This document shows, piece after piece, positions 1-64,000 of a DNA stretch of 64,000 nucleotides. This DNA is from Candidatus Gastranaerophilales bacterium (lineage in GTDB: Bacteria > Cyanobacteriota > Vampirovibrionia > Gastranaerophilales > Gastranaerophilaceae). The translations under genes and the position numbers were made by a program. Below the pieces are notes generated by a model. It saw only the letters and a list, made by a program, of their open reading frames with translations, was not told where the DNA came from and did not search any database. How positions within the stretch are numbered: position 1 is the stretch's first letter; the number at the start of each line of letters is the position of its first letter. The stretch is from positions 1 through 64,000 of the forward strand of contig JAQUVW010000002.1 in assembly GCA_028693235.1 (NCBI GenBank), read 5' to 3'.

Positions 1-869
1 ACCCCTAACCACAACTCATCGGCTGATTTTTCAACATCAGTCCGTTCGAACCTCCACGTAGTATCACCTACGCTTCATTCTGGTCATGGTTAGATCGCCA
101 AGGTTCGGGTCTATCTCATGTTACTTAATGCCCTATTCAGACTCGCTTTCGCTATGGCTCCGGATATAAACTCCTTAACCTTGCAACATAAGATAACTCG
201 CCGGCTCATTCTTCAACAGGAACGCTGTCACACTATTAATAGTGCTCCAGCTGGTTGTATGCTAACGGTTTCAGGTTCTATTTCACTCAGCTTCTCACTG
301 TTCTTTTCGCCTTTCCATCACTGTACTCGTTCACTATCGGTCACTGACTAGTATTTAGCCTTTCCGCATGGTCGCGGAGGATTCAGACAGGGTTTCACGT
401 GCCCCGCCTTACTCGGGATACTTACAAGAGACTGATTGCTTTCAATTACCGGGCTATCACCGTCTATGGCTCAACTTTCCAGTTGTATTCATTTAACAAT
501 CAATTTTGTAACTCTTTGAATATCCTGCAAGATATTCTGTAAGTCCCACAACCCACTATGCACAACAATTGCAGTTTATCACGTACATAATGTTTAGGCT
601 CTTCCGATTTCGCTCGCCGCTACTTTCGGAATCATTAGTTTATTTTCTTTTCGTCCTGCTACTAAGATGTTTCAGTTCGCAGGCTTTCCTTCTCTTAGAC
701 TATGTATTCATCTAAGGATTCTAAGGTTTTAACCTTAGAGGGTTTCCCCATTCGGATTCCCACGGATCAAGGTTTCTTGTCAACTCCCCGTGGCTTATCG
801 CAGACATGCGCGTCCTTCTTCGGCTGTCAGTACCAAGGCATTCTCCATTAGCACTTTGTAGCTTTACCT
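1..869 (-). rRNA. 23S ribosomal RNA, 5' part (cut by window edge)
   Basis: The reverse complement matches the start of bacterial 23S rRNA (domain I). The block beginning near 869 aligns with the 5' end of known 23S genes (TGCCTTGGTACTGACAGCC, then the CTGCGATAAGCC segment and AATGGGGAAACCC). The gene reads leftwards and leaves the window at base 1, so about 870 nt are present. The exact 5' end is placed by similarity to E. coli and may be off by a few bases. It lies downstream of the 16S gene in the same orientation, so the two form a standard rRNA operon. The rest of 23S and any 5S gene lie outside the window. Confidence 0.95.
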
Positions 870-1186
870 ATGTAAGTAGTATTTCTACTACAAAACATTG
901 ATGATTACGTATATATTAGATATTTTTGATAACATTTTGTGTTTTCTTTTATCTCGTATACACTTTATAATTCTATGCAGTTGTCAATGTACAAACTAAC
1001 TTGATTGATTTTATTCAATCTCGTCGTCAAGGTAATTAAACCCTGAAAGTAGAATATCTGAAAACATACCTATTAATTTAAGACTCCGCAATTTGGAAAA
1101 TGAATTGTCCAAGTTTTAAAAACCAAATTGTTTCAACGTCTTCGACCTGGGATATGAAAAATAACTAGATTTTTCGTATCTCCCTA
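870..1186 (-). other. 16S-23S internal transcribed spacer without tRNA genes
   Basis: About 317 AT-rich bases separate 16S from 23S. I searched both strands for a T-loop GTTCGA/GTTCAA with acceptor complementarity and found no tRNA-Ile or tRNA-Ala. On the minus strand there is a TTGACAACTGCATAG block around 970-990, which resembles the antitermination/processing block of other bacterial spacers. A short hairpin (GTAGT/ACTAC around 877-893) lies just before 23S. No other gene is visible. Confidence 0.8.
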
Positions 1187-2710
<1,524 letters not shown>

Positions 2711-2730
2711 CAGAAAAGTTTATGTCCATC

Positions 2731-2752
2731 ATCACATCCTTGCGGATATGAT
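2731..2752 (-). other. rRNA leader hairpin with GCAA tetraloop
   Basis: On the minus strand ATCATATCC and GGATGTGAT form a 9-bp stem (one G-U pair) closed by a GCAA tetraloop. It lies about 20-40 nt before the mature 16S 5' end. It is probably part of the precursor fold used in 16S processing, which is inference. Confidence 0.5.
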
Positions 2753-2824
2753 TGCTCGACTTGCTTCTATTTTGTCCGTTTCATTTATTTCAAATCAACA
2801 GGTATATATCGTTTTCAGTATTCT

Positions 2825-2839
2825 GTTTTCAAAGTTCAA
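2825..2839 (-). promoter_or_regulatory. boxA-like antitermination block
   Basis: The minus strand reads TTGAACTTTGAAAAC between the promoters and 16S. It resembles the CTTTGAAAA-type boxA of other rRNA leaders, where NusB/S10 load. The assignment rests on sequence resemblance and position only. Confidence 0.4.
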
Positions 2840-2936
2840 TTTGTTTTTTGGACAGCAAATTTAGCTTCACTAAACTAATTCACCATTCCATCAAATCTTT
2901 ATTTTATCTTTCATTCTGTCGTTTCCGACGTTTTCA

Positions 2937-2964
2937 AGTTTATCACTTCAAAGTTTAATGTCAA
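2937..2964 (-). promoter_or_regulatory. rRNA promoter, proximal
   Basis: On the minus strand the -35 is TTGACA (2959-2964), followed by a 16-bp spacer and -10 TAAACT (2937-2942). The first ten spacer bases (TTAAACTTTG) are shared with the distal promoter at 3144-3171, so the two look like a duplicated unit. It is the closest of three promoters to 16S. Confidence 0.65.
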
Positions 2965-3021
2965 CAACCTTTTTTATTTTATTTGAGATTTGTTTTCCAC
3001 TCTCTCGTAGCGACATTTATT

Positions 3022-3049
3022 ATCATACTTCAAAAATTTTGAGTGTCAA
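3022..3049 (-). promoter_or_regulatory. rRNA promoter, middle
   Basis: On the minus strand the -35 is TTGACA (3044-3049), followed by a 16-bp spacer and -10 TATGAT (3022-3027, 5/6 match). The spacing is identical to the other two copies. Confidence 0.65.
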
Positions 3050-3143
3050 CAATCTCTTTTTTATTTTATTTTCAGATTTTCGACTGTGTCTTATTCCAAC
3101 GAATCTCGACTTTTTAGTGTTTGCCGTTTCAAGGGCAAGTTCT

Positions 3144-3171
3144 ATATTATCACCACAAAGTTTAATGTCAA
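3144..3171 (-). promoter_or_regulatory. rRNA promoter, distal
   Basis: On the minus strand the -35 is TTGACA (3166-3171), followed by a 16-bp spacer and -10 TAATAT (3144-3149). With the two downstream copies it makes a tandem three-promoter array, as expected for a highly transcribed rRNA operon. Confidence 0.65.
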
Positions 3172-3194
3172 GCCTTTAATTTTTATCAAGATTA

Positions 3195-3285
3195 ACATTC
3201 GCCGGGCTTCTCGGTATCATTCGCGATCACCGTGCCTCTCGGCTCACCTTGAAGTAGGTTTAACTTACTTCGTGGTTCCGTGACA
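3195..3285 (-). other. GC-rich structured island, unidentified RNA candidate
   Basis: A compact block clearly richer in G+C than its AT-rich surroundings lies just upstream of the rRNA promoters. Read on the minus strand it can fold. GTCAC pairs with GTGAT as an outer stem enclosing GAAGTA/TACTTC and GCC-GAGA-GGC. A second domain is closed by TCGC/GCGA and contains CCG/CGG. Three short blocks (ACGAAG..GTTAA, a TTCA segment and GAATGATACC) loosely recall 5S rRNA in the same order, but the 5' half of a 5S gene is missing and the spacing is wrong. I do not recognise it as a known RNA family. Strand is inferred from the better pairing. Confidence 0.3.
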
Positions 3286-3477
3286 TTTACTTATCACATT
3301 TATTACTTTAACTCAAATATTTTCTGAAAACAACATGTCTTTTCAAGTTTTTTGTCTTTTTTTTTAAACTCTCTATTTACAGCTATTTTCGGGTTTACAA
3401 AAATTTATATCCTTGTATTTATTACCCATATAATATATTATAGTTTGTGATACATAGTTAATTGAAAGGCTTTTCTA

Positions 3478-3651
3478 ATGGCTAGAATTATTCGCCCGAC
3501 TTGGGCTATAAGATGCGTTCAATCAAGCTGCAGAACTCTTTTTGAAGTCGTTGCCCTTGAAGACGGTAAACAACAAGAAGTCATTTGCCCAAACTGTGGC
3601 GAACACTATCTTTATCCCCCTTTACCATCTGATGAACAAAACAATCAATAA
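3478..3651 (+). CDS. Small zinc-ribbon protein (57 aa)
   Basis: ATG at 3478 follows a GAAAGG ribosome site and opens a 57-codon frame ending at TAA 3649-3651. The product begins MARIIRPTWAIRC and contains two cysteine pairs: C13 and C18 (spacing C-x4-C) and a C-P-N-C knuckle near residues 39-42, followed by GEHYLYPPLPSDE. The layout suggests a single zinc-ribbon fold that may bind nucleic acid or protein. AT-rich -10-like sequence (TATAAT, TATTAT) lies about 40-50 bp upstream. It is followed after 11 bp by the radical SAM gene and is probably cotranscribed. The exact family is not recognised. Confidence 0.75.
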   Translation: MARIIRPTWAIRCVQSSCRTLFEVVALEDGKQQEVICPNCGEHYLYPPLPSDEQNNQ

Positions 3652-3662
3652 TATTTTTTGTC

Positions 3663-4595
3663 ATGCTTTTCTATAATTCTGACAAAAGATATAATCAATT
3701 TAGCTCGCATTTAAAAAATCTCTTTGGAGAAAAAGTCTACAAAGTGACTTTAGATGCGGGTTTTACTTGTCCAAACAGAGACGGCTATATCTCTAAAGAT
3801 GGCTGTATCTTCTGCGATGGCTCAGGTAGCTTCTCTCAACTGTATTCTAATAATCTATCGGTCAAAGAACAATTGGAAATCGGTGTTTCCACAATTAAAG
3901 ACAGATTTTCTGCAAAAAAGTTCCTCGTTTACTTCCAAGCCTACTCTAACACGTACGCAGAGGTTTCCGTTTTAAAGAAAATTTATGACGAAGCTCTCTC
4001 TCATGAAGATGTCGTGGGCATCTCTATCGGAACCAGACCCGATTGCGTCGACGAGAAAAAGCTTGAGCTTATCGGCTCATACACAAAAAATTACTATACT
4101 TGGCTCGAATACGGTTTGCAAAGTATTCATGACAAAACCCTTAAATATATTAATAGGGGGCATGACTTTAAGTGTTTTGAAAAAGCATGCCAAATCACAA
4201 AAAAACATAATATAAATATATGTGCCCATGTTATTTTAGGACTGCCAAATGAATCAAAAAAAGACATGCTTGAAACAGCAAAGGTTCTCGGGGACATGGG
4301 AATAGACGGCGTCAAAATCCACATGCTTTGCGTATTAAAAAACACAAAACTTGCTGAATTATATCAAAATGGACAAATACACCTAATGAGCGAAGATGAA
4401 TACGTTGAAACTGTCTGCGACTTTTTAGAGCTACTTCCACCTAACGTGGTTTTAGAAAGATTTGCCGGCAATGGTTTGAAATCTGAACGAGTCCAACCTT
4501 CTTGGCTTGAAAAAAAATGGGTGCTTATAAACAAATTAGATGCGGAATTTAAACGCAGAAACTCTTATCAAGGTGCCATGCTTATTAATGTGTAA
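3663..4595 (+). CDS. YhcC-type radical SAM protein (TIGR01212 family)
   Basis: The 310-residue product has the family's N-terminal block GFTCPNRDG with the iron-sulfur ligands C36, C48 and C51 (C-x11-C-x2-C as in YhcC). Family-typical segments follow: YFQAYSNTYA, GTRPDC, WLEYGLQSIHDKTL and HVILGLPNE. This matches a TIM-barrel radical SAM enzyme, and the length is normal for the group. The substrate of YhcC proteins is not established, so only the chemistry (SAM cleavage by a 4Fe-4S cluster) is inferred. It starts 11 bp after the zinc-ribbon gene. Its 3' end overlaps the convergent aldolase gene by 11 bp, so the two stop codons interlock. Confidence 0.88.
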   Translation: MLFYNSDKRYNQFSSHLKNLFGEKVYKVTLDAGFTCPNRDGYISKDGCIFCDGSGSFSQLYSNNLSVKEQLEIGVSTIKDRFSAKKFLVYFQAYSNTYAEVSVLKKIYDEALSHEDVVGISIGTRPDCVDEKKLELIGSYTKNYYTWLEYGLQSIHDKTLKYINRGHDFKCFEKACQITKKHNINICAHVILGLPNESKKDMLETAKVLGDMGIDGVKIHMLCVLKNTKLAELYQNGQIHLMSEDEYVETVCDFLELLPPNVVLERFAGNGLKSERVQPSWLEKKWVLINKLDAEFKRRNSYQGAMLINV

Positions 4596-5220
4596 GCTGT
4601 TTTTTTAATATTTGTAAGTCTTTTAGAGCTTTTTCATCAAGTAACTTCGGCTCGCCTAATAATTTAGAAAAAACTGCAACCTGTGCATAGGTTTCTGCTG
4701 TTTCAGTTTTATAAAAAGCATGACGTAGAGTTTTATCACCGCATATAATGCCATGATTTGCCATTAAAACTGCATCATAGCGAGCAAACAGCTTTGCTGT
4801 ATTATCTACAAGCTCTTTTGATGACGGCATCGCATATTCTGCAATAGGAATTTTTCCAAAATACAAAACGTTCTCTGCCATTATTGGCATGTCCAAATCT
4901 TTATGGGCAACTGCAAACGTACACACATAAGGTGCATGACAATGAACAATAGCATTCAAATCAGGCCTTTTTTTATATATTGCCAAATGCAAAAAACTTT
5001 CTGATGAAGGATTTTTACCCTCTATTAATGGCTGCCCGTTGATGTCGACGAAAACCACATCTTCCATCGACAAATCGCCAAGTGCTGTACCTGTAGCGGT
5101 AACCAAAAAACCGTCGCCAAGACGCATGCTTATATTGCCTGATGTTCCTGATGTCAAATTCTTGAAATATAGTTTCTTTCCTATTTCAATAATTGCATTT
5201 TTTTCTTCTGTAAAATCCAT
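4585..5220 (-). CDS. Class II aldolase (fuculose-phosphate aldolase-like)
   Basis: The 211-residue product belongs to the class II aldolase/adducin family. The SGTSGNIS glycine-rich loop, the PSSESFLHLAIY block, the zinc-ligand motif VHCHAPYV (HxH) and the distal NHGIICG histidine are all visible. Such enzymes cleave or form sugar-phosphate carbon bonds with a zinc enolate (fuculose-1-P or ribulose-phosphate-like substrates). Some relatives are dehydratases of methionine salvage (MtnB), so the substrate is uncertain. The frame is open for 12 more codons, but ATG 5218-5220 is chosen because a GGGGG ribosome site lies a few bases upstream and the protein begins MDFTEEK, typical for the family. 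It diverges from recF. Confidence 0.82.
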   Translation of the reverse strand: MDFTEEKNAIIEIGKKLYFKNLTSGTSGNISMRLGDGFLVTATGTALGDLSMEDVVFVDINGQPLIEGKNPSSESFLHLAIYKKRPDLNAIVHCHAPYVCTFAVAHKDLDMPIMAENVLYFGKIPIAEYAMPSSKELVDNTAKLFARYDAVLMANHGIICGDKTLRHAFYKTETAETYAQVAVFSKLLGEPKLLDEKALKDLQILKKQLTH

Positions 5221-5290
5221 TATGCCCCCATACAAACTTTTTTCTAATAATAACAAATTTTCATCACAAACGCCAGAAATTTGGTGTATC

Positions 5291-5299
5291 TGCTATAAT
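5291..5299 (+). promoter_or_regulatory. Extended -10 promoter of recF
   Basis: TGC-TATAAT (5291-5299) is a perfect extended -10. The expected start of transcription is about 5305-5307, on top of the recF ATG at 5306. No convincing -35 is visible. Confidence 0.6.
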
Positions 5300-5305
5300 A
5301 AACTT

Positions 5306-6460
5306 ATGTTTATAAATAATATTCAGCTTAAAAATTATAGAAACTACGAGGATTTATCTATTGATTTGTCTTCAAAAAAAATCCTATTAATTGGCAAAAA
5401 TGCTCAAGGCAAAACTAATCTTCTTGAGGCAATATATTATCTTTCCTCGCTGAACTCTATTCGAGCAAAAACTGATGCAGAATTAATAAAATGGGGCTCT
5501 CAATTCGCTTCGATAAAAGCTGGTTTCAACAAAAACGATATCGAAATTGAACTTGATATATTAATAAATCCGCCTAAGAAAAAAATCCTTAAAATTAACG
5601 GGCTCAAAAAAAGCAAATCGGCTGAATTTATCTCTTGCCTTTCTACTGTAAGCTTTTCTTCATCGGATTTATTGCTTTTAAGAGGTGCACCTGATGACAG
5701 AAGAAAATGGCTCGATTTAGCAATTAGCCAAATTTATCCTGCCTATATTGACAGACTCGCTAAATTCAACAAAATTCGCATCCAGAAAAATAATTATTTG
5801 AAATCTCTAAAAACAAATCTATCTTCTGATACTTCAATTTTAGATGTATGGAACGAACAATTCGCAATAGCAGGAAGCAATATTATATTTATAAGACTCA
5901 ATTTTCTCAAGGAAATTCAGAAAATAGCAAATAAAAAACATTCTGAAATTTCAAAATCAGAAAACCTAAAACTTGAATACAACTCGACAATTTGCGGAAA
6001 TGTTTTTGCTGATGAAAACAACACGCCAAACATCGAAGAAATATTAAAACAATTTAACGAAAATTTAAACCTAAAAAAACAAGAAGAAATCATTAGAGCC
6101 CAATCAGTCATTGGACCTCATCGAGATGATTTGTCATTTTACATCAATAATATCGACTCAAAAAAATTTGCATCACAAGGTCAACAAAGAACTATAGTCC
6201 TTGCACTTAAACTAGCTGAACTTCAAATTATAAAGAACAAAACAGGCGAAAATGCAATCTTGCTTCTAGACGATGTTTTGGCTGAGCTCGATAATCTAAG
6301 ACAAAATTATTTGCTCGACGCAATTGGCGAAAATACTCAAACTGTTATTACCTCTGTCGATACACTGCATTTTGACAAAAAATATTTGGAAAACGTAAAA
6401 ATATACACAATAGACTCCAATGAAAATGGAGCCTTTATTACAAAAAATCAAAACATTTAA
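5306..6460 (+). CDS. recF: DNA replication/repair protein RecF
   Basis: RecF is an SMC-like ATPase that loads RecA at gaps with RecO and RecR. The 384-residue product has the family start MFINNIQLKNYRNY, Walker A GKNAQGKTN near residue 31, the ABC signature ASQGQQRTIVLALKLAE near residue 290, and Walker B ILLLDDVLAELD just after. Length is normal or slightly long. The frame is open upstream, but the family N-terminus sits exactly at ATG 5306. There is no Shine-Dalgarno, and a TATAAT ends seven bases before this ATG, so the mRNA is probably leaderless. It is separated here from dnaA/dnaN/gyrB. A bidirectional terminator separates it from rplR. Confidence 0.95.
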   Translation: MFINNIQLKNYRNYEDLSIDLSSKKILLIGKNAQGKTNLLEAIYYLSSLNSIRAKTDAELIKWGSQFASIKAGFNKNDIEIELDILINPPKKKILKINGLKKSKSAEFISCLSTVSFSSSDLLLLRGAPDDRRKWLDLAISQIYPAYIDRLAKFNKIRIQKNNYLKSLKTNLSSDTSILDVWNEQFAIAGSNIIFIRLNFLKEIQKIANKKHSEISKSENLKLEYNSTICGNVFADENNTPNIEEILKQFNENLNLKKQEEIIRAQSVIGPHRDDLSFYINNIDSKKFASQGQQRTIVLALKLAELQIIKNKTGENAILLLDDVLAELDNLRQNYLLDAIGENTQTVITSVDTLHFDKKYLENVKIYTIDSNENGAFITKNQNI

Positions 6461-6488
6461 AAAGCACCTTCATAAGAAAGTGCTTTTT
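6459..6488. terminator. Bidirectional rho-independent terminator between recF and rplR
   Basis: AAAAAGCAC (6459-6467) and GTGCTTTTT (6480-6488) form a 9-bp hairpin with A and T tracts on its two sides. It starts within the recF stop codon and lies 22 bp from the rplR stop, so it can end both convergent transcripts. Confidence 0.8.
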
Positions 6489-6509
6489 AATCATTGCTTA
6501 TTTAACTTA

Positions 6510-6878
6510 CTAGAAGTTTAATCCGCCTTCTCTCGCCGCATCAGCTAAAGCTGCAACACGACCATGATAAACGAATCCGCCTCTGTCAAAAACGACATCT
6601 TTAACGTTTTTTGCAATCGCTTTTTTAGCCAAAGCTTCACCGACAACTTTTGCAGAATCAATGTTTCCACCGTGAGCCAATTTTTCTTTCAAATCCTTAT
6701 CGATTGAAGAAGCTGCACATATTGTAACACGTTTTACATCATCAATGATTTGAGCATAAATGTGCTTTGTACTTCTGTAAACTGCTAATCTCGGAGCTTC
6801 TGTAGTTCCTTCAATTTTAACTCTTATTCTTTTATGTCTTTTTTGAGCTTGTGCTTTTCTGTTCTTAATTGAAATCAT
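6510..6878 (-). CDS. rplR: 50S ribosomal protein L18
   Basis: L18 binds 5S rRNA in the central protuberance. The 122-residue product shows the family pattern: a basic N-terminus ([14 protein letters not shown]), [19 protein letters not shown], and the C-terminal [25 protein letters not shown] region. ATG is preceded by GAAAGGAAAT. It is the last gene of the S10/spc cluster here: only a terminator separates it from convergent recF. In most bacteria rpsE, rpmD, rplO and secY would follow. Confidence 0.97.
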
Positions 6879-6980
6879 TTTTATTTCCTTTCACCAAAAC
6901 CTTCTTGCGTTTTACAAGGGTTTATATTGGCAATTTTAATTATACATATTATAAATTGATAAACTATATCACTTTAAAAC

Positions 6981-7520
6981 CTATTTTTTACCTGTTTTAC
7001 CGGCTTTTCTTCTGATATGTTCACCTTCGTATTTAACACCCTTTCCTTTGTAAACTTCAGGAGGACGTTTTGATCTGATTGCAGCTGCAACATCACCGAC
7101 TGTTTGTTTATTCGAACCGGTTACTGTGATTTTTGTATTAGCTTCAACTGCGATTTTGATTCCTTGAGGTGCTTCGATATTAATCGGGTGAGAATAACCT
7201 AAAACTAAATTCAAGGTATTTCCTTGCATTGCGGCTCTATAACCTACACCAACAATTTCAAGTTTTTTCTCAAAACCATTTTTTACACCATTAATTGCAT
7301 TTGCAACCAATGTTCTTGACAAACCGTGAAGTGAACGGCACAATCTTGATTCATCAGCTCTTGTGACAATGACATGGTTGTCTTCTATTTTTAATGAAAT
7401 TTCCGGTCTTACTTCTACTTCTTCAGTCCCTAAAGGTCCTTTAGCTGTAATTTTTTGACCATCAATTTTTACATCAACGCCTGATGGAATTTCAACAGGC
7501 AATCTTCCTATACGTGACAT
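6981..7520 (-). CDS. rplF: 50S ribosomal protein L6
   Basis: The 179-residue product starts MSRIGRLPVEIPSGV and ends with the conserved RPPEVYKGKGVKYEGEHIRR segment, both diagnostic of L6. It has two repeated domains and sits near the factor-binding site of the large subunit. An AGGAG ribosome site precedes ATG 7518-7520. It is followed by a 102-bp gap before rplR. Confidence 0.98.
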   Translation of the reverse strand: MSRIGRLPVEIPSGVDVKIDGQKITAKGPLGTEEVEVRPEISLKIEDNHVIVTRADESRLCRSLHGLSRTLVANAINGVKNGFEKKLEIVGVGYRAAMQGNTLNLVLGYSHPINIEAPQGIKIAVEANTKITVTGSNKQTVGDVAAAIRSKRPPEVYKGKGVKYEGEHIRRKAGKTGKK

Positions 7521-7620
7521 TTTTTCTCCTTTTGGTATATTTTACTAATTTATTATACTTGAGTTTTTCTACCGATTACACTCAAATATCGGGCTTATGT
7601 ACTATTTACAGGTAACTTCA

Positions 7621-8016
7621 CTACCAAACGTAGCAAAGGATTTCACCGCCTAATTTTTCATTTTTTGCTTTTCTGTCAGTTAACAAGCCTTTACTTGTAC
7701 TGATAACAGCAATTCCCATACCACCCAAAACTTGTGGAAGATCTTTAGATTTTGAGTAAGTTCTCAAACCCGGTTTAGAAATTCTTCTTAAGTTTGTGAT
7801 TACTGGTTTATTTTTCTCATCATATTTTAATTCAATGTTTAAAACCTTAAATTTGCCTGATTCATCAACTGAATAACCAGCTATGTAACCCTCATCTTTA
7901 AGTAATTTAGCAAGTTCAACTTTAAGTTTTGAACTTGGCATTTTAACATCTTTATGAGAAACAATATTTGCATTTCTAATTCTTGTTAGCATATCTGCTA
8001 TTGAATCTGTAGTCAT
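7621..8016 (-). CDS. rpsH: 30S ribosomal protein S8
   Basis: The 131-residue product begins MTTDSIADMLTRIRNAN and ends with GLLTDRKAKNEKLGGEILCYVW, matching S8 throughout. S8 binds helix 21 of 16S rRNA and in many bacteria represses its own operon. A 158-bp gap separates it from rpsN upstream. That gap contains two small hairpins (AAACG/CGTTT and CTGC/GCAG) which could be part of a regulatory or processing site. Confidence 0.98.
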   Translation of the reverse strand: MTTDSIADMLTRIRNANIVSHKDVKMPSSKLKVELAKLLKDEGYIAGYSVDESGKFKVLNIELKYDEKNKPVITNLRRISKPGLRTYSKSKDLPQVLGGMGIAVISTSKGLLTDRKAKNEKLGGEILCYVW

Positions 8017-8174
8017 TTTTGTATCCTTTATCTACTTACTAAACGTTTTGTTTTTATGGCGACTGAAGATATTAAAACGAAAATACGTTTATAACCTCAA
8101 GCCTCCCTGCTCTAGCAGTATATCCAAAGGCAATTGAAAATTAAAAGTCTAACTTTTTCAAGTATTCTTAATAA

Positions 8175-8381
8175 TTACCAACTAGCTTTAGTTACGCCGG
8201 GTAATAATCCTCTGTGAGCCATTTCTCTTAAGTGAATTCTGCAAAGACCGAAATCTCTATGGAATCCGTGAGGTCTACCACAAATAGAACATCTGTTGTG
8301 AAGTCTTACTGTAGGATATTTTCCTGCTGCTGCAAGAGCTTCTCTTCTTTGTTCTTTGTTTATCATTGCTTTCTTAGCCAC
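8175..8381 (-). CDS. rpsN: 30S ribosomal protein S14, zinc-binding short type
   Basis: The 68-residue protein is the short, zinc-type S14. [20 protein letters not shown] and [17 protein letters not shown] are hallmark sequences. Metal ligands would be C31, C34, C47 and position 50, which is histidine instead of the usual fourth cysteine (C-x2-C-x12-C-x2-H). Translation must start at GTG 8379-8381: the family N-terminus MAKKAM begins there and a GGAG site lies six bases upstream. It is placed between rplE and rpsH, the normal spc order. Confidence 0.96.
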
Positions 8382-8395
8382 GTGTTACTCCTTTG

Positions 8396-8944
8396 TTATT
8401 TTTTAAATGGCATACCGAGCTCTTTTAGCAAAGCTCTAGCTTCTTCATCTGTTTTAGCAGTTGTAATTATTGAAATATTCATACCTAAAACTGTATCGAT
8501 TTCATCGTATGAAATTTCAGGGAACAATGATTGTTCTTTCAAACCTAATGTATAATTTCCTCTGCCATCGAAACTTTTTGAGCTTATACCTCTAAAGTCA
8601 CGAATTCTCGGAAGAACTACACAAATAAGCTTTTGCAAGAAGTCATACATTCTTTCGCCACGCAAAGTAACCATACAACCAACCGGTGAACCTTCTCTTA
8701 ATTTGAAAGCAGCGATTGATTTTTTAGCCTTTGTAGCTACAGCTCTTTGACCTGAAATTTTAGTCAATTGAGCCACGATTGCTTCAGCTAACTTTGAATT
8801 GTGACTGGCTTCACCAACGCCCATATTTACAACGACTTTGTTTAACATAGGAATTTGATGAATATTTTCATATTTGAACTGTTCTTGCAATGCAGGTTTT
8901 ACATCTTCATTGTATTTTGTTCTTAAATTTTTTGTTGTTGTCAT
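8396..8944 (-). CDS. rplE: 50S ribosomal protein L5
   Basis: The 182-residue product matches L5. It has [16 protein letters not shown] near the N-terminus, the [20 protein letters not shown] block and the C-terminal [14 protein letters not shown]5 binds 5S rRNA and contacts the P-site tRNA. ATG is at 8942-8944, and only 14 bp separate it from rpsN downstream. Confidence 0.98.
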
Positions 8945-9003
8945 TTTTATTTTTCCTTCGTAGAATGTATCTTCATTTTACTACAAAAATAAGATACCCA
9001 TAC

Positions 9004-9354
9004 CTATACATCTAATTGTTCGCCACATTTTTTACAAATGCGGACTTTTTTATCACCTTTGACTTCGAATTTAACTCTTGTAGCTTTTTCACAAGATGGA
9101 CAATATAGCATAACTTTTGATGAGTCCATTGCTGCTTCCATCTTTATTAAACCGCCTTGTACGCCTGCCATCGGATTTGGTTTTGTTGCCTTTGTAATCA
9201 TGTTAGCACCTTCAACAATAACTTTGTTTTCAGATGTAACAATTTTCTTTACATTGCCAACTTTGCCTTTATCTTTACCTGAGATAACAACCACTTTGTC
9301 ACCTGTTTTAACATGCAAATCGTGTTGTTCTACGGGTTTTTTTACTCTTTTCAT
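9004..9354 (-). CDS. rplX: 50S ribosomal protein L24
   Basis: The 116-residue product carries the KOW motif region [19 protein letters not shown] and a C-terminal zinc-ribbon-like tail ([11 protein letters not shown] ... RICKKCGEQ) found in many L24 proteins. L24 nucleates large-subunit assembly. The frame is open for ten further codons into rplN. ATG 9352-9354 is preferred because an AGGAG site lies eight bases ahead and the protein then starts MKRVKKP, leaving a clean 10-bp gap after rplN. Confidence 0.97.
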
Positions 9355-9364
9355 TTCGATTCTC

Positions 9365-9733
9365 CTATATAACCTCTGGAGCAAGAGAAATTATTTTCAT
9401 AAAGTTTTTATCTCTAAGCTCACGGGCAACAGGTCCGAAAACACGAGTGCCTCTCGGGTTGCCGTCTTTGTTAATAATTACTGCTGCATTTTCATCAAAT
9501 CTGATTACTGATCCGTCTTGTCTTTTGATATCAGCTTTAGTTCTAACAACTACTGCTCTAACTACATCAGATTTTTTAACAGTCATGTTTGGTGTAGCAT
9601 CTTTTACAGTTGCTACTATAACATCTCCTACACGTGCATATTTTCTGTTTGAGCTACCCATTACACGAATGCATAGAAGCTCTTTGGCACCTGTATTATC
9701 TGCTACTTGTAATCTGGTTTCTTGTTGTATCAT
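9365..9733 (-). CDS. rplN: 50S ribosomal protein L14
   Basis: The 122-residue product is a full-length L14. [24 protein letters not shown], the [12 protein letters not shown] block and [24 protein letters not shown] are all conserved. It lies at the subunit interface near bridge B8. It sits between rpsQ and rplX in the standard order. Confidence 0.98.
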
Positions 9734-9773
9734 TTTTATTCATCCTTTGGATTAACTTAACTCTTCAGCTAAA

Positions 9774-10019
9774 CTATTTAGCCTTTTGAATTACTTCAAC
9801 AACTTGCCAACGTTTGTCACCAGACATTGGTTTTGATTCAACTATTCTGACTACATCACCTTCGCCACAAGTGTTCTCAGGATCATGAGCCTTATAGTTT
9901 CTTGTTGTTTCGATAATCTTTTTATATTTCGGGTGAGGATTAAATTCAGCTACCTTTACAACAGCTGTTTTATCCATTTTGTCACTTACGACAACACCTT
10001 GTTTTTCCTTTTTAGGCAT
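9774..10019 (-). CDS. rpsQ: 30S ribosomal protein S17
   Basis: The 81-residue OB-fold protein shows the S17 pattern G-V-V-V-S-D-KMDKTAVV, the HPKYKK block, and YKAHDPEN...GDVVRIVESKPMS. It binds 16S rRNA early in assembly. It is 20 bp downstream of rpmC. Confidence 0.97.
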   Translation of the reverse strand: MPKKEKQGVVVSDKMDKTAVVKVAEFNPHPKYKKIIETTRNYKAHDPENTCGEGDVVRIVESKPMSGDKRWQVVEVIQKAK

Positions 10020-10039
10020 TTTGTTCTGTTACCTCTTAA

Positions 10040-10234
10040 TTATTTTGTTACTTGTTTTTCTTTAATTACAGCTTTTGCTTGTGCAATTTTAGTCTTTAAA
10101 TTACCGATTTCAGCGGTATTTTCCAACTTTTGCAAAGATTTTTGAACTCTCAAATCAAATAATTGTTTTTTGAAATCAACTACTGCTGTTTGTAGTTCTT
10201 CAACTGTTTTTTCACGCATTTCTTCTAATTTCAT
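10040..10234 (-). CDS. rpmC: 50S ribosomal protein L29
   Basis: The 64-residue helical protein begins MKLEEMREKTVEEL and contains FDLRVQKSLQKLENTAEI, matching L29 at the exit tunnel. Upstream in-frame GTG (10241-10243) and ATG (10238-10240) exist. ATG 10232-10234 is chosen because AGGTGAT, complementary to the anti-SD, ends four bases before it and the family start matches. It follows the rplP stop codon closely, implying translational coupling. Confidence 0.95.
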   Translation of the reverse strand: MKLEEMREKTVEELQTAVVDFKKQLFDLRVQKSLQKLENTAEIGNLKTKIAQAKAVIKEKQVTK

Positions 10235-10243
10235 TGTCATCAC

Positions 10244-10648
10244 CTATTTCTCAACGACTTTTACTTTAATTGGAAGTTTTTGAGCTGCTAATTCAAGAGC
10301 ATTAACCGCAACATCTCTTTCAGAATATTCTAATTCGAACATAATTCTGCCCGGTTTTACTACTGCTACCCAATATTCCGGTGCACCTTTACCTTTACCC
10401 ATACGAGTTTCAGCTGGTTTTGCCGTAATCGGTTTATCCGGGAAAATTTTTATCCAGACGTTTCCGCCTCTTTTTATTTCACGAGTCATTGCTCTTCTTG
10501 CAGCTTCTATTTGTCTGCTTGTAATCCATGCTGGTTCACAAGCTTGCAAGCCGTAGCTGCCGAACTCAAGTTCTGTACCTCTGGTCTCAGAACCATTCAT
10601 TCTTCCTTTCATCTTTTTACGATATTTTGTCTTTTTGGGCATTAACAT
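10244..10648 (-). CDS. rplP: 50S ribosomal protein L16
   Basis: The 134-residue protein begins [16 protein letters not shown] and includes [16 protein letters not shown] and [19 protein letters not shown], diagnostic of L16, which positions the A-site tRNA and contacts 5S rRNA. The start retains the classic MLMPK N-terminus, with GGAG upstream. Confidence 0.98.
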
Positions 10649-10683
10649 GGTTGTTTTTCGCTCCTAATTATTTTTTTACTAAT

Positions 10684-11448
10684 TTATTCTTTTTCAGATG
10701 GGGTTTCAGCTTTTGCTTGGGTTGATTGAGCTTGAGCTCCACGTTTTTTTCTTCTGCCACCTAGTGATTTTTCTTCACCATTTGCAGATTTTTTCATCTT
10801 AACGTTTGCATCTGCTTGTTCACCCGGCATTAAATTGCCCTTGAAAATCCAAACTTTTACGCCGATTTTACCCATCATAGTATCTGCTTCAGCGAATCCG
10901 TAATCTACATCTGCTCTTAAGGTTTGAAGAGGAATTCTTCCCTCTTTTACCCATTCTGAACGAGCGATTTCATTTCCGCCAAGTCTTCCTGATACCATGA
11001 TTTTGATACCTTGAACACCTGATCTCATTGTTCTTTGAACAGCTTGTTTCATTGCTCTTCTGAATGCAATACGTTTTTCTAATTGCAATGCAATTGACTC
11101 AGATACAAGTTGTGCATCTGCATCAATTCTAGCTACTTCAACAACGTCTATTGTAACGGTTTTGTTGATTAGTTTTGATACTGAGCTTCTTAATTCTTCT
11201 ATGCCTTGTCCACCACGTCCTACTACGATACCTGGTTTAGCAGTAACAATCGTAATAATTACGTTTTGAGCTTTTCTGGCAATTTGAATTCTTGAAATGC
11301 CTGCTGTATATAATTTTTTCTTTATAAACTTTCTGATTTTCGCATCTTCTGCTAAGAACTCTGGGTAATTCTTTTTAGCAAACCATGTGCTTAACCAGGG
11401 TTTAATGATTCCTACTCTGAATCCTGTTGGATGTGTCTTTTGTCCCAA
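10684..11448 (-). CDS. rpsC: 30S ribosomal protein S3
   Basis: The 254-residue protein has the S3 start [18 protein letters not shown], the KH-domain GxxG loop ([13 protein letters not shown]) and the C-domain [14 protein letters not shown]. It lies at the mRNA entry channel. It is longer than the usual 210-230 residues: about 30 extra C-terminal residues are rich in Lys, Arg, Gln and Ala ([20 protein letters not shown]). The family N-terminus coincides with TTG 11446-11448, eight bases after AGGAGG, so translation starts at TTG. Confidence 0.96.
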
Positions 11449-11460
11449 AGTTATAGCCTC

Positions 11461-11796
11461 CTATATTGTCTTTGTAACTGTTACTGTCAAATGAGATGAA
11501 CGTCTTAGTCTCTTGTATATTCTACCTTGAGCTCTCGGTTTACCTCTTTTGAGGGTTGTACTTTCGTCAGCGAAAATTTCAGAAACTTTTAGTGTATCCG
11601 CAGTTGCACCAAATTTTTCTGATGCATTAGCAACGGCAGCAACTATATTCTTTTCGACCACTCTTGCCGCAAAATATGGCATGAATTTAAGAATTTTTAT
11701 AGCTTCTGATGCTGATTTGCCTCTAACTTCGTTTATTACTCTACGTAATTTACGAGCGGGCATTCTTATATCTGTTTGTTTTGCCTTAGCTTCCAT
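11461..11796 (-). CDS. rplV: 50S ribosomal protein L22
   Basis: The 111-residue product contains RMPARKLRRVINEVRGKSA, EAIKILKFMP and the beta-hairpin end PRAQGRIYKRLRRSSHLTV, which lines the peptide exit tunnel. ATG 11794-11796 lies two bases after the rpsS stop codon, suggesting coupling. Confidence 0.98.
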   Translation of the reverse strand: MEAKAKQTDIRMPARKLRRVINEVRGKSASEAIKILKFMPYFAARVVEKNIVAAVANASEKFGATADTLKVSEIFADESTTLKRGKPRAQGRIYKRLRRSSHLTVTVTKTI

Positions 11797-11798
11797 AG

Positions 11799-12080
11799 TT
11801 ATTTCCTTTTCGCAGTTTTATCTTGACCAGCGTGACCTCTATATAATCTTGTTGGCGCAAATTCGCCTAATCTGTGGCCAACCATTTGTTCTGTTACAAA
11901 TACAGGAACGTGTGTTTTACCGTTATGAACAGCTATTGTATGTCCCAACATATCAGGAACTATCATAGATGCTCTAGACCAAGTTTTTACTACTTTCTTC
12001 TCTCCTGCTGCATTCATCTTTGTGATTTTAGTTTGAAGAGCTTCTTGTACATATGGGCCTTTTTTTAGTGAACGAGCCAT
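11799..12080 (-). CDS. rpsS: 30S ribosomal protein S19
   Basis: The 93-residue protein starts [15 protein letters not shown] and carries [22 protein letters not shown] and [10 protein letters not shown], matching S19 of the 30S head, which works with S13. Normal length. It is 15 bp downstream of rplB. Confidence 0.98.
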
Positions 12081-12095
12081 TCATTATCTCCTTTA

Positions 12096-12926
12096 TTAGC
12101 GTTTCTTTCTTGCTCTGACTATGTACTTGTCAGACGCTTTGTTAACTTTTCTAGTCTTTGCACCAAGTGCCGGTTTTCCCCAAGGTGTCTTAGGATGTCC
12201 GCCGGGACCTGTTTTTCCTTCACCACCACCGTGTGGGTGATCGCAAGGGTTCATCGTAACACCTCTAACGGTAGGTTTGATACCCATATGACGTTTACGA
12301 CCGGCTTTTCCGATTTTCATGTTCTTGAATTCAGCATTGCCGAGTACACCGACAGTTGCTAAACATTCTTTTCTTATCATTCTCATTTCTGAGCTTGGTA
12401 ATTTGATTGTTACATAATTGCCTTCTTTAGCCATCAATTGAGCACTTGCTCCTGCTGTTCTGACTAATTGAGCTCCCATTCCCGGAATCATTTCAATATT
12501 ATGAACCATTGTACCTAACGGTATCAATTCTAATGGCATTGCGTTTCCGACTTGGATTTCTACTCCAGGACCTGAAATGATTTTATCTCCGACATTCAAA
12601 CCGTGAGGTGTTAAAATGTAGGTCTTTTCTCCGTCTGCATATACAACTAATGAAATTCTTACGTTTCTGTTTGGATCATATTCGATTGTTTTTACAACAC
12701 CTTCAACACCAAATTTATTACGTTTGAAGTCAATGATACGATATGCTTGTTTATGTCCGCCACCTTTATGACGACAAGTTATTCTTCCTGTATTATTTCT
12801 ACCGGCTTTCTTTCTGATTGGCATCAAAAGTGATTTTTCGGGGGTAGACGTAGTGATTTCAGCGTAATCACTTTTTGTCATTCCTCTTTGTCCGGGAGAA
12901 GTTGGATTTATTTTTCTAATACCCAT
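12096..12926 (-). CDS. rplB: 50S ribosomal protein L2
   Basis: The 276-residue product is a complete L2. [19 protein letters not shown], the central SH3-like domain, and the C-terminal [15 protein letters not shown] loop with the conserved histidine near the peptidyl transferase centre are all present, ending [20 protein letters not shown]. Four bases separate it from rplW. Confidence 0.98.
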
Positions 12927-12930
12927 TGTA

Positions 12931-13239
12931 TTATGCTCCTATTAGTTCTTCTATTGGTTCTCCGTCAATAGTAACGATAGCTTTTTTACTAGATTGAGTT
13001 CTACCTACGGAATAGCCCATTCTCTTTTCGTGAGATGGCATGTAAACTGTTCTTACTTGCGTTACTTTCCTTCCAGGGAAAGCAAGTTCAACTGCTTGAG
13101 CTACTTCTACTTTTGTTGCGTCTTTGACTACTTCAAAAGTGTATTGATTCATTGTAGTTGCAGTCATTGATTTTTCTGTGATTATAGGTCTCTTTATGAT
13201 ATCGTATAATCTTTCTTTATTTTGTTTCATGTTACTCAT
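12931..13239 (-). CDS. rplW: 50S ribosomal protein L23
   Basis: The 102-residue product has [13 protein letters not shown] near the N-terminus and [19 protein letters not shown], matching L23 at the tunnel exit where trigger factor and SRP dock. Its ATG overlaps the rplD stop codon (TAATG). An internal ATG three codons on is an alternative. Confidence 0.97.
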
Positions 13240-13874
13240 TATTTTGATAACCTCTCAGTTATTTCGTTAATAGCTGCTTCTGTAAGGATTACGTTATCAG
13301 CTTCTAGTAAGTCTTTTACGTTTAGGTTTGAAGGTATAATTATTTTTACGCTTGGGATATTTCTTGCAGCTAGTTCTAAACAACCGTTTTCTGCTGCTTT
13401 TACATCAGCAATAATTAATACTTTTCCTTCAACTTTTAATGCCTTCAATGAATCCATCATCAATTTAGTTTTTGGTTCAGTAATTTCTGAAAAATCTTTA
13501 ACTAAAATTGTATTTTCGACTCTTGCAGATAAAGCTGATTTAAGTGCAAGTCTTCTTGCTTTTTGAGGCATTGAGAAAGCGTAGCTTCTTGGTTTTGGAC
13601 CAAATACAACACCACCACCTGCAAACAATGGTGATCTGATTGAACCGGCTCTGGCTCTACCTGTACCTTTTTGTTTCCAAGGTTTTCTTCCGCCGCCTGC
13701 GACTTCTGATCTTGTTTTTGAATTAGCACTACCGGCTCTGCCGTTGTTCAACTGCCTTCTGACAGCCATATGCATTACGTGCAAATTTGGCTCAACTCCA
13801 AATACCTTTTCGTCAAGTGTAATTTGTCCGACTTGCTTTCCGCTTGTGCTTAATATTGAAACTTCTTTTGTCAT
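13239..13874 (-). CDS. rplD: 50S ribosomal protein L4
   Basis: The 211-residue product carries HVMHMAVRRQLNNGRAGSA and the long extended loop region GGGRKPWKQKGTGRARAGS, diagnostic of L4. In enterobacteria L4 also represses the S10 operon; whether that occurs here is unknown. It ends overlapping the rplW start. Confidence 0.98.
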   Translation of the reverse strand: MTKEVSILSTSGKQVGQITLDEKVFGVEPNLHVMHMAVRRQLNNGRAGSANSKTRSEVAGGGRKPWKQKGTGRARAGSIRSPLFAGGGVVFGPKPRSYAFSMPQKARRLALKSALSARVENTILVKDFSEITEPKTKLMMDSLKALKVEGKVLIIADVKAAENGCLELAARNIPSVKIIIPSNLNVKDLLEADNVILTEAAINEITERLSK

Positions 13875-13907
13875 TTTTTCATTTCCTTATTAACTTGATT
13901 TTTGGAG

Positions 13908-14543
13908 TTAGTTCCATTTAACTCTTGATGGGACTACTGTTACTAATTTACCTTCAGGTCCCGGAACTGAACCTTTTACTAACAATAAGTTGTTATCGCT
14001 ATCAACTTTTACTACTGAAAGTTTTGTAATAGTAACTCTTTCGTTACCCATGTTGCCTGCCATTTTTTTACCTTTGATAACACGGCCCGGAGTTGTACCT
14101 GCTCCAATTGAACCCGGTTCTCTATGGTTCTTTGAACCATGTCCCATTGGTCCTCTTGAGAAGTTCCATCTCTTTACGGTACCTTGAAAACCTTTACCGA
14201 TTGATTTAGCAGTTACATCAACTTTTGCTATATCGTTCAATAAAGTTAAATCAATAGCTTGTCCAACTTTAAATTCTTCAGGATTTTCTACTCTGAATTC
14301 TTGAAGATGTCTATAGTTTTCTAATTTATTTTTTGCAAAGTGACCAATTTCAGCTTTTGATAAATGTTTTTCCTTTGCCGGTACAACACCGACTTGGATT
14401 GCATTATAGCCATCAGAATCAACTGTTTTTACTTGTGTTACAGTCAATGGGTCAACTTTTATTACTGTGACTGGGATTGCAAGTCCTTGTTCATCAAAGA
14501 CTTGAGTCATTCCTAGTTTTTTTCCAATTACGCCTAGAGTCAT
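13908..14543 (-). CDS. rplC: 50S ribosomal protein L3
   Basis: The 211-residue product begins GVIGKKLGMTQVFDEQGLAIP and contains RWNFSRGPMGHGSKNHREPGS, whose glutamine-site region reaches the peptidyl transferase centre. ATG 14541-14543 follows an AAAGG site. The gene is separated from rpsJ by 120 bp that include a stable hairpin, described separately. Confidence 0.98.
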   Translation of the reverse strand: MTLGVIGKKLGMTQVFDEQGLAIPVTVIKVDPLTVTQVKTVDSDGYNAIQVGVVPAKEKHLSKAEIGHFAKNKLENYRHLQEFRVENPEEFKVGQAIDLTLLNDIAKVDVTAKSIGKGFQGTVKRWNFSRGPMGHGSKNHREPGSIGAGTTPGRVIKGKKMAGNMGNERVTITKLSVVKVDSDNNLLLVKGSVPGPEGKLVTVVPSRVKWN

Positions 14544-14560
14544 TTCTTACCTTTCTACTT

Positions 14561-14600
14561 GTGAGCGCTACGTTACTCTGAGTTTTGCCTCGTAGTTCAC
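14561..14600 (-). promoter_or_regulatory. Hairpin in the rpsJ-rplC intercistronic region
   Basis: On the minus strand GTGAxCTACG and CGTAGcgcTCAC pair into a two-part stem around an 18-nt loop. It ends 17 nt before the rplC start codon and immediately precedes the rplC ribosome site. The position suits translational or attenuation control, or an mRNA processing site; no family match is recognised. Confidence 0.45.
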
Positions 14601-14663
14601 ATTCAATTTATAGCGGGGGCATTCCCTTTTATATTAAATTGTAATGTGTGTATAAACTATCAA

Positions 14664-14981
14664 TTATAGTTTAACTTCAATATCTACACCAGCCGGTAGA
14701 TCCATTCTACTTAGCTCTTCTGTCGTTTGTGCTGTAGGATCATAGATATCGATAATACGCTTGTGAGTTCTCATTTCAAAGTGTTCTCTTGATTTTTTAT
14801 CGACGTGGGGTGATCTTAGCACGCAGTAGATGCGTCTTCTTGTTGGTAGAGGAATAGGTCCTGCTACTTTGGCATCTGTTCTTTTTGCTGTTTCAACGAT
14901 TTTTTCTGCTGAAACATCAATAAGTTTATGGTCATAAGCCTTTAAGCAAACTCTAATTCTTTGTCTTGTGCCATTGCTCAT
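14664..14981 (-). CDS. rpsJ: 30S ribosomal protein S10
   Basis: The 105-residue product contains [39 protein letters not shown] and [16 protein letters not shown], a complete S10 (also the antitermination factor NusE). The frame continues 14 codons upstream, but ATG 14979-14981 yields the standard N-terminus ([11 protein letters not shown]) and follows AAAGGAAAG/AGAAG purine-rich sequence. It is the first gene of the S10 cluster; no rpsL-rpsG-fusA-tuf genes precede it here. Confidence 0.97.
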
Positions 14982-15349
14982 AATTTCTTCTACTTTCCTT
15001 TTTACCTTTAAATCACCTAACACACTTGAATCACTGATTTCATGCCTGTCTTCACCCTTTCGGGCTAAAACTTTAAAAAATTAAATCGCATAAATTTAAT
15101 GTTTCCAGTGCGTCCAGTAATTCAAATGTATATTAAACATGATTACCCGTCAATCACTAATTTTTGGAAAAGTGTATTTTTCTTAATATTTCTTTATTCA
15201 TGCAAAAAGCAGGTATTACATGGGCTTTGGCAATCGAAAATTACATCACAATTCTTTGATTAAGGTGTTGTAAAGATTATTAGGCAAAAATGCAGAATCT
15301 TTCGCTTTGTATAACTTTATTCAAAATCAACAACAAAATACCTTAAAGT
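14982..15349. other. Intergenic region between dnaB and rpsJ
   Basis: This 368-bp stretch holds no convincing gene. On the minus strand a weak promoter candidate for the S10 operon is TTGACG (15149-15154) with ATACAT/TACATT 17-18 bp downstream. A GAAA-loop mini-hairpin (GCCC/GGGT around 15053-15066) lies nearer rpsJ. A 14-codon minus-strand frame (15096-15140) encodes a peptide rich in His and Trp but overlaps the candidate promoter and lacks a good ribosome site. Confidence 0.4.
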
Positions 15350-16720
15350 TTAGAATACATCTGTTTTTGTCGGGTTTTTGAATTTTGTTATATTTGACTG
15401 GAAGAGCAACGGAACCATGCCGATAGGACCGTTTCTGTGTTTTGCAATAATAAGTTCAGCTTTCCCTTTGTTGTCAGCTTCATCCTTGTTGTAATATTCG
15501 TCACGATATATGAACATAATGATATCAGCATCTTGTTCAATTGCACCTGAATCTCTCAAATCTGACATCATCGGGCGTTTATCGGTTCTTGATTCAACGG
15601 CACGGGATAATTGAGAAAGTGCAATTATAGGAACTTCAAGTTCTCTTGCTAATGTCTTCAATCCTCTTGAAATTGCTGAAATTTGTTGGTTTCTGTCATT
15701 CGGGTTTGAACCTGCTCCGCCTTCCATCAATTGAAGATAGTCAATAACTATCAAACCGAGATTTTTTTCTTCCATCGCTAGTCGTCTGCATTTTGCTCTT
15801 ATATCCATTACGGTTATTGAGCCCGTATCGTCAATATATATAGGAGCGTCTGCAAAACTATTCATTGATGTTGTCAATTTTTCCCAGTCTTTTGGCTGCA
15901 TGTGACCTGAGTTCAATCGTTGCATATCGACTTCGGCTTCAGAACATAACATTCTTTTTACAAGCTGTGACTTAGGCATTTCTAAAGAAAATACCGCAAC
16001 TGCTTTTTCACCACGCAAAGCAACATTTTGTGCTAAATTTAACACAAAAGCTGTTTTACCCATTGAAGGACGAGCTGCCAATATTATTAAATCTGACTTT
16101 TGAAGACCTGCCGTCATTCCATCTAAATCATAAAATCCTGTAGGAACCCCTATCAATTCATCTCTATGGTTATATCTATATTCAATTTGCTCATAACTTG
16201 ATAAAACCAAGTCTTTCACGGGAGTTAAATCTGTTGTATGTTTTTCTGCTGCGATATTAAAAATCAATTTTTCGGCATTATCCAAGGTAGCCTCAGTTGA
16301 GCCGTTATCGTATGCCATTGTAACAATGTCAGAGCCTGCATTTATCAATGCCCTTTTAATAGCTTTTTCCTGAACAATCTTGGCATAAAACTCAATATTT
16401 GCAGTTGTTACGACATTTAACGCCAAATCATTTATATACGCACGGCCGCCTACAATTTCAAGCTTATCATTTTCTCTTAAAAACTCTGAAACCGTGACAA
16501 TATCAATAGCCTCGTTTCTCGCAAAAAGGCTCAAAACTGCATCATATATAAATTTATTTGCAGGTTTATAGAAACTTTCAGGCTTTATCATTTCAACAAT
16601 TCTCGATAAAACCATCGGATTGGCAAGAACCGCTCCTAAAATAGCTTCCTCCGCCTCAATACTTTGAGGAGGCAATTTTGAAAGATTACCCTCTTGTATA
16701 TTTGCTAATTCTGTTGCCAA
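15350..16720 (-). CDS. dnaB: Replicative DNA helicase DnaB
   Basis: DnaB is the hexameric fork helicase. The 456-residue product has the N-terminal DnaB domain (PPQSIEAEEAILGAVL), Walker A ILAARPSMGKTAF near residues 214-224, the FSLEM and LIVIDYLQLM (Walker B) segments, and SQLSRAVESR with the arginine-finger region, ending VPLLFQ near the C-terminus. Length is normal and no intein is present. The frame begins at TTG 16718-16720 with a GAGG site eight bases upstream; no ATG occurs near the expected N-terminus, so TTG is the likely start. Confidence 0.96.
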   Translation of the reverse strand: MATELANIQEGNLSKLPPQSIEAEEAILGAVLANPMVLSRIVEMIKPESFYKPANKFIYDAVLSLFARNEAIDIVTVSEFLRENDKLEIVGGRAYINDLALNVVTTANIEFYAKIVQEKAIKRALINAGSDIVTMAYDNGSTEATLDNAEKLIFNIAAEKHTTDLTPVKDLVLSSYEQIEYRYNHRDELIGVPTGFYDLDGMTAGLQKSDLIILAARPSMGKTAFVLNLAQNVALRGEKAVAVFSLEMPKSQLVKRMLCSEAEVDMQRLNSGHMQPKDWEKLTTSMNSFADAPIYIDDTGSITVMDIRAKCRRLAMEEKNLGLIVIDYLQLMEGGAGSNPNDRNQQISAISRGLKTLARELEVPIIALSQLSRAVESRTDKRPMMSDLRDSGAIEQDADIIMFIYRDEYYNKDEADNKGKAELIIAKHRNGPIGMVPLLFQSNITKFKNPTKTDVF

Positions 16721-16862
16721 AGGTTATTCCTCTCGTGCATTCATACACGTTTATAAATTTCGTCCATTCTCTTACTCGGCATGCCGAGGTAGTCCAGTTC
16801 ATTATAGACAACTCATGAAAAAAATGCATGGATTTAACGAAAATAATTTATAAAGCTTAACG

Positions 16863-17093
16863 CTAGACTTCCAAAAACAATCTTCTTCCGACAATATTCG
16901 GTTTGTTGTTGTAATAGCCTGCAAAATAACCGCCTTTTACAGGTGAATTTTTTCCGTAATATTGGTTAGTTGTTGTTTGCATAAAAGGATTTGCAAAAGG
17001 ATTATTTGATGTGTTTTGAGCACCAACAGACTGGGGTGTAGAAACAGGTGCATACAAAACCTTTGAAATTAAACTTTGTAAATTGTTAATCAT
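16863..17093 (-). CDS. Small hypothetical protein (76 aa)
   Basis: An ATG-initiated 76-codon frame encodes MINNLQSLISKVLYAP, followed by an Asn/Gln/Pro-rich middle and a Tyr/Gly-rich end (GGYFAGYYNNKPNIVGRRLF). No signal peptide or membrane segment is visible. Codon usage looks like its neighbours. It stands alone between dnaB and trxB. I do not recognise the family; its low-complexity Gly-Tyr-Asn composition suggests a structural or surface-associated role at most. Confidence 0.5.
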   Translation of the reverse strand: MINNLQSLISKVLYAPVSTPQSVGAQNTSNNPFANPFMQTTTNQYYGKNSPVKGGYFAGYYNNKPNIVGRRLFLEV

Positions 17094-17235
17094 AAAATAC
17101 CTTCTTGCGAACTTTCCGCAATAACCTCACATTATTTTGTTAATGAATTATTAATTGTTGTCATAATTATAATCGCAAAACAGAAATTTTTTAATATTTT
17201 TTAACAAAAATCATATTTTCAATGGAGACTATACT

Positions 17236-17257
17236 AAAAAGCGGGAATAAATCCCGC
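17236..17257 (-). terminator. Terminator downstream of trxB
   Basis: GCGGGA and TCCCGC (17241-17257) form a 6-bp G/C-rich stem with a 5-base loop. On the minus strand it is followed by TTTTT. It lies 28 bp past the trxB stop codon. Confidence 0.75.
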
Positions 17258-17284
17258 ATTATAATATAATATTTCGCTTAAATA

Positions 17285-18241
17285 TTAAACAGAAACTTTT
17301 TCATCTGCTGTTTCAAGATATTTGACCGCACTGCAAGCTGCAATAGCACCATCTGCCGCTGCTGTTATAACTTGCCTTAATGGTGTATTTCTAACATCGC
17401 CTACCGCATAAACACCTTGAACAGAGGTTTGCATATTAACATCTGTTTCAACAAATCCTGCTTGATTTTGTCTAAGTTGCCCGTTAATACCATCAACATT
17501 CGGCGTAAATCCGATATACGGGAAAACTCCATCAACCTTCAACTCTTTTTTAGACTTATCTTCTGTGCTTTCGATTACAAAGGTTTCAACAGTTGTATTG
17601 CCTTGGATTTCTTTTGGAACATAATTCCAGACAAATTCCAATTTTTCATTTTTAAAGGCTCTTTCTTGAACAATTTTGTCAGCTCTTAAAGAATCACGGC
17701 GGTGAACTACATATACCTTTGTTGCAAATTTAGTCAAATACATTGCTTCTTCAACTGCGGCATTTCCTCCACCGACAACAGCAACAACCTTGTCCTTATA
17801 AAAAGCTCCGTCGCAAACCGCACAGTAGCTGACGCCTCTACCTACAAATTCTTTTTCACCTGCAACGCCTAATTTTTTTGCCTGTGCACCTGTTGCAATG
17901 ATTACTGTTTTTGCCTTAAATACGGCTTCATTAGTTTCGATTGTTTTAATGTCTGAAACTAAATCTATTTTTAAAATCTCTTGCATAGGGAATTTTTCCA
18001 CGCCGAACTTGTCAGCATGTTCTTCAAATTTTTCCATCAAGTCATAACCGCCGATAACGGGGAAACCTGGGTAATTTTCTATCTCCAAATAATTACTGGG
18101 TTGCCCGCCAAACATTGTAATATCAATCATGGCAGTTTTTACATTACCTCTACATGCGTACATAGCAGCAGAAAAGCCACCCGGCCCTCCACCTAATATA
18201 ACCACGTCAAATTGCAACTCTTTTTTCTCTGTTTGCATCAT
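17285..18241 (-). CDS. trxB: Thioredoxin-disulfide reductase
   Basis: The 318-residue flavoprotein shows the FAD-binding LGGGPGGFSAAMYA, the redox-active CAVC (in SYCAVCDGAFY), the NADPH-binding VVGGGNAAVEEAMYL with the HRRDSLRA discriminator for NADPH, and the C-terminal GVYAVGDVR. It reduces thioredoxin with NADPH. The open frame extends 29 codons upstream into the preceding gene. ATG 18239-18241 (or the adjacent ATG 18236-18238) is preferred because family homology starts just after it. A thioredoxin-fold exported protein is encoded about 18 kb away, not adjacent. Confidence 0.95.
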   Translation of the reverse strand: MMQTEKKELQFDVVILGGGPGGFSAAMYACRGNVKTAMIDITMFGGQPSNYLEIENYPGFPVIGGYDLMEKFEEHADKFGVEKFPMQEILKIDLVSDIKTIETNEAVFKAKTVIIATGAQAKKLGVAGEKEFVGRGVSYCAVCDGAFYKDKVVAVVGGGNAAVEEAMYLTKFATKVYVVHRRDSLRADKIVQERAFKNEKLEFVWNYVPKEIQGNTTVETFVIESTEDKSKKELKVDGVFPYIGFTPNVDGINGQLRQNQAGFVETDVNMQTSVQGVYAVGDVRNTPLRQVITAAADGAIAACSAVKYLETADEKVSV

Positions 18242-18281
18242 TTTATAAATCTCACTCTTCTCTTTTAATAATTTATCCGGT

Positions 18282-18797
18282 CTATTCAAAAATATCAGGA
18301 ACTGTTGCACCCGACATCTTGAAGGCAACTATATTATATTCTACAAACTCTGTTTTGACCAGTTGCCCTTTTTGATAAGTTTTAACTTCAATTCTGTCTG
18401 TACCTCTAAAGTTATCACCATTAAGCGTTAAAACAGGCGTTTCTATTGACTCCTCGTCAATATCGTAAGATTTTTTCTTAAACCTTACAGTATCCCCTCT
18501 TACCTCATCCACACTTATTGAAGCTCTCGCTCCTGAAACAGGATTGCTGAGAGTTATGACGCCATTTTGTCTTGATAAGTTCCAAATATCAACGCTATAA
18601 GGTGCAAACATTTGAGAATTATTTGTTTTTGACAAAACAGAAACAACCTTCCACGCACCGAAAAAACCCGATGGAACGCTGTCTGTTAAAGAAACTCCGC
18701 CCGAAATAACCGTATTTGCAGCACAAGAATTTACATTGCCAAATTGAAACATGGCAATTACACACAAAAATACTATCGACAATCTGGATAAACGCAT
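18282..18797 (-). CDS. Exported protein of unknown function (171 aa)
   Basis: The product has a clear signal peptide (basic start MRLSRL, hydrophobic IVFLCVIAMF, cleavage probably after NSCAA). The mature part of about 145 residues is rich in Val, Ser and Thr and predicted beta (GAWKVVSVLSKTNN, GDTVRFKKKSYDID). The alternating GFFGAWKV start recalls small lipocalin-like beta barrels, but I cannot assign a family. It ends 41 bp before the trxB start and probably shares its transcript. Confidence 0.7.
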   Translation of the reverse strand: MRLSRLSIVFLCVIAMFQFGNVNSCAANTVISGGVSLTDSVPSGFFGAWKVVSVLSKTNNSQMFAPYSVDIWNLSRQNGVITLSNPVSGARASISVDEVRGDTVRFKKKSYDIDEESIETPVLTLNGDNFRGTDRIEVKTYQKGQLVKTEFVEYNIVAFKMSGATVPDIFE

Positions 18798-18861
18798 AAA
18801 TATATTTTAATTATTCATATCAGATAATCAACATTATTTTAGGCAACAATATAGAATGAAA

Positions 18862-20118
18862 TTATTCTTTATAATCTATATTGTCCGCTGCTGTTTTAAA
18901 GTATCCCACCCACTCATGACACTTTTCAGAGTCTAAAGTAAATGTTCTTCCTCCACCACGATTGGCATGACCGCCGGCTGTAAGTTCAGGATAAATATTC
19001 TCACGAATATATTCATTATACTTTTTAGCATAATCCTCCTTAGTATGGATGCTTATTTTATATAGGTCTTCATCAGGGTTGCTGTAAAAAACTGCTACAG
19101 CTTGAACATCTTTAAGGTCTTTCCTCAAGTCCTTAGAAATCATTTTATCATTTGAATCGTTATTCAACAAGCGAACTCTAAAATCTCTCAAAGTAACGCT
19201 TGTTCTTTTGTTGTCACCACCAAGTGCCATCCATTGCGGGTCTTGAGGTCCAAGCTCAACATAGGCAAATTTTTTGTTGTCACTAAACTTAACAGAATCA
19301 AACAATCTTTTTTGGAACGCTTTTTCTTTTGGTGACAATGTTGCCAATACATCTAAGTGAGAAATCACTTCTGACATGTCTTTTTTATTAAGTTTTGATG
19401 TTACATCTTTAAATACTTCTTTTGTATTATCATCTTCGCCCAGTTTATGCGTAAATTTTGTTGAAAATTTGTTTAAAAATTTCAAATATCCAGCCTTGCT
19501 CATATCATCTGACATTCCGCAAAATACAGACTTCAATTGAGGTTTAGATAATGGTTCATTTAAAGCTTCAAAAAATCTATACATAATCGCAGAACAAGAT
19601 TTTGAACTTGAATCGATATAATAATTCTGAGGTTTTTCAACAGGCATATCAGCTACTGATTTGTATTGTGCCGTTATTTGTCTATAATTTGGCATTAATT
19701 TTGTACTTTCGTTGTGATGGTCAAAGCCAACCACATCTTTTGCATCATAAGCTCTGAAATAATTTAAAACATTAGGAGCCATGCGTTCTTCTTTACTGAA
19801 ATCAACACATGCTGCTACATCTGCTTTTTGGGTAAACTCATCAACTTTATCAAAATTTAAAATATTAAACTTTGAAGGGTCATATTCATAGTTATCAGGT
19901 TCTTTCGCTGTAATTATACGTGGCGATTTGCCTTGTTTTTCTAAATATTCATATAATACTTTTGCACTATTAAATGAATCATCATCGGTTGATGTGTGAC
20001 AGAAAATATCGACTGTATCTGCGTTTTGCAACTTTTTATTAATGTGTTCTGCTTGTTCTTTTGAAATTGGATTTGCTCCAAAAGACTGTTTTCCGATTGT
20101 TATAGGTGTAATTTTCAT
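18862..20118 (-). CDS. DHH-family phosphoesterase (NrnA-like) with lineage-type N-terminus
   Basis: The 418-residue protein has the DHH phosphoesterase signatures: VDIFCHTSTDDDSFNSA near residues 37-52 (motif I), AACVDFS (motif II), VVGFDHHNES (the DHH motif) and, near residue 385, GGHANRGGGRTF typical of the DHHA1 substrate-binding domain. Relatives cleave nanoRNA, pAp or cyclic dinucleotides with manganese. The spacing is longer than in NrnA (about 330 residues), with an inserted helical region in the middle. The N-terminus MKITPITIGKQSFGANP is unusual and resembles tags on other lineage-specific proteins. No signal peptide. Substrate is unknown. Confidence 0.8.
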   Translation of the reverse strand: MKITPITIGKQSFGANPISKEQAEHINKKLQNADTVDIFCHTSTDDDSFNSAKVLYEYLEKQGKSPRIITAKEPDNYEYDPSKFNILNFDKVDEFTQKADVAACVDFSKEERMAPNVLNYFRAYDAKDVVGFDHHNESTKLMPNYRQITAQYKSVADMPVEKPQNYYIDSSSKSCSAIMYRFFEALNEPLSKPQLKSVFCGMSDDMSKAGYLKFLNKFSTKFTHKLGEDDNTKEVFKDVTSKLNKKDMSEVISHLDVLATLSPKEKAFQKRLFDSVKFSDNKKFAYVELGPQDPQWMALGGDNKRTSVTLRDFRVRLLNNDSNDKMISKDLRKDLKDVQAVAVFYSNPDEDLYKISIHTKEDYAKKYNEYIRENIYPELTAGGHANRGGGRTFTLDSEKCHEWVGYFKTAADNIDYKE

Positions 20119-20235
20119 ATTTGACCATTATCCGTTCATAGAATGTAAAAATAAATTATATTAGATAATAAACCAAACAAAATCATTTTTGCCTTGAAAA
20201 ATGTATATTGTAAAAATTAGTAACAAAAATTATAC

Positions 20236-20269
20236 AAAAAGGGACAATTAAAATAATTGTCCCTTTTTT
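20236..20269 (-). terminator. Terminator of the Tyr/Ser-tailed prepilin gene
   Basis: AAAAAGGGACAATT (20236-20249) pairs with AATTGTCCCTTTTT (20255-20268) over a 5-base loop. On the minus strand it starts 15 bp after the pilin stop codon and ends in TTTTT. Confidence 0.85.
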
Positions 20270-20283
20270 CATCTTTATTATAT

Positions 20284-21012
20284 TTAATAATAATCACTAG
20301 AACTATCAGAATAATAATCCGGATTAGCAGATTCTGTATCTGCCGAACTATCAGAATAATAATCACTAGAATTATCAGAGCCTGTATCAACACCTGAAGG
20401 AGGATCAGAGGTAATATTTTCTCCGGTATTACAATTAACATTAGAAACCGACATAACTGCCCAAGATTGCATCCAATCAGGGTTAGCTCCAACATCTCCT
20501 GTAGAATAGCAATTAGTCCCTGAATTACTATGATTTTTATCGATTTTTTGTATTAATTTTGCAGGCATAAGAGATTGAATATCTCTACCGATTTTATTCG
20601 GCCCTCTATCTCCGTTAACATCAACAATTAACATAGCATCTCGGTCAAAATCCTCTGATATAAACCATTTCATACCATCTGCAGTTATAAAGCCCTCTTG
20701 CTCTGTACCATCGGGAAGCTTCATAACACCGGTAGAATTCATATTCATATATTTTGAAAGATAATTTTGAATAAATTTTTGTGGATTTTTTCCATTTTCA
20801 ACCCACCTGTCATATAATAATCTATCATTGAATCTATATTCGTCAGAGGCAATTCTGGTCATTTCAACCGCCGCTTTTTTTGCCGCAACTTCAAACTCTC
20901 TATCTTTTGTAGTATTAATAACAGCAGGTATTGTGAGTGCCGCTATAACTCCGATAATGACTAATGTAATTAGCACTTCCGCCAATGTAAATGCTTTGTC
21001 TTTATTACTCAT
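20284..21012 (-). CDS. Type IV prepilin-like protein with Tyr/Ser/Asp tail
   Basis: The 242-residue product begins MSNKDKAFTLAEVLITLVIIGVI, a class III prepilin signal. It has a short basic leader, cleavage before FTLAE with E at +5, and a hydrophobic helix. Ala, not Gly, occupies -1. The body includes LIVDVNGDRGPN, a DxNGDxxPN loop shared with the three prepilins at 23.5-25.6 kb. The C-terminus is a low-complexity repeat built from YYSDSS/SSDYY units. At DNA level GAACTATCAGAATAATAATC recurs at 20300-20319 and 20345-20364. ATG 21010-21012 follows AAAGGA. It is probably secreted or assembled by a type IV pilus/type II-like machine. Confidence 0.8.
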   Translation of the reverse strand: MSNKDKAFTLAEVLITLVIIGVIAALTIPAVINTTKDREFEVAAKKAAVEMTRIASDEYRFNDRLLYDRWVENGKNPQKFIQNYLSKYMNMNSTGVMKLPDGTEQEGFITADGMKWFISEDFDRDAMLIVDVNGDRGPNKIGRDIQSLMPAKLIQKIDKNHSNSGTNCYSTGDVGANPDWMQSWAVMSVSNVNCNTGENITSDPPSGVDTGSDNSSDYYSDSSADTESANPDYYSDSSSDYY

Positions 21013-21125
21013 AAATTTTCCTTTTTGGATACATAATACCACAAATTCACATAAATCTAACCTTTGGATTTTTCAGCTTTGTGCTATAATCATTCTATGA
21101 ATAATTTTTAACAAAGGATATATTA

Positions 21126-22586
21126 ATGTCAACAGCAACAATTGAAGAACTTAGAAAAAAATATGAAGTAGTTATTGGGCTAGAGGTACACGCTCAACTA
21201 AAAACCAAAACAAAAATATTTGCACCTGATGGTATTGAATTCGGAAAAGAACCTAATTCTCAAATCAGCACAATCACCCTCGGAATGCCGGGTGTATTAC
21301 CTGTTTTGAATAAAGAAGTTGTAAATATGGGCATTTTGACAGGGCTGGCTTTAAATTGTAAAATTCCTCATCGTTGCAAATTTGACAGAAAACAATATTT
21401 CTATGCTGACCTTCCTAAAGGCTACCAAATATCTCAATACGATGAGCCCATCTGTATTGGCGGGTATATTGATGTCAACGGAAAAAGAATCGGTATTACA
21501 AGAGCCCATCTTGAAGAAGATGCGGGAAAGCTTGTCCACGCAGGCTCTAACGGAATTCACAATTCCAGCTATTCATTAGTTGACTTAAACAGAGCAGGCA
21601 CTCCACTATTGGAAATCGTATCTGAGCCTGACATGAGATCTTCTGAAGAAGCAAGAAATTATATGGAAGAATTGAGAACAATTCTTCGTTATATGAATGT
21701 CTGTGATGGCAATTTAGAAGAAGGCTCTATGAGATGTGACGCAAACATATCTGTCAGACCAATCGGACAACAAGAATTCGGAACAAGAGCTGAAATCAAA
21801 AACGTAAATAGCTTTAAAGCTCTTCAAAGAGCCATTGAATACGAAATTGACCGCCAAATTGATATAGTTGAAGATGGCGGAGAAGTCATTCAAGAAACAA
21901 GACTATGGGACGACGCTTTAGGCACCACAGCCTCTATGAGAGGTAAAGAAGACGCCCATGATTATAGATATTTCCCTGAGCCTGATTTAATGCCTCTTGA
22001 AATATCAGATGAATGGGTCAACAAAATTAAAGACTCAATGCCAGAGCTTCCTGCCGCTCGCCGTGCAAGATATGAAGCTCTCGGACTTTCTGCATACGAT
22101 GCTAACGTTATCACTGAACAAATGGAAACTGCTTTCTTCTATGACAAAGCTTTGGCTTTGGGGGCGGATTATAAAATTGCAAATAACTTCTTGATGAAAG
22201 AAGTAACCGCTTTCTTGAAAGAAGAAAAGATTGATATTAATCAAACAAAAATGTCACCTGAATCATTTGCGGAATTAATAAAACTTATATCTGATGGCAC
22301 CATCTCAAATAATATAGGTAAAAATATTATAATGACACTTCTTAAAGAAGGTGGAAGTGCTAAATATATCGTAGAAAAAGAAGGACTAAGCGTAATTTCT
22401 GACGAAAGTGCTCTTAAAACTATCGTTGAAAAAATTGTTACCGATAATCCATCTCAAGCTGAATTGTATCGAGGTGGTAGAGATAAATTATTTGGATTCT
22501 TCGTAGGTCAAGCAATGAAAGCTACTCAAGGAAGAGCCAATCCTCAAACGCTTAACAAACTATTAAAAGAGGCATTAAACGGATAA
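21126..22586 (+). CDS. gatB: Aspartyl/glutamyl-tRNA amidotransferase subunit B
   Basis: GatB activates Glu-tRNA(Gln) or Asp-tRNA(Asn) for transamidation by GatA. The 486-residue product has YEVVIGLEVHAQLKTKTKIF, the PGVLPVLN and RKQYFYADLPKGYQISQYD blocks, LEEDAGK, DLNRAGTPLLEIVSEPDM and, at the end, the YqeY-like tail domain (GRANPQTLNKLLKE). Full length. A TATAAT lies about 40 bp upstream and AAAGGA precedes ATG 21126. gatA and gatC are not in the window. The last base of its stop codon is the first base of the tcdA start (TAATG). Confidence 0.97.
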   Translation: MSTATIEELRKKYEVVIGLEVHAQLKTKTKIFAPDGIEFGKEPNSQISTITLGMPGVLPVLNKEVVNMGILTGLALNCKIPHRCKFDRKQYFYADLPKGYQISQYDEPICIGGYIDVNGKRIGITRAHLEEDAGKLVHAGSNGIHNSSYSLVDLNRAGTPLLEIVSEPDMRSSEEARNYMEELRTILRYMNVCDGNLEEGSMRCDANISVRPIGQQEFGTRAEIKNVNSFKALQRAIEYEIDRQIDIVEDGGEVIQETRLWDDALGTTASMRGKEDAHDYRYFPEPDLMPLEISDEWVNKIKDSMPELPAARRARYEALGLSAYDANVITEQMETAFFYDKALALGADYKIANNFLMKEVTAFLKEEKIDINQTKMSPESFAELIKLISDGTISNNIGKNIIMTLLKEGGSAKYIVEKEGLSVISDESALKTIVEKIVTDNPSQAELYRGGRDKLFGFFVGQAMKATQGRANPQTLNKLLKEALNG

Positions 22587-23335
22587 TGTCTGATATATTT
22601 TCCCGAAACAAACTTATTTGGGGAGAAAATAACCAAAAACTTTTAGCCCAAAAGCACGTTGCAGTCTTTGGGCTCGGAGGCGTTGGCGGATATGCAGCAG
22701 AATCACTGGCAAGAGCAGGCGTGGGAAAACTCTCGCTAATAGATTTTGACGCAGTATCTGAAAGCAACCTCAACAGGCAAATTATCGCCCTACATTCTAC
22801 TGTCGGGAAAAGCAAAACAGAACTTTTTGAATCAAGGCTTAAAGATATAAATCCTGACATTAAAATTAACTCTTTTAACTCTTTTTACACAGAAAATATC
22901 AATCACTGTGTCTTCAACGACAAAATCGATTTTGTAATCGACGCCATTGACACATTAAAATCAAAAATCCAATTATTGGAATACTGCCACTCAAACAACA
23001 TCAAAGTCATTAGTTCAATGGGTGCAGGCAATCGTCTTGACCCGACAAAACTAAAAATTAAAGATTTGTCTGAACTTTGTGACATTAAATGCCCTTTTAT
23101 AAAAAATGTAAAAAGAATTTTGAACAAAAAAAATATTACAACCGGCATAATTTGCGTTACAAGTGACGAAAAACCAAAAAAAGGCTCTCACATTAAATCT
23201 CAAGAAAACATAAAAACAGAAAACGGCACAATAGAACTTTTAAAGGTATCGCCTGGCTCTGTCATATTTGTCCCTGCTGTAGCAGGCTATTACATGGGGT
23301 ATTATGTAACAAATTGTTTCATTATGCAGGTATGA
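22586..23335 (+). CDS. tcdA: tRNA threonylcarbamoyladenosine dehydratase (TcdA, ThiF family)
   Basis: The 249-residue product has a ThiF/E1-type Rossmann nucleotide site (VFGLGGVGGYAAESLARAG), LIDFDAVSESNLNRQI, and the FVIDAIDTLKSKIQLLEYC region characteristic of TcdA/YgdL. It also has SSMGAGNRLDPTKL and, near the C-terminus, a hydrophobic glycine/tyrosine-rich end (VAGYYMGYYVTN). TcdA cyclises t6A37 in tRNAs to ct6A using ATP. It is translationally coupled to gatB, so two tRNA-related functions share one transcript. Confidence 0.9.
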   Translation: MSDIFSRNKLIWGENNQKLLAQKHVAVFGLGGVGGYAAESLARAGVGKLSLIDFDAVSESNLNRQIIALHSTVGKSKTELFESRLKDINPDIKINSFNSFYTENINHCVFNDKIDFVIDAIDTLKSKIQLLEYCHSNNIKVISSMGAGNRLDPTKLKIKDLSELCDIKCPFIKNVKRILNKKNITTGIICVTSDEKPKKGSHIKSQENIKTENGTIELLKVSPGSVIFVPAVAGYYMGYYVTNCFIMQV

Positions 23336-23574
23336 ATTTTTCCATTTTATAATCAAAACTATTTTGCAAATTTTGTCATAAAATAACATTATTAGCCTTT
23401 ATCGACTATTTACAATTTTTAACATGTGTATGTTCATGCGTTATATTTTTCACTATTGTGGGGATAGAATACATGGGTTAGTTTCAAAAGACATCTTCAA
23501 CCACGAACCGTTGAGGTTCTTTTATTAACTCGCACCTTTGTCCTTGCATTCTGGAACTAATTTACGAGAAAAAG

Positions 23575-24168
23575 ATGTCCAAAATTCAAAAAAGACAAAA
23601 ATACGCTTTTACACTGGCAGAAGTCCTGATAACTCTTGTAATCATCGGCGTCATTGCAGCAATGACCATTCCATCGCTTCTTAATAACACAAACAAACAA
23701 GAATACAAAACTGCCTTCAAAAAAGCCGTATCATCGCTTAACCAAGCTATAACGCTCCATTATGCATTAGATGGAGAAACTGTTAATGACTTTGACTCTT
23801 CTTCAACTCTGCTTGCCGGACTGTTTGAAAAAAGAATGAACATTATCAGCACAACAGCAGGCGTTAGTTATGCATCTACAAAAAGCGACGTCGTCTTTTA
23901 TACAGCTGACGGTATCTCCTATGGCATAAAAGCCCAAAATCCTCAAGGTGGTTGCTATGATCAAAACACTGACACACCTTGTTTTATTGTCTACGTCGAT
24001 GTAAATGGTGACAAGAAACCTAACTCTTGGTCTCAAACCACTGATAACATTAAAGACGGCTATAAAATAGAACTATTCGACCAAAGTGCTGTCCCCTGGG
24101 GAAAAGTCGCCAAATCCATAATGTATGATGGTTCGGAAACAGTATCCCAAGCAGAAGAACCCTTTTAA
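23575..24168 (+). CDS. Type IV prepilin-like protein 1
   Basis: The 197-residue product begins MSKIQKRQKYAFTLAEVLITL, a class III prepilin leader (cleavage before FTLAE, Glu at +5, Ala at -1), followed by the hydrophobic helix VIIGVIAAMTIPSLL. The body is shared with the next two genes: NNTNKQEYKTAFKKAVSSLNQAI, YTADGISYGI, and VDVNGDKKPN in a Cys-flanked loop (GGCYDQNTDTPCF). The DxNGDxxPN segment resembles the calcium-binding end of type II secretion pseudopilins. Likely a pseudopilin or minor pilin exported by a type IV pilus/T2SS-like apparatus that is not encoded in this window. ATG follows AGAAAAAG. Confidence 0.85.
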   Translation: MSKIQKRQKYAFTLAEVLITLVIIGVIAAMTIPSLLNNTNKQEYKTAFKKAVSSLNQAITLHYALDGETVNDFDSSSTLLAGLFEKRMNIISTTAGVSYASTKSDVVFYTADGISYGIKAQNPQGGCYDQNTDTPCFIVYVDVNGDKKPNSWSQTTDNIKDGYKIELFDQSAVPWGKVAKSIMYDGSETVSQAEEPF

Positions 24169-24310
24169 TAGAATTCTGATTCCTTAATATTTACTTTACA
24201 CATCTCAATATTGCGAGATAAAAAATAAAATTCGGGAACCATTCTGTTAGTAACTCTTATCTGTCCTAATTTCTAATTTGTAACTCCCTAATTTTCGGGT
24301 AAAAAAATGT

Positions 24311-24339
24311 TTGCATTTTTTATCGAAATGGCTTACAAT
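24311..24339 (+). promoter_or_regulatory. Promoter of prepilin 2
   Basis: The -35 TTGCAT (24311-24316) and -10 TACAAT (24334-24339) are separated by 17 bp. The predicted 5' leader is about 35 nt and contains GAAAGG before ATG 24381. This suggests prepilin 2 is transcribed independently of prepilin 1. Confidence 0.65.
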
Positions 24340-24380
24340 AAACAAAAAAGATGATGTAATGTATTTTGGAAAGGTATAAT

Positions 24381-24929
24381 ATGAAAAGAAATTCAGCATT
24401 CACTTTGGCAGAAGTCTTGATTACTTTGGTAATCATAGGTGTTATTGCCGCTATGACTATCCCATCGTTATTAAACAATACTAACAAGCAAGAATACAGA
24501 ACCGCTTTGAAAAAAGCTGTTTCTGCATTGAACCAAGCAGTTACTATGCAATATGCTCTTGAAGGTTCTACTGCAGCAGAATTTACTGATGCAGATGATT
24601 TAAGAGATAACTTATTCGCTCAAAGACTAAATGTCGTCAGCACATCCATGCCGGGTTCATCTGGGGCATATCAAGGTTCTGCTGACGCTGGTTTCTACAC
24701 AGCTGATGGTATTTTCTATGGAATTGAAGGCTATACAAGTACTTGTTCAGACACAGTTCCATGTGCAACTATTCGTGTTGATGTAAACGGTGACAGAAAA
24801 CCAAATACTCTTACTGATAATGCTTCATCTCCTAAAGATGGCTTTATGTTAAGCCTATATCCTCAAAGAGTCACAGCATCTACAAACTCTGAAGCTACTC
24901 AAAAAGTATTATACGACGCAGCTAATTAA
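24381..24929 (+). CDS. Type IV prepilin-like protein 2
   Basis: The 182-residue product begins MKRNSAFTLAEVLITLVIIG, with the same N-terminal ~60 residues as prepilin 1. It diverges centrally and retains YTADGIFYGI, a Cys pair (TCSDTVPC) and VDVNGDRKPN, ending with a PKDGFMLSLYPQ block. ATG 24381 follows GAAAGG; an in-frame ATG five codons upstream has no ribosome site. It has its own promoter and its own terminator (24952-24984). Confidence 0.85.
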   Translation: MKRNSAFTLAEVLITLVIIGVIAAMTIPSLLNNTNKQEYRTALKKAVSALNQAVTMQYALEGSTAAEFTDADDLRDNLFAQRLNVVSTSMPGSSGAYQGSADAGFYTADGIFYGIEGYTSTCSDTVPCATIRVDVNGDRKPNTLTDNASSPKDGFMLSLYPQRVTASTNSEATQKVLYDAAN

Positions 24930-24951
24930 TTTCTTTTTAAAATATAATAAT

Positions 24952-24984
24952 AAAAACAACCTCATACAAAGAGGTTGTTTTTTT
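24952..24984 (+). terminator. Terminator of prepilin 2
   Basis: AAAAACAACCTC (24952-24963) pairs with GAGGTTGTTTTT (24971-24982) and is followed by further T. It lies 23 bp after the stop codon. Confidence 0.88.
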
Positions 24985-25047
24985 GTTGTTATGTTGATAT
25001 TTCGTCAAATTTCCATTATAATTTTAATAAGAATAGGAAAATTTGAA

Positions 25048-25614
25048 ATGGTAAACAAACACTTCAAAACAAAAGCGTTCACACTTGCTGAAGTTTTAAT
25101 TACACTAACAATTATTGGGATTGTTGCAGCTATGACAATTCCTTCTTTGATGTACTCAACAAACAAACAAGAATATAGAACTGCTTTGAAAAAATCATTG
25201 ACTGTATTAAATCAAGCAATAACGGCAAATTATGCACTTGATGGAATGACTATGGCTGATTATGATACAGCAAGCGATTTAGTCGAAAATATGTTTAAGC
25301 AACGTATGAGCATTACAACCACAAAAACAGACGGTCCGGCTTATCATGACGGGGCTACTGCCGTGGCATATACAGTTGACGGAATGTCCTTCGGTGTAAT
25401 CGGAGACAAGCAAGCAAGTTGCCAAAGCCAATTAAATAACCCTTGTTTTGAACTCATAGTCGACATAAACGGAGATAAGAAACCAAATCAACTTACTCTT
25501 TCCGGCGATGACCCTAAAGACGGTTACAAAATAACTCTTTATCCATACAAAGCTGTTCCTACAAACGAAGTTACACAAAGAGTTCTATATGACCAAGGTA
25601 TTTATTACAACTAA
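25048..25614 (+). CDS. Type IV prepilin-like protein 3
   Basis: The 188-residue product begins MVNKHFKTKAFTLAEVLITL, the third tandem copy. It shares SLMYSTNKQEYRTALKKSLTVLNQAI, YTVDGMSFGV, a Cys-flanked loop (SCQSQLNNPCF) and VDINGDKKPN, and ends with PKDGYKITLYPYKAVP. ATG 25048 is preferred over the upstream in-frame start because AGGAAA lies ahead of it and it gives a short basic prepilin leader. It follows the terminator of copy 2 and is followed by its own terminator, so the three copies look like separately transcribed paralogues. Confidence 0.85.
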   Translation: MVNKHFKTKAFTLAEVLITLTIIGIVAAMTIPSLMYSTNKQEYRTALKKSLTVLNQAITANYALDGMTMADYDTASDLVENMFKQRMSITTTKTDGPAYHDGATAVAYTVDGMSFGVIGDKQASCQSQLNNPCFELIVDINGDKKPNQLTLSGDDPKDGYKITLYPYKAVPTNEVTQRVLYDQGIYYN

Positions 25615-25642
25615 AAGTAACAAATTATTTATTAATATTTGC

Positions 25643-25668
25643 AAAAAGCTCCCTCTAAGGGAGTTTTT
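25643..25668 (+). terminator. Terminator of prepilin 3
   Basis: CTCCCT (25649-25654) and AGGGAG (25658-25663) form a stem with a 3-base loop, preceded by AAAAA and followed by TTTTT. Confidence 0.85.
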
Positions 25669-25726
25669 ATTATATAATTATAGAAATTGTTTTTAACATG
25701 TCATCACATTTGGGGGAAGCTATAGA

Positions 25727-26392
25727 ATGGGATACCGTTTTGAGATAATCACAGGTCCAATGAGTTGCGGAAAAACTGAAGAACTTTTGAGACGAATTAG
25801 AAGACATACTATCGCCAAAAGAAAAGTTAAAGTAATCTCTCCGGACATCGACACAAGAGCACAAGGTGATTATATCGAATCCAGAAACGGATTATGGCTA
25901 GACGCTCACAAGGTCAAAAATGCCAGAGATATTCTAAACCATATTGAGCCTGATGATGATATTATAGCTATTGATGAATTGCAATTCTTTGACAGAGAAA
26001 TTGTACCTGTCGTAAATCAAATCATTGCTATGGGCAAAAAAATTATAGCAACCGGCTTGGATTTAGATTTTAAAGCTGAACCTTTTGGCTCAATGGCAGA
26101 ACTTTTGTGCTATGCAGACAAAGTAGATAAACTAACCGCCATCTGCATGAAATGCGGTAGTGATTATGCAACAAGAACTCAACGGCTCGTAGACGGTAAA
26201 CCCGCTGACAAAAACTCTCCGTTGATTATGATTGGGGCAGATGAAACTTACGAAGCAAGATGTATTGATTGCTATGAGCTTCCTGATAAAGAAGCTGAAA
26301 AAAGAAAAGATTCTAAAAAATATGCATCAGGCACAAAAAACAATAATCTAATAAAAATTTTAAGTTTTAATAAAGAAAAAAGTGAGGTATAA
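25727..26392 (+). CDS. tdk: Thymidine kinase (TK1 type)
   Basis: The enzyme phosphorylates thymidine to dTMP in pyrimidine salvage. The 221-residue product has the P-loop GPMSCGKTEELLRR, the DELQFF Walker B-like segment, GLDLDFKAEPF and the lasso-region zinc site (CMKCG ... CIDC), all typical of TK1-like enzymes. It carries about 25 Lys-rich extra residues at the C-terminus. The stop codon falls inside the loop of its terminator hairpin. Confidence 0.95.
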   Translation: MGYRFEIITGPMSCGKTEELLRRIRRHTIAKRKVKVISPDIDTRAQGDYIESRNGLWLDAHKVKNARDILNHIEPDDDIIAIDELQFFDREIVPVVNQIIAMGKKIIATGLDLDFKAEPFGSMAELLCYADKVDKLTAICMKCGSDYATRTQRLVDGKPADKNSPLIMIGADETYEARCIDCYELPDKEAEKRKDSKKYASGTKNNNLIKILSFNKEKSEV

Positions 26393-26406
26393 ATCCTCAC
26401 TTTTTC
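26375..26406. terminator. Terminator between tdk and pepA
   Basis: AAAAAGTGAGG (26377-26387) pairs with CCTCACTTTTT (26395-26405). It overlaps the tdk stop codon and lies 16 bp from the end of the convergent pepA gene, so it can act in both directions. Confidence 0.85.
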
Positions 26407-26421
26407 TTTTTATATTTGCTT

Positions 26422-27906
26422 TTATTTTAATAAATAATTAATTAAAGTCCTAACTCCCATGCCAACAGAAGCTTTAATACCCATATTATTTGCCTTTTCT
26501 AAAAATGCTGTACCTGCAATATCAATATGAGCCCAAGGGGTTTTTCCTGTTGTAAAATTCTTTAAAAATATAGCGGCAACAGAAGCACCTCCATAGCGAG
26601 AGCCCGTATTTTTCATATCAGCAATATCACTTTTTATTGAGTCACCATATTCTTCAAACATTGGCATTTGCCACATTTTTTCATCTGCTCTTTGAGAGCA
26701 TTCGATTATTGAATCAATAAGGGCTTGATTATTGCCCAAAATACCACTTGCAACAGAGCCGAGTGCAACCATACAAGCACCTGTCAAAGTTGCCATATCA
26801 ACAATTTCATCAACTTGAAGTTCTTCAGCATAGCAAATTGCATCTGCTAAAGTAATTCGACCTTCTGCGTCCGTATTATCTACTTCGATTGTTTTGCCGT
26901 TTTTAGCTGTCAAAATATCCCCTGGTTTATATGAATTTCCGCTCACCATATTTTCACAAGCTGCAATCATCGCATGGACCTCAACATCGGGTTTTAATTC
27001 AGCAATAACACTCATTATACCCAACATTGCTGCTGCAGCGGACATATCATCTTTCATATTCAACATAGATGATGGTGGTTTCAAATCCATACCGCCTGCA
27101 TCAAAGGTTAAACCTTTCCCAATAATTGCAATTTTCTTTTTTGGATTTGCAGGAGTATATTTCATATGGATAAATTTTGGTGGTTGTGAGCTTCCTTTTG
27201 CAACTGCTAAAAATGCGGTCATTGCCATTTTTTCAATTTCATCTTTATCAAAAACAGTTGTTTCAATACCATCAATAGATTTTGCAACTTCTGCCAATTT
27301 GGTAGGAGTAGAGTATTGAGCAGGTTCATTAGCAAGATTTCTTGTTAAATTGACTGCTTTTGCAACAGTAATCCCTTTTTGCATACCTTGCTCAGCTTTT
27401 TTATATTTTTCTTCATTAATTTCGACAATCTTGAAGATTTCAACTTTGTTCTTTGACTTTTTAGATTTGTATTTATCAAACTCATAAGAGCCTATTAAAG
27501 TACCTTCTGCAATCATTTGGGCACAATCAAAAGCATCAAAACCAGCTACACCTGCACCTTGGAGCAAAGAGGCTACGGTTTTAACATTATCTAAAGAGTC
27601 GCATTTTTGTATGATTTTAGAAGAGAGTTCTCTCAATTTATTCAAAGAAAATTCATTCGATTTTCCTAAACCAACTACCAAAACCTTTGTAAAATTAGGG
27701 TTATCAAGGACAGGAAGCAAATACATCTTGCCATATTCACCATTGAAGCCTTCTTTTTTTATAACAAAATTTGAAATAGCATCATTTAGTAATTTATCCA
27801 CTGCACCCGTAGCACCAGCTGGGCTTTTGACACCCTCAAATAAATTTACTATAAGCAAATCCGTTTTAGTTTCTGTTAAGGAACCTTTTTCGATTGTAAA
27901 GTTCAT
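26422..27906 (-). CDS. pepA: Leucyl aminopeptidase (M17)
   Basis: The 494-residue product is a cytosolic M17 metallo-aminopeptidase. GKGLTFDAGGMDLKP carries the first metal/active-site lysine region, DDMSAAAAMLG follows, and NTDAEGRITLADAICYAEE contains the metal ligands and catalytic arginine. The C-terminus has the usual AHIDIAGTAF. The block is normally FDSGG; here it is FDAGG, a minor variation. It stands alone between convergent tdk and the regulator at 27954-29270. Confidence 0.94.
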   Translation of the reverse strand: MNFTIEKGSLTETKTDLLIVNLFEGVKSPAGATGAVDKLLNDAISNFVIKKEGFNGEYGKMYLLPVLDNPNFTKVLVVGLGKSNEFSLNKLRELSSKIIQKCDSLDNVKTVASLLQGAGVAGFDAFDCAQMIAEGTLIGSYEFDKYKSKKSKNKVEIFKIVEINEEKYKKAEQGMQKGITVAKAVNLTRNLANEPAQYSTPTKLAEVAKSIDGIETTVFDKDEIEKMAMTAFLAVAKGSSQPPKFIHMKYTPANPKKKIAIIGKGLTFDAGGMDLKPPSSMLNMKDDMSAAAAMLGIMSVIAELKPDVEVHAMIAACENMVSGNSYKPGDILTAKNGKTIEVDNTDAEGRITLADAICYAEELQVDEIVDMATLTGACMVALGSVASGILGNNQALIDSIIECSQRADEKMWQMPMFEEYGDSIKSDIADMKNTGSRYGGASVAAIFLKNFTTGKTPWAHIDIAGTAFLEKANNMGIKASVGMGVRTLINYLLK

Positions 27907-27953
27907 TTTATTCTCCTTCCAATAGTTCTTTCTTTATAAAGCAAGAAACCTAT

Positions 27954-29270
27954 TTACAATGTATTAAATTTTTTCATGAATTTTTCTACCCAATTAAATA
28001 TTAATGAAAGCTCGTAAGGCTTTGGAATATATACGTCAGCTCCTGCGTTTAATATTTTTTCTTTATCGTGAATAGTTGTTGATAATATAATTTTTGAATT
28101 TTTATATTTATCCTCCGATTTTAAAACTTGGCAAAATGCAAGCCCTTCGAGTGCTTCTGTATTTCCTGCGTCGAGAATGATAACAGCGGGGATAAACTCA
28201 TCAGGTATTCTATCTATTGCAGAATAGTCTTGTAGCACCATAGTTTCATAACCTTGCATCTGAGCAGTTGTACTAAGCAACAATGACAATGCTTCATCAG
28301 GCTCAATGATTAAAATATTTGCATTGTATGTTTTATCTTCAACGGCATTATCGGCTGCGATTTTAGGACGTTCCATAATAAATGCCGAACCGTCTTTAAC
28401 TTTAGCCAACTTGAGCATTGAAACAAGTGCGTTTACGACCTGTCTTACATTCGTATAATTCTTGTACTGATTGGAAACCACGCCAAGACTCGTTGATACA
28501 AGAGAAACTTTATTGCCTGCATGTTCATCACCATTTGTCAAAATATATCCACGAGAGGCGTCTGATTCTGAATAAAACTTTTCAACAACTGTATCAAAAG
28601 CACAAACCAAATATTGTGCCAATTTTTCTGCTTTATAAGGATTTGTCAAAATCAAAAAATCATTTTCTTGGATTTGACCTGCAAAATCATTCTCATCAAT
28701 TATATTATTTATAATCGCAATATAGGTTTGGAGCATTTTATCTGCAGCAAGCTCGCCATATATCTCTTTATAGAAATCAAAATTATCAATATCAATTAAA
28801 ATAGCGGCCCAATCTTTTTTTTGATTGATAGTCCTTTTTAAAGTTTTTAGCGTTATTTTTGAGTCGAACAAGCCTGTTTTTTCATATATATTATTTTCAA
28901 AATGACGCCTTAAATGAGCACTTATACGTGCTTTAAATTCGTTGTGGTCAATAGGTTCACTCAAAAAATCATCTGCACCTGAATCAAGAACATCAATTCT
29001 GTCTTGAATATGGTCAGATTTTGAAAGAGCGACAATGACAGGTCGCATATTGAAACTTAAAACTCGTAACCTTTTAATAGTATCGCAAATCGAATCATCT
29101 ATACTATCTGAAATCAATATCAAATCAGGTTCATAAGAATTAAGCACATTTAAGATTTCAGGCATCTTAGTCGCAAAAAAAACAGACGTCATAGTATTTT
29201 CAAGCATTTTTTTGTACTTGAAACACTGTTCTTTCCTTTTATCAACTATCAATACTGCCTTTACTAACAT
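27954..29270 (-). CDS. Response regulator: REC - degenerate GGDEF - REC
   Basis: The 438-residue protein has three domains. An N-terminal receiver-like domain (1-125) has lost the usual acceptor: DLILISDS is found where LLD is expected. A middle diguanylate-cyclase-fold domain (about 135-300: DWAAILIDIDNFDFYKEIYG) has its active-site GGDEF replaced by QENDF, so cyclase activity is unlikely. A C-terminal receiver (about 318-438) is intact, with VIILDAG acceptor and IPKPYEL lysine. It overlaps the histidine kinase gene by seven bases and ends the five-gene RND efflux operon. It has no DNA-binding domain, so output is probably by protein contact or nucleotide sensing. Confidence 0.85.
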   Translation of the reverse strand: MLVKAVLIVDKRKEQCFKYKKMLENTMTSVFFATKMPEILNVLNSYEPDLILISDSIDDSICDTIKRLRVLSFNMRPVIVALSKSDHIQDRIDVLDSGADDFLSEPIDHNEFKARISAHLRRHFENNIYEKTGLFDSKITLKTLKRTINQKKDWAAILIDIDNFDFYKEIYGELAADKMLQTYIAIINNIIDENDFAGQIQENDFLILTNPYKAEKLAQYLVCAFDTVVEKFYSESDASRGYILTNGDEHAGNKVSLVSTSLGVVSNQYKNYTNVRQVVNALVSMLKLAKVKDGSAFIMERPKIAADNAVEDKTYNANILIIEPDEALSLLLSTTAQMQGYETMVLQDYSAIDRIPDEFIPAVIILDAGNTEALEGLAFCQVLKSEDKYKNSKIILSTTIHDKEKILNAGADVYIPKPYELSLIFNWVEKFMKKFNTL

Positions 29271-30028
29271 TTTTTCTCTTTAATTTTTTTTAACGTATTT
29301 TCTCCATATTTTGAAATAGGGAAACTGACAGAAAAAATCGTCCCAACTTCTTGCGGAATAACAGAGATATGCCCATTCATTTTTTCAACAATATTCTTTG
29401 TAATATACAAGCCCAATCCTGTACCTTGGATTTTTCTTGTCAAAGGAGAGTCTATTCTTGAAAATTTATTAAAGATTTTTTCGACATATTCTTCACTAAC
29501 TCCAACGCCATTATCTCGTATTTCTATGACGACTGCTTCTTTTGATTTCTCTTGCTTTAAAGATATTTCAACAAGAGAGCCCTCTTCAGAATATTTGCAT
29601 GCATTATCAAGAAGATTAACCATAACTTGCTGAAATTTATCAGTATCAATCAAAACGTAAGAAAGTTTTTTATCATGAAAAATTTTCAACCTATGAGATT
29701 TATACTGAGATTTGATAACTTGAACCACCATCTCAACAAAAGGCAAAATATCAACCTCTTTATATACAAGCACCTCTTTATCCGATTGAAGCTTAGAAAC
29801 AGTCAATAAATTCTCAACAAGATTTATCAACCTGTTAGACTGCTCTTTTATAATATTTAAAAATTTGACCCTTTGTTCAGGTGACAATTTATCAAAAGAA
29901 GTCAGCAAAGTATCCGCAAACCCTCTGATACTCGTTAAAGGAGTTCTTAGCTCATGGCTCACCGTCGATATAAAATCTAAGTGAGCCTGTTCTAATTCTT
30001 TTATTTTTTCATCAATTTCTTCTGTCAT
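29264..30028 (-). CDS. Soluble sensor histidine kinase (HisKA-HATPase only)
   Basis: The 254-residue protein lacks a membrane or PAS input domain. After a short coiled start (EEIDEKIKELEQAHLDF) comes the HisKA H-box STVSHELRTPLTSIRGF with His25, then the ATPase N-box (LLDNACKYS), G1 (IRDNGVGV) and G2 (GTGLGLYITKNIVE). It should autophosphorylate and pass phosphate to the regulator that overlaps its 3' end. It starts 28 bp after the TolC gene, so its expression is tied to the pump. Confidence 0.9.
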   Translation of the reverse strand: MTEEIDEKIKELEQAHLDFISTVSHELRTPLTSIRGFADTLLTSFDKLSPEQRVKFLNIIKEQSNRLINLVENLLTVSKLQSDKEVLVYKEVDILPFVEMVVQVIKSQYKSHRLKIFHDKKLSYVLIDTDKFQQVMVNLLDNACKYSEEGSLVEISLKQEKSKEAVVIEIRDNGVGVSEEYVEKIFNKFSRIDSPLTRKIQGTGLGLYITKNIVEKMNGHISVIPQEVGTIFSVSFPISKYGENTLKKIKEKKC

Positions 30029-30056
30029 AATGCAATTATAGCAGTTTTTTTAATAT

Positions 30057-31769
30057 CTACAATGAATTATCAGTATGTTTTATAGGTGCTCCGATAACCC
30101 TTTCAATATTAGCCGCCGCAACGTTGTAATTCAATAAAGTGCTATAGTAATCCAATTGAGCATTTCGATAGGTATTCTCTGCATCTTTCAACTCAACAGC
30201 ATCTCCAAGACCGACCTTGTATCTCCCGCTCGCCAATTTGTATTGTTCTTTTGCCTGTTTCATTGCCAATTTCGCAACAGGAATACAGTCTTGTGAATTA
30301 TATAAATCAATATAAGCTTGTTTTACATCTAAATATACACTTTGTCTTGATTTTTCTAAATCTGCCAAATCTTTTTTGTGGTTAGCTTTAGCCTCATCAA
30401 CCTGTTTTTTTAACAACATAGCATTAAATGAATTGTATGTAAGTTGAGCACCTGCTTGGTATCCATGGTCTTTTGCAGGAGTAGAACCACCCAAGGTATA
30501 ATTCCCGAAAGCTTTGATATCAGGTGCAAAAGCACGTATTGTCGCTTTCACCAAAATTTCAGAACCCTCTGATTTCTTTTTGGCAGCCAGATATTCAGGA
30601 CGAGTTTCATAAGCAGTTTGAATAATATCATCAAAATTAACTTTATAGGTGTACGAATCTAATTTTTCTGAAATATTGTAATTAGAATATTCGGGCAGCC
30701 CCATCGCATTATTAACTTGGGCAAACGCCAGTGCAATGTTATTTTTTGCCTTTATATAGTCTAATTTTGCTTTCCCTAAATTATATTCTGCTGTCATAAC
30801 ATCTATTTTAGGTTTAGTTCCAATTACATAAAAAGCTTGAGCTTGCTTCAAATGCAATTCATAATCCTTGACAGTTTTAGAATAAACATCAGATTGTTGC
30901 ATAGCATATAGCAAATTGTAATAAGATTTTTTGACATTGAAGATTACGTCGTTTATACTCATTTGAACATTGTCTTCAGCTGCTTCAAATGTTTTTTTAG
31001 AAACATCGGCTTGAGCCTTAGCTTTACCAAAATCAAATAACAACAATTCAGCTGAAACTTTTGGCATATTATACATGTCATATTTTTGTGTCGGGAAAGA
31101 AAAATTTGTCACCAACATATCATTTTTAGAATAGTTTAAATCTAATCCAATTTTTGGAAAATACGCTGACCAAGCTTGGGCAATTTTAGTTTTATAAGCA
31201 TCAGCACTGCTTAATGCTGATTTAATAGAAGGATTATGTTCCAAAGCAAGTTTTACACAGTCGTCAACTGAAATAATTCTATCTGTTGCGACACTGCCTT
31301 GCACAGTGCCTGCCGCTTTAGTACTTACATCAAGCACCTTGATTTCCTCAGAAGTATCTGATTTATACAAGTTTTTATTTTCAACAACTCTCTCGAGCTT
31401 CTTGCCTGCTTGTGATTGAATATTTTCAACAGGTGTTTTTTCAACAGCAAAGACTGTTTCATTCACAGGTTGCTCTTGGATTTTAGATTTCTTTGACCAA
31501 AATGCAATTTTTTTATTTTCTTTAACTGCATCTTTATTCTTTGCCTCCTCAAGCTTTCTGGCATTGACTTCTTGTGGCATTTCCGCTTTTGTTATCTTTG
31601 ATTTATTAGCTTTTTTATTTTTATTAAACGAAAATGTTTTTTTAAGCTTTAACACAAATTGGCTATCGGTTTTTGGAACCGAATTATCAGTCTGAACCTC
31701 AGCAGCCAGTGAATATGATGTATTCACCAGCATCAAAAAGATTATTAATATACCTATTTTCTTATTCAT
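30057..31769 (-). CDS. TolC-family outer-membrane efflux channel with basic N-terminal insert
   Basis: The 570-residue protein has a signal peptide (MNKKIGILIIFLMLVNTSYS-LAAE), then about 130 residues rich in Lys, Glu and Asn with no clear fold. A full outer-membrane efflux protein domain follows (from ISVDDCVKLALEHNPSIK to the end, with repeats such as AQAWSAYFPKIGLDLNYS and KEQYKLASGRYKVGLGDAVEL). It would form the outer-membrane and periplasmic duct for the RND pump encoded just upstream. The basic insert makes it about 100 residues longer than typical TolC proteins. Confidence 0.9.
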   Translation of the reverse strand: MNKKIGILIIFLMLVNTSYSLAAEVQTDNSVPKTDSQFVLKLKKTFSFNKNKKANKSKITKAEMPQEVNARKLEEAKNKDAVKENKKIAFWSKKSKIQEQPVNETVFAVEKTPVENIQSQAGKKLERVVENKNLYKSDTSEEIKVLDVSTKAAGTVQGSVATDRIISVDDCVKLALEHNPSIKSALSSADAYKTKIAQAWSAYFPKIGLDLNYSKNDMLVTNFSFPTQKYDMYNMPKVSAELLLFDFGKAKAQADVSKKTFEAAEDNVQMSINDVIFNVKKSYYNLLYAMQQSDVYSKTVKDYELHLKQAQAFYVIGTKPKIDVMTAEYNLGKAKLDYIKAKNNIALAFAQVNNAMGLPEYSNYNISEKLDSYTYKVNFDDIIQTAYETRPEYLAAKKKSEGSEILVKATIRAFAPDIKAFGNYTLGGSTPAKDHGYQAGAQLTYNSFNAMLLKKQVDEAKANHKKDLADLEKSRQSVYLDVKQAYIDLYNSQDCIPVAKLAMKQAKEQYKLASGRYKVGLGDAVELKDAENTYRNAQLDYYSTLLNYNVAAANIERVIGAPIKHTDNSL

Positions 31770-31808
31770 TCTCTCCCCTTAGTCCCAAGTTTTCATTCTT
31801 TTATAAAA

Positions 31809-34800
31809 TTATACATCCTTTTTATCTTGGTGTTTTTTTGCCATGATTTTATCAACAAATGATTGAACCAAAACATAAAACGCCGGTGTTAACAGAGTAC
31901 CCAATGTTCCTGCGGCAACCATACCGCCAAACACTGTGCAGCCAACAGACATACGGCTTTGTGCACCTGCACCTTGAGCGAATACCAAAGGTAAAACGCC
32001 AAGTACGAAAGCAACAACCGTCATCATAATTGCTCTAAATCTTAATTGAGCCGCTTTTATAGCTGCATCCTCTATCGACAAGCCGTTTTCTTCATGTTGA
32101 ACCTTTGCAAATTCGACAATCAAAATAGCTTGTTTTGTAGCCAAGCCTATCAACATAATCATACCGACTTGAGAATACAAATCGAAAGATTGTCCCATCA
32201 TCAATTGGAAGACCAACGCACCGATTGCTGCAATCGGTGAAATCAAAAGAACCGCAACAGGTATTGACCAGCTTTCGTATAAAGCAACCAAGAATAAATA
32301 TACAAACAACAATGATAATCCGATGATAGAACCTGTTTGTCCTGAAGATTCACGTTCTTGAGCCGAAGTACCTGACCATTCAAAGCCCATATCTTTCGGG
32401 AATATCTTTTGGGCAACACCTTCCATCGCATTCATCGCCTCACCTGAACTTCTACCGGAAGCAGGTTGTCCGCTGAATTGAACAGAACGATATTGGTTAT
32501 ATCTTGTTATAGAAGCAGGTCCAACCGATTGTTCCATTCTGACCATAGTCGTAATCGGAACCATCGTTCCTTTATTATTCATTACATAAATGCCTGTGAT
32601 ATCGTTTATGTTGCGTCTGAATCTGTCTTCTGCCTGTAATTGAACTCTGAAAACACGTCCTAATTTATTAAAGTCATTGACATAATATGTTCCCAATGTT
32701 GAAGACAATGTATTGTATAGTTCTTTCAAGTCAACATCTTGAGCCAATGTTTTTTCATAATCAACATTAACAATATATTGTGGGACATTAGCCTGATAAG
32801 TGGTGAATACATTTGACAATACAGGGTCTTGATTAGCTGAAATTGTCAACTCATTAGCATATTTTTCCATATCTTGAGGAGTATATTCACCTTTTGAAAG
32901 CATTTGGAATTCAAAGCCACCAAGCATACTCATACCTGAAATAGCTGGAGGTGAAAAGACTCCGATTGAGCCGCCTCTTAAGCAAGAAGTTTTTTTTCTT
33001 ATTTCCCTCAATATACCTTTATGAGATAAATCTGTTGGTTTGCCTTGTACCTTTCTTATTACCCAATCAATTGGGTCTACTCGTCTTTCATTCCAATCCT
33101 TAAGTTGGATTACAGAAAAAGCTTGATTGCTAGGTCCCGTTCCAATAAATGTAAGAATAAGATCAACGCCATCAATCTCTTTAACTATATTTTCAAAATC
33201 TAATGTAGCTTGCGACGTTCTTGAAATTGAAGCACCTGCCGGCAAATTAGTTTGTGCCATCAAAACACCTTGGTCTTCATCAGGAATAAAACCGGTCGGA
33301 ATAATATAGAATAAAAACATCATCAACGCCAAGATAGAGCCGTAAAATATCAACGTAAGCTTTTTATCATAAACGAATTTCTTAACATATTCCATATAAA
33401 TGTCAGTTAATCTATCAAAATATTTGTTGAAAATCGCAAACATTTTCTTAATTAAAGCCGTAAACCAGTTTGAAGATTCTGCATTCGGGTCTTCTTCTTT
33501 CAAAATCATAGCACATAACGCAGGTGATAAAGTCAACGCACATACCGCTGACAGTGCAATAGAAACAGCAATACAAACACCAAACTGCTTATACATAACG
33601 CCTGACAAACCCGGAACAAACGCAACAGGAACAAATACTGCCATCAAAACAAGAGCCATTGCTATCAAAGCTCCTCCAACCTCTTGCATAGTAAGTTGCG
33701 TTGCCTCTAGAGGAGTTTTCCCTTCCTCCAAGTGCCTTTTAACATTCTCGATAACAACAATAGCATCATCTACTACCGTAGCAACCGCCAGAACCATTGC
33801 AAATAAGGTCAAAAGGTTTATAGACATACCCAGTGGTGGAAGTGCCATAAATGTACCTACTAACGATACAGGAATAGTAACACACGGAATTAACGTTGCT
33901 CTCCAATCTCCCAAAAATGCAAAAATGATAATTACAACGATTATTGAAGTCAATAAAATCGTCAACTCGACTTCTTTCATTGACTCTCTGATAAACAATG
34001 TGTCATCATATAACGTATTAATTTCTAGCCCTTGAGGAAGTGTTTTACTAATTTCAGCCATTTTTTTGTTGACCAAATTCATAATTTGGATTTCATTAGC
34101 ACCGGGGATTTGGACAATTTGTATTAAAGCTGTAGGTTTTCCGTCCACACGCCCTACTGTTGTATAGCTTTGGGCACCGAGTTCAACTCGAGCCACATCT
34201 TTAATTCTTATACTTGAGCCGTCAGAATTAGACCTTACAATAATTTGCTCAAATTCAGACGGTTCTAGTAATCTACCCTTAGTTCTCAACGTGATTTTTA
34301 AAGGTTGTTTTTCTTTACAGGGTTCTTGCCCGAAAGCACCAGCTGCTACTTGTACATTTTGTGTATTAATAGCTTTTTGAACCTCTGAAACAGAAACTCC
34401 GAGATTTGCCATTTTTTGAGTATCAAGCCAAATACGCATACTATAATCGCCTGCACCAAAGATATTTACATCTCCGACACCATCTAAACGTTTAATTTCA
34501 TCTTTAATATATATAGAGGCATAATTGGTAATATCCAACTGGCTCCAGCTGTTATCAGGAGAAGTCAAATTTAAAATACAAACACCGGCACCACTTACTT
34601 TATTTTGAGCGGTTACGCCTAGTCTTTTAACATCTTCAGGCAACTTTGGCGTTATTTGCTGCAAACGATTTTGAACATTTACCAAGTTGATATCTTTATC
34701 CGTACCAACGTTAAAAAATACTTGCAAAGAATATGACTCATCTGAACTTGTAGACATCATATAAATCATATCTTCAACGCCATTGACCTGAGATTCAATA

Positions 34801-35027
34801 ACAGATGCAACAGATGATTCAATTACACTCGCACTCGCACCAGGGTAAGAAGCGGTAACAGCAACCTGTGGAGGTGTAATATCAGGGTATTTTTCAAGTT
34901 GTAAGCCAAAAATCGAAATCATCCCCACTAAGGTAATAAAAATTGATATTACCATTGCAAAACGAGGTTTCGTTATGAAAAAATATAAATCTTTCGGATT
35001 AAATTTTTTCTTATTATTATCTTCCAT
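31809..35027 (-). CDS. RND multidrug efflux pump, inner-membrane subunit (AcrB/HAE1 family)
   Basis: The 1072-residue protein has the HAE1 layout: TM1 ([18 protein letters not shown]), the [21 protein letters not shown] periplasmic start, and the TM4 proton relay in [20 protein letters not shown]. It also has the second-half repeat ([33 protein letters not shown]) and [22 protein letters not shown]. It would export hydrophobic or amphiphilic compounds as a trimer with the adaptor and TolC proteins of the same operon. It lies 2 bp after the adaptor gene. Confidence 0.97.
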
Positions 35028-35029
35028 TT

Positions 35030-36190
35030 TTATTTATCTTTCTTTTCAGATTGAGTTGTAGTATCAGCTATTTTTACTTTCATTCCTTGTTTAATACTTT
35101 GGATACCTTTAACAATAATTACTTCGTTCGGCTTCAAACCTTCTTCCACAAGCCAATTTGAACCAACTTGTTCAGATACTTTTATTTTCTTTTGTTGAGC
35201 TTTGCCATCTGCATCAATAACCCAAACAAAATAACCATCTGCACTGTCAGACACTGCAGCTTGAGGAGCTACAACAACTTTTCTCGGAACAGTAGCAGAA
35301 GCAACCACAGTAACAAAATCCCCAGGAACCAATAATCTGTCTTTATTCGGGAAAGTTGCTCTTAAAGCAATGGTGCCTGCAGAAGGGTCAACTGTATTAT
35401 TTACAAATTCAATTTTGCCGGTGATGGGGTAATTGCTTCCATCAGCCAGTTTTATTTGGACTTTCATTTTATTTAAATCAACAGAAGTATCAGATTTTTT
35501 GAACTTCAAATAATCTTCACTTTTCAAATTGAAATATGCGTAGATAGGGTCGACGCTTACTATTTTAGCAAGGGAACCTGCTTGAGGATTTACTAAATTA
35601 CCCTCAGTAATCATAATTTTACCAATTTTTCCATCAATCGGAGAAACAACTCTCGTATAGCTCAAATTCAAATTCGCATTTGCTAATTGAGCACGATTGA
35701 CATCTAGCATGGCTTTATTTTGGTCACGTGTTGCGACAGCTTGGTCATAATACGATTTACTTACGAAATCATTTTTAACAAGTTCATTTGCTCTTCTCAA
35801 TTCTTTTTCTGAATTAATTAAAGCAGCTTTTGTTTGTCTTACAGAAGCACTTGCGTTTTGAACAGCAATTTGGTATTCGTTAGGTTCAATTAAGAAAAGA
35901 GTTTGCCCTTTTTTTACATAAGCACCTTCTTTAAAATATCTTTTTTGCAACCAGCCATTAATTCTGGCAACTACATCAACAGAATATTTTGCTTCTAAAC
36001 GACCTGAAGACTCAGCTTTAGCATAAACATCCTGTTCCTTTACGGGAGCTACTTCAACAACAGGAGGTGCCAATCTCATTTTAGCCATCATTTTAGCTGC
36101 AATAAAAGACATCGTCCTATTATAAATTATAGGCAAACAAATAACTAATATAGCAATTATCAATATCAGTTTTTTCTTTTTTTCTGTCAT
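35030..36190 (-). CDS. RND periplasmic adaptor (AcrA/MexA family)
   Basis: The 386-residue adaptor has an N-terminal membrane anchor ([18 protein letters not shown]), the lipoyl half-motifs ([20 protein letters not shown] and [13 protein letters not shown]), a helical hairpin rich in Gln, Ala and Asn, and a beta-barrel domain. It links the RND pump to its TolC channel. The frame is open 28 codons upstream, but ATG 36188-36190 follows AAGGA and gives a conventional anchor. First gene of a five-gene operon: adaptor, pump, channel, kinase, regulator. Confidence 0.94.
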
Positions 36191-36357
36191 AAATATATCC
36201 TTCTCTTCATTATTTCCATATAGCATAAGCTTATTATACGCCTTATGGAAGTATATAATACAATTGTATCCCATAGCAATTTCTTTACAATACAGAAGTA
36301 GGACTATTGCTTATAATCCTACTTTGCGTCCAAATTTCAATTTTTAAATCAATTGAC

Positions 36358-36792
36358 TTACTTCCCTGTATTAGTTTTTGAAAGATACTCGTCTAATACA
36401 TTTCTCATTTTGGAGATATCATCATAATTTTCAGGAGATATCATCATTTTAACGCCACTTGTTCTATCCACGATAAAGACAACGGGATACATTTGGATAT
36501 TGTATTCTGTTATTATATTTTTGTAAAACGGGTCGTCACAATTTATAGCGACAAAATTAAATCTATTGCTATATATTGTATAAATCATGTCGAGTTTCGG
36601 CTTGAAAGCCCTACAATATGTGCACCAGTCCGTATAGAAATATAAAATAAACGGCTTGGGTTGAGAATATGCGTATGTATAAGACACACCGAAATTTTTG
36701 TGTGCTCCGATATCAGTTTTCGCAGCATAACAAGAGCCGATACCGCATATTAAAAGTAGTAAAATTAATATAGAAAAGATTTTTTTCTTCAT
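36358..36792 (-). CDS. Exported thioredoxin-fold protein
   Basis: The 144-residue product has a signal sequence (MKKKIFSILILLLLICGIGS, with a possible lipobox IGSC at position 21), then a thioredoxin domain with active site DWCTYCRAF (C57, C60) and the cis-proline region MYPVVF. It would act as a periplasmic or envelope-anchored thiol oxidoreductase. Its ATG overlaps the glgC stop by four bases, an odd partner for an envelope protein; lepA-glgC-trx appears to be one transcript. Confidence 0.85.
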   Translation of the reverse strand: MKKKIFSILILLLLICGIGSCYAAKTDIGAHKNFGVSYTYAYSQPKPFILYFYTDWCTYCRAFKPKLDMIYTIYSNRFNFVAINCDDPFYKNIITEYNIQMYPVVFIVDRTSGVKMMISPENYDDISKMRNVLDEYLSKTNTGK

Positions 36793-38024
36793 AGTTGGAT
36801 TCCTTTTGGCACAACAGTAATTCCACCTTCTGAAACAATGAATCCTCTGGCTTCATCTTCTGCCTTATCAAAACCTATTCTGGTATAAGGAGGAATATTC
36901 ACATTTTTGTCGATAATAGCTTTTCTTATATCCGCATATCTTCCGACATTTACATTTTCCATTAAAATAGAATTTGAAACATTAGAGAAACTGTTAATTC
37001 TCACTTTTGGGGACAAAATACATCTTGAAATGCTACCACCAGAAATAATACAGCCCTCAGATACCATCGAGTTGGTTGCCATACCTATTCTTTCGCCCTC
37101 TTCCCAAATAAATTTAGCAGGAGGATAATTATAATTATACGTTCTTAAAGGCCAATCTTGCGAATATAAATTAAGTTCTGGACAATAATCGAGCAAATCC
37201 ATATTAGCTTGCCAATAACTGTCAATTGTACCTACATCTCGCCAATAGCCTTTTTCAGAGTCTTCCATCCCCGGAATCACATTACGTGTAAAGTCATAAA
37301 TAAAGATTGATTTACCTTCTTCAAGCATTTTGGGAATAATATTTTTGCCAAAATCATGATGCGACTCAAGGTCAGATGAATCTTGCCTAACCTCATTTAC
37401 GAGGTCATCAACATTGAATATATAATTGCCCATAGACGCCAAACACATATCAGGTCGCCCCGGGATACATTTTGGTTTTTCTTTAGGTTTTTCAACAAAC
37501 GCCGTCAAACGCCAATCGTCATCAACCTCCATAATACCAAACTCACTTGCATTTTCAATAGGTATAGGTATTGCAGAGATAGTCATATCAGCATTATTTT
37601 TTTTGTGATAATGCAACATCTGTCTTACATCCATCTTGTAAATATGGTCACCACCAAAAACACATACAAATTGAGGGTCTTCATCTTTAATATGAGCCAA
37701 ATTTTGAAAAACAGCGTCCGCAGTCCCTTTATACCAATGCCCATCTGTACGCATTTGAGCAGGCACTAAATCAATATATTGCCCGATAATAGGTGACAAA
37801 GGCCACCCTCTTGCAATATGTTGATTTAAAGAGTCTGATTTATATTGAGTTAATATTTTTAATTTGTAAAATCCGGAATTGATGAAGTTATTGATTACAA
37901 AATCAATAATTCTATATCTTCCGCCAAACGGAACTGCCGGTTTTGCCCTGTCTCTTGTCAAAGGGAAGAGTCTTTTTCCTTCGCCTCCGGCTAAAATCAT
38001 AACTAAAGCCCTATCAATTGACAT
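36789..38024 (-). CDS. glgC: Glucose-1-phosphate adenylyltransferase
   Basis: The 411-residue enzyme makes ADP-glucose for glycogen. Visible are the nucleotide-binding ILAGGEGKRLFPLTRDRAKP, PAVPFGGRYRIIDF, the HWYKGTADAVFQNL region, FGGDHIYKMD, VEKPKEKP and the C-terminal left-handed beta-helix (ISRCILSPKVRINSFS, FIVSEGGITVVPKG). Regulatory residues cannot be judged by eye. It follows lepA by 19 bp and overlaps the thioredoxin-like gene downstream. Confidence 0.96.
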   Translation of the reverse strand: MSIDRALVMILAGGEGKRLFPLTRDRAKPAVPFGGRYRIIDFVINNFINSGFYKLKILTQYKSDSLNQHIARGWPLSPIIGQYIDLVPAQMRTDGHWYKGTADAVFQNLAHIKDEDPQFVCVFGGDHIYKMDVRQMLHYHKKNNADMTISAIPIPIENASEFGIMEVDDDWRLTAFVEKPKEKPKCIPGRPDMCLASMGNYIFNVDDLVNEVRQDSSDLESHHDFGKNIIPKMLEEGKSIFIYDFTRNVIPGMEDSEKGYWRDVGTIDSYWQANMDLLDYCPELNLYSQDWPLRTYNYNYPPAKFIWEEGERIGMATNSMVSEGCIISGGSISRCILSPKVRINSFSNVSNSILMENVNVGRYADIRKAIIDKNVNIPPYTRIGFDKAEDEARGFIVSEGGITVVPKGIQL

Positions 38025-38043
38025 AATTAACCCCTTTATTTTA

Positions 38044-39846
38044 CTAATCGTCGTTTAAACTTAGTACAGCCATAAAAGCTTCTTGCGGTACATCAACTCT
38101 GCCGACCGCCTTCATTCGTTTTTTACCTCTTTTTTGTTTTTCTAACAATTTGCGTTTACGGGAAATATCACCGCCATAGCACTTATCAAGGACACTTTTC
38201 CGCAATGCTTTTATATTAGTTCTTGCAACAACTCTGCCACCTATTGCTGCCTGAATTGGGACTTCAAATAACTGTCTGGGGATAATATCTTTTAATTTAG
38301 AAGTTAATTTTTGCCCTACATAAAAGGCACTATCTTTATGAACAATTACGCTCAATGCATCAACGACTTCGCCAGCCAAAAGAACATCAAGTTTTACTAA
38401 ATCAGAACGTTTATACTCTTTGAACTCATAGTCCATACTTGCGTAGCCTTTTGTTCTTGATTTTAGTTGGTCATAAAAATCCGTAATTATTTCACTTAAC
38501 GGAATTTCATATTCGATATTTGCTCTATCTTTATTGAGATAGTTTGTGTTTATAAAAATACCTCTTTTTTCTTGAGCTAAAGTCATTAAAGAGCCAATAA
38601 ACTCACTAGGGGTAATAATATTTACACGAACATAAGGTTCTTCTATATACTCACGAATTTGAGCATCAGGTAGTAATGCCGGATTATCTATTTCAACTAC
38701 TTCTCCGTTAGTTTTCGTAACCCTATAAACAACACTGGGAGCAGTCGTAACAATAGAAAGATTATACTCACGTTCCAATCTTTCTTGAGCAATCTCCATA
38801 TGGAGCATTCCCAAAAAACCGCACCTAAACCCAAATCCTAAAGCAGATGAAGTTTCAGGCTCAAAAGTAATGCTTGAATCGTTTAATTTCAATCTTTCCA
38901 ACGATTCTTTTAAATCTTGATACTGGTCGTTATCAACCGGATACATGCCGGAAAAGACCATAGGTTTAGCTTCTTTGTAGCCTGCTAATGGTTCAGAAGC
39001 TTCATCATCAACGGCAGTAATCGTGTCACCTACGAAACGGGCAATTTCTTTTATAGAGCAAGCCATATATCCTACATCGCCTGTCTTAAGTTCATTCACA
39101 GGAACTCTATGGGGATTTAGATACCCTAACTCTGTTATTTCATAAGTTTTTCCACTCGCCATAAATTTTATATCTTGACCAAGCTTAATAGACCCATCAA
39201 CAACTTTGAAGAAACACAATGTGCCTAAATACTGGTCATAAGCACTATCGAAAACCAAAGCCCTAAGAGGCTTATCAGAAGTATCAATAGGAGGCGGAAC
39301 AAATTCGACAACAGCCTCGAGCACTTCTTCAACGCCGGTACCTTCTTTAGCACTCACAGGGATTGCCATTGAAGCGTCTATACCCAAATCTTCTTCAATT
39401 TCTTGTCTTACCCTTTCAACATCAGCTGAGGGCAAATCAATTTTGTTTATTACAGGAATAATCTCTAAATTTTGTTCAATAGCCAAATAGACATTTGCAA
39501 GAGTTTGAGCTTCAACACCTTGAGTTGCGTCAACAATCAAAAGAGCACCTTCGCAAGCTGCTAAAGACCTTGAAACCTCATAAGAAAAATCTACATGCCC
39601 CGGAGTATCTATCAAATTAAGAACATAATTTTTACCGTCTTTTGCCTTATAATCCATCCGAGCGGCGTTCAATTTGATTGTAATCCCTCTTTCACGCTCA
39701 ATATCCATTGAGTCCAAAAGCTGGTCCTGCATATCTCTTTTTGATATTGTGCCTGTTTTTTCAAGCAATCTATCTGCCAAGGTCGATTTACCATGGTCAA
39801 TATGTGCTATTATACAAAAGTTACGTACGTTGTCTATGTGTTTCAT
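38044..39846 (-). CDS. lepA: Elongation factor 4 (LepA)
   Basis: The 600-residue GTPase has G1 [15 protein letters not shown], the [11 protein letters not shown] switch I, G3 [12 protein letters not shown] and G4 NKIDLPSAD. The LepA-specific C-terminus includes [22 protein letters not shown] and ends [10 protein letters not shown]. It acts on translating ribosomes under ionic stress and in initiation. ATG 39844-39846 is taken as start; a TTG immediately upstream is also in frame. Confidence 0.96.
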
Positions 39847-39924
39847 CAATGTTTATATACTCAAAACTATCTATACAAACAAGTATAGCGAATAAGAAGT
39901 GTTTTGTCTAATAAAAACCAAGGT

Positions 39925-40563
39925 TTAAAAAGTAAATTTTTTGCCTGTATTTTCTTGATGATAAATTCCGCCGCCACATATAGTTTCAATTACTTTAAGC
40001 AAAAATTCCCTTGAAGCATCCATTTGATTGATATAATGCTCTTTGTTTCCAAGGTGAACTATTTTGATAACAGCACTTTGAGTTTTTTCAGCAGGAACAT
40101 ACAACGAAGCGACTTCATGTTCTAAAAGAGTTTGGATATAATCATCTTTAACATCTTTTAAAATTTTTCTGTAATCGCCTCTTAGAGCCATTATACGACC
40201 CGTAAATAGTGGCAATTCATTTTCAATATGCAAAGCCTGAGGTCTATCATTTACATTTGCGACAAAACTTATCGTATGCCACAAAATCGTCATAATAACA
40301 GCGTTTTGACTAGAATCTGTCTCTAGACAAATATTTTGAGTAGGAATTCCCCTTGCAGTAAAAGATTGTTTTAAATATTCAACAGTCATTTGCATATTTT
40401 CTATCATTTTGGAAAAAAGCTCTGCAGTATTAAGGTTAGAGTGTTGATACTCTAAGAATTGTTTATACATATGAGTGGAAACTAAACTCATTCTCTCTTG
40501 AATGATGGAAGATTTATTAAGAGAGGTCTCCAAATTATTTAAGCTGTCAAAACTATTAGTCAA
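39925..40563 (-). CDS. Conserved-looking hypothetical protein (212 aa)
   Basis: The soluble, mostly helical product starts (as called) at TTG 40561-40563 with AAAGAG ten bases upstream; ATG codons at residues 25 and 32 are alternatives. Segments include LYVPAEKTQSAVIKIVHLGN and, near the end, LKVIETICGGGIYH. There is no signal peptide, membrane helix or recognised motif. It stands alone between lepA and the divergent formyltransferase gene. Function unknown. Confidence 0.6.
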   Translation of the reverse strand: MTNSFDSLNNLETSLNKSSIIQERMSLVSTHMYKQFLEYQHSNLNTAELFSKMIENMQMTVEYLKQSFTARGIPTQNICLETDSSQNAVIMTILWHTISFVANVNDRPQALHIENELPLFTGRIMALRGDYRKILKDVKDDYIQTLLEHEVASLYVPAEKTQSAVIKIVHLGNKEHYINQMDASREFLLKVIETICGGGIYHQENTGKKFTF

Positions 40564-40702
40564 CGATTCACGCTCTTTAGTAACCTAACCTTATTCTATA
40601 GGAAAAACCCAATTATTAAAAGCATTTTACTACTTTTTTTTACAAAGCTGAATACTTATAAAGTATTATTTTGCGAAAGCCTAAAGTTGTAGTTTTTATT
40701 TC

Positions 40703-40732
40703 TTGACATTTTGGCGAAAGATATCATATATT
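40703..40732 (+). promoter_or_regulatory. Promoter of the formyltransferase gene
   Basis: The -35 is TTGACA (40703-40708), followed by an 18-bp spacer and -10 TATATT (40727-40732). The expected start site is about 40739, which is the A of the ATG, so the transcript is probably leaderless. Confidence 0.65.
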
Positions 40733-40738
40733 TTATAA

Positions 40739-41686
40739 ATGCAAAAAGTTATTGTAATTGGTTATGGTGAAATGTTTGCGAACCTAATTCTCGGGATTAA
40801 AGACTCCGGCAACAAGGTCGTTGGCGTAATGAGGCATGATAGAATAATTTATGACCCTATCACTTTGTTTTTCAAAGATATTTTTGCACCGAGCAAAGAT
40901 AAATCTTTTATCGACTCTTTAAAAATTCATGAGATTAAAGCACCGAGTGTAAATTCTGAAGCTTTTATAAAAGAAGCCCTCAAACTCAACCCGGATATTA
41001 TACTTGTGGGCTCTTGGAGTGAAAAATTAAAACTAAAAACAATAAAATTGCCCAAATTAGCCACTATCAATACCCACCCCTCTTTGCTTCCAAAATACAG
41101 AGGACCAAATCCATACGCCCAAACTATTATGCACGGCGAAATAAAAACAGGACTCACATTTCACCTAATAGATTCAGATTATGATACGGGTGCAATTTTG
41201 CATCAGGTAGAAATCCCTATAATGCCAGATGACACTGGTAATACCTTAAAAAACCGATGCGTGAATGCGGCAAAAATTGAAATACAAAACCTGTTAAACA
41301 AACTCGATTCTGAAATTATAATCCCGATTCCGCAAAAAGAGTCCGTAGCCTCATACCAAAAACAACTCTCCGAAAAAGATATACTGATAAACTTTACAAA
41401 ATCAGTTGAAGAAATCGATAGACACATAAGAGGGCTCACTCCTTGGCTCAAATGCTATTTTCCTCATAAAAATTCATTTTTCAGAGTAAATAAATACGAA
41501 ATTATTAACAAAAAACATAACAAAACCGCAGGAACAATAATTAAGAAAGGCAATGACTCAATAATCGTCGCTTGCCTTAATGATAAAATGATTAAATTTT
41601 CTAACCTTGAATTACTAGGACTTCCGCATATTTTTACTACTTTTTATATCAAGTATTTTGTAAAAGCAGGCGACCACCTTAAATAA
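40739..41686 (+). CDS. Formyltransferase of the methionyl-tRNA formyltransferase (Fmt) family
   Basis: The 315-residue protein has an N-terminal Rossmann formyltransferase domain with the catalytic triad in TINTHPSLLPKYRGPNPYAQ (Asn, His) and DSDYDTGAILHQ (Asp). A C-terminal FMT-C-like barrel follows (EIDRHIRGLTPWLKCYFPH ... AGTIIKKGNDSIIVACL). The overall plan fits Fmt, which formylates Met-tRNA for initiation with 10-formyl-THF. The loop GPNPYAQT differs from the usual GAAPI(Q/N) of Fmt, so a sugar- or other-amine formyltransferase is possible. There is no Shine-Dalgarno, and the promoter places the transcript start at the ATG. No def gene is adjacent. Confidence 0.75.
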   Translation: MQKVIVIGYGEMFANLILGIKDSGNKVVGVMRHDRIIYDPITLFFKDIFAPSKDKSFIDSLKIHEIKAPSVNSEAFIKEALKLNPDIILVGSWSEKLKLKTIKLPKLATINTHPSLLPKYRGPNPYAQTIMHGEIKTGLTFHLIDSDYDTGAILHQVEIPIMPDDTGNTLKNRCVNAAKIEIQNLLNKLDSEIIIPIPQKESVASYQKQLSEKDILINFTKSVEEIDRHIRGLTPWLKCYFPHKNSFFRVNKYEIINKKHNKTAGTIIKKGNDSIIVACLNDKMIKFSNLELLGLPHIFTTFYIKYFVKAGDHLK

Positions 41687-41692
41687 TCATTA

Positions 41693-43513
41693 CTATGATG
41701 AAGATGTCTTATTCAAGAAGTTAGAATATTGATTTTGCAAAGAAGAAATTGCACTATCCATAGCTTGGAATTTCTTCGTCAACTGAGTTTTATAAGCATC
41801 AACCTGTTCTTGTTTCCTTGTGATTTGTGTATTTAATTGCTCAATTTGAGAAGAAATAGAATCGGTTTTTGTTACAAAATAACCATCAGTAGCATTTAAA
41901 GAATTTTCCAATGTAGTTTTTATAGAACCGATAGCACCTGTGGAGCCGTTTTCCGTACTACCAATCAACAATTTCTTAACAGCTTCAGGATCTTGAGCCA
42001 AAGCCTCTTTTAATTTATCTTTGTCTACAACCAATTTAGAAATATCTGCATCAACAGAAGTACCTATAGCACCAGTTGTAATACCGATATCAGCTAGAGT
42101 TTTAAATGACCCGTCGGTTGCAACTGCCGTGGTCATAGCTGATTTAAAACCTGTTGTCATTGTATTAAGTGAAAATTCATATTTCAAAGACGAATCAGAA
42201 GACATTGTACTTTTTGTTTGAGTAAGAACATTGTTCAAATTATCTACCAAATCAGTAATTGCACTTATTGTCTTATCAGTATCTGTAGAAACTTTAACTT
42301 TTACATTTTTACCTGTTTCAGATACTTCATTAAGATTTAAAGTAATACCTTTTAGCCCTGTTGTTTCGCTTGAAATTGTATTACTAAAAGACTCATATTC
42401 TTTGCCGTTAATTGTCAAAACAGCGTTATCACCAAGAGTTTGAGTACTTTCATTCAATTTATCACCGGACATCAAGCCTATTTTTTCCAAGAAATTGCTG
42501 GAGCCGTTTTCCATAGAAATATTGAACGCACCTGTTGTTTTTGAAGTAAGAGTAAGTTCACCAGTCAAAGAATCAACAGAAGCGGACACTCCTGAATCTG
42601 TGCTTGAATTTATTTTTGAAATCAAATTACCCAAAGTTGTATTTTCATCAATTGTGAAAGTCGCATTTCCGATAGTGAAATCTCCTGCGGTAACGCCGGA
42701 TAAAGCAGAATTGGCTCCAAGTAATTTTTCATTCATTTTAACATCTCTGATTTGGAATGAGCTTTCAAACTTGTTATTTCCTGCAGTTGAGTCTTTTCTT
42801 AAAGACAAAATCGTAGCCAAATTGCTTTTATCTTGAGCAGTACCAAGGCTTAAAGACTTGCTACCTGCGTCAATAGAGAATTTTCCGTCTGCGACAGAAA
42901 TATTTAATATATCAGGCGATGAATTCATCATATTTTGAATATCTTCATCAGTATATGTAGTCAACTCGTCTGTTGTAAGGTTTTCAAAACCTTTTGTTGC
43001 AAGTTGCATTTTTTTAGAAATTGTATCTAAATCATCTGAACCTTCAACATTAATAGAATATTTTTTGTTATCCACGAAAAAAGAAAAAGAGCCTTCGTCG
43101 ATACTTCCGTCTGAAATTGCACTAAGCTTAGTAGAGCCGTCAATTAAAGAACCGAATACGTTTGCACCTTGAGCTGTTGTATTTGATGCAAGTTTTGAAA
43201 CATTAATTGTCAAATTTTGTGCAGTAGCACCGGCACCTGTTGCAACAGTTAAAACATCTTCATTAGAGGAAGTTGCTTTTGTTTGAGCAAAAACGTCTGA
43301 TGAAGTACCGTATTTTGAATCTGTCAGTTTATTAACAGAAGTTAAAAGTGAAGAATATTTTGATTTCAAACTTGAAATATTTGAAGTTGTTGTATTTAAA
43401 GAAGTAACCTTATTTTTTAGCTTAGTGACGCCTTGTTGTTTAACAGCGACCAGTTGTTCAATCCAAGTTGAATAATCTAAACCTGAGCCTAAACCTGAAA
43501 AAGATATTGACAT
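41693..43513 (-). CDS. fliD: Flagellar hook-associated protein 2 / filament cap
   Basis: The 606-residue product begins SFSGLGSGLDYSTWIEQLVAVK, the FliD N-terminal signature, and has FliD-N coiled helices (KLKNKVTSLNTTTSNISSLK). The middle is Ser/Thr/Gly-rich with LTLTSKTTGAFNISM-type repeats. The C-terminal coiled domain (TDSISSQIEQLNTQI...LTKKFQAMDSAISSLQNQYS) completes it. FliD caps the flagellar filament. It is alone here: no fliS, fliC or flg genes adjoin. AAAGGAG precedes ATG, with a housekeeping-type promoter upstream. Confidence 0.9.
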   Translation of the reverse strand: MSISFSGLGSGLDYSTWIEQLVAVKQQGVTKLKNKVTSLNTTTSNISSLKSKYSSLLTSVNKLTDSKYGTSSDVFAQTKATSSNEDVLTVATGAGATAQNLTINVSKLASNTTAQGANVFGSLIDGSTKLSAISDGSIDEGSFSFFVDNKKYSINVEGSDDLDTISKKMQLATKGFENLTTDELTTYTDEDIQNMMNSSPDILNISVADGKFSIDAGSKSLSLGTAQDKSNLATILSLRKDSTAGNNKFESSFQIRDVKMNEKLLGANSALSGVTAGDFTIGNATFTIDENTTLGNLISKINSSTDSGVSASVDSLTGELTLTSKTTGAFNISMENGSSNFLEKIGLMSGDKLNESTQTLGDNAVLTINGKEYESFSNTISSETTGLKGITLNLNEVSETGKNVKVKVSTDTDKTISAITDLVDNLNNVLTQTKSTMSSDSSLKYEFSLNTMTTGFKSAMTTAVATDGSFKTLADIGITTGAIGTSVDADISKLVVDKDKLKEALAQDPEAVKKLLIGSTENGSTGAIGSIKTTLENSLNATDGYFVTKTDSISSQIEQLNTQITRKQEQVDAYKTQLTKKFQAMDSAISSLQNQYSNFLNKTSSS

Positions 43514-43539
43514 AAACTTGCTCCTTTAGCCTTATAGTG

Positions 43540-43568
43540 AGTATAGTCTAAAGATTCGATAAAATCAA
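43540..43568 (-). promoter_or_regulatory. fliD promoter (housekeeping type)
   Basis: On the minus strand the -35 is TTGATT (43563-43568), followed by a 17-bp spacer and -10 TATACT (43540-43545). The expected start is about 20 nt before ATG. No sigma-28 pattern (TAAA-N15-GCCGATAA) is evident. Confidence 0.6.
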
Positions 43569-43793
43569 CTATTTTGCCGAGCCTTCCTGCCGGACAATAC
43601 GCACATCATAACTACATCCTTGTATATAAGTATATTATGCCCTTATTATAATAAAAATATCCTTTAAATAACTGAATAATTTACATTTTTACACTTTTTA
43701 AGAATCAGTTATCTCGTTTTGTTGTATAATCTGTTATAATATGCGAAAATCACGCATAAAGCTATGTAGAAACAGAAATACAGGTAAAATATA

Positions 43794-44624
43794 ATGTTAG
43801 ATTTATCAGCTAAATATTCGGTTGTAGTTTTTTCTATCGGTGACACTAAAGCCGGAACAAAAATGGGTAAACTTCAACTTAAAAAAATTGAAGATGAAAC
43901 TCTTTTAAATTGTATTTTGTGGGAAGAAGCTCTTTCTCGGATTGACCACAAAATATTCAGAACAGGCAATATTGTAAAAATTCTCGGAGGCTCTTATAAT
44001 GAGAAATTCAATAATTGCTTAGTAACAAGCTTGGAGCTTTTGGAAGAAGCCCCTCTAGGGCTCTCTGAAACAGAGCAAAATGAAAAATTTCAAGAGCTTT
44101 TGGAATACGTTAATAATTTTAAAAATGAAAATCTAAAAACCTTCGTAACTTCTTTGATGTTTGAATACGAGAAAAGCTTCAAAATTTCACCTGCCGCAAA
44201 ACTTATGCACCACAACTATGTAGGAGGTTTGTTGCAACACACTTATGAATGTGTCAAAACATCAGACAAAGTTTTGGATATGTATAACGAAAAATTTGAC
44301 CCCGATACACTTCGAGCAGCATGCTTGTTGCATGATTTCGGAAAAATTTTCGAATACAAAATTGATGAACAAACAGGTCTTATAGATTATGACGAAAACT
44401 TCCGCAAAGACTGGCTTTCCCACTCTCAATGGGGCTACACCCACTGCATGCAAGCTGGATTTAAAGATATTGCCAAAATGATTGCGGCTCACCACGGCAG
44501 AACTGAATGGGGTTCTATGATAGACCTTAACGATAGGGATTTAGACCCTCTCGTCTATGCCGTTCACCATATTGACGACTTGTCTGCAAAATATGGTAAA
44601 ATCTCAATTAACGAGTTAAATTAG
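43794..44624 (+). CDS. YhaM-like HD-domain 3'-5' exoribonuclease
   Basis: The 276-residue protein has an N-terminal OB-like domain (FSIGDTKAGTKMGKLQLKKI) and a C-terminal HD domain: HHNYVGGLLQHTYECV, AACLLHDFGKIFEY (the HD pair) and AAHHGRTEWGS with further metal ligands. Bacillus YhaM with this plan is a Mn-dependent 3'-5' exonuclease. A TATAAT lies about 55 bp upstream, and AGGTAA precedes ATG. It is 21 bp from the next gene. Confidence 0.85.
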   Translation: MLDLSAKYSVVVFSIGDTKAGTKMGKLQLKKIEDETLLNCILWEEALSRIDHKIFRTGNIVKILGGSYNEKFNNCLVTSLELLEEAPLGLSETEQNEKFQELLEYVNNFKNENLKTFVTSLMFEYEKSFKISPAAKLMHHNYVGGLLQHTYECVKTSDKVLDMYNEKFDPDTLRAACLLHDFGKIFEYKIDEQTGLIDYDENFRKDWLSHSQWGYTHCMQAGFKDIAKMIAAHHGRTEWGSMIDLNDRDLDPLVYAVHHIDDLSAKYGKISINELN

Positions 44625-44645
44625 ATAAAAAGAGGTATTGTTAAA

Positions 44646-45356
44646 ATGAATTTTTCAAAATTATTATCTTCGATTTGCTTAAGTATAGTGCTCTTAATAA
44701 CTTCTACGGGCTCTGCAAATGCTGTTATAAACAAAAAAATAAATGCTGATATCGGCACAAAAAGAATTCCTCAAGGAACATACCTCAATATAAAACTTAT
44801 AGACCCTATCGACAGCTCAACTCTCAAAATGGGTGACCAAGTGGACTTTATGATTGTTGAAGATGTAAAAGTTGACAAAAAAATCGTTCTTCCGGTAGGA
44901 AGCGTCATTAGAGGCTCTGTCCAAAGTATAAACTCTGCCAAAATGCTTTCCAAAGGTGCGACTATTTATGTCGGATTTGACCACGTAATGAGCACTACGG
45001 GCAAACAAGTCCCGCTAAAAGTCGGCATTTGTAATAATAAATACCTAACTTATGACGGAGGCCTAAGCAGCAAAACCAATTACGGCACTGCAACAAAACA
45101 AAACCTCGATAACACTGCAAAAATAGTTAAAGTATCAACAAAATGGGGCTGGAATACAGGCTCACAAGTTCTTGAAGGATACCCGAAATACGTCTTAGCT
45201 CCTATCAGCTCAATTGTTTCAATTCCTGCTGCAGGCTTGTATTTCCTAGGTGACTCTGTTGTTGACGTATTCAAAAAAGGTGACAATGTATTGATTAATC
45301 AAGGCGAAATATTAAAAGTTATGCTCTTAAAACCGCTTGATATGCCAATGTATTAA
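44646..45356 (+). CDS. Exported beta-rich protein of unknown function
   Basis: The 236-residue product has a signal peptide (MNFSKLLSSICLSIVLLITS ... ANA). The mature protein contains GTYLNIKLIDPIDSSTLKMGD and VLPVGSVIRGSVQSI, reminiscent of small beta-barrel domains that set a lower bound or scaffold in secretion proteins. The C-terminal part has a hydrophobic patch (PISSIVSIPAAGLYFLGDS). Family not recognised. It lies between the YhaM-like nuclease and pncC on the same strand. Confidence 0.7.
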   Translation: MNFSKLLSSICLSIVLLITSTGSANAVINKKINADIGTKRIPQGTYLNIKLIDPIDSSTLKMGDQVDFMIVEDVKVDKKIVLPVGSVIRGSVQSINSAKMLSKGATIYVGFDHVMSTTGKQVPLKVGICNNKYLTYDGGLSSKTNYGTATKQNLDNTAKIVKVSTKWGWNTGSQVLEGYPKYVLAPISSIVSIPAAGLYFLGDSVVDVFKKGDNVLINQGEILKVMLLKPLDMPMY

Positions 45357-45379
45357 TAAAAACAAATAAAATTATAGAT

Positions 45380-45964
45380 ATGATAAAAAAACTATACTCA
45401 ACAATCGCAAATATTATAGCTATATTTGAGCTTTGTCCGGCATTTTTCGGACTCAAACTTGAAAAAAAAATAGCAAAATTATTGATAAGAAACGGACTCA
45501 CTTTATCAACCGCTGAATCTTGCACCGGAGGGCTCATCAGCTCTAGGCTTACAGATGTTTCCGGAAGCTCTCTTTTTGTCAAACAAAATTTTATAACCTA
45601 TTCTAATGAATCCAAAACAGAGCATTTGGGCGTTGAACCTGAATTAATTAAAGAATACGGAGTCGTGAGCAAAGAAGTCGCAACCGCTATGGCAAAAGGA
45701 GTTTTAAAACACACAAGCTCTGATATTGCCATTGCAACTACAGGTATAGCAGGTCCTACAGGAGGCTCTAAAAAGAAACCTGTCGGTTTGATATATTTAA
45801 GTGTTGCGAATTTTGAAAAAACAAAAACTATTCGTTTTAACGCAAATAGATTTTTAAACCGCAGAATTATTAAATTTATATTTTCTCAGGTTGCTATGCA
45901 ATATTTGTATAAATTTTTAAAAGAAGAATATTTTAAGGAAAAAAGTAAGGAAAAGACAAAATGA
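45380..45964 (+). CDS. pncC: Nicotinamide-nucleotide amidohydrolase (CinA C-terminal family)
   Basis: The 194-residue product has the CinA-C/PncC domain: LTLSTAESCTGGLISSRLTD, FVKQNFITYSNESKTEHLGV, SDIAIATTGIAGPTGGS and PVGLIYLSV. PncC deamidates NMN to NaMN in NAD recycling. An extra N-terminal ~40 residues (MIKKLYSTIANIIAIFELCP) is hydrophobic and not part of the domain. There is no N-terminal MoaB-like domain as in full CinA. Its stop overlaps the start of the next gene by four bases (ATGA). Confidence 0.88.
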   Translation: MIKKLYSTIANIIAIFELCPAFFGLKLEKKIAKLLIRNGLTLSTAESCTGGLISSRLTDVSGSSLFVKQNFITYSNESKTEHLGVEPELIKEYGVVSKEVATAMAKGVLKHTSSDIAIATTGIAGPTGGSKKKPVGLIYLSVANFEKTKTIRFNANRFLNRRIIKFIFSQVAMQYLYKFLKEEYFKEKSKEKTK

Positions 45965-46956
45965 AAACAATAACTTTAATCCCCGGGGACGGAATAGGAC
46001 CTGAAATCACAAACGCAGTTACAAAAATCATAAAAAAAGCAGGTTTAGATATAAACTGGGATATTCAAAATGCCGGAGCAGATGTTGCAGAAAAAGAAGG
46101 AAGCCCACTTCCTCAAAGAGTAATTGACTCTATCAAAAAAAATAAAATAGCATTAAAAGCACCCGTCACAACCCCTATAGGAAAAGGCTTTCGCAGTGTA
46201 AATGTTGCATTGAGAAAAGAACTCGACTTATATGCAAATCTTCGTCCCTGCAAAAATATCGAAGGTATAAAAACGAAATTTGATGATGTTGACATAATTG
46301 TCGTAAGAGAAAACACAGAAGACTTATATGCCGGTATCGAAAGAAAAGTTGATGACGACACAATGGAGTCAATTAAAATAATTACAAGAAAAGCTTCTAT
46401 GCGAATTGCAAAATTTGCATTTGATTATGCAGTAAAAAACGGTAGAAAATCAGTATCTGCTGTATCAAAAGCCAATATTTGCAAGCTTTCTGACGGATTA
46501 TTTTTAGAATGCACAAGAGAAGTTGCAAAATCTTATCCGAATATTGAATACAAAGAAATCTTGGTTGATAATTTGTGCATGCAACTTGTTCAAAACCCAT
46601 CTCGCTTTGATGTGTTGGTGCTTCCTAATTTATACGGCGACATCGTTTCTGACTTAACAGCAGGTTTAATCGGCGGACTCGGAGTAGCTCAAGGTGCAAA
46701 TATAGGTCTTGAATGTGCGGTTTTTGAACCTGTCCATGGTTCTGCTCCCGACATCAAAGGTAAACACCTCGCTAACCCTACTGCCCTTCTTTTATCTGCA
46801 ATCGAAATGCTTAAATATATCGGCGAAAATAACACCGCAGAAAAAATAGATACTGCTTTAAGAGCAACTATAAAAGAAGCAAAATATCTAACAAAAGATT
46901 TAAAAGGTTCTGCATCGACAGAAGAATTCACGGAAGAAATAATTAAAAAGTTATAA
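45961..46956 (+). CDS. icd: NAD-type isocitrate dehydrogenase (IDH/IPMDH family)
   Basis: The 331-residue beta-decarboxylating dehydrogenase starts ITLIPGDGIGPEI. It has SVNVALRKELDLYANLRPC (substrate loop with the IDH-type NxxLRK), VRENTEDLYAGIE, the catalytic YxxxK-equivalent region, LVLPNLYGDIVSDLTAGL and HGSAPDI. The NTEDLY and short length match bacterial/mitochondrial-like NAD-IDH rather than the 416-residue NADP Icd or LeuB; homoisocitrate dehydrogenase cannot be fully excluded. It feeds 2-oxoglutarate synthesis and is coupled to pncC, an NAD-salvage gene. Confidence 0.85.
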   Translation: MKTITLIPGDGIGPEITNAVTKIIKKAGLDINWDIQNAGADVAEKEGSPLPQRVIDSIKKNKIALKAPVTTPIGKGFRSVNVALRKELDLYANLRPCKNIEGIKTKFDDVDIIVVRENTEDLYAGIERKVDDDTMESIKIITRKASMRIAKFAFDYAVKNGRKSVSAVSKANICKLSDGLFLECTREVAKSYPNIEYKEILVDNLCMQLVQNPSRFDVLVLPNLYGDIVSDLTAGLIGGLGVAQGANIGLECAVFEPVHGSAPDIKGKHLANPTALLLSAIEMLKYIGENNTAEKIDTALRATIKEAKYLTKDLKGSASTEEFTEEIIKKL

Positions 46957-46982
46957 AAAAAAGAGCCTTCGGGCTCTTTTTT
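46957..46982. terminator. Bidirectional terminator with UUCG tetraloop
   Basis: AAAAAAGAGCC (46957-46967) and GGCTCTTTTTT (46972-46982) close a TTCG tetraloop. It follows the isocitrate dehydrogenase stop immediately and lies 12 bp from the convergent gene at 46994. Confidence 0.92.
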
Positions 46983-46993
46983 ATTGTTCAAAT

Positions 46994-47479
46994 TTAATCT
47001 ATAATCAATTTTTCAATTGGTTTTCCGAGTTTATTTTCAATGACATCAACAAATTTTTGAATATCTTTATTTCCGTTCGCACTTTCTCTCAAAGCTTTTA
47101 TTTGTTCTGTCCCAAAAACACATTTACAGAAATGTTCAACTTCTTTTGGTTTAAGGTTATCAATTGGCTCTATATACTGTCCAAACTTAGTTCTTACAAG
47201 CTCAGAGCCTTTCTCGCCACCTTTTGGAAAAGCATCTTTCCAATCGCCAATTCCGTCTTGGAGTGTTTTTTTGAAATCCCTTGCCAAATCAGTAGAAGAA
47301 AGTTGTTTTAATTTTTGAGCAGCAGCGTCGACATGCCTGTTTTTAACAAGCCCTTGTGAAAAATCAACGGTATCTTTGGCGAGCTGAGGTTTTAATTTTA
47401 TCCCATAAATATCAGATGCAGATTTTTTTGCAATACCTGTAGCTTCTGATATTGATGCACCGATTTTATTAATATTCAT
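46994..47479 (-). CDS. Hypothetical protein beginning MNINKIG (161 aa)
   Basis: The product starts MNINKIGASISEATGIAKKS and is mainly helical and charged (KQLSSTDLARDFKKTLQDG, FGQYIEPIDNLKPKEVEHF). It has no signal peptide or TM helix. ATG 47477-47479 follows GGAAAGG; a GTG three codons upstream is less likely. I do not recognise a family. The MNI/MKI-K-I-G type N-terminus recurs in other unassigned genes of this window. Confidence 0.6.
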   Translation of the reverse strand: MNINKIGASISEATGIAKKSASDIYGIKLKPQLAKDTVDFSQGLVKNRHVDAAAQKLKQLSSTDLARDFKKTLQDGIGDWKDAFPKGGEKGSELVRTKFGQYIEPIDNLKPKEVEHFCKCVFGTEQIKALRESANGNKDIQKFVDVIENKLGKPIEKLIID

Positions 47480-47537
47480 AATAAACACCTTTCCTTATAT
47501 ATTAATAAGGTCAAAGTAAAAAACAAATTGCCCATAT

Positions 47538-48179
47538 TTAGTATTTTTGATTAAAATAATGCAACCTTGTAACAGGCCAAAATAGAACTGTTGCTTTTCC
47601 GATAACTCGTTCTTTAGGCAAAAGTCCCCAATAGCGTGAATCTTGAGAGTTTCCACGGTTGTCGCCCATCATAAAATATTCGCCATCAGGAATAGTTAAA
47701 GGTCCGCAATACATATTGGGCATACAAGGCGAATAGTCATATTTACTTTGGATATAAGGTTCTTTTATTGGTTTTCCGTTAATCAAAATACTATATGAAC
47801 CGTCAGAATTATTTGCAACTTCAAACTTTTCACCGGGAAGCCCGATTACACGTTTGATATAAGCTCTATCCGTACAAGCAAAGCCTGTCAATCTTCTGAA
47901 TACTGACCAAAAATCTGTTTGCAAATCTTCATCAGGCGGATAAAAGACCATAATATCGCCACGTTTTGGAGAAGAGAAAAATCTCGTCACTCTTTCAACA
48001 AAAACCCTGTCGCCTTCAAGCAAAGTCGGGTGCATGGAAGCAGACGGAATCCATCTTATCTCTCCGATGAAAAACCTTATCACAACTACCATCACTATGA
48101 CAAAAACAACAGTTTCGAATGTTTCTTTTAAAAATGCTTTTATTTTTTCTTCGTTTATTTTCAATTTTTTAAACCTCAC
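47538..48179 (-). CDS. lepB: Signal peptidase I
   Basis: The 213-residue membrane protease has one N-terminal TM segment (TVVFVIVMVVVIRFFIG), the catalytic serine in PSASMHPTL, the catalytic lysine in AYIKRVIGLPGE, and MGDNRGNSQDSRYWGLL. A Cys-containing insert (CMPNMYCGP) is present. It removes Sec/Tat signal peptides at the outer face of the inner membrane. The only suitable start is GTG 48177-48179, inside the 3' end of the polyprenyl synthase gene (11-bp overlap), so translation is probably coupled. Confidence 0.93.
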   Translation of the reverse strand: MRFKKLKINEEKIKAFLKETFETVVFVIVMVVVIRFFIGEIRWIPSASMHPTLLEGDRVFVERVTRFFSSPKRGDIMVFYPPDEDLQTDFWSVFRRLTGFACTDRAYIKRVIGLPGEKFEVANNSDGSYSILINGKPIKEPYIQSKYDYSPCMPNMYCGPLTIPDGEYFMMGDNRGNSQDSRYWGLLPKERVIGKATVLFWPVTRLHYFNQKY

Positions 48180-49095
48180 AAATATGTTGGCACAATTTTA
48201 CAATAGATTGTTTATATTGATTATCCTCAATAAACCCGAGATAATCAATAGCGGATTTTGCATATAAAGCAATTAAATTTTTGGTATCATCTATAGCACT
48301 TGAATTTTTAAGCTTTTTTACAAGCTCATCATTTGGTAAAGACAATAGATTTTTATCTTCTTTTAACAAGAAAATTATAGGAGCGGTATAATTTCCATTT
48401 TTCAAATCCTCTTCATAAGGCTTTGAGTCATCAAGATTTAAAAGGCTCACCAAGTCATCTCTAATTTGAAAAGCCAGTCCGAAATTGATTGCAAAACCTG
48501 AAATTTCTTTTGCATAATTTTTTTCATCCGAAAGTAAAACACAAGATAACAAGATAGCTTCAAACAACAGTGCTGTTTTCAACTTAGACTTTTCGATATA
48601 TTCTTCAAGCGAAACTATTTCGTTTTTTTCAAAATATTGAAAAATCTCTCCGCTGCAAATTTTTGTCAAAGATTTTGTATAGATATGAATAATATCATTT
48701 CTATTGAGTGAAATTAACTCCTCTAAAGCGAGTGAAAGCAAAAAATCACCTGCAATTACAGCCAATTGATTATCAAATTCTGCATTAATTGTTTTTTGAC
48801 CGCGTCTTTTATCTGAATTGTCGATTACATCATCGTGAATAAGAGTTGCATTGTGGATTAACTCAGTCGATGCAGCCAATTTTATAATATCTTTTTTTAT
48901 CGGCTTGTTTAAAGCTTTAACCAATAAAAAGCACAACAACGAACGCAATCTCTTTGACTTAGAAAATATGAAATTATTCAAAAACAGATTTAAAGGTGTT
49001 TCATTAGCATTGATAAGAATTTCGAGTTTTCTCTCTAATTCTCTCATTTCCTCGTTTACAGGTTCAATATTTACCTTAAAAGTACTCAATAACAT
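48169..49095 (-). CDS. Polyprenyl diphosphate synthase
   Basis: The 308-residue trans-prenyltransferase has the first aspartate motif LIHDDVIDN (DDxxD) with the following RRGQKTIN. In the second motif, FQIRDDLVS, Ser stands where the last Asp of DDxxD is usual. KPYEEDLKNGNYTAPI follows. It extends allylic diphosphates, probably for quinone or lipid-carrier side chains. Start is uncertain: ATG 49093-49095 touches the AGGAG site directly, while TTG 49087-49089 six bases downstream of AGGAG may be the true start. Confidence 0.85.
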   Translation of the reverse strand: MLLSTFKVNIEPVNEEMRELERKLEILINANETPLNLFLNNFIFSKSKRLRSLLCFLLVKALNKPIKKDIIKLAASTELIHNATLIHDDVIDNSDKRRGQKTINAEFDNQLAVIAGDFLLSLALEELISLNRNDIIHIYTKSLTKICSGEIFQYFEKNEIVSLEEYIEKSKLKTALLFEAILLSCVLLSDEKNYAKEISGFAINFGLAFQIRDDLVSLLNLDDSKPYEEDLKNGNYTAPIIFLLKEDKNLLSLPNDELVKKLKNSSAIDDTKNLIALYAKSAIDYLGFIEDNQYKQSIVKLCQHICEV

Positions 49096-49186
49096 CTCCT
49101 GAACATTTGCCCTGATTATAACATAAATAGCAAAAATTTTTTTTTGAAGGTTTATAATAAACAAGAAAAATTTGCGAGGAATTACA

Positions 49187-49642
49187 ATGACATTAAATAA
49201 TTCAATATTTCCAAAATACGACTTCATATCTTCTACAAAAATGCCTGAAGAAACTCAAAAGCCTGAAATGAAAGTTGATGAGGCATTAAATGCTCCTGTT
49301 AAAAGCACTGAAAATCAAGAAGCACCACAACTTCCTAAACAACCTCAAAATGATGAGTTTAAACCGTCAATTTTTGACAAAATAATGGAAAACACAATAA
49401 ATCCCCACGACATTAATGACACGGTAGAAGTCCCAAGAAGTATATTTAAAGGATATTTGAGCTTCATGCTTGGAACCTGTGTCGCAAGCATCGGCGGATT
49501 AATCTCCAAAGCAAAACCTTTCGGGAAAGAATTAAAAGCCATTCCAAACCTCCTAACCGCTGTTTCGGTAGGACTAACAGCAATCGGGACTTTTGAATTT
49601 GTTAAACCTTTTATGGTTCACAAAAATAAAGAACAAAAATAA
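49187..49642 (+). CDS. Hypothetical membrane-associated protein (151 aa)
   Basis: ATG 49187 follows GAGG. The first ~80 residues are polar and Pro/Glu/Gln-rich (PEETQKPEMKVDEALNAPVK). The C-terminal third has two hydrophobic segments (YLSFMLGTCVASIGGLI and LLTAVSVGLTAIGTFEFV). No family recognised; similar polar-plus-two-helix proteins occur at 58579 and 63214. It diverges from the polyprenyl synthase gene. Confidence 0.6.
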   Translation: MTLNNSIFPKYDFISSTKMPEETQKPEMKVDEALNAPVKSTENQEAPQLPKQPQNDEFKPSIFDKIMENTINPHDINDTVEVPRSIFKGYLSFMLGTCVASIGGLISKAKPFGKELKAIPNLLTAVSVGLTAIGTFEFVKPFMVHKNKEQK

Positions 49643-50635
49643 TTAATTCATATTTTTTAATTTTTTATTCCACTCATAAGCAGTTTCAATTGAATGTTCA
49701 AGGCTTTTTTGAGGATTCCAACCGAGCAAATTTTTAGCCTTTTCAGAATCTGCAAATAAAACCGCAGGGTCACCTTGACGTCTTTTGCAAACTTCGACAT
49801 CTATTTCAATATTCAATGTCTTTTTAACCGCATTCAAGATTTCCTTTACGCTGTAGCCATGCATTGAACCTAAATTAAAAATTTCGCTTTTTTGATTTTT
49901 AACCAAATAATCTAACGCCAATTTGTGAGCATCAGCTATATCTTCAACGTTAATATAATCCCTTACACAAGTGCCGTCTTTTGTATCATAGTCGTCGCCA
50001 AAGATTTTAAAGACGCCGCCATTGACAATTTTTTTCATCAAATTTGTAATTAATCTTGTTTCCCCCGGATACCATTCGCCGGTTCTGTTTTTCCCATCTG
50101 CACCGATTACGTTGAAATATCTTAAAATAACAAATTTTATCCCATACGCAAGCTCATAATCACGAAGCATTCCTTCTACTGCAAGCTTTGTAGCCCCATA
50201 AGGATTAACAGGATTTACAGGGTGTTTTTCATCAATCGGCAAATATTCTTGCTCACCATAAACAGAGCAGCTTGAAGATAAAACAATATTTTTTACATTA
50301 TTTTCAACCATTGCATCTAATAGATTTAAAGAGCCCAAAACATTGTTGCTATAGTATTTTTGAGGGTCAACAACAGATTCGCTGACAATAGACATTGCTG
50401 CACAATGCAAAACAGAGTCTATTTTATACTCTTTAAAAACCTGATTTATTTCTTCAAAATTTTTCAAATCACCTTTTACAAAATTCGCACTCGGATATTC
50501 TTTTATAATTTCATCAATTATTTCTTTATGTCCGATAGAAAAATTATCGAATATAACAACATCTTCATCTTTTTCAAGCAAATTCAACGCTGTCTGAGAG
50601 CCAATATAGCCTGCTCCACCTGTTATTAAAATCAT
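49643..50635 (-). CDS. galE: UDP-glucose 4-epimerase
   Basis: The 330-residue SDR enzyme begins MILITGGAGYIGSQTALNLL (NAD site). It has the SSSCSVYGE serine, the catalytic YGATK (Tyr-x3-Lys), RYFNVIGAD and the GDDYDTKDGTCVRDYI substrate loop. It interconverts UDP-glucose and UDP-galactose for envelope polysaccharides. It is divergent from the UDP-glucuronate decarboxylase gene 71 bp away; together they form a nucleotide-sugar pair. Confidence 0.95.
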   Translation of the reverse strand: MILITGGAGYIGSQTALNLLEKDEDVVIFDNFSIGHKEIIDEIIKEYPSANFVKGDLKNFEEINQVFKEYKIDSVLHCAAMSIVSESVVDPQKYYSNNVLGSLNLLDAMVENNVKNIVLSSSCSVYGEQEYLPIDEKHPVNPVNPYGATKLAVEGMLRDYELAYGIKFVILRYFNVIGADGKNRTGEWYPGETRLITNLMKKIVNGGVFKIFGDDYDTKDGTCVRDYINVEDIADAHKLALDYLVKNQKSEIFNLGSMHGYSVKEILNAVKKTLNIEIDVEVCKRRQGDPAVLFADSEKAKNLLGWNPQKSLEHSIETAYEWNKKLKNMN

Positions 50636-50706
50636 TACATTTCCTTTTTATTAATTATTATATTAAAATAAAGAGTAATAACATACAAGTTAAATTGAGA
50701 AGTTTC

Positions 50707-51645
50707 ATGAAAAAAATATTAATTACAGGCGGTGCTGGTTTTATAGGAAGCAATTTATGCGAAAATTTATTATCCGAAGATAATTATATATATTGCCTCG
50801 ACGATTTCACATCAGGGTCAAAAAGCAATATTCAAGAATTTTTAAATAATAAGAATTTTGAATTTATTAAACACAATGTTATAAACCCGATTGATATAAT
50901 GGTAGATGAAATCTACCATCTTGCATGCCCTGCAAGTCCTGTTTATTACCAAAAAGACCCGATTAAAACTCTCAAAACCTCGATTTGGGGGATAAACAAT
51001 ATGCTTGAGCTCGCACTAAAATATAATGCGAAAATTCTTTACACTTCAACATCTGAAGTCTACGGCGACCCACTTGTCCACCCCCAAAAAGAAAGCTATT
51101 GGGGCAATGTAAACCCAATCGGGATAAGAAGTTGCTATGATGAGGGCAAAAGAGCTGCAGAAACTTTGCTGACAGACTATAGAAGAGCTTATAACATCAA
51201 TGCCAAAACAGTTAGAATTTTCAATACCTTCGGTCCCAAAATGGCACAAAATGACGGACGTGTAATTTCAAACTTCATCACACAAGCTTTAGATAACAAA
51301 GATATAACGGTTTATGGCGACGGTTCACAAACAAGAAGCATTTGCTACGTTGATGATACAATAAGCGGCTTAAGAACCCTTATGGCGTCTGACTTTAAAG
51401 GACCTGTCAATATCGGTAACAACAAAGAATTAACTATAAACGAGATTGCAGAATTAATTATAAAATTGACAAATTCAAAATCAAAAATCATACACTTACA
51501 ACTCCCATCTGATGACCCTAAAAAAAGAAGACCTGATTTGAGAACAGCAAAAGAAAATTTAAACTGGGAGCCGAAAACCGACCTGATAGAAGCCCTAAAC
51601 ACCACTATTCAATATTTCAGCTCAAATAAATGTATTGAATTATAG
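50707..51645 (+). CDS. UDP-glucuronate decarboxylase (UDP-xylose synthase family)
   Basis: The 312-residue SDR enzyme has ILITGGAGFIGSNLC, the UXS-specific IYHLACPASPVYYQKDPIKT, the TSTSEVYGDP active-site segment, SCYDEGKRAAE (Tyr-x3-Lys with the UXS Glu-Gly), RIFNTFGPKM and VYGDGSQTRSICYVDD. It converts UDP-glucuronate to UDP-xylose. ATG 50707 gives the family start; four upstream codons are in frame without a better ribosome site. It ends at a strong terminator. Confidence 0.9.
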   Translation: MKKILITGGAGFIGSNLCENLLSEDNYIYCLDDFTSGSKSNIQEFLNNKNFEFIKHNVINPIDIMVDEIYHLACPASPVYYQKDPIKTLKTSIWGINNMLELALKYNAKILYTSTSEVYGDPLVHPQKESYWGNVNPIGIRSCYDEGKRAAETLLTDYRRAYNINAKTVRIFNTFGPKMAQNDGRVISNFITQALDNKDITVYGDGSQTRSICYVDDTISGLRTLMASDFKGPVNIGNNKELTINEIAELIIKLTNSKSKIIHLQLPSDDPKKRRPDLRTAKENLNWEPKTDLIEALNTTIQYFSSNKCIEL

Positions 51646-51652
51646 ACAAAAC

Positions 51653-51676
51653 AAGGGCATTAAGCCCTTATTTTTT
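51653..51676 (+). terminator. Terminator of the UDP-glucuronate decarboxylase gene
   Basis: AAGGGC (51653-51658) and GCCCTT (51664-51669) around ATTAA, followed by ATTTTTT. It overlaps the stop codon of the convergent gene at 51675. Confidence 0.85.
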
Positions 51677-52028
51677 ACGGATACACCCTAAAGACAGGAA
51701 CATCATTGAAATTATTTGGGATAAGAGTTTGAACAAACCCGTTATCTGCTTTTATTTTCAGACTCCAATAATAATCTTGAAAACAAGATTTTTTAGTGCT
51801 TAAAGAATTTGTTTCATCAGCCGTTAAATTCATACATACAATGCCGTTTTGCGGATTTTTAAATTCTTTTGCAATGACAGATTTAGCCTCAGTGTCATTT
51901 AAGTGTTTTTTCACAAAAAAATACAAATTATACTGCGAGATATCTGTATTAATTTTGAAAGTAAATGAAGCCGAATCTCCTTTGTAACCCGAAATCATAA
52001 ATGTTTTTTCATCTAAGTTAAAAGTCAT
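51675..52028 (-). CDS. Small beta-sandwich protein resembling phage baseplate (BppU-type) domains
   Basis: The 117-residue protein begins MTFNLDEKTFMISGYKGDSA and continues with FTFKINTDISQYNLYFFVKK, LTADETNSL and DYYWSLKIKADNGFVQTLIP. This pattern (KGD-S/T start, LT-x-E-T, Y-W-x-L-K) resembles the N-terminal domain of phage baseplate upper proteins. I make this link by eye, without profile search. ATG 52026-52028 lies 11 bases after AAAGGA. No other phage gene adjoins, so it may be a domesticated or stand-alone element. Its promoter contains a perfect palindrome. Confidence 0.6.
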   Translation of the reverse strand: MTFNLDEKTFMISGYKGDSASFTFKINTDISQYNLYFFVKKHLNDTEAKSVIAKEFKNPQNGIVCMNLTADETNSLSTKKSCFQDYYWSLKIKADNGFVQTLIPNNFNDVPVFRVYP

Positions 52029-52054
52029 AGTGCATAATTCCTTTCTATAAGAAT

Positions 52055-52094
52055 AGGATAGCACCCTTTTTGCATATTTGTCAACGCACGTTGA
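52055..52094 (-). promoter_or_regulatory. Promoter with overlapping palindromic operator
   Basis: On the minus strand the -35 is TTGACA (52079-52084), followed by an 18-bp spacer and -10 TATCCT (52055-52060). The -35 overlaps the perfect 6+2+6 palindrome TCAACGCACGTTGA (52081-52094). A repressor dimer bound there would block the promoter of the 51675-52028 gene. Confidence 0.55.
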
Positions 52095-52125
52095 TTAATA
52101 AATAAAGAAGTAAAAAAGAAAAGAC

Positions 52126-52153
52126 TTGAAAAATATTTTTTGCCATGTATAAT
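52126..52153 (+). promoter_or_regulatory. tRNA-Gly promoter
   Basis: The -35 TTGAAA (52126-52131) and -10 TATAAT (52148-52153) are separated by 16 bp. The start is expected near 52160, ten bases before the mature tRNA. Confidence 0.75.
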
Positions 52154-52169
52154 TAAAAACACAGACTAT

Positions 52170-52244
52170 GCGAGAGTAGTTCAGTGGTAGAATACTTCCT
52201 TGCCAAGGAAGGGGTCGCGAGTTCGAGCCTCGTCTCTCGCTCCA
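52170..52244 (+). tRNA. tRNA-Gly(GCC)
   Basis: The complete cloverleaf has acceptor GCGAGAG/CTCTCGC, D-arm GTTC/GAAT, anticodon stem CTTCC/GGAAG with loop TTGCCAA (anticodon GCC), and T-arm GCGAG-TTCGAGC-CTCGT. The CCA end is encoded (52242-52244). It is a single-gene transcription unit with its own promoter and terminator. All pairings can be read directly. Confidence 0.97.
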
Positions 52245-52245
52245 T

Positions 52246-52274
52246 AAAGGAATCACATTTTGTGGTTCCTTTTT
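52246..52274 (+). terminator. Terminator of tRNA-Gly
   Basis: AAAGGAATCACA (52246-52257) pairs with TGTGGTTCCTTT (one G-U pair) over TTT, then a T run. It starts one base after the CCA end. Confidence 0.85.
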
Positions 52275-52448
52275 AGTTTCTATAATTATAACCTTTCTGT
52301 CCGTTGTCGTGCACTTAACTGCTGAATTTGTTAAGCAAATACAACATAATTTTCTAGGAATTGATTTTTCGTATCCTTGCTAATGGGTTTAATATACAAA
52401 AGAGAATACCGTAAAATTTTCTACGATTTTTATGATAACATTATATTC

Positions 52449-52910
52449 ATGAAAATTAATCGATACACTGAAAGTTTAGAATATAATTTAGAGGCAACTG
52501 CACGAGTCTTGCAAGAAGCTGTTTCTGTTAAATTTAAAGAACTAAATTTTGGTATTTCTTATGATGAATTTATAATTTTAGATGAAATTTTACATACACC
52601 GGGCATTTTACAAATTGAGTTAGCAAAAAGAATTCTTAAAGGTCGAGCTTACACAGGGAAATTCTTAATCGCTTTAGAAGAAAAAGGCTATATTGAAAGA
52701 AGAACTGCAATTAAAGGTAAAAGACAAGTTGTTATGCCAAATTATATAACAGAAGAAGGTATAAAAGTCCATAAAATTGCAGTACAAACTGTTAAGGATT
52801 TTGATGCGGATATTTTAGGTGCAACTAGAGAAGATTTGCAACCGATTATGTTTTTTTTGAAGACGCTTAAAAACAATATAGAAGAAAAATACAGAGTTAA
52901 ATTTCTCTAA
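52449..52910 (+). CDS. MarR-family transcriptional regulator
   Basis: The 153-residue product (MKINRYTESLEYN start) has a winged helix-turn-helix typical of MarR: ISYDEFIILDEIL, GILQIELAKRILKGRAYTGKFL (recognition region), LEEKGYIERR and the wing KGKRQVVMPNYITEEG. Such proteins dimerise on palindromes and release in the presence of drugs or phenolics. It lies 135 bp upstream of emrA on the same strand and is the obvious candidate to bind the palindromes there. The frame is open further upstream to a TTG, but family homology fits ATG 52449, which has little Shine-Dalgarno. Confidence 0.88.
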   Translation: MKINRYTESLEYNLEATARVLQEAVSVKFKELNFGISYDEFIILDEILHTPGILQIELAKRILKGRAYTGKFLIALEEKGYIERRTAIKGKRQVVMPNYITEEGIKVHKIAVQTVKDFDADILGATREDLQPIMFFLKTLKNNIEEKYRVKFL

Positions 52911-52938
52911 ATCCATTATTTTTCTAAAACTCTTTTAT

Positions 52939-52960
52939 TAAACTAATTAATATTAGTTTA
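52939..52960. promoter_or_regulatory. Perfect 22-bp palindrome upstream of emrA
   Basis: TAAACTAAT and ATTAGTTTA (52939-52947 and 52952-52960) are perfect inverted halves around TAAT. It lies just upstream of the putative -35 of the emrA promoter, and in size and AT-richness it resembles MarR operators. Confidence 0.6.
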
Positions 52961-52967
52961 TTCTTTG

Positions 52968-53014
52968 TTGTTTAAAAAATTTTGTAGTATATTAATATTG
53001 TAGAATTTTCTACA
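52968..53014 (+). promoter_or_regulatory. emrA promoter with second palindrome at the start site
   Basis: A candidate promoter is TTGTTT (52968-52973), 16-bp spacer, TATTAA (52990-52995). A second perfect palindrome, TGTAGAATTTTCTACA (52999-53014), covers the expected transcription start. Together with the palindrome at 52939 it brackets the promoter. Confidence 0.5.
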
Positions 53015-53045
53015 GGTGAATTAAGTACATTTTTGATAAGGATTT

Positions 53046-54044
53046 ATGATAATGGAAGAAAAAGAAAAAATTAAAAAACAAGAAAAAAGAAACCCAAATA
53101 AAATATTCATAATTGCTATAGCCTTCTTGATATTAATATTTGGTTGCAAGTTCATCTACGATGAATTAGGTTATGTTTCAACCGATGATGCTTATGTCGA
53201 AACAACAACAGTACAAGTTTCACCAAAAGTTTCAGGTCAGCTTGTTAAAGTATTGGTTAGTGATAATCAAAAGGTTAAAAAAGGTGATTTAATTGCTGTT
53301 ATCGAAGATAATGACTACAAAATAAAACTTGCACAAGCTAGTGCAAAATATGAACAAGCAATACAAAACCAAAAGAATGCAAAAGCAAATCATGAATCTG
53401 TCCAAACACAAATCGCAACAGCAAAAGCCGATTATGAAAGATACAAACATTCTTATGAAGCAGGTGCTGTATCAAAACAAGCTTATGATGCGGCAAAAAC
53501 AAAATATGATAGCGTAAAAGCAACTTTGACAAACAGTTCTGAAGCTTTAATTACAAAAGACGGAAAAAGTGTTGCTGACGCTCAAATTGCGGAATTAAAA
53601 GCACTGAAAAATCAAGCAGAACTATATTTATCATACACAAGGATTTATGCACCACAAGATGGGACAATTGCGGGCAAAAAAGCATCTGTCGGAATGTTAG
53701 TTCAACCGGGAACCCCTTTATTAACAATCGTTCCACATAATGTTTGGGTTATTGCAAACTATAAAGAAAACCAGCTTGAACATATTGAAATTGGTCAAGA
53801 AGTTGAAATCAAAGTCGATGCATATCCTCATCAAAAGTTCACCGGCAAAATTGACAGTTTTCAAAGAGCATCAGGAGCTAAATCTTCTATGTTTCCACCA
53901 GAAAATGCTGTTGGTTCTTTTGTAAAAATAGTTCAAAGAATTCCTGTAAAAATAGTATTTACAGACCTAACCGAAGAACAAATGAAGAAGATAATTCCCG
54001 GAATGAGTGTTGAGCCAAAAGTTAATATCAGAAAAGCGATTTAG
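53046..54044 (+). CDS. emrA: EmrA-type membrane fusion protein (HlyD family)
   Basis: The 332-residue adaptor has a cytoplasmic basic start, one TM (IFIIAIAFLILIFGCKFIY), then DELGYVSTDDAYVETTTVQ, the EmrA/HlyD-type periplasmic start. A lipoyl domain split by a coiled-coil hairpin follows (KIKLAQASAKYEQAIQNQKN ... YLSYTRIYAPQDGTIAGKKA), then a beta-barrel with FPPENAVGSFVKIVQRIPV, typical for EmrA. It connects the EmrB pump to the outer-membrane channel. ATG 53046 and ATG 53052 are both possible; AAGGA spacing favours the second slightly. Confidence 0.93.
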   Translation: MIMEEKEKIKKQEKRNPNKIFIIAIAFLILIFGCKFIYDELGYVSTDDAYVETTTVQVSPKVSGQLVKVLVSDNQKVKKGDLIAVIEDNDYKIKLAQASAKYEQAIQNQKNAKANHESVQTQIATAKADYERYKHSYEAGAVSKQAYDAAKTKYDSVKATLTNSSEALITKDGKSVADAQIAELKALKNQAELYLSYTRIYAPQDGTIAGKKASVGMLVQPGTPLLTIVPHNVWVIANYKENQLEHIEIGQEVEIKVDAYPHQKFTGKIDSFQRASGAKSSMFPPENAVGSFVKIVQRIPVKIVFTDLTEEQMKKIIPGMSVEPKVNIRKAI

Positions 54045-54052
54045 GGGTTGCA

Positions 54053-55615
54053 ATGGCAAACGATACAACAATAGAAAACTGGAGTCCAAAGTACAGTTCT
54101 TGGACAATCGCTTTACCTGTATTGATGGCTGTGTTTATTTTTGCACTTAATGAGACCATTTCAAACGTAGCACTGGTAAACATTGCAGGGGCACTTTCTA
54201 TAAGTATGAACGAGTCGACTTGGATTATCACAAGTTATCTTATGGCAAGTGGTATAGCAATTGCAATGGTAGGATTTTTAGCCAAAATATTGGGACGAAA
54301 AAAACTCTTTATCTCCGCTGTAATTTTATTTACAGTATCATCATTTACTTGTGCAATTTCAAACTCAATGCTTATGATGGTTGTTTCCAGATTCTTTCAA
54401 GGAATCGGAGGAGGAGCATTATTACCGTTAGGACAGGCAATCATTTTAGAAACTTTTCCCCCAAATGAAAGACAAAAAGCGATGGCAATTTTTGGGTTAG
54501 TTTTTATTTTAGCACCTGTAATAGGTCCGATTCTTGGTGGCTGGATTACCGAAAACTGGTGCTGGCAATGGATTTTTTTAATTGATATTCCTCTTGGAAT
54601 TATTTGTGCATTATGGCTTAAAAAAATTCTCGAGGATCCACCTTATGCAAGAAAAGAAAAGAATGTAAAAATTGATACAGTTGGTATAACTTTCCTTTCA
54701 CTATGGCTGATTTCAATGCAAATCGTATTAGATAAAGGAAATGATGCCGATTGGTTTGGCTCAGCTTGGGTGTGTTGGCTAAGTGCTTTTTCTATAATTT
54801 GTGCGATTATATTTTTTGTATCTCAATTTAAAAACAAAGAACCGCTTTTGAATTTACGAATTTTAAAAGACCCGACTTATTTTTGGGGAACTTTTATTCA
54901 AGTAATCTTGATGGCGGTTTTCCTTGCATCAGCATCACTCTTGCCTTCTATGCTACAAAACCTTATGGGCTACACATCATATTTAAGTGGGCTTTCTATG
55001 GGCATAAGGGGGGCAGGAAATTTAATTGCGTTGTTTGCATATTTTATTATAGCTAAACACTTAGGTGATAGAAGAATTGCAGCAATTGGATTGTTCTTTT
55101 TAGGCTTGGGAAGTTGGTATTTTGGAATGATTAATCTTGAAATAAACCTAAATTCTATCGCAATTCCAAACATCTTCTACGGAGCGGGAATCTTCCTTTC
55201 TTTAACACCATTGGTTCCGCTTTCTTGTGCAACTATTGATAATAAAGATTTAACAAATGCCTCAGGTATTCAAAACCTTTTAAAAAACACTGGCGGAGCA
55301 ATTGGAACTTCAATATCCGTAACAATGATTTCAAGATTTTCTCAAATGCATCAAATGATGATGGTTCGAAATTTAAATTACACAAATGACACTTTTATGG
55401 AAAAAATAAATGCTGCAACTGCAACCTTTTCAAACAACGTAGATCCGATAACAGCACAAGGAATTGCTCATGGAATGGTTTATGGCGAATTGGTTAAACA
55501 AGCACACTTATGGGGTTATATAGACACTTTCAGATGGTTTGCTGTTGTAACCTTCTTGTTAATCCCGTTACTACTATTTATAAAAAAACCAAAAGAGGTA
55601 AAAGATGAAAAATAA
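54053..55615 (+). CDS. emrB: EmrB-type DHA2 drug/proton antiporter (14 TM, MFS)
   Basis: The 520-residue protein has the 14-helix DHA2 layout. SWTIALPVLMAVFIFALNET starts TM1, SYLMASGIAIAMVGFLA and the loop AKILGRKKLF fill motif A, and GGGALLPLGQAIILETFPP and VIGPILGGWITENWCWQWIF (motif C) follow. It exports hydrophobic toxicants by proton antiport. It starts eight bp after emrA and overlaps the channel gene by 11 bp. Confidence 0.95.
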   Translation: MANDTTIENWSPKYSSWTIALPVLMAVFIFALNETISNVALVNIAGALSISMNESTWIITSYLMASGIAIAMVGFLAKILGRKKLFISAVILFTVSSFTCAISNSMLMMVVSRFFQGIGGGALLPLGQAIILETFPPNERQKAMAIFGLVFILAPVIGPILGGWITENWCWQWIFLIDIPLGIICALWLKKILEDPPYARKEKNVKIDTVGITFLSLWLISMQIVLDKGNDADWFGSAWVCWLSAFSIICAIIFFVSQFKNKEPLLNLRILKDPTYFWGTFIQVILMAVFLASASLLPSMLQNLMGYTSYLSGLSMGIRGAGNLIALFAYFIIAKHLGDRRIAAIGLFFLGLGSWYFGMINLEINLNSIAIPNIFYGAGIFLSLTPLVPLSCATIDNKDLTNASGIQNLLKNTGGAIGTSISVTMISRFSQMHQMMMVRNLNYTNDTFMEKINAATATFSNNVDPITAQGIAHGMVYGELVKQAHLWGYIDTFRWFAVVTFLLIPLLLFIKKPKEVKDEK

Positions 55616-56975
55616 AAAACTTATATCCGCATTTTTATGCATAAATATTTTAGCGATAAATGCAACACCTTCAATCGCTATAACATCTGCTACTAAAAAC
55701 AACACCATAAAAACACAGGTAACAGAATACAAATTTGAAAATATCAATCTTGATTGGTGGCAGTCATACAATGATGAATATTTGGAAGGATATATAATAA
55801 AAGCTTTAAATGAAAACCAAGACCTAAAGATTGCAACTTTAAAAGTTGAAGAGGCAAAGCAAAATGTCAAACTTCAATTTGCACAAGAACTTCCCGGGGC
55901 TCAAGTCGGCGTATCGCCTGTTTTGTCGAAGCTACCGTACAATACAAGCACCGAGGGTTCTTTTTCAATACCTATAGCTGTAAATTACGAGGCTGATATT
56001 TTTCTAAAAAATCATGATAAAACTAAATCCGTAAAGAAGCTTTATGACGTTGCAAAATTCAATGAAAAAGCTTTATACATTTCTATTTCATCGCAAATTG
56101 GAGCCACTTATTTCAATATTGTTAAGCTTGATAAATTAATTCATATTCAAAATGAAATAATTAAAGACAGAAAACAGATTTTTGAACTGAACAAAATCAC
56201 AAACTCTCAAGGACTGACTTCAACGGCAGATTTAGTAAATTCTGAAAAAGCTTATGTATTAGCGGTTGCAGATATGTCTGACTTAAAAAAAGCAAGAGAA
56301 ATTCTTTTAAACTCGCTTGCTGTTATGACAGGTGAGAGCCCTAGCAATATTGAAGAAATGGGCAGATTAAGCTTTGATGAATTAACAGCTACAAAACAAA
56401 TTCCTGTTGAAATAGCATCCGATGTTATAACCAACCGTCCTGACTATCTAGCAGCAGAAAAAATGGTAGAAAAAGCAGGTCTTGATGTAAGAATTGCAAA
56501 AAAAGAATTTCTACCTAATATTAATCTTTTAGGATTGTTAACCTTTAACTCTTTTTCAAGCGTAAGCTCTATGAACTGGGCAAATGTACTTGCTGTTTTT
56601 GGAGGAGCTGCAATGCTTGATATTTTTAGAGGTGGTGCTAAAATAGCGAATTTAAGGCTTAAAAAGAACTATTACGAACAAACCCTCCAATATTATTACA
56701 AAACCAATTTGACAGCTATACAAGAGGTCAATGATGCACTTTGTGCATTAAAATTTGACCACAATAAATATTTAAAGAACTTAAATTCATATAGTATGCA
56801 AAAGAAAGATTATAAATATTCAGAAATAAAATATCAAGACGGATTAATCTCAAATCTTGACTTACTTCAACAAAAAGAAACGCTATTATCTATGAACAAG
56901 ATGGTAATTTCAAGTAAAACAGACTGTTATATTAATCAAATCAGCTTATATAAAGCAGTTGGGGGTAAATTATAG
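55605..56975 (+). CDS. TolC/NodT-family outer-membrane efflux channel
   Basis: The 456-residue protein has a signal peptide (MKNKKLISAFLCINILAINA-TPSIA) and two OEP repeats (LKIATLKVEEAKQNVKLQFA; LDVRIAKKEFLPNINLLGLL). DLVNSEKAYVLAVADM and DYKYSEIKYQDGLISNLDLL are the alpha-barrel halves typical of NodT-type channels. It provides the outer-membrane duct for EmrAB. Its ATG lies inside the end of emrB. No lipobox is visible. Third and last gene of the MarR-emrA-emrB-channel locus. Confidence 0.92.
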   Translation: MKNKKLISAFLCINILAINATPSIAITSATKNNTIKTQVTEYKFENINLDWWQSYNDEYLEGYIIKALNENQDLKIATLKVEEAKQNVKLQFAQELPGAQVGVSPVLSKLPYNTSTEGSFSIPIAVNYEADIFLKNHDKTKSVKKLYDVAKFNEKALYISISSQIGATYFNIVKLDKLIHIQNEIIKDRKQIFELNKITNSQGLTSTADLVNSEKAYVLAVADMSDLKKAREILLNSLAVMTGESPSNIEEMGRLSFDELTATKQIPVEIASDVITNRPDYLAAEKMVEKAGLDVRIAKKEFLPNINLLGLLTFNSFSSVSSMNWANVLAVFGGAAMLDIFRGGAKIANLRLKKNYYEQTLQYYYKTNLTAIQEVNDALCALKFDHNKYLKNLNSYSMQKKDYKYSEIKYQDGLISNLDLLQQKETLLSMNKMVISSKTDCYINQISLYKAVGGKL

Positions 56976-57267
56976 AAAGAAAATGTCTATGGGATTCTTG
57001 ATATTTTAAGGCTATCTTCGAGTACCGCTTTGGTCTTAAATTCGGCTGTTTATTTTTAAGTAAAATAGCAACCGGCTTAAAACCTAATTCTTTAGGAATG
57101 GCATATTTAACCCATTTTGCAACAAAAAGCACAAAAAGAGCGGATTTGTTGCGAAAAGCTATTTTAACATATCCGTATTTTATCTTCCTTAAGGGCTTTA
57201 ACACCTATCTTTATTGGTTCCCCAAAATAGACGTAACATATAGCCAAAAGACATAATTTATACCATA
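56976..57267. other. Intergenic stretch with overlapping open frames, possible relic
   Basis: This stretch carries a stop-free frame on each strand. The minus one (ending 56941, about 87 codons) overlaps the tolC-like gene's 3' end. The plus one runs to TAA near 57256, with ATG at 57099 and a 52-codon product (MAYLTHFATKSTKRADLL). Neither has a ribosome site at the right distance or a recognisable motif. It may be a decayed coding fragment or leader; I call no gene. Confidence 0.3.
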
Positions 57268-57303
57268 TTGACAAATTTTCATATATTTGGTCTAATTAAT
57301 TAG
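57268..57303 (+). promoter_or_regulatory. Promoter with CTAATTAATTAG palindrome over the -10
   Basis: The -35 is TTGACA (57268-57273), followed by a 17-bp spacer and -10 TCTAAT (57291-57296, 5/6). The perfect palindrome CTAATTAATTAG (57292-57303) overlaps the -10 and start site and continues into TTTATTA. The same CTAATTAAT...TAGTTTATT sequence occurs in the emrA palindrome at 52939-52960. Drives the GTG-started gene at 57321. Confidence 0.65.
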
Positions 57304-57320
57304 TTTATTATATAGGATAT

Positions 57321-58595
57321 GTGAATAACGTGGTACTAAGAGTTTCACCTTGTAGTTTTGTGCATCAAAAAGCACAGAAAAAAGTTGTCAACAAAGCTCC
57401 TCAAACTCAAACATCAAATCAAATAAATTTGTTCGAGGGAGCACATTCAAAAAATTATTTTTACAACAATTTAGATAAAAGACCTTATAAATTTATATCA
57501 TTTTACGGACGTCCGATTTCATTAATGAAAGGTGACGTTAGTTCTGCAAATGAGGCGATTAGACTTTGGAATGTTCTTGGTAAACAACAATTTTGTGATA
57601 CCGGAGATGACAATATACATCAAGAATACAAATTAATACGTGAAAATAACTATTCTTTTTTAGATGAATTATATTCTGATAAAGAAAAAAGGATATTTAT
57701 AGATAATTTCAAAAGAGTTACTAAGTTTCCTGATATGATTGCAACATCAGAAAATATCGAAAAAGAATTTATAAACGGTGCCAAAAAATCAGAATATATA
57801 AATAATACAAACACAAGAAGCAATTCTTACGATATTTTATGTGCCGGATATAATAATGAATGTTCTGTCGGCAAAAGAAAAGCATTACCGGGTAGTGATA
57901 TTGATGACGCTTTTATAGTAATAAGAGGTTCTCAATATGGTAAAGATGAAGATATTGTCAATAATTTTAAAAAAGAACTTTGGTTTAACACTGATCAACG
58001 TATATTAAGTTACAATCACCCTGATTCATTTCCTCAAGTTTACACCCTAAAGCAGATTGAAAATCTTTGCAGTATAACACAAGATGCCTCATCATCAATT
58101 CCTGAAAATGTTAAAAAAACACAAACTGATATCTCTAAATCTTATCTAAATGATTATGTTCAAGCAAATCCATACTTTTTAGCACTCTCTCAAAAATTTA
58201 AAAAGGAAGGAAAATACAATAAAGAAGAAATTAAAAATTTCGGTTTTTTCACAGAATCAGTAAAAAACGGAAAAATATTATACAACACAGATAGATTTTC
58301 CTTATATCTATTGCTTTTAGGCGATTCAGACATTTTTCAATATTCAAATTTATCTCAAATAAAAGCATTGCATAATGAAAATTACAACAAACCAAAATTG
58401 CAAAATCGAGATATTTTATGTCAAAATTTCGAAAAAATGGAAATAACAGAACAATACGAATTTGTAAAAAATATTATTAAAAACATGAGTGAAGATAATG
58501 ATGAAAATATGCCTATATACAAAAAAGGGACCGACAACTATAACCCTTTAATTCAAGCAATTACAGGAGAAAATAGCTATGATATCCAAAATTAA
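57321..58595 (+). CDS. Nucleotidyltransferase-like protein of unknown function
   Basis: The 424-residue product starts at GTG 57321 with AGGAT six bases upstream. Around residues 176-201 it reads G-YNNEC-SVGKRKALPGSDIDDAFIVI, which fits the DNA polymerase-beta-type nucleotidyltransferase pattern (Gly/Ser loop, then SDIDxxxxV with two acidic metal ligands D193 and D195/D196). A third Asp (D225 in FNTDQRIL) is in a plausible place. The N-terminal 150 and C-terminal 180 residues are charged and helical without recognised motifs. There is no signal peptide. Its last 17 bases overlap the PHP gene, implying a functional pair. Substrate unknown; assignment is by motif only. Confidence 0.6.
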   Translation: MNNVVLRVSPCSFVHQKAQKKVVNKAPQTQTSNQINLFEGAHSKNYFYNNLDKRPYKFISFYGRPISLMKGDVSSANEAIRLWNVLGKQQFCDTGDDNIHQEYKLIRENNYSFLDELYSDKEKRIFIDNFKRVTKFPDMIATSENIEKEFINGAKKSEYINNTNTRSNSYDILCAGYNNECSVGKRKALPGSDIDDAFIVIRGSQYGKDEDIVNNFKKELWFNTDQRILSYNHPDSFPQVYTLKQIENLCSITQDASSSIPENVKKTQTDISKSYLNDYVQANPYFLALSQKFKKEGKYNKEEIKNFGFFTESVKNGKILYNTDRFSLYLLLLGDSDIFQYSNLSQIKALHNENYNKPKLQNRDILCQNFEKMEITEQYEFVKNIIKNMSEDNDENMPIYKKGTDNYNPLIQAITGENSYDIQN

Positions 58596-60234
58596 TGCTT
58601 TTGAAACTTTTAATAATTGGAATTATAAAAAGACAGATACAAAATTTTGGATGTCACCACAAACGTCCAACGAAAACCTTTCCATGCCTGCTCTACCGAA
58701 CAAGGATACAATAACTATTAACAGTAAAAAAAAGCATCTTCTACCAGTTGCAATGCTGGGTGCAGGATTAATCGGGGGTGCTATTGCATTGTTTTGTGCC
58801 GCAAGGAAACCTTCTGCATTAATAGAAACTCCGCTTGTTCAAAATATATCTTCCTATAAATCTGAGCTTTTAAAATCCATGTGTATGAAGACATCGGATG
58901 TTTCAAAATTAGATTCAATCGTAGAAAAAAGTGATTTTTTAAAGTTTTTGAAAGAAATTCAAAATTCACCTAAAGTATTTGAAGTCGGAGAAAATTTTGA
59001 AGGTGTTATAAATAAAACCTTTGGTGCAAATTTACACATTCATACCACCCATTCTGATGGACAAATGAGTGTTGAAAAGTTATTAGACCAATCAGTTAAA
59101 TATGCGGATAAATACTTTGAAAAAAACAAAAAGCCTTTTTATATAGCAATTACAGACCATGATACAACAACAGGTTGCAAAGAGGCATTAGATATTATCA
59201 CCAAAACTCCTGAAAAATTCAAAAACCTAAAAGTTGTATTAGGAAGCGAAATTACGACTTCATTTGAAAACAATTTTTCTAAAGCACCTAAAAAAGTTGA
59301 CTTATTAGCATATTGTGTAAATCCCTTTGACAACAATATTTCACAGTTAAATAAAAACAATTTATTATTCCAGCAAGATTCTGTTAAAACAGTTATAAAT
59401 AATGCAAATTTCAGATTTTTGAACATATTAACAAAAAATAATGTCGAATATAGTTATAAAGATTTTGCTAAAATCAGACCCTCAATAAACACAACAACAG
59501 GCAGCCTTGCCCTTTCGATGAAAGATTATATGCAATTCAGACTAATTTATGCAAATATTGTGGAACAAAATCCCAAATTATTAAATGAAATGAAAAAAAA
59601 CGGAATATCACTGGAAAACCTTGATTTTTCAGAACCTAAAAGAATGGTAATGGCAGGAAAAATGTCTAAAAAGCCTTTTTGGGAAAATTATGTAGAAGAA
59701 GTTAAAAATTACATAAAAAATAAAGCACAAGAAACAAATCCTAACGCCGATATTAATGAATTAAACAAATGTTTTAAAAATGTCAGCCAAGATGTTATAA
59801 CGACTCTGGACGAACTCGATAGAGTCGTCCCGGACCCTGCTTCGGATTTGTTTGTTAAGACAGCAAAAAAATTAGATTTTGATGATGTCGTAACAGCTTT
59901 TTCAAAAGATAAAGATATCATTGTAGGCATTCCACACCCTTGTATAACAAGCAGTGAAGAAATAAACAATCCAAATGTTTATGATTTGATGGAAGATTTA
60001 TTCTCAAGATTTAAAAAAATATCAACTCATAACGAAAACCTATACGAAGGGTATTATCAATCATATTGGGATACTGTAACAGATTCACAAAAAAGTAATG
60101 TGAATAAAATAGCTGAAAAATACGGATTTTTGAAATCTGGCGGATTAGATTCTCACTTCGATAACATTTTTACCGACCAAAAAGGACTAAATCAGGAATA
60201 TATATCTCAAATAATTGAAGGCGTTGAAAAATAA
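58579..60234 (+). CDS. Membrane-anchored PHP-domain phosphoesterase
   Basis: The 551-residue product has a 50-residue polar start and one TM segment (LLPVAMLGAGLIGGAIALFC, about 54-75), then a PHP metal-dependent phosphoesterase domain. Metal ligands are seen in NLHIHTTHSDG (HIH 153-155, D160), AITDHDTT (DHD 193-195), GSEIT (222-226), GIPHPC (~454) and GGLDSHFD (~525). A helical insertion of about 150 residues splits the domain. PHP proteins hydrolyse phosphoesters (histidinol phosphate, pAp/AMP, DNA ends). It overlaps the nucleotidyltransferase-like gene by 17 bp, so addition and removal of a nucleotide or phosphate group by the pair is an attractive inference. Confidence 0.78.
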   Translation: MISKINAFETFNNWNYKKTDTKFWMSPQTSNENLSMPALPNKDTITINSKKKHLLPVAMLGAGLIGGAIALFCAARKPSALIETPLVQNISSYKSELLKSMCMKTSDVSKLDSIVEKSDFLKFLKEIQNSPKVFEVGENFEGVINKTFGANLHIHTTHSDGQMSVEKLLDQSVKYADKYFEKNKKPFYIAITDHDTTTGCKEALDIITKTPEKFKNLKVVLGSEITTSFENNFSKAPKKVDLLAYCVNPFDNNISQLNKNNLLFQQDSVKTVINNANFRFLNILTKNNVEYSYKDFAKIRPSINTTTGSLALSMKDYMQFRLIYANIVEQNPKLLNEMKKNGISLENLDFSEPKRMVMAGKMSKKPFWENYVEEVKNYIKNKAQETNPNADINELNKCFKNVSQDVITTLDELDRVVPDPASDLFVKTAKKLDFDDVVTAFSKDKDIIVGIPHPCITSSEEINNPNVYDLMEDLFSRFKKISTHNENLYEGYYQSYWDTVTDSQKSNVNKIAEKYGFLKSGGLDSHFDNIFTDQKGLNQEYISQIIEGVEK

Positions 60235-61731
60235 TTATAAAACTCTGATTCTATCATCTTTTTCTATTGTAAGAACTTGTTTTTTCTTCATGTAATTCAT
60301 CAAATCATTTTGCAAATCGCCAATGATAACAGCATCTTCAAAAACAGGTTCCAACAATTCAGAAGTGTAATCACTTTGGAATAGATAACGATTTACAGCC
60401 AAAGAAACTTTTTTATCGGAAGGATTTTGTGGGTCGATAACTCTGCCGTTGTTTAATTTTATATGTTGAACTCCATCACGTGACACGACATATTGCATGC
60501 CGGAAGTTTGAAGCAAATCAGAGCCTGCCAAATTATCATAGACCGATTGAGCTGAAATATCGAGCATATCGACCAAAGTTTTTTCATCAATGTCGACTAG
60601 TAAAATATCATCAGAATAAGGAAGATTATTATAAACAACGTCATGGGTTGTAACGACTTCATCGAAGCCACCATGGAGTGTTCCTGAATTCAAAAGTGCG
60701 ATATCGGCTTTTCCTTTAGACGCCCAAAGCATCGCATCAGTTAAAATATCTGCAATAGGGTTTTCCTGTTCACGTTCTTCTGCTTCAGATTGAGGAACAT
60801 AAGGATTTGTAACCTGAGCTAATTTTTCGTTATGCCCTAATTTTTCTTTTGTCAAATCAGCGACATCTTGTCTTTTTTCCCAATTTACAACATTTGTTAT
60901 TCTGTTTTTTATTTGAGAGGTCTTCAATATTCCTTCTGAATTAAAAACAACATCAAGGAAACCGACTTTGTGGTTGTTTTTGCCTGCCTGAGTAATAATG
61001 ACAGGTTCGTTTCTTTTAGATTGGAACAAATTATGCGTACCAACGCCATTAATTTCATCATGGCTATGACCACCGATTATAACATCGACGCCTTCTGTTT
61101 CTTGGGCTATTTTTTTGTCAGCTTCGTAGCCCATGTGAGATAGCAAAATAATTTTGTTAATTCCTTGTTCTTCAAGTTGTTTTGCTTCTTCGTTAATGGA
61201 GTCTATGGTTTCTTGTGTGCTCAAAGCTTTTGTAGCATTATTATTTTTGTCTTTTGCACTTATAGATTCATTGTTTGGAGCAACACCGATTACGCCAAAT
61301 CTTTTGCCGTTTTTCATGCAAACTGAGGATTTAACAAGTTTTTTGTCTTTTATTCTCTTTTTCAAATTATTATTTTCTTGGAGTTTTATGTTCGCACAAA
61401 CAGTTTCAAAGGAGGCATTTTCAAGATAATTTGAAAGTTTATCTGTTCCACTGTCAAATTCATGATTTCCGAGAGTCACAAAATCTGTTTTTATTTTGTG
61501 TAAAATTTCAAGAACAAGGTTATTTCGTTTTTTATTTTGTCCATACAAAAAATCACCTGATGTAACAGTTAATTTTGAAGCATCGCTTTGACGTTCAAAA
61601 CTATCATGAGCCTTAGCCAAATTGCCAAGACGGTGAACATCGCCATGCAGGTCATTAAAATAGAATACATTCAACTGCGTGTCGTTTTTATCATATACGG
61701 GCTGCGGTGTAAAAAACTTATCTATTTTCAT
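60235..61731 (-). CDS. 5'-nucleotidase / metallophosphatase (UshA family) without signal peptide
   Basis: The 498-residue product has the two-domain 5'-nucleotidase plan. The metallophosphatase motifs are NVFYFNDLHGD, SGDFLYG, LGNHEFDSG, LLSHMGYEAD and GGHSHDE. The C-terminal nucleotide-binding domain includes NPIADILTDAMLWASKGKAD and LNSGTLHGGF. Family members are normally exported; this one starts MKIDKFFTPQPVYDKND with no hydrophobic leader, so it would act in the cytoplasm or leave by another route. It abuts the PHP gene tail to tail (stop codons one base apart), with no terminator between. Confidence 0.88.
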   Translation of the reverse strand: MKIDKFFTPQPVYDKNDTQLNVFYFNDLHGDVHRLGNLAKAHDSFERQSDASKLTVTSGDFLYGQNKKRNNLVLEILHKIKTDFVTLGNHEFDSGTDKLSNYLENASFETVCANIKLQENNNLKKRIKDKKLVKSSVCMKNGKRFGVIGVAPNNESISAKDKNNNATKALSTQETIDSINEEAKQLEEQGINKIILLSHMGYEADKKIAQETEGVDVIIGGHSHDEINGVGTHNLFQSKRNEPVIITQAGKNNHKVGFLDVVFNSEGILKTSQIKNRITNVVNWEKRQDVADLTKEKLGHNEKLAQVTNPYVPQSEAEEREQENPIADILTDAMLWASKGKADIALLNSGTLHGGFDEVVTTHDVVYNNLPYSDDILLVDIDEKTLVDMLDISAQSVYDNLAGSDLLQTSGMQYVVSRDGVQHIKLNNGRVIDPQNPSDKKVSLAVNRYLFQSDYTSELLEPVFEDAVIIGDLQNDLMNYMKKKQVLTIEKDDRIRVL

Positions 61732-61910
61732 ACCGTTTTAAGTCTTTGCAGAAAATTTTTTGCTACATGAAGCAACATATTTTTACAAATGCTTACAATT
61801 GAAACCCATGTCGGAGTAGGAAAAGGCTTTATTTTTTCCTGAAAGTTGCTTAATCTAAAGGCATGTAATACAATGAAGCTTGATAGAGAATAGATAAAAG
61901 GAATAAGTTA

Positions 61911-62810
61911 ATGAAAAAAATATTAAGCATTTTGTGTTTAATGGGTGTTTTTTCTTGCCTAAACCTTGCTGTAAACACAGCCTTTAGTGCAACGACCACC
62001 TCAACCACAACGACGAATTGGGACTCAGCTGCAAGTCTTAAAAGAGTAAATACAATAGGAACCAAAATTTTAACAGCAAACAAACTTCCTGTTAACGTAA
62101 CATTTAAAGTTTCTGACAATGAGGAAGCTAACGCATACGCAAATTTTGATAAAGAAATTTATGTTTATAAAGGAATGCTTCAACAAGTGCAAAATGATGA
62201 CGAACTAGCCGCAATAATTGCACATGAAATCGGGCATATCGCTAATGGTCACATTTCAAGACAAAGTATCGTGAATTCAGCACTAAATTCAATAAGCCCA
62301 ACTACATCAAGCGAAAAAGCAGCTACAACTTTAGCTGTCGCAAAAGAACTTTCTTCTTTAAAATTCAGCAGAAATGATGAGTATGAAGCAGATTTAACAG
62401 GTGTAGATTTAATGGTCGGAGCAGGATACAACCCGCTTGGAATGATTTCTGTTTTAAACAAAATTTGCGGAAATTATTTTGACGTCCTCCAAACTCATCC
62501 ATCAGGTGAAAATCGTTTGATGAATATTTTTGACTATGCAAATTATAACTATCCTAAAATTGTTAAAGCCAACTACAGAACTGATTCTTACCAAAAAGCG
62601 TTGAACGTGATATATGCTAATTTAAAAATCAGAAATGCAAGTCCTAAAAAACTTAAAGCGGCAGAAAAAAAACAAAAGAAACTTAAAACTGCAAAACTAA
62701 AAAGAGCAAGAAAAATGGCAACCGGAAGCAACGGTTGGGATACATCTTTTACTGTTCTCCAAGTTCTATCAACTGGCGGAAGCACCGCTAGCTCAAGTAG
62801 TTCTAACTAA
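61911..62810 (+). CDS. M48-family metalloprotease, exported
   Basis: The 299-residue product has a signal peptide (KKILSILCLMGVFSCLNLAV ... AFSA) and an M48 catalytic domain: YKGMLQQVQNDDELAAI, the zinc site AHEIGHIANGH (HExxH), and NDEYEADLTGVDLM carrying the third ligand Glu. The C-terminus is a Lys/Ala/Arg-rich helix and Ser/Gly tail. It resembles BepA/LoiP-type envelope quality-control proteases but lacks TPR repeats. AGGAATAAGTTA precedes ATG. A terminator follows at 62835. Confidence 0.9.
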   Translation: MKKILSILCLMGVFSCLNLAVNTAFSATTTSTTTTNWDSAASLKRVNTIGTKILTANKLPVNVTFKVSDNEEANAYANFDKEIYVYKGMLQQVQNDDELAAIIAHEIGHIANGHISRQSIVNSALNSISPTTSSEKAATTLAVAKELSSLKFSRNDEYEADLTGVDLMVGAGYNPLGMISVLNKICGNYFDVLQTHPSGENRLMNIFDYANYNYPKIVKANYRTDSYQKALNVIYANLKIRNASPKKLKAAEKKQKKLKTAKLKRARKMATGSNGWDTSFTVLQVLSTGGSTASSSSSN

Positions 62811-62834
62811 TTTTTAAAAGAATAAACATTACAT

Positions 62835-62862
62835 AAAAGAGTCGAATTTTTTCGGCTCTTTT
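62835..62862 (+). terminator. Terminator of the M48 protease gene
   Basis: AAAAGAGTCGAA (62835-62846) pairs with TTCGGCTCTTTT (62851-62862, one G-U pair) around TTTT, followed by GTTTT. It lies 24 bp after the stop codon. Confidence 0.85.
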
Positions 62863-62980
62863 GTTTTACCCCTTTAAAATAATATTTGATTTTATTTTTA
62901 AAGCTCTTTGTATATTCTAACTTTCAATTCTTTACGCAGACACCTTAACAATCCTTAATAATAAATATTCCAAGTAGCAA

Positions 62981-63009
62981 TTGATTTTTTCACAAGGTTT
63001 CTATATAAT
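62981..63009 (+). promoter_or_regulatory. Promoter of the Trp-rich leader ORF
   Basis: The -35 TTGATT (62981-62986) and -10 TATAAT (63004-63009) are separated by exactly 17 bp. The predicted start near 63016 leaves a 15-nt leader before the ORF at 63031. This is one of the best promoters in the window. Confidence 0.75.
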
Positions 63010-63030
63010 GAATCCAAGGAAATTTTATAT

Positions 63031-63114
63031 ATGATAAATCCAAAACAAAATGTTACTATCAACCAATATTGGTGGAGCTTGCAGACTTGTGCAGGCACAT
63101 TTTGTTGGCGTTAA
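63031..63114 (+). CDS. Trp-rich 27-residue leader peptide (attenuator-like)
   Basis: ATG 63031 follows AAGGAA and opens a 27-codon frame, MINPKQNVTINQYWWSLQTC then AGTFCWR, with stop TAA at 63112. Tandem Trp codons are 14-15 and a third is codon 26. It sits between a strong promoter and a rho-independent terminator, like trp leader peptides. GTGCAGG (63089-63095), just past the tandem Trp codons, can pair over seven bases with CCTGTAC (63144-63150) in the 5' arm of the terminator, which would be an antiterminator. No trp gene follows in the window. A stand-alone small protein or modified peptide precursor is the alternative. Confidence 0.6.
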   Translation: MINPKQNVTINQYWWSLQTCAGTFCWR

Positions 63115-63135
63115 TTAATTAAACATTTAATAAAC

Positions 63136-63175
63136 AAAAATAACCTGTACTTTTATTAAGTCAGGTTATTTTTTT
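63136..63175 (+). terminator. Rho-independent terminator after the leader ORF
   Basis: AAAAATAACCTG (63136-63147) pairs with CAGGTTATTTTT (63162-63173); the inner ACTT/AAGT extends the stem around TTATT. A T run follows. It starts 22 bp after the leader stop and 39 bp before the next ATG. Confidence 0.9.
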
Positions 63176-63213
63176 ACGCAATTTTAATTATTTAACGTTT
63201 TAAAGGATACACA

Positions 63214-64000
63214 ATGAAAATCGATGCTTCAAATTTAATAAATACGCTCCCTAAAAAAATGAAACCGGTTGCAACATTCATAAAAATGCAAGAAGGGGGC
63301 TCAGGACTTTCAAACTCTCGGTTTATACAGGATACCGCCACAAACCTACTCCCCAAGGCTGTTTTCGCCAGAAGTGTCGCAGACTTATCAGAAACCTCTT
63401 TTCTAGAAGTGGCTGAAAGCCTTTTGGTGTACTACTGCCCGACTATTTTAGGAGAAAAAGTTTTCAGAAAAAGTTATACCAAAGGACTCACTAAACCCTT
63501 GCAAAATATGATTTCTAAGCCGGCAAGCGAAATTATAAAAAACGCAAAATTATCAAAAACAGACCAAAACTCTTTAATAACAAAGAAAGCAGCCATATCC
63601 CTCTCAGCCCTTGCAATTCCTTTGGCTGAATACTCTCTTAATTATATAAAAAACCTATTCACCCTCAAAGTCTTTAACAAAGCAGATTTTAACAACATTG
63701 CAAACCTAAACAAAGACCAAACGGAAGAAAATGCAAAACAACAAAAAGTCAAAAAAAGTGCTTACAATCATTTAAAATTAGCCGCAGGAATTTTTGCAGG
63801 AGCATTAGGAGCATCAGCCCTTTTAGCAAAAAAAGGTGCCAATTCTAAAATTCTTCAGAAAGTCAGCGAAACAATTTTGGTGCCGGGTGATAAAATTTTC
63901 AAAAACAACGCCAAAAAAGCCAAAACTTTCAATAAATATTTCAGCCTCGATTTTGCAGATAATGCCGGTAAATTAGGACTTTCTCATGGTCAACTCACAG
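63214..64000 (+). CDS. Lineage-type hypothetical protein with hydrophobic segments (3' end outside window)
   Basis: ATG 63214 follows AAAGGAT and the frame stays open to the window edge (262 codons). The product starts MKIDASNLINTLPKKMKPVA. Hydrophobic helices appear at about 130-150 (AAISLSALAIPLAEYSLNYI) and 188-210 (LKLAAGIFAGALGASALLAK), separated by charged, Asn/Lys-rich stretches. No catalytic motif is seen. The MKID start resembles other unassigned genes here. Any read-through of the upstream terminator would express it. Incomplete; family unknown. Confidence 0.7.
   Translation, partial: MKIDASNLINTLPKKMKPVATFIKMQEGGSGLSNSRFIQDTATNLLPKAVFARSVADLSETSFLEVAESLLVYYCPTILGEKVFRKSYTKGLTKPLQNMISKPASEIIKNAKLSKTDQNSLITKKAAISLSALAIPLAEYSLNYIKNLFTLKVFNKADFNNIANLNKDQTEENAKQQKVKKSAYNHLKLAAGIFAGALGASALLAKKGANSKILQKVSETILVPGDKIFKNNAKKAKTFNKYFSLDFADNAGKLGLSHGQLT

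What the first reader, a model, noticed from the sequence alone, without database searches (positions are those of the whole stretch)
57268..60234. Nucleotidyltransferase-like gene overlapping a membrane-anchored PHP phosphoesterase
The first protein has a Pol-beta-type motif (SVGKRKALPGSDIDD) and the second a complete PHP metal site behind a TM anchor. The genes overlap by 17 bp under one strong promoter. A transferase coupled to a phosphoesterase is the arrangement expected for reversible nucleotidylation, for making and removing a small nucleotide signal, or for a toxin/antidote-like pair. Neither protein's flanking regions look like known families.
Basis: partly seen in the sequence, partly recalled or inferred. 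Interest (0 to 1): 0.7.

Follow-up and report, generated by a model that had tools for sequence, protein, structure and literature searches.

The report
New nucleotidyltransferase paired with a phosphoesterase
In gut relatives of cyanobacteria, an unrecorded family of enzymes that probably attach nucleotides is always encoded right beside a membrane-anchored enzyme of a kind that cuts phosphate bonds, which suggests that the two act together, for example as a molecular writer and eraser; this has not been tested in the laboratory.

Summary
Two genes overlap by 17 bp: a 424-aa protein (NT) with CS-X10-D-I-D, and a 551-aa PHP protein with all eight metal ligands behind one hydrophobic segment. 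No Pfam, NCBIfam or PADLOC family covers NT. Its spacing S182/S192/D193/D195/D225 equals that of the published catalytic residues of the MntA adenylyltransferase (S28/S38/D39/D41/D71), and profile comparison with MNT proteins aligns the same residues (P about 3e-4; 38 unrelated families, best 0.026). AlphaFold gives a confident model, but Foldseek finds no relative, so the fold is inferred, not shown.

NT is confined to Gastranaerophilales (77 of 383 genomes). All 57 NTs of the window's clade lie next to a PHP gene, same strand, gap -25 to +33 bp, in both gene orders. PHP also occurs alone. PHP metal sites are intact in 54 of 54 pairs whose NT keeps DxD; all four inferred losses fall where NT is dead or absent (suggestive, P 0.02-0.04).

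Best reading: an MNT-like nucleotidyl transferase coupled to an RNase AM-like phosphoesterase, writer and eraser. The rival, NT regulating PHP as MntA does HepT, is nearly as good. The substrate is unknown.

The parts
57268..57296 (+). possible promoter, TTGACA-17-TCTAAT
   Evidence: exact -35 hexamer and 5/6 -10 hexamer read; not listed by the scan and no excess of such sites in the region
57321..58595 (+). NT: MNT-like nucleotidyltransferase, 424 aa; residues 1-60 disordered leader, 61-420 folded
   Evidence: ORF; AlphaFold mean pLDDT 85, most of the core above 90; profile comparison with MNT proteins
57861..57908 (+). NT catalytic motif C181-S182-X10-D193-I-D195-D196
   Evidence: conserved in 64-row alignment; spacing as in MntA
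57993..58001 (+). NT third acid D225-Q226-R227
   Evidence: D in 57/57 paired NTs, N in 18/22 unpaired paralogues
58389..58409 (+). NT conserved basic motif K357-x-K359-xxx-R363 (with E312 and N343 invariant; role unknown)
58579..60234 (+). PHP: membrane-anchored PHP-fold phosphoesterase, 551 aa, overlapping NT by 17 bp
   Evidence: ORF; Foldseek hits RNase AM 9etk, 3e0f, 2yb1, 7ug9 at E 1e-8 to 1e-5; PF02811 matches 33 of 51 relatives
58747..58818 (+). hydrophobic segment (probable single transmembrane helix), PHP residues 57-80
   Evidence: KD19 mean 2.16
59032..59064 (+). PHP motif LHIHTTHSDGQ (H153, H155, D160); with H194 (59158-59160), E224 (59248-59250), H453 (59935-59937), D524 and H526 (60148-60156)
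   Evidence: all eight ligands present in 54/54 relatives with active NT

Best explanation
The two genes form one co-translated functional unit. NT is a Pol-beta-superfamily (MNT-like) nucleotidyltransferase: S182/S192 would hold the triphosphate, and D193, D195 and D225 two metal ions, to move an NMP from an NTP onto an acceptor (inferred). PHP is an RNase AM / 3',5'-nucleotidase-like metal phosphoesterase tethered to the membrane (fold and metal site shown by model and alignment; activity inferred). The most likely link is writer and eraser: PHP hydrolyses the phosphoester that NT makes, or trims or recycles the NT product. The acceptor (protein, RNA end or small nucleotide) is unknown. PHP also has a role of its own, since it exists alone.
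For: NT side: CS-X10-DxD-X29-D with exactly the spacing of MntA S28/S38/D39/D41/D71 (against the sequence). hhalign against MNT proteins P 2-4e-4, same register, third Asp included for the paired clade; 20 column shuffles 0.12-0.81 and 38 unrelated families at best 0.026. AlphaFold secondary structure: strand 172-177, DxD, strand 198-201, helix 209-223, D225, strand 239-242. PHP side. Coupling: 57/57 and 50/50 adjacency, gaps -25 to +33 bp in both orders and distance-matrix correlation r=0.956. The pair lies in many different genomic contexts, with PHP the only widely shared neighbour. One-sided dependence: the NT clade is never without PHP, PHP occurs without NT. Metal site intact in 54/54 with active NT; lost in L054 and L057 (NT DxD dead), H453Q in L021 (NT dead), damaged in three of four g11 loci from which NT is missing; 4 of 4 losses on NT-inactive branches, P 0.02-0.04. 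NTs without PHP have Asn for the third acid in 18 of 22.
Against: Foldseek finds no relative of the NT model in PDB or BFVD, and no Pfam nucleotidyltransferase family matches any of 64 members. C181 replaces the Gly of the GS motif. DxD-dead NTs remain under purifying selection like live ones (dN/dS about 0.08), so NT has a role beyond catalysis, or DxD is not what is selected. Most PHPs without NT keep their metal site (16 of 21), so PHP does not exist only to undo NT. The decay association rests on four events (three if the distant L254/L256 branch is left out, P 0.05-0.10) and the stricter independent-pairs test is not significant. The D-to-N change and the lack of PHP in paralogues could be one ancestral event.
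Confidence: 0.4

Rival explanations
1. NT is a regulator of PHP: it nucleotidylates (or simply binds) PHP to switch it off, as MntA adenylylates the HepT RNase in type VII toxin-antitoxin modules. PHP would be the enzyme, possibly harmful, that needs control.
For: MntA-like catalytic spacing; two-gene overlapping unit; NT never without PHP while PHP can be alone; PHP active sites decay where NT is dead or gone, as expected if an unregulated enzyme is harmful; dead NT still conserved, as expected of a binding partner.
Against: No Tyr, Ser or Thr of PHP is conserved only in NT-paired members: every residue conserved in at least 90% of paired PHPs is also conserved in most active unpaired ones. 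Sixteen unpaired PHPs keep a complete metal site, so active PHP without NT is tolerated. No HEPN domain.
Confidence: 0.3
2. NT and PHP catalyse successive steps of one metabolic or RNA-processing pathway (for example adding a nucleotide to an RNA or nucleotide and then trimming it), without opposing or regulating each other.
For: RNase AM-like PHP fold; PHP common without NT (248 of 383 genomes); NT patchy (77 of 383).
Against: Does not explain why the NT clade never occurs without PHP, nor the joint decay.
Confidence: 0.17
3. NT is a toxin-like enzyme and PHP its antidote (toxin-antitoxin or effector-immunity pair).
For: Antidote can be alone while NT never is; patchy distribution.
Against: Not found on plasmids or viral contigs; no PADLOC match; long co-inheritance (r=0.956); PHP retained and conserved in genomes without NT; no toxicity data.
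Confidence: 0.08
4. NT is not a nucleotidyltransferase; the CS...PGSDxD loop is a chance resemblance in a different fold, and the pair is a structural or other enzyme complex.
For: No Foldseek or Pfam support; DxD dispensable in 7 of 57 while E312, N343 and R363 never vary.
Against: Five residues share the spacing of MntA's ligands; profile match in both NT clades separately.
Confidence: 0.05

Closest known systems
MntA of HEPN/MNT (type VII toxin-antitoxin; PF01909 NTP_transf_2)
   Same: GS-like X10 DxD X29 D spacing; two-gene unit; profile match P about 3e-4
   Different: NT is 424 aa with large helical regions, matches no Pfam family, has Cys for Gly; partner is PHP, not HEPN
RNase AM / TrpH / YciV and the 3',5'-nucleotide bisphosphate phosphatase (PHP family, PDB 9etk, 7ug9, 2yb1)
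   Same: PHP fold and the metal ligands; best sequence and fold hits
   Different: large helical insertion between E224 and H453, disordered leader and membrane segment; far below the NCBIfam cut-off (34.9 against 375 bits)
Bacterial/archaeal DNA polymerase X (Pol-beta palm + C-terminal PHP)
   Same: combines a Pol-beta-type transferase with a PHP phosphoesterase
   Different: PolX is one chain; here two genes, no match to the polymerase domains. In noncanonical PolX the palm decays while the PHP site stays (PMC9226535); here the PHP site tends to decay when NT is dead or absent

Membership tests
Pol-beta nucleotidyltransferase superfamily (MNT-like) | hG[GS]-X(7-13)-DxD motif | tested here: met
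   C181-S182-X10-D193-I-D195 (Cys for Gly); first Asp in 50 of 57 paired and 21 of 22 unpaired NTs
Pol-beta nucleotidyltransferase superfamily (MNT-like) | third catalytic acid on a following strand | tested here: met
   D225 at MntA D71 spacing, 57/57 paired NTs; Asn in 18/22 unpaired
Pol-beta nucleotidyltransferase superfamily (MNT-like) | nucleotidyltransferase fold | tested here: inconclusive
   confident model with fitting strand order, but no Foldseek match; coordinates could not be inspected
PF01909 / other Pfam nucleotidyltransferase families | profile match above cut-off | tested here: not met
   none of 64 members
PHP phosphoesterase superfamily | HxH, D, H, E, H, DxH metal ligands | tested here: met
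   all eight in the window protein and in 54/54 paired relatives with DxD NT
PHP phosphoesterase superfamily | PHP fold | tested here: met
   Foldseek probability 1.00 to several PHP structures
RNase AM (NF047791 equivalog) | score above the curated cut-off | tested here: not met
   34.9 bits against 375
RNase AM (NF047791 equivalog) | 5'-3' exoribonuclease activity on short RNA | not testable with these tools
   needs an assay
HEPN/MNT type VII toxin-antitoxin | HEPN partner with RX4HXY | tested here: not met
   partner is a PHP protein
DNA polymerase X | polymerase palm and PHP in one chain | tested here: not met
   two separate genes in all 57 loci; the PolX hit is to the PHP part only
CD-NTase (PF18144 SMODS) | profile match | tested here: not met
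   own genome has no SMODS match; no Pfam match for NT

The most novel reading that the evidence does not exclude
A previously undescribed reversible nucleotidylation system confined to one order of gut bacteria: a new nucleotidyltransferase family writes an NMP mark or signal, and a membrane-tethered PHP phosphoesterase, of a kind otherwise known from RNA and nucleotide turnover, removes it, with both active sites lost together when the system is switched off.
Probability: 0.3. Interest if true: 0.8.

Novelty: new variant of a known kind. Interest (0 to 1): 0.55.

Why it matters
It adds an unrecorded nucleotidyltransferase family and links it, with complete adjacency and signs of joint decay, to a PHP phosphoesterase. 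If PHP reverses or is regulated by NT, it would be a new kind of writer-eraser or modification-controlled enzyme pair, and a rare functional handle on Gastranaerophilales, which have almost no experimentally studied genes. The natural dead-dead, dead-live and PHP-only variants make the coupling directly testable.

Tried and rejected
Known family by HMM: none for NT in Pfam, NCBIfam, PHROGs or PADLOC. The weak DUF6911 (E 0.009) and beta-TrCP (E 0.001-0.03) matches occur in one or two members and are taken as chance. Structure search of NT in PDB and BFVD: nothing significant. Viral and plasmid relatives: none. Relatives outside the order: none in a phylum sample; the GTDB scan used one peptide pattern, PGSD[LIC]D..., so it is blind to DxD-dead members. 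Neighbouring 5'-nucleotidase-like gene as a third component: not a conserved neighbour. Modification site on PHP specific to paired members: none found. Independent-pairs test of joint decay: right direction always, too few events for significance.

Full report
What is there. Window 57321-58595 (+) encodes a 424-aa protein (here NT) from a GTG start; 58579-60234 (+) encodes a 551-aa protein (PHP). They overlap by 17 bp, and PHP has its own AGGAG-type ribosome site inside NT. The promoter claim is weak: TTGACA is exact, but promoter-like sites are no commoner here than in shuffled sequence.

NT family. No Pfam or NCBIfam model above cut-off matches the window NT, PADLOC and PHROGs give nothing of note, and none of 64 family members hits a nucleotidyltransferase family. 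Relatives occur in 77 of 383 genomes of the order, in none outside the order in a phylum sample of 386 genomes, and not in viral contigs or plasmids. A scan of GTDB genomes gave 65 loci, mostly labelled Gastranaerophilales or Melainabacteria. The alignment shows GYD-xx-CS-x-G-xxx-A-[LF]-P-G-S-D-x-D and invariant E312, N343, K357, K359 and R363.

Is NT a nucleotidyltransferase? In MntA of Shewanella, G27-S28, S38, D39, D41 and D71 bind the nucleotide and metals (PMC7641770). NT has C181-S182, S192, D193, D195 and D225: every position is MntA + 154. Profile-profile comparison with MNT proteins taken from genomes of the same phylum gives P 2-4e-4, in this register and, for the paired clade, extending to the third Asp. 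The unpaired clade alone gives P 2.9e-4 and also aligns the strand before the motif. Controls: 20 column shuffles 0.12-0.81; 38 unrelated neighbour families, best 0.026. AlphaFold2 on 64 sequences gave mean pLDDT 85 (307 of 424 residues at or above 90, residues 1-60 disordered) with strand 172-177, strand 198-201, helix 209-223, a bridge near 229 and strand 239-242. Foldseek found nothing in PDB or BFVD with E below 0.6. I therefore hold the family assignment as very probable but inferred; a single pre-specified comparison at P 3e-4 would not be significant in a blind database search.

PHP. The Pfam PHP profile matches 33 of 51 family members; the model (pLDDT 83) matches RNase AM (9etk), 3e0f/3o0f, 2yb1 and 7ug9 (E 1e-8 to 1e-5). 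All eight metal ligands are present. A leader of about 55 residues and one hydrophobic segment precede the domain; 31 of 54 paired PHPs pass the same hydrophobicity threshold (KD19 of at least 1.6). NT of the paired clade has no such segment (0 of 57).

Coupling. In 57 of 57 loci of the window's NT clade, and 50 of 50 in the second collection (largely the same genomes, so not independent), a PHP homologue is next door on the same strand. Gaps run from -25 to +33 bp; NT comes first in 31, PHP first in 26; the order changed about twice on the tree. Pairwise distances of NT and PHP correlate at r = 0.956. Other neighbours differ between lineages. A second set of NT paralogues (22 loci) has no PHP neighbour; one of the 22 (L063) falls inside the paired clade on the tree but is long-branched and lacks the motif. 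In the 22, the third acid is Asn in 18.

One-sidedness. PHP relatives are in 248 of 383 genomes. Twenty PHP loci without a known NT were read: none has an NT beside PHP, and four (L238, L239, L240, L243) lie at the same genomic place as paired loci of the same genus, so NT was lost, or never arrived, there. On the PHP tree, NT presence changes at least 11 times.

Joint decay. DxD is lost in five g11 NTs (SGxN) and two others (GPxD). Metal ligands are complete in 54 of 54 distinct PHPs with a DxD NT. They are destroyed in L054 and L057 and changed (H453Q) in L021, all with dead NT, and damaged in L239, L240 and L243, from which NT is missing; L013, L016, L017, L018 and L238 are intact. All four inferred losses, one of them in a distant long-branched pair (L254/L256), lie on NT-inactive branches: P 0.02-0.04, or 0.05-0.10 without that pair. 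The independent-pairs test always points the same way but cannot reach significance with so few events. Dead NTs are still under purifying selection (dN/dS about 0.08 in g11; live pairs 0.05-0.12), while PHP beside a dead or missing NT is somewhat relaxed (0.09-0.36 against 0.07-0.09). So catalysis is not the whole role of either protein.

Mechanism. The data show tight coupling and point to coupled catalysis; they do not show the reaction. Writer-eraser and NT-regulates-PHP explain the one-sided pairing and joint decay about equally. Against the second, no residue that could accept an NMP is conserved only in paired PHPs. PolX also joins a Pol-beta transferase and a PHP nuclease, but in one chain and with the opposite pattern of decay (PMC9226535).

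Limits. Nearly all relatives are metagenome-assembled genomes; adjacency counts include near relatives; the trees were quick ones; rows that run off a contig or locus were left out of the metal-site counts. No published description of such a pair was found in the searched open library, which misses most subscription papers.

Noticed in passing
57321-57500 and 58579-58750; L113-L177: NT and PHP proteins share a disordered N-terminal leader that often starts M[KRNQ][IVL] (58% and 73%, other genes 11%) and, in NT, holds FxG (77%, other genes 19%). A few unrelated neighbours (e.g. L115 1-780, L161 4192-4776) carry a similar leader, some with a Gly-rich hydrophobic helix; it may be a targeting signal of this order.
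   Followed up: partly
L081 3950-5614 (genome G054): A single ORF joins the first ~90 residues of NT to a complete PHP protein, as if the NT catalytic part had been deleted in frame.
   Followed up: partly
L166 3726-5897: An NT paralogue without PHP neighbour has an N-terminal region that looks like a protein-kinase-type fold (GTGANSKVYKF ... NPNNILIDYDKQKIQIIDF); Pfam gives no match.
   Followed up: partly
60235-61731 (-): 5'-nucleotidase/UshA-like metallophosphoesterase with no evident signal peptide, convergent with PHP; not conserved next to the pair elsewhere.
   Followed up: partly
L013, L016, L017, L018, L021 (genus g11): NTs with both catalytic Asp replaced (PGSGLNK) evolve under purifying selection as strong as active ones: a natural pseudoenzyme.
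   Followed up: yes
L121 3925-6585: Two PHP genes in tandem behind one NT, the second shorter and lacking the N-terminal ligands.
   Followed up: no
genome G000 C5:21411-21638 (outside the window): A 2746-aa open frame holds a nucleotidyltransferase-type (PF01909/PF18765) stretch; a 3066-aa one is found in G029.
   Followed up: no
53046-56975: HlyD-like, MFS (EmrB-like) and outer-membrane efflux (OEP) genes form an apparent efflux operon just upstream.
   Followed up: no
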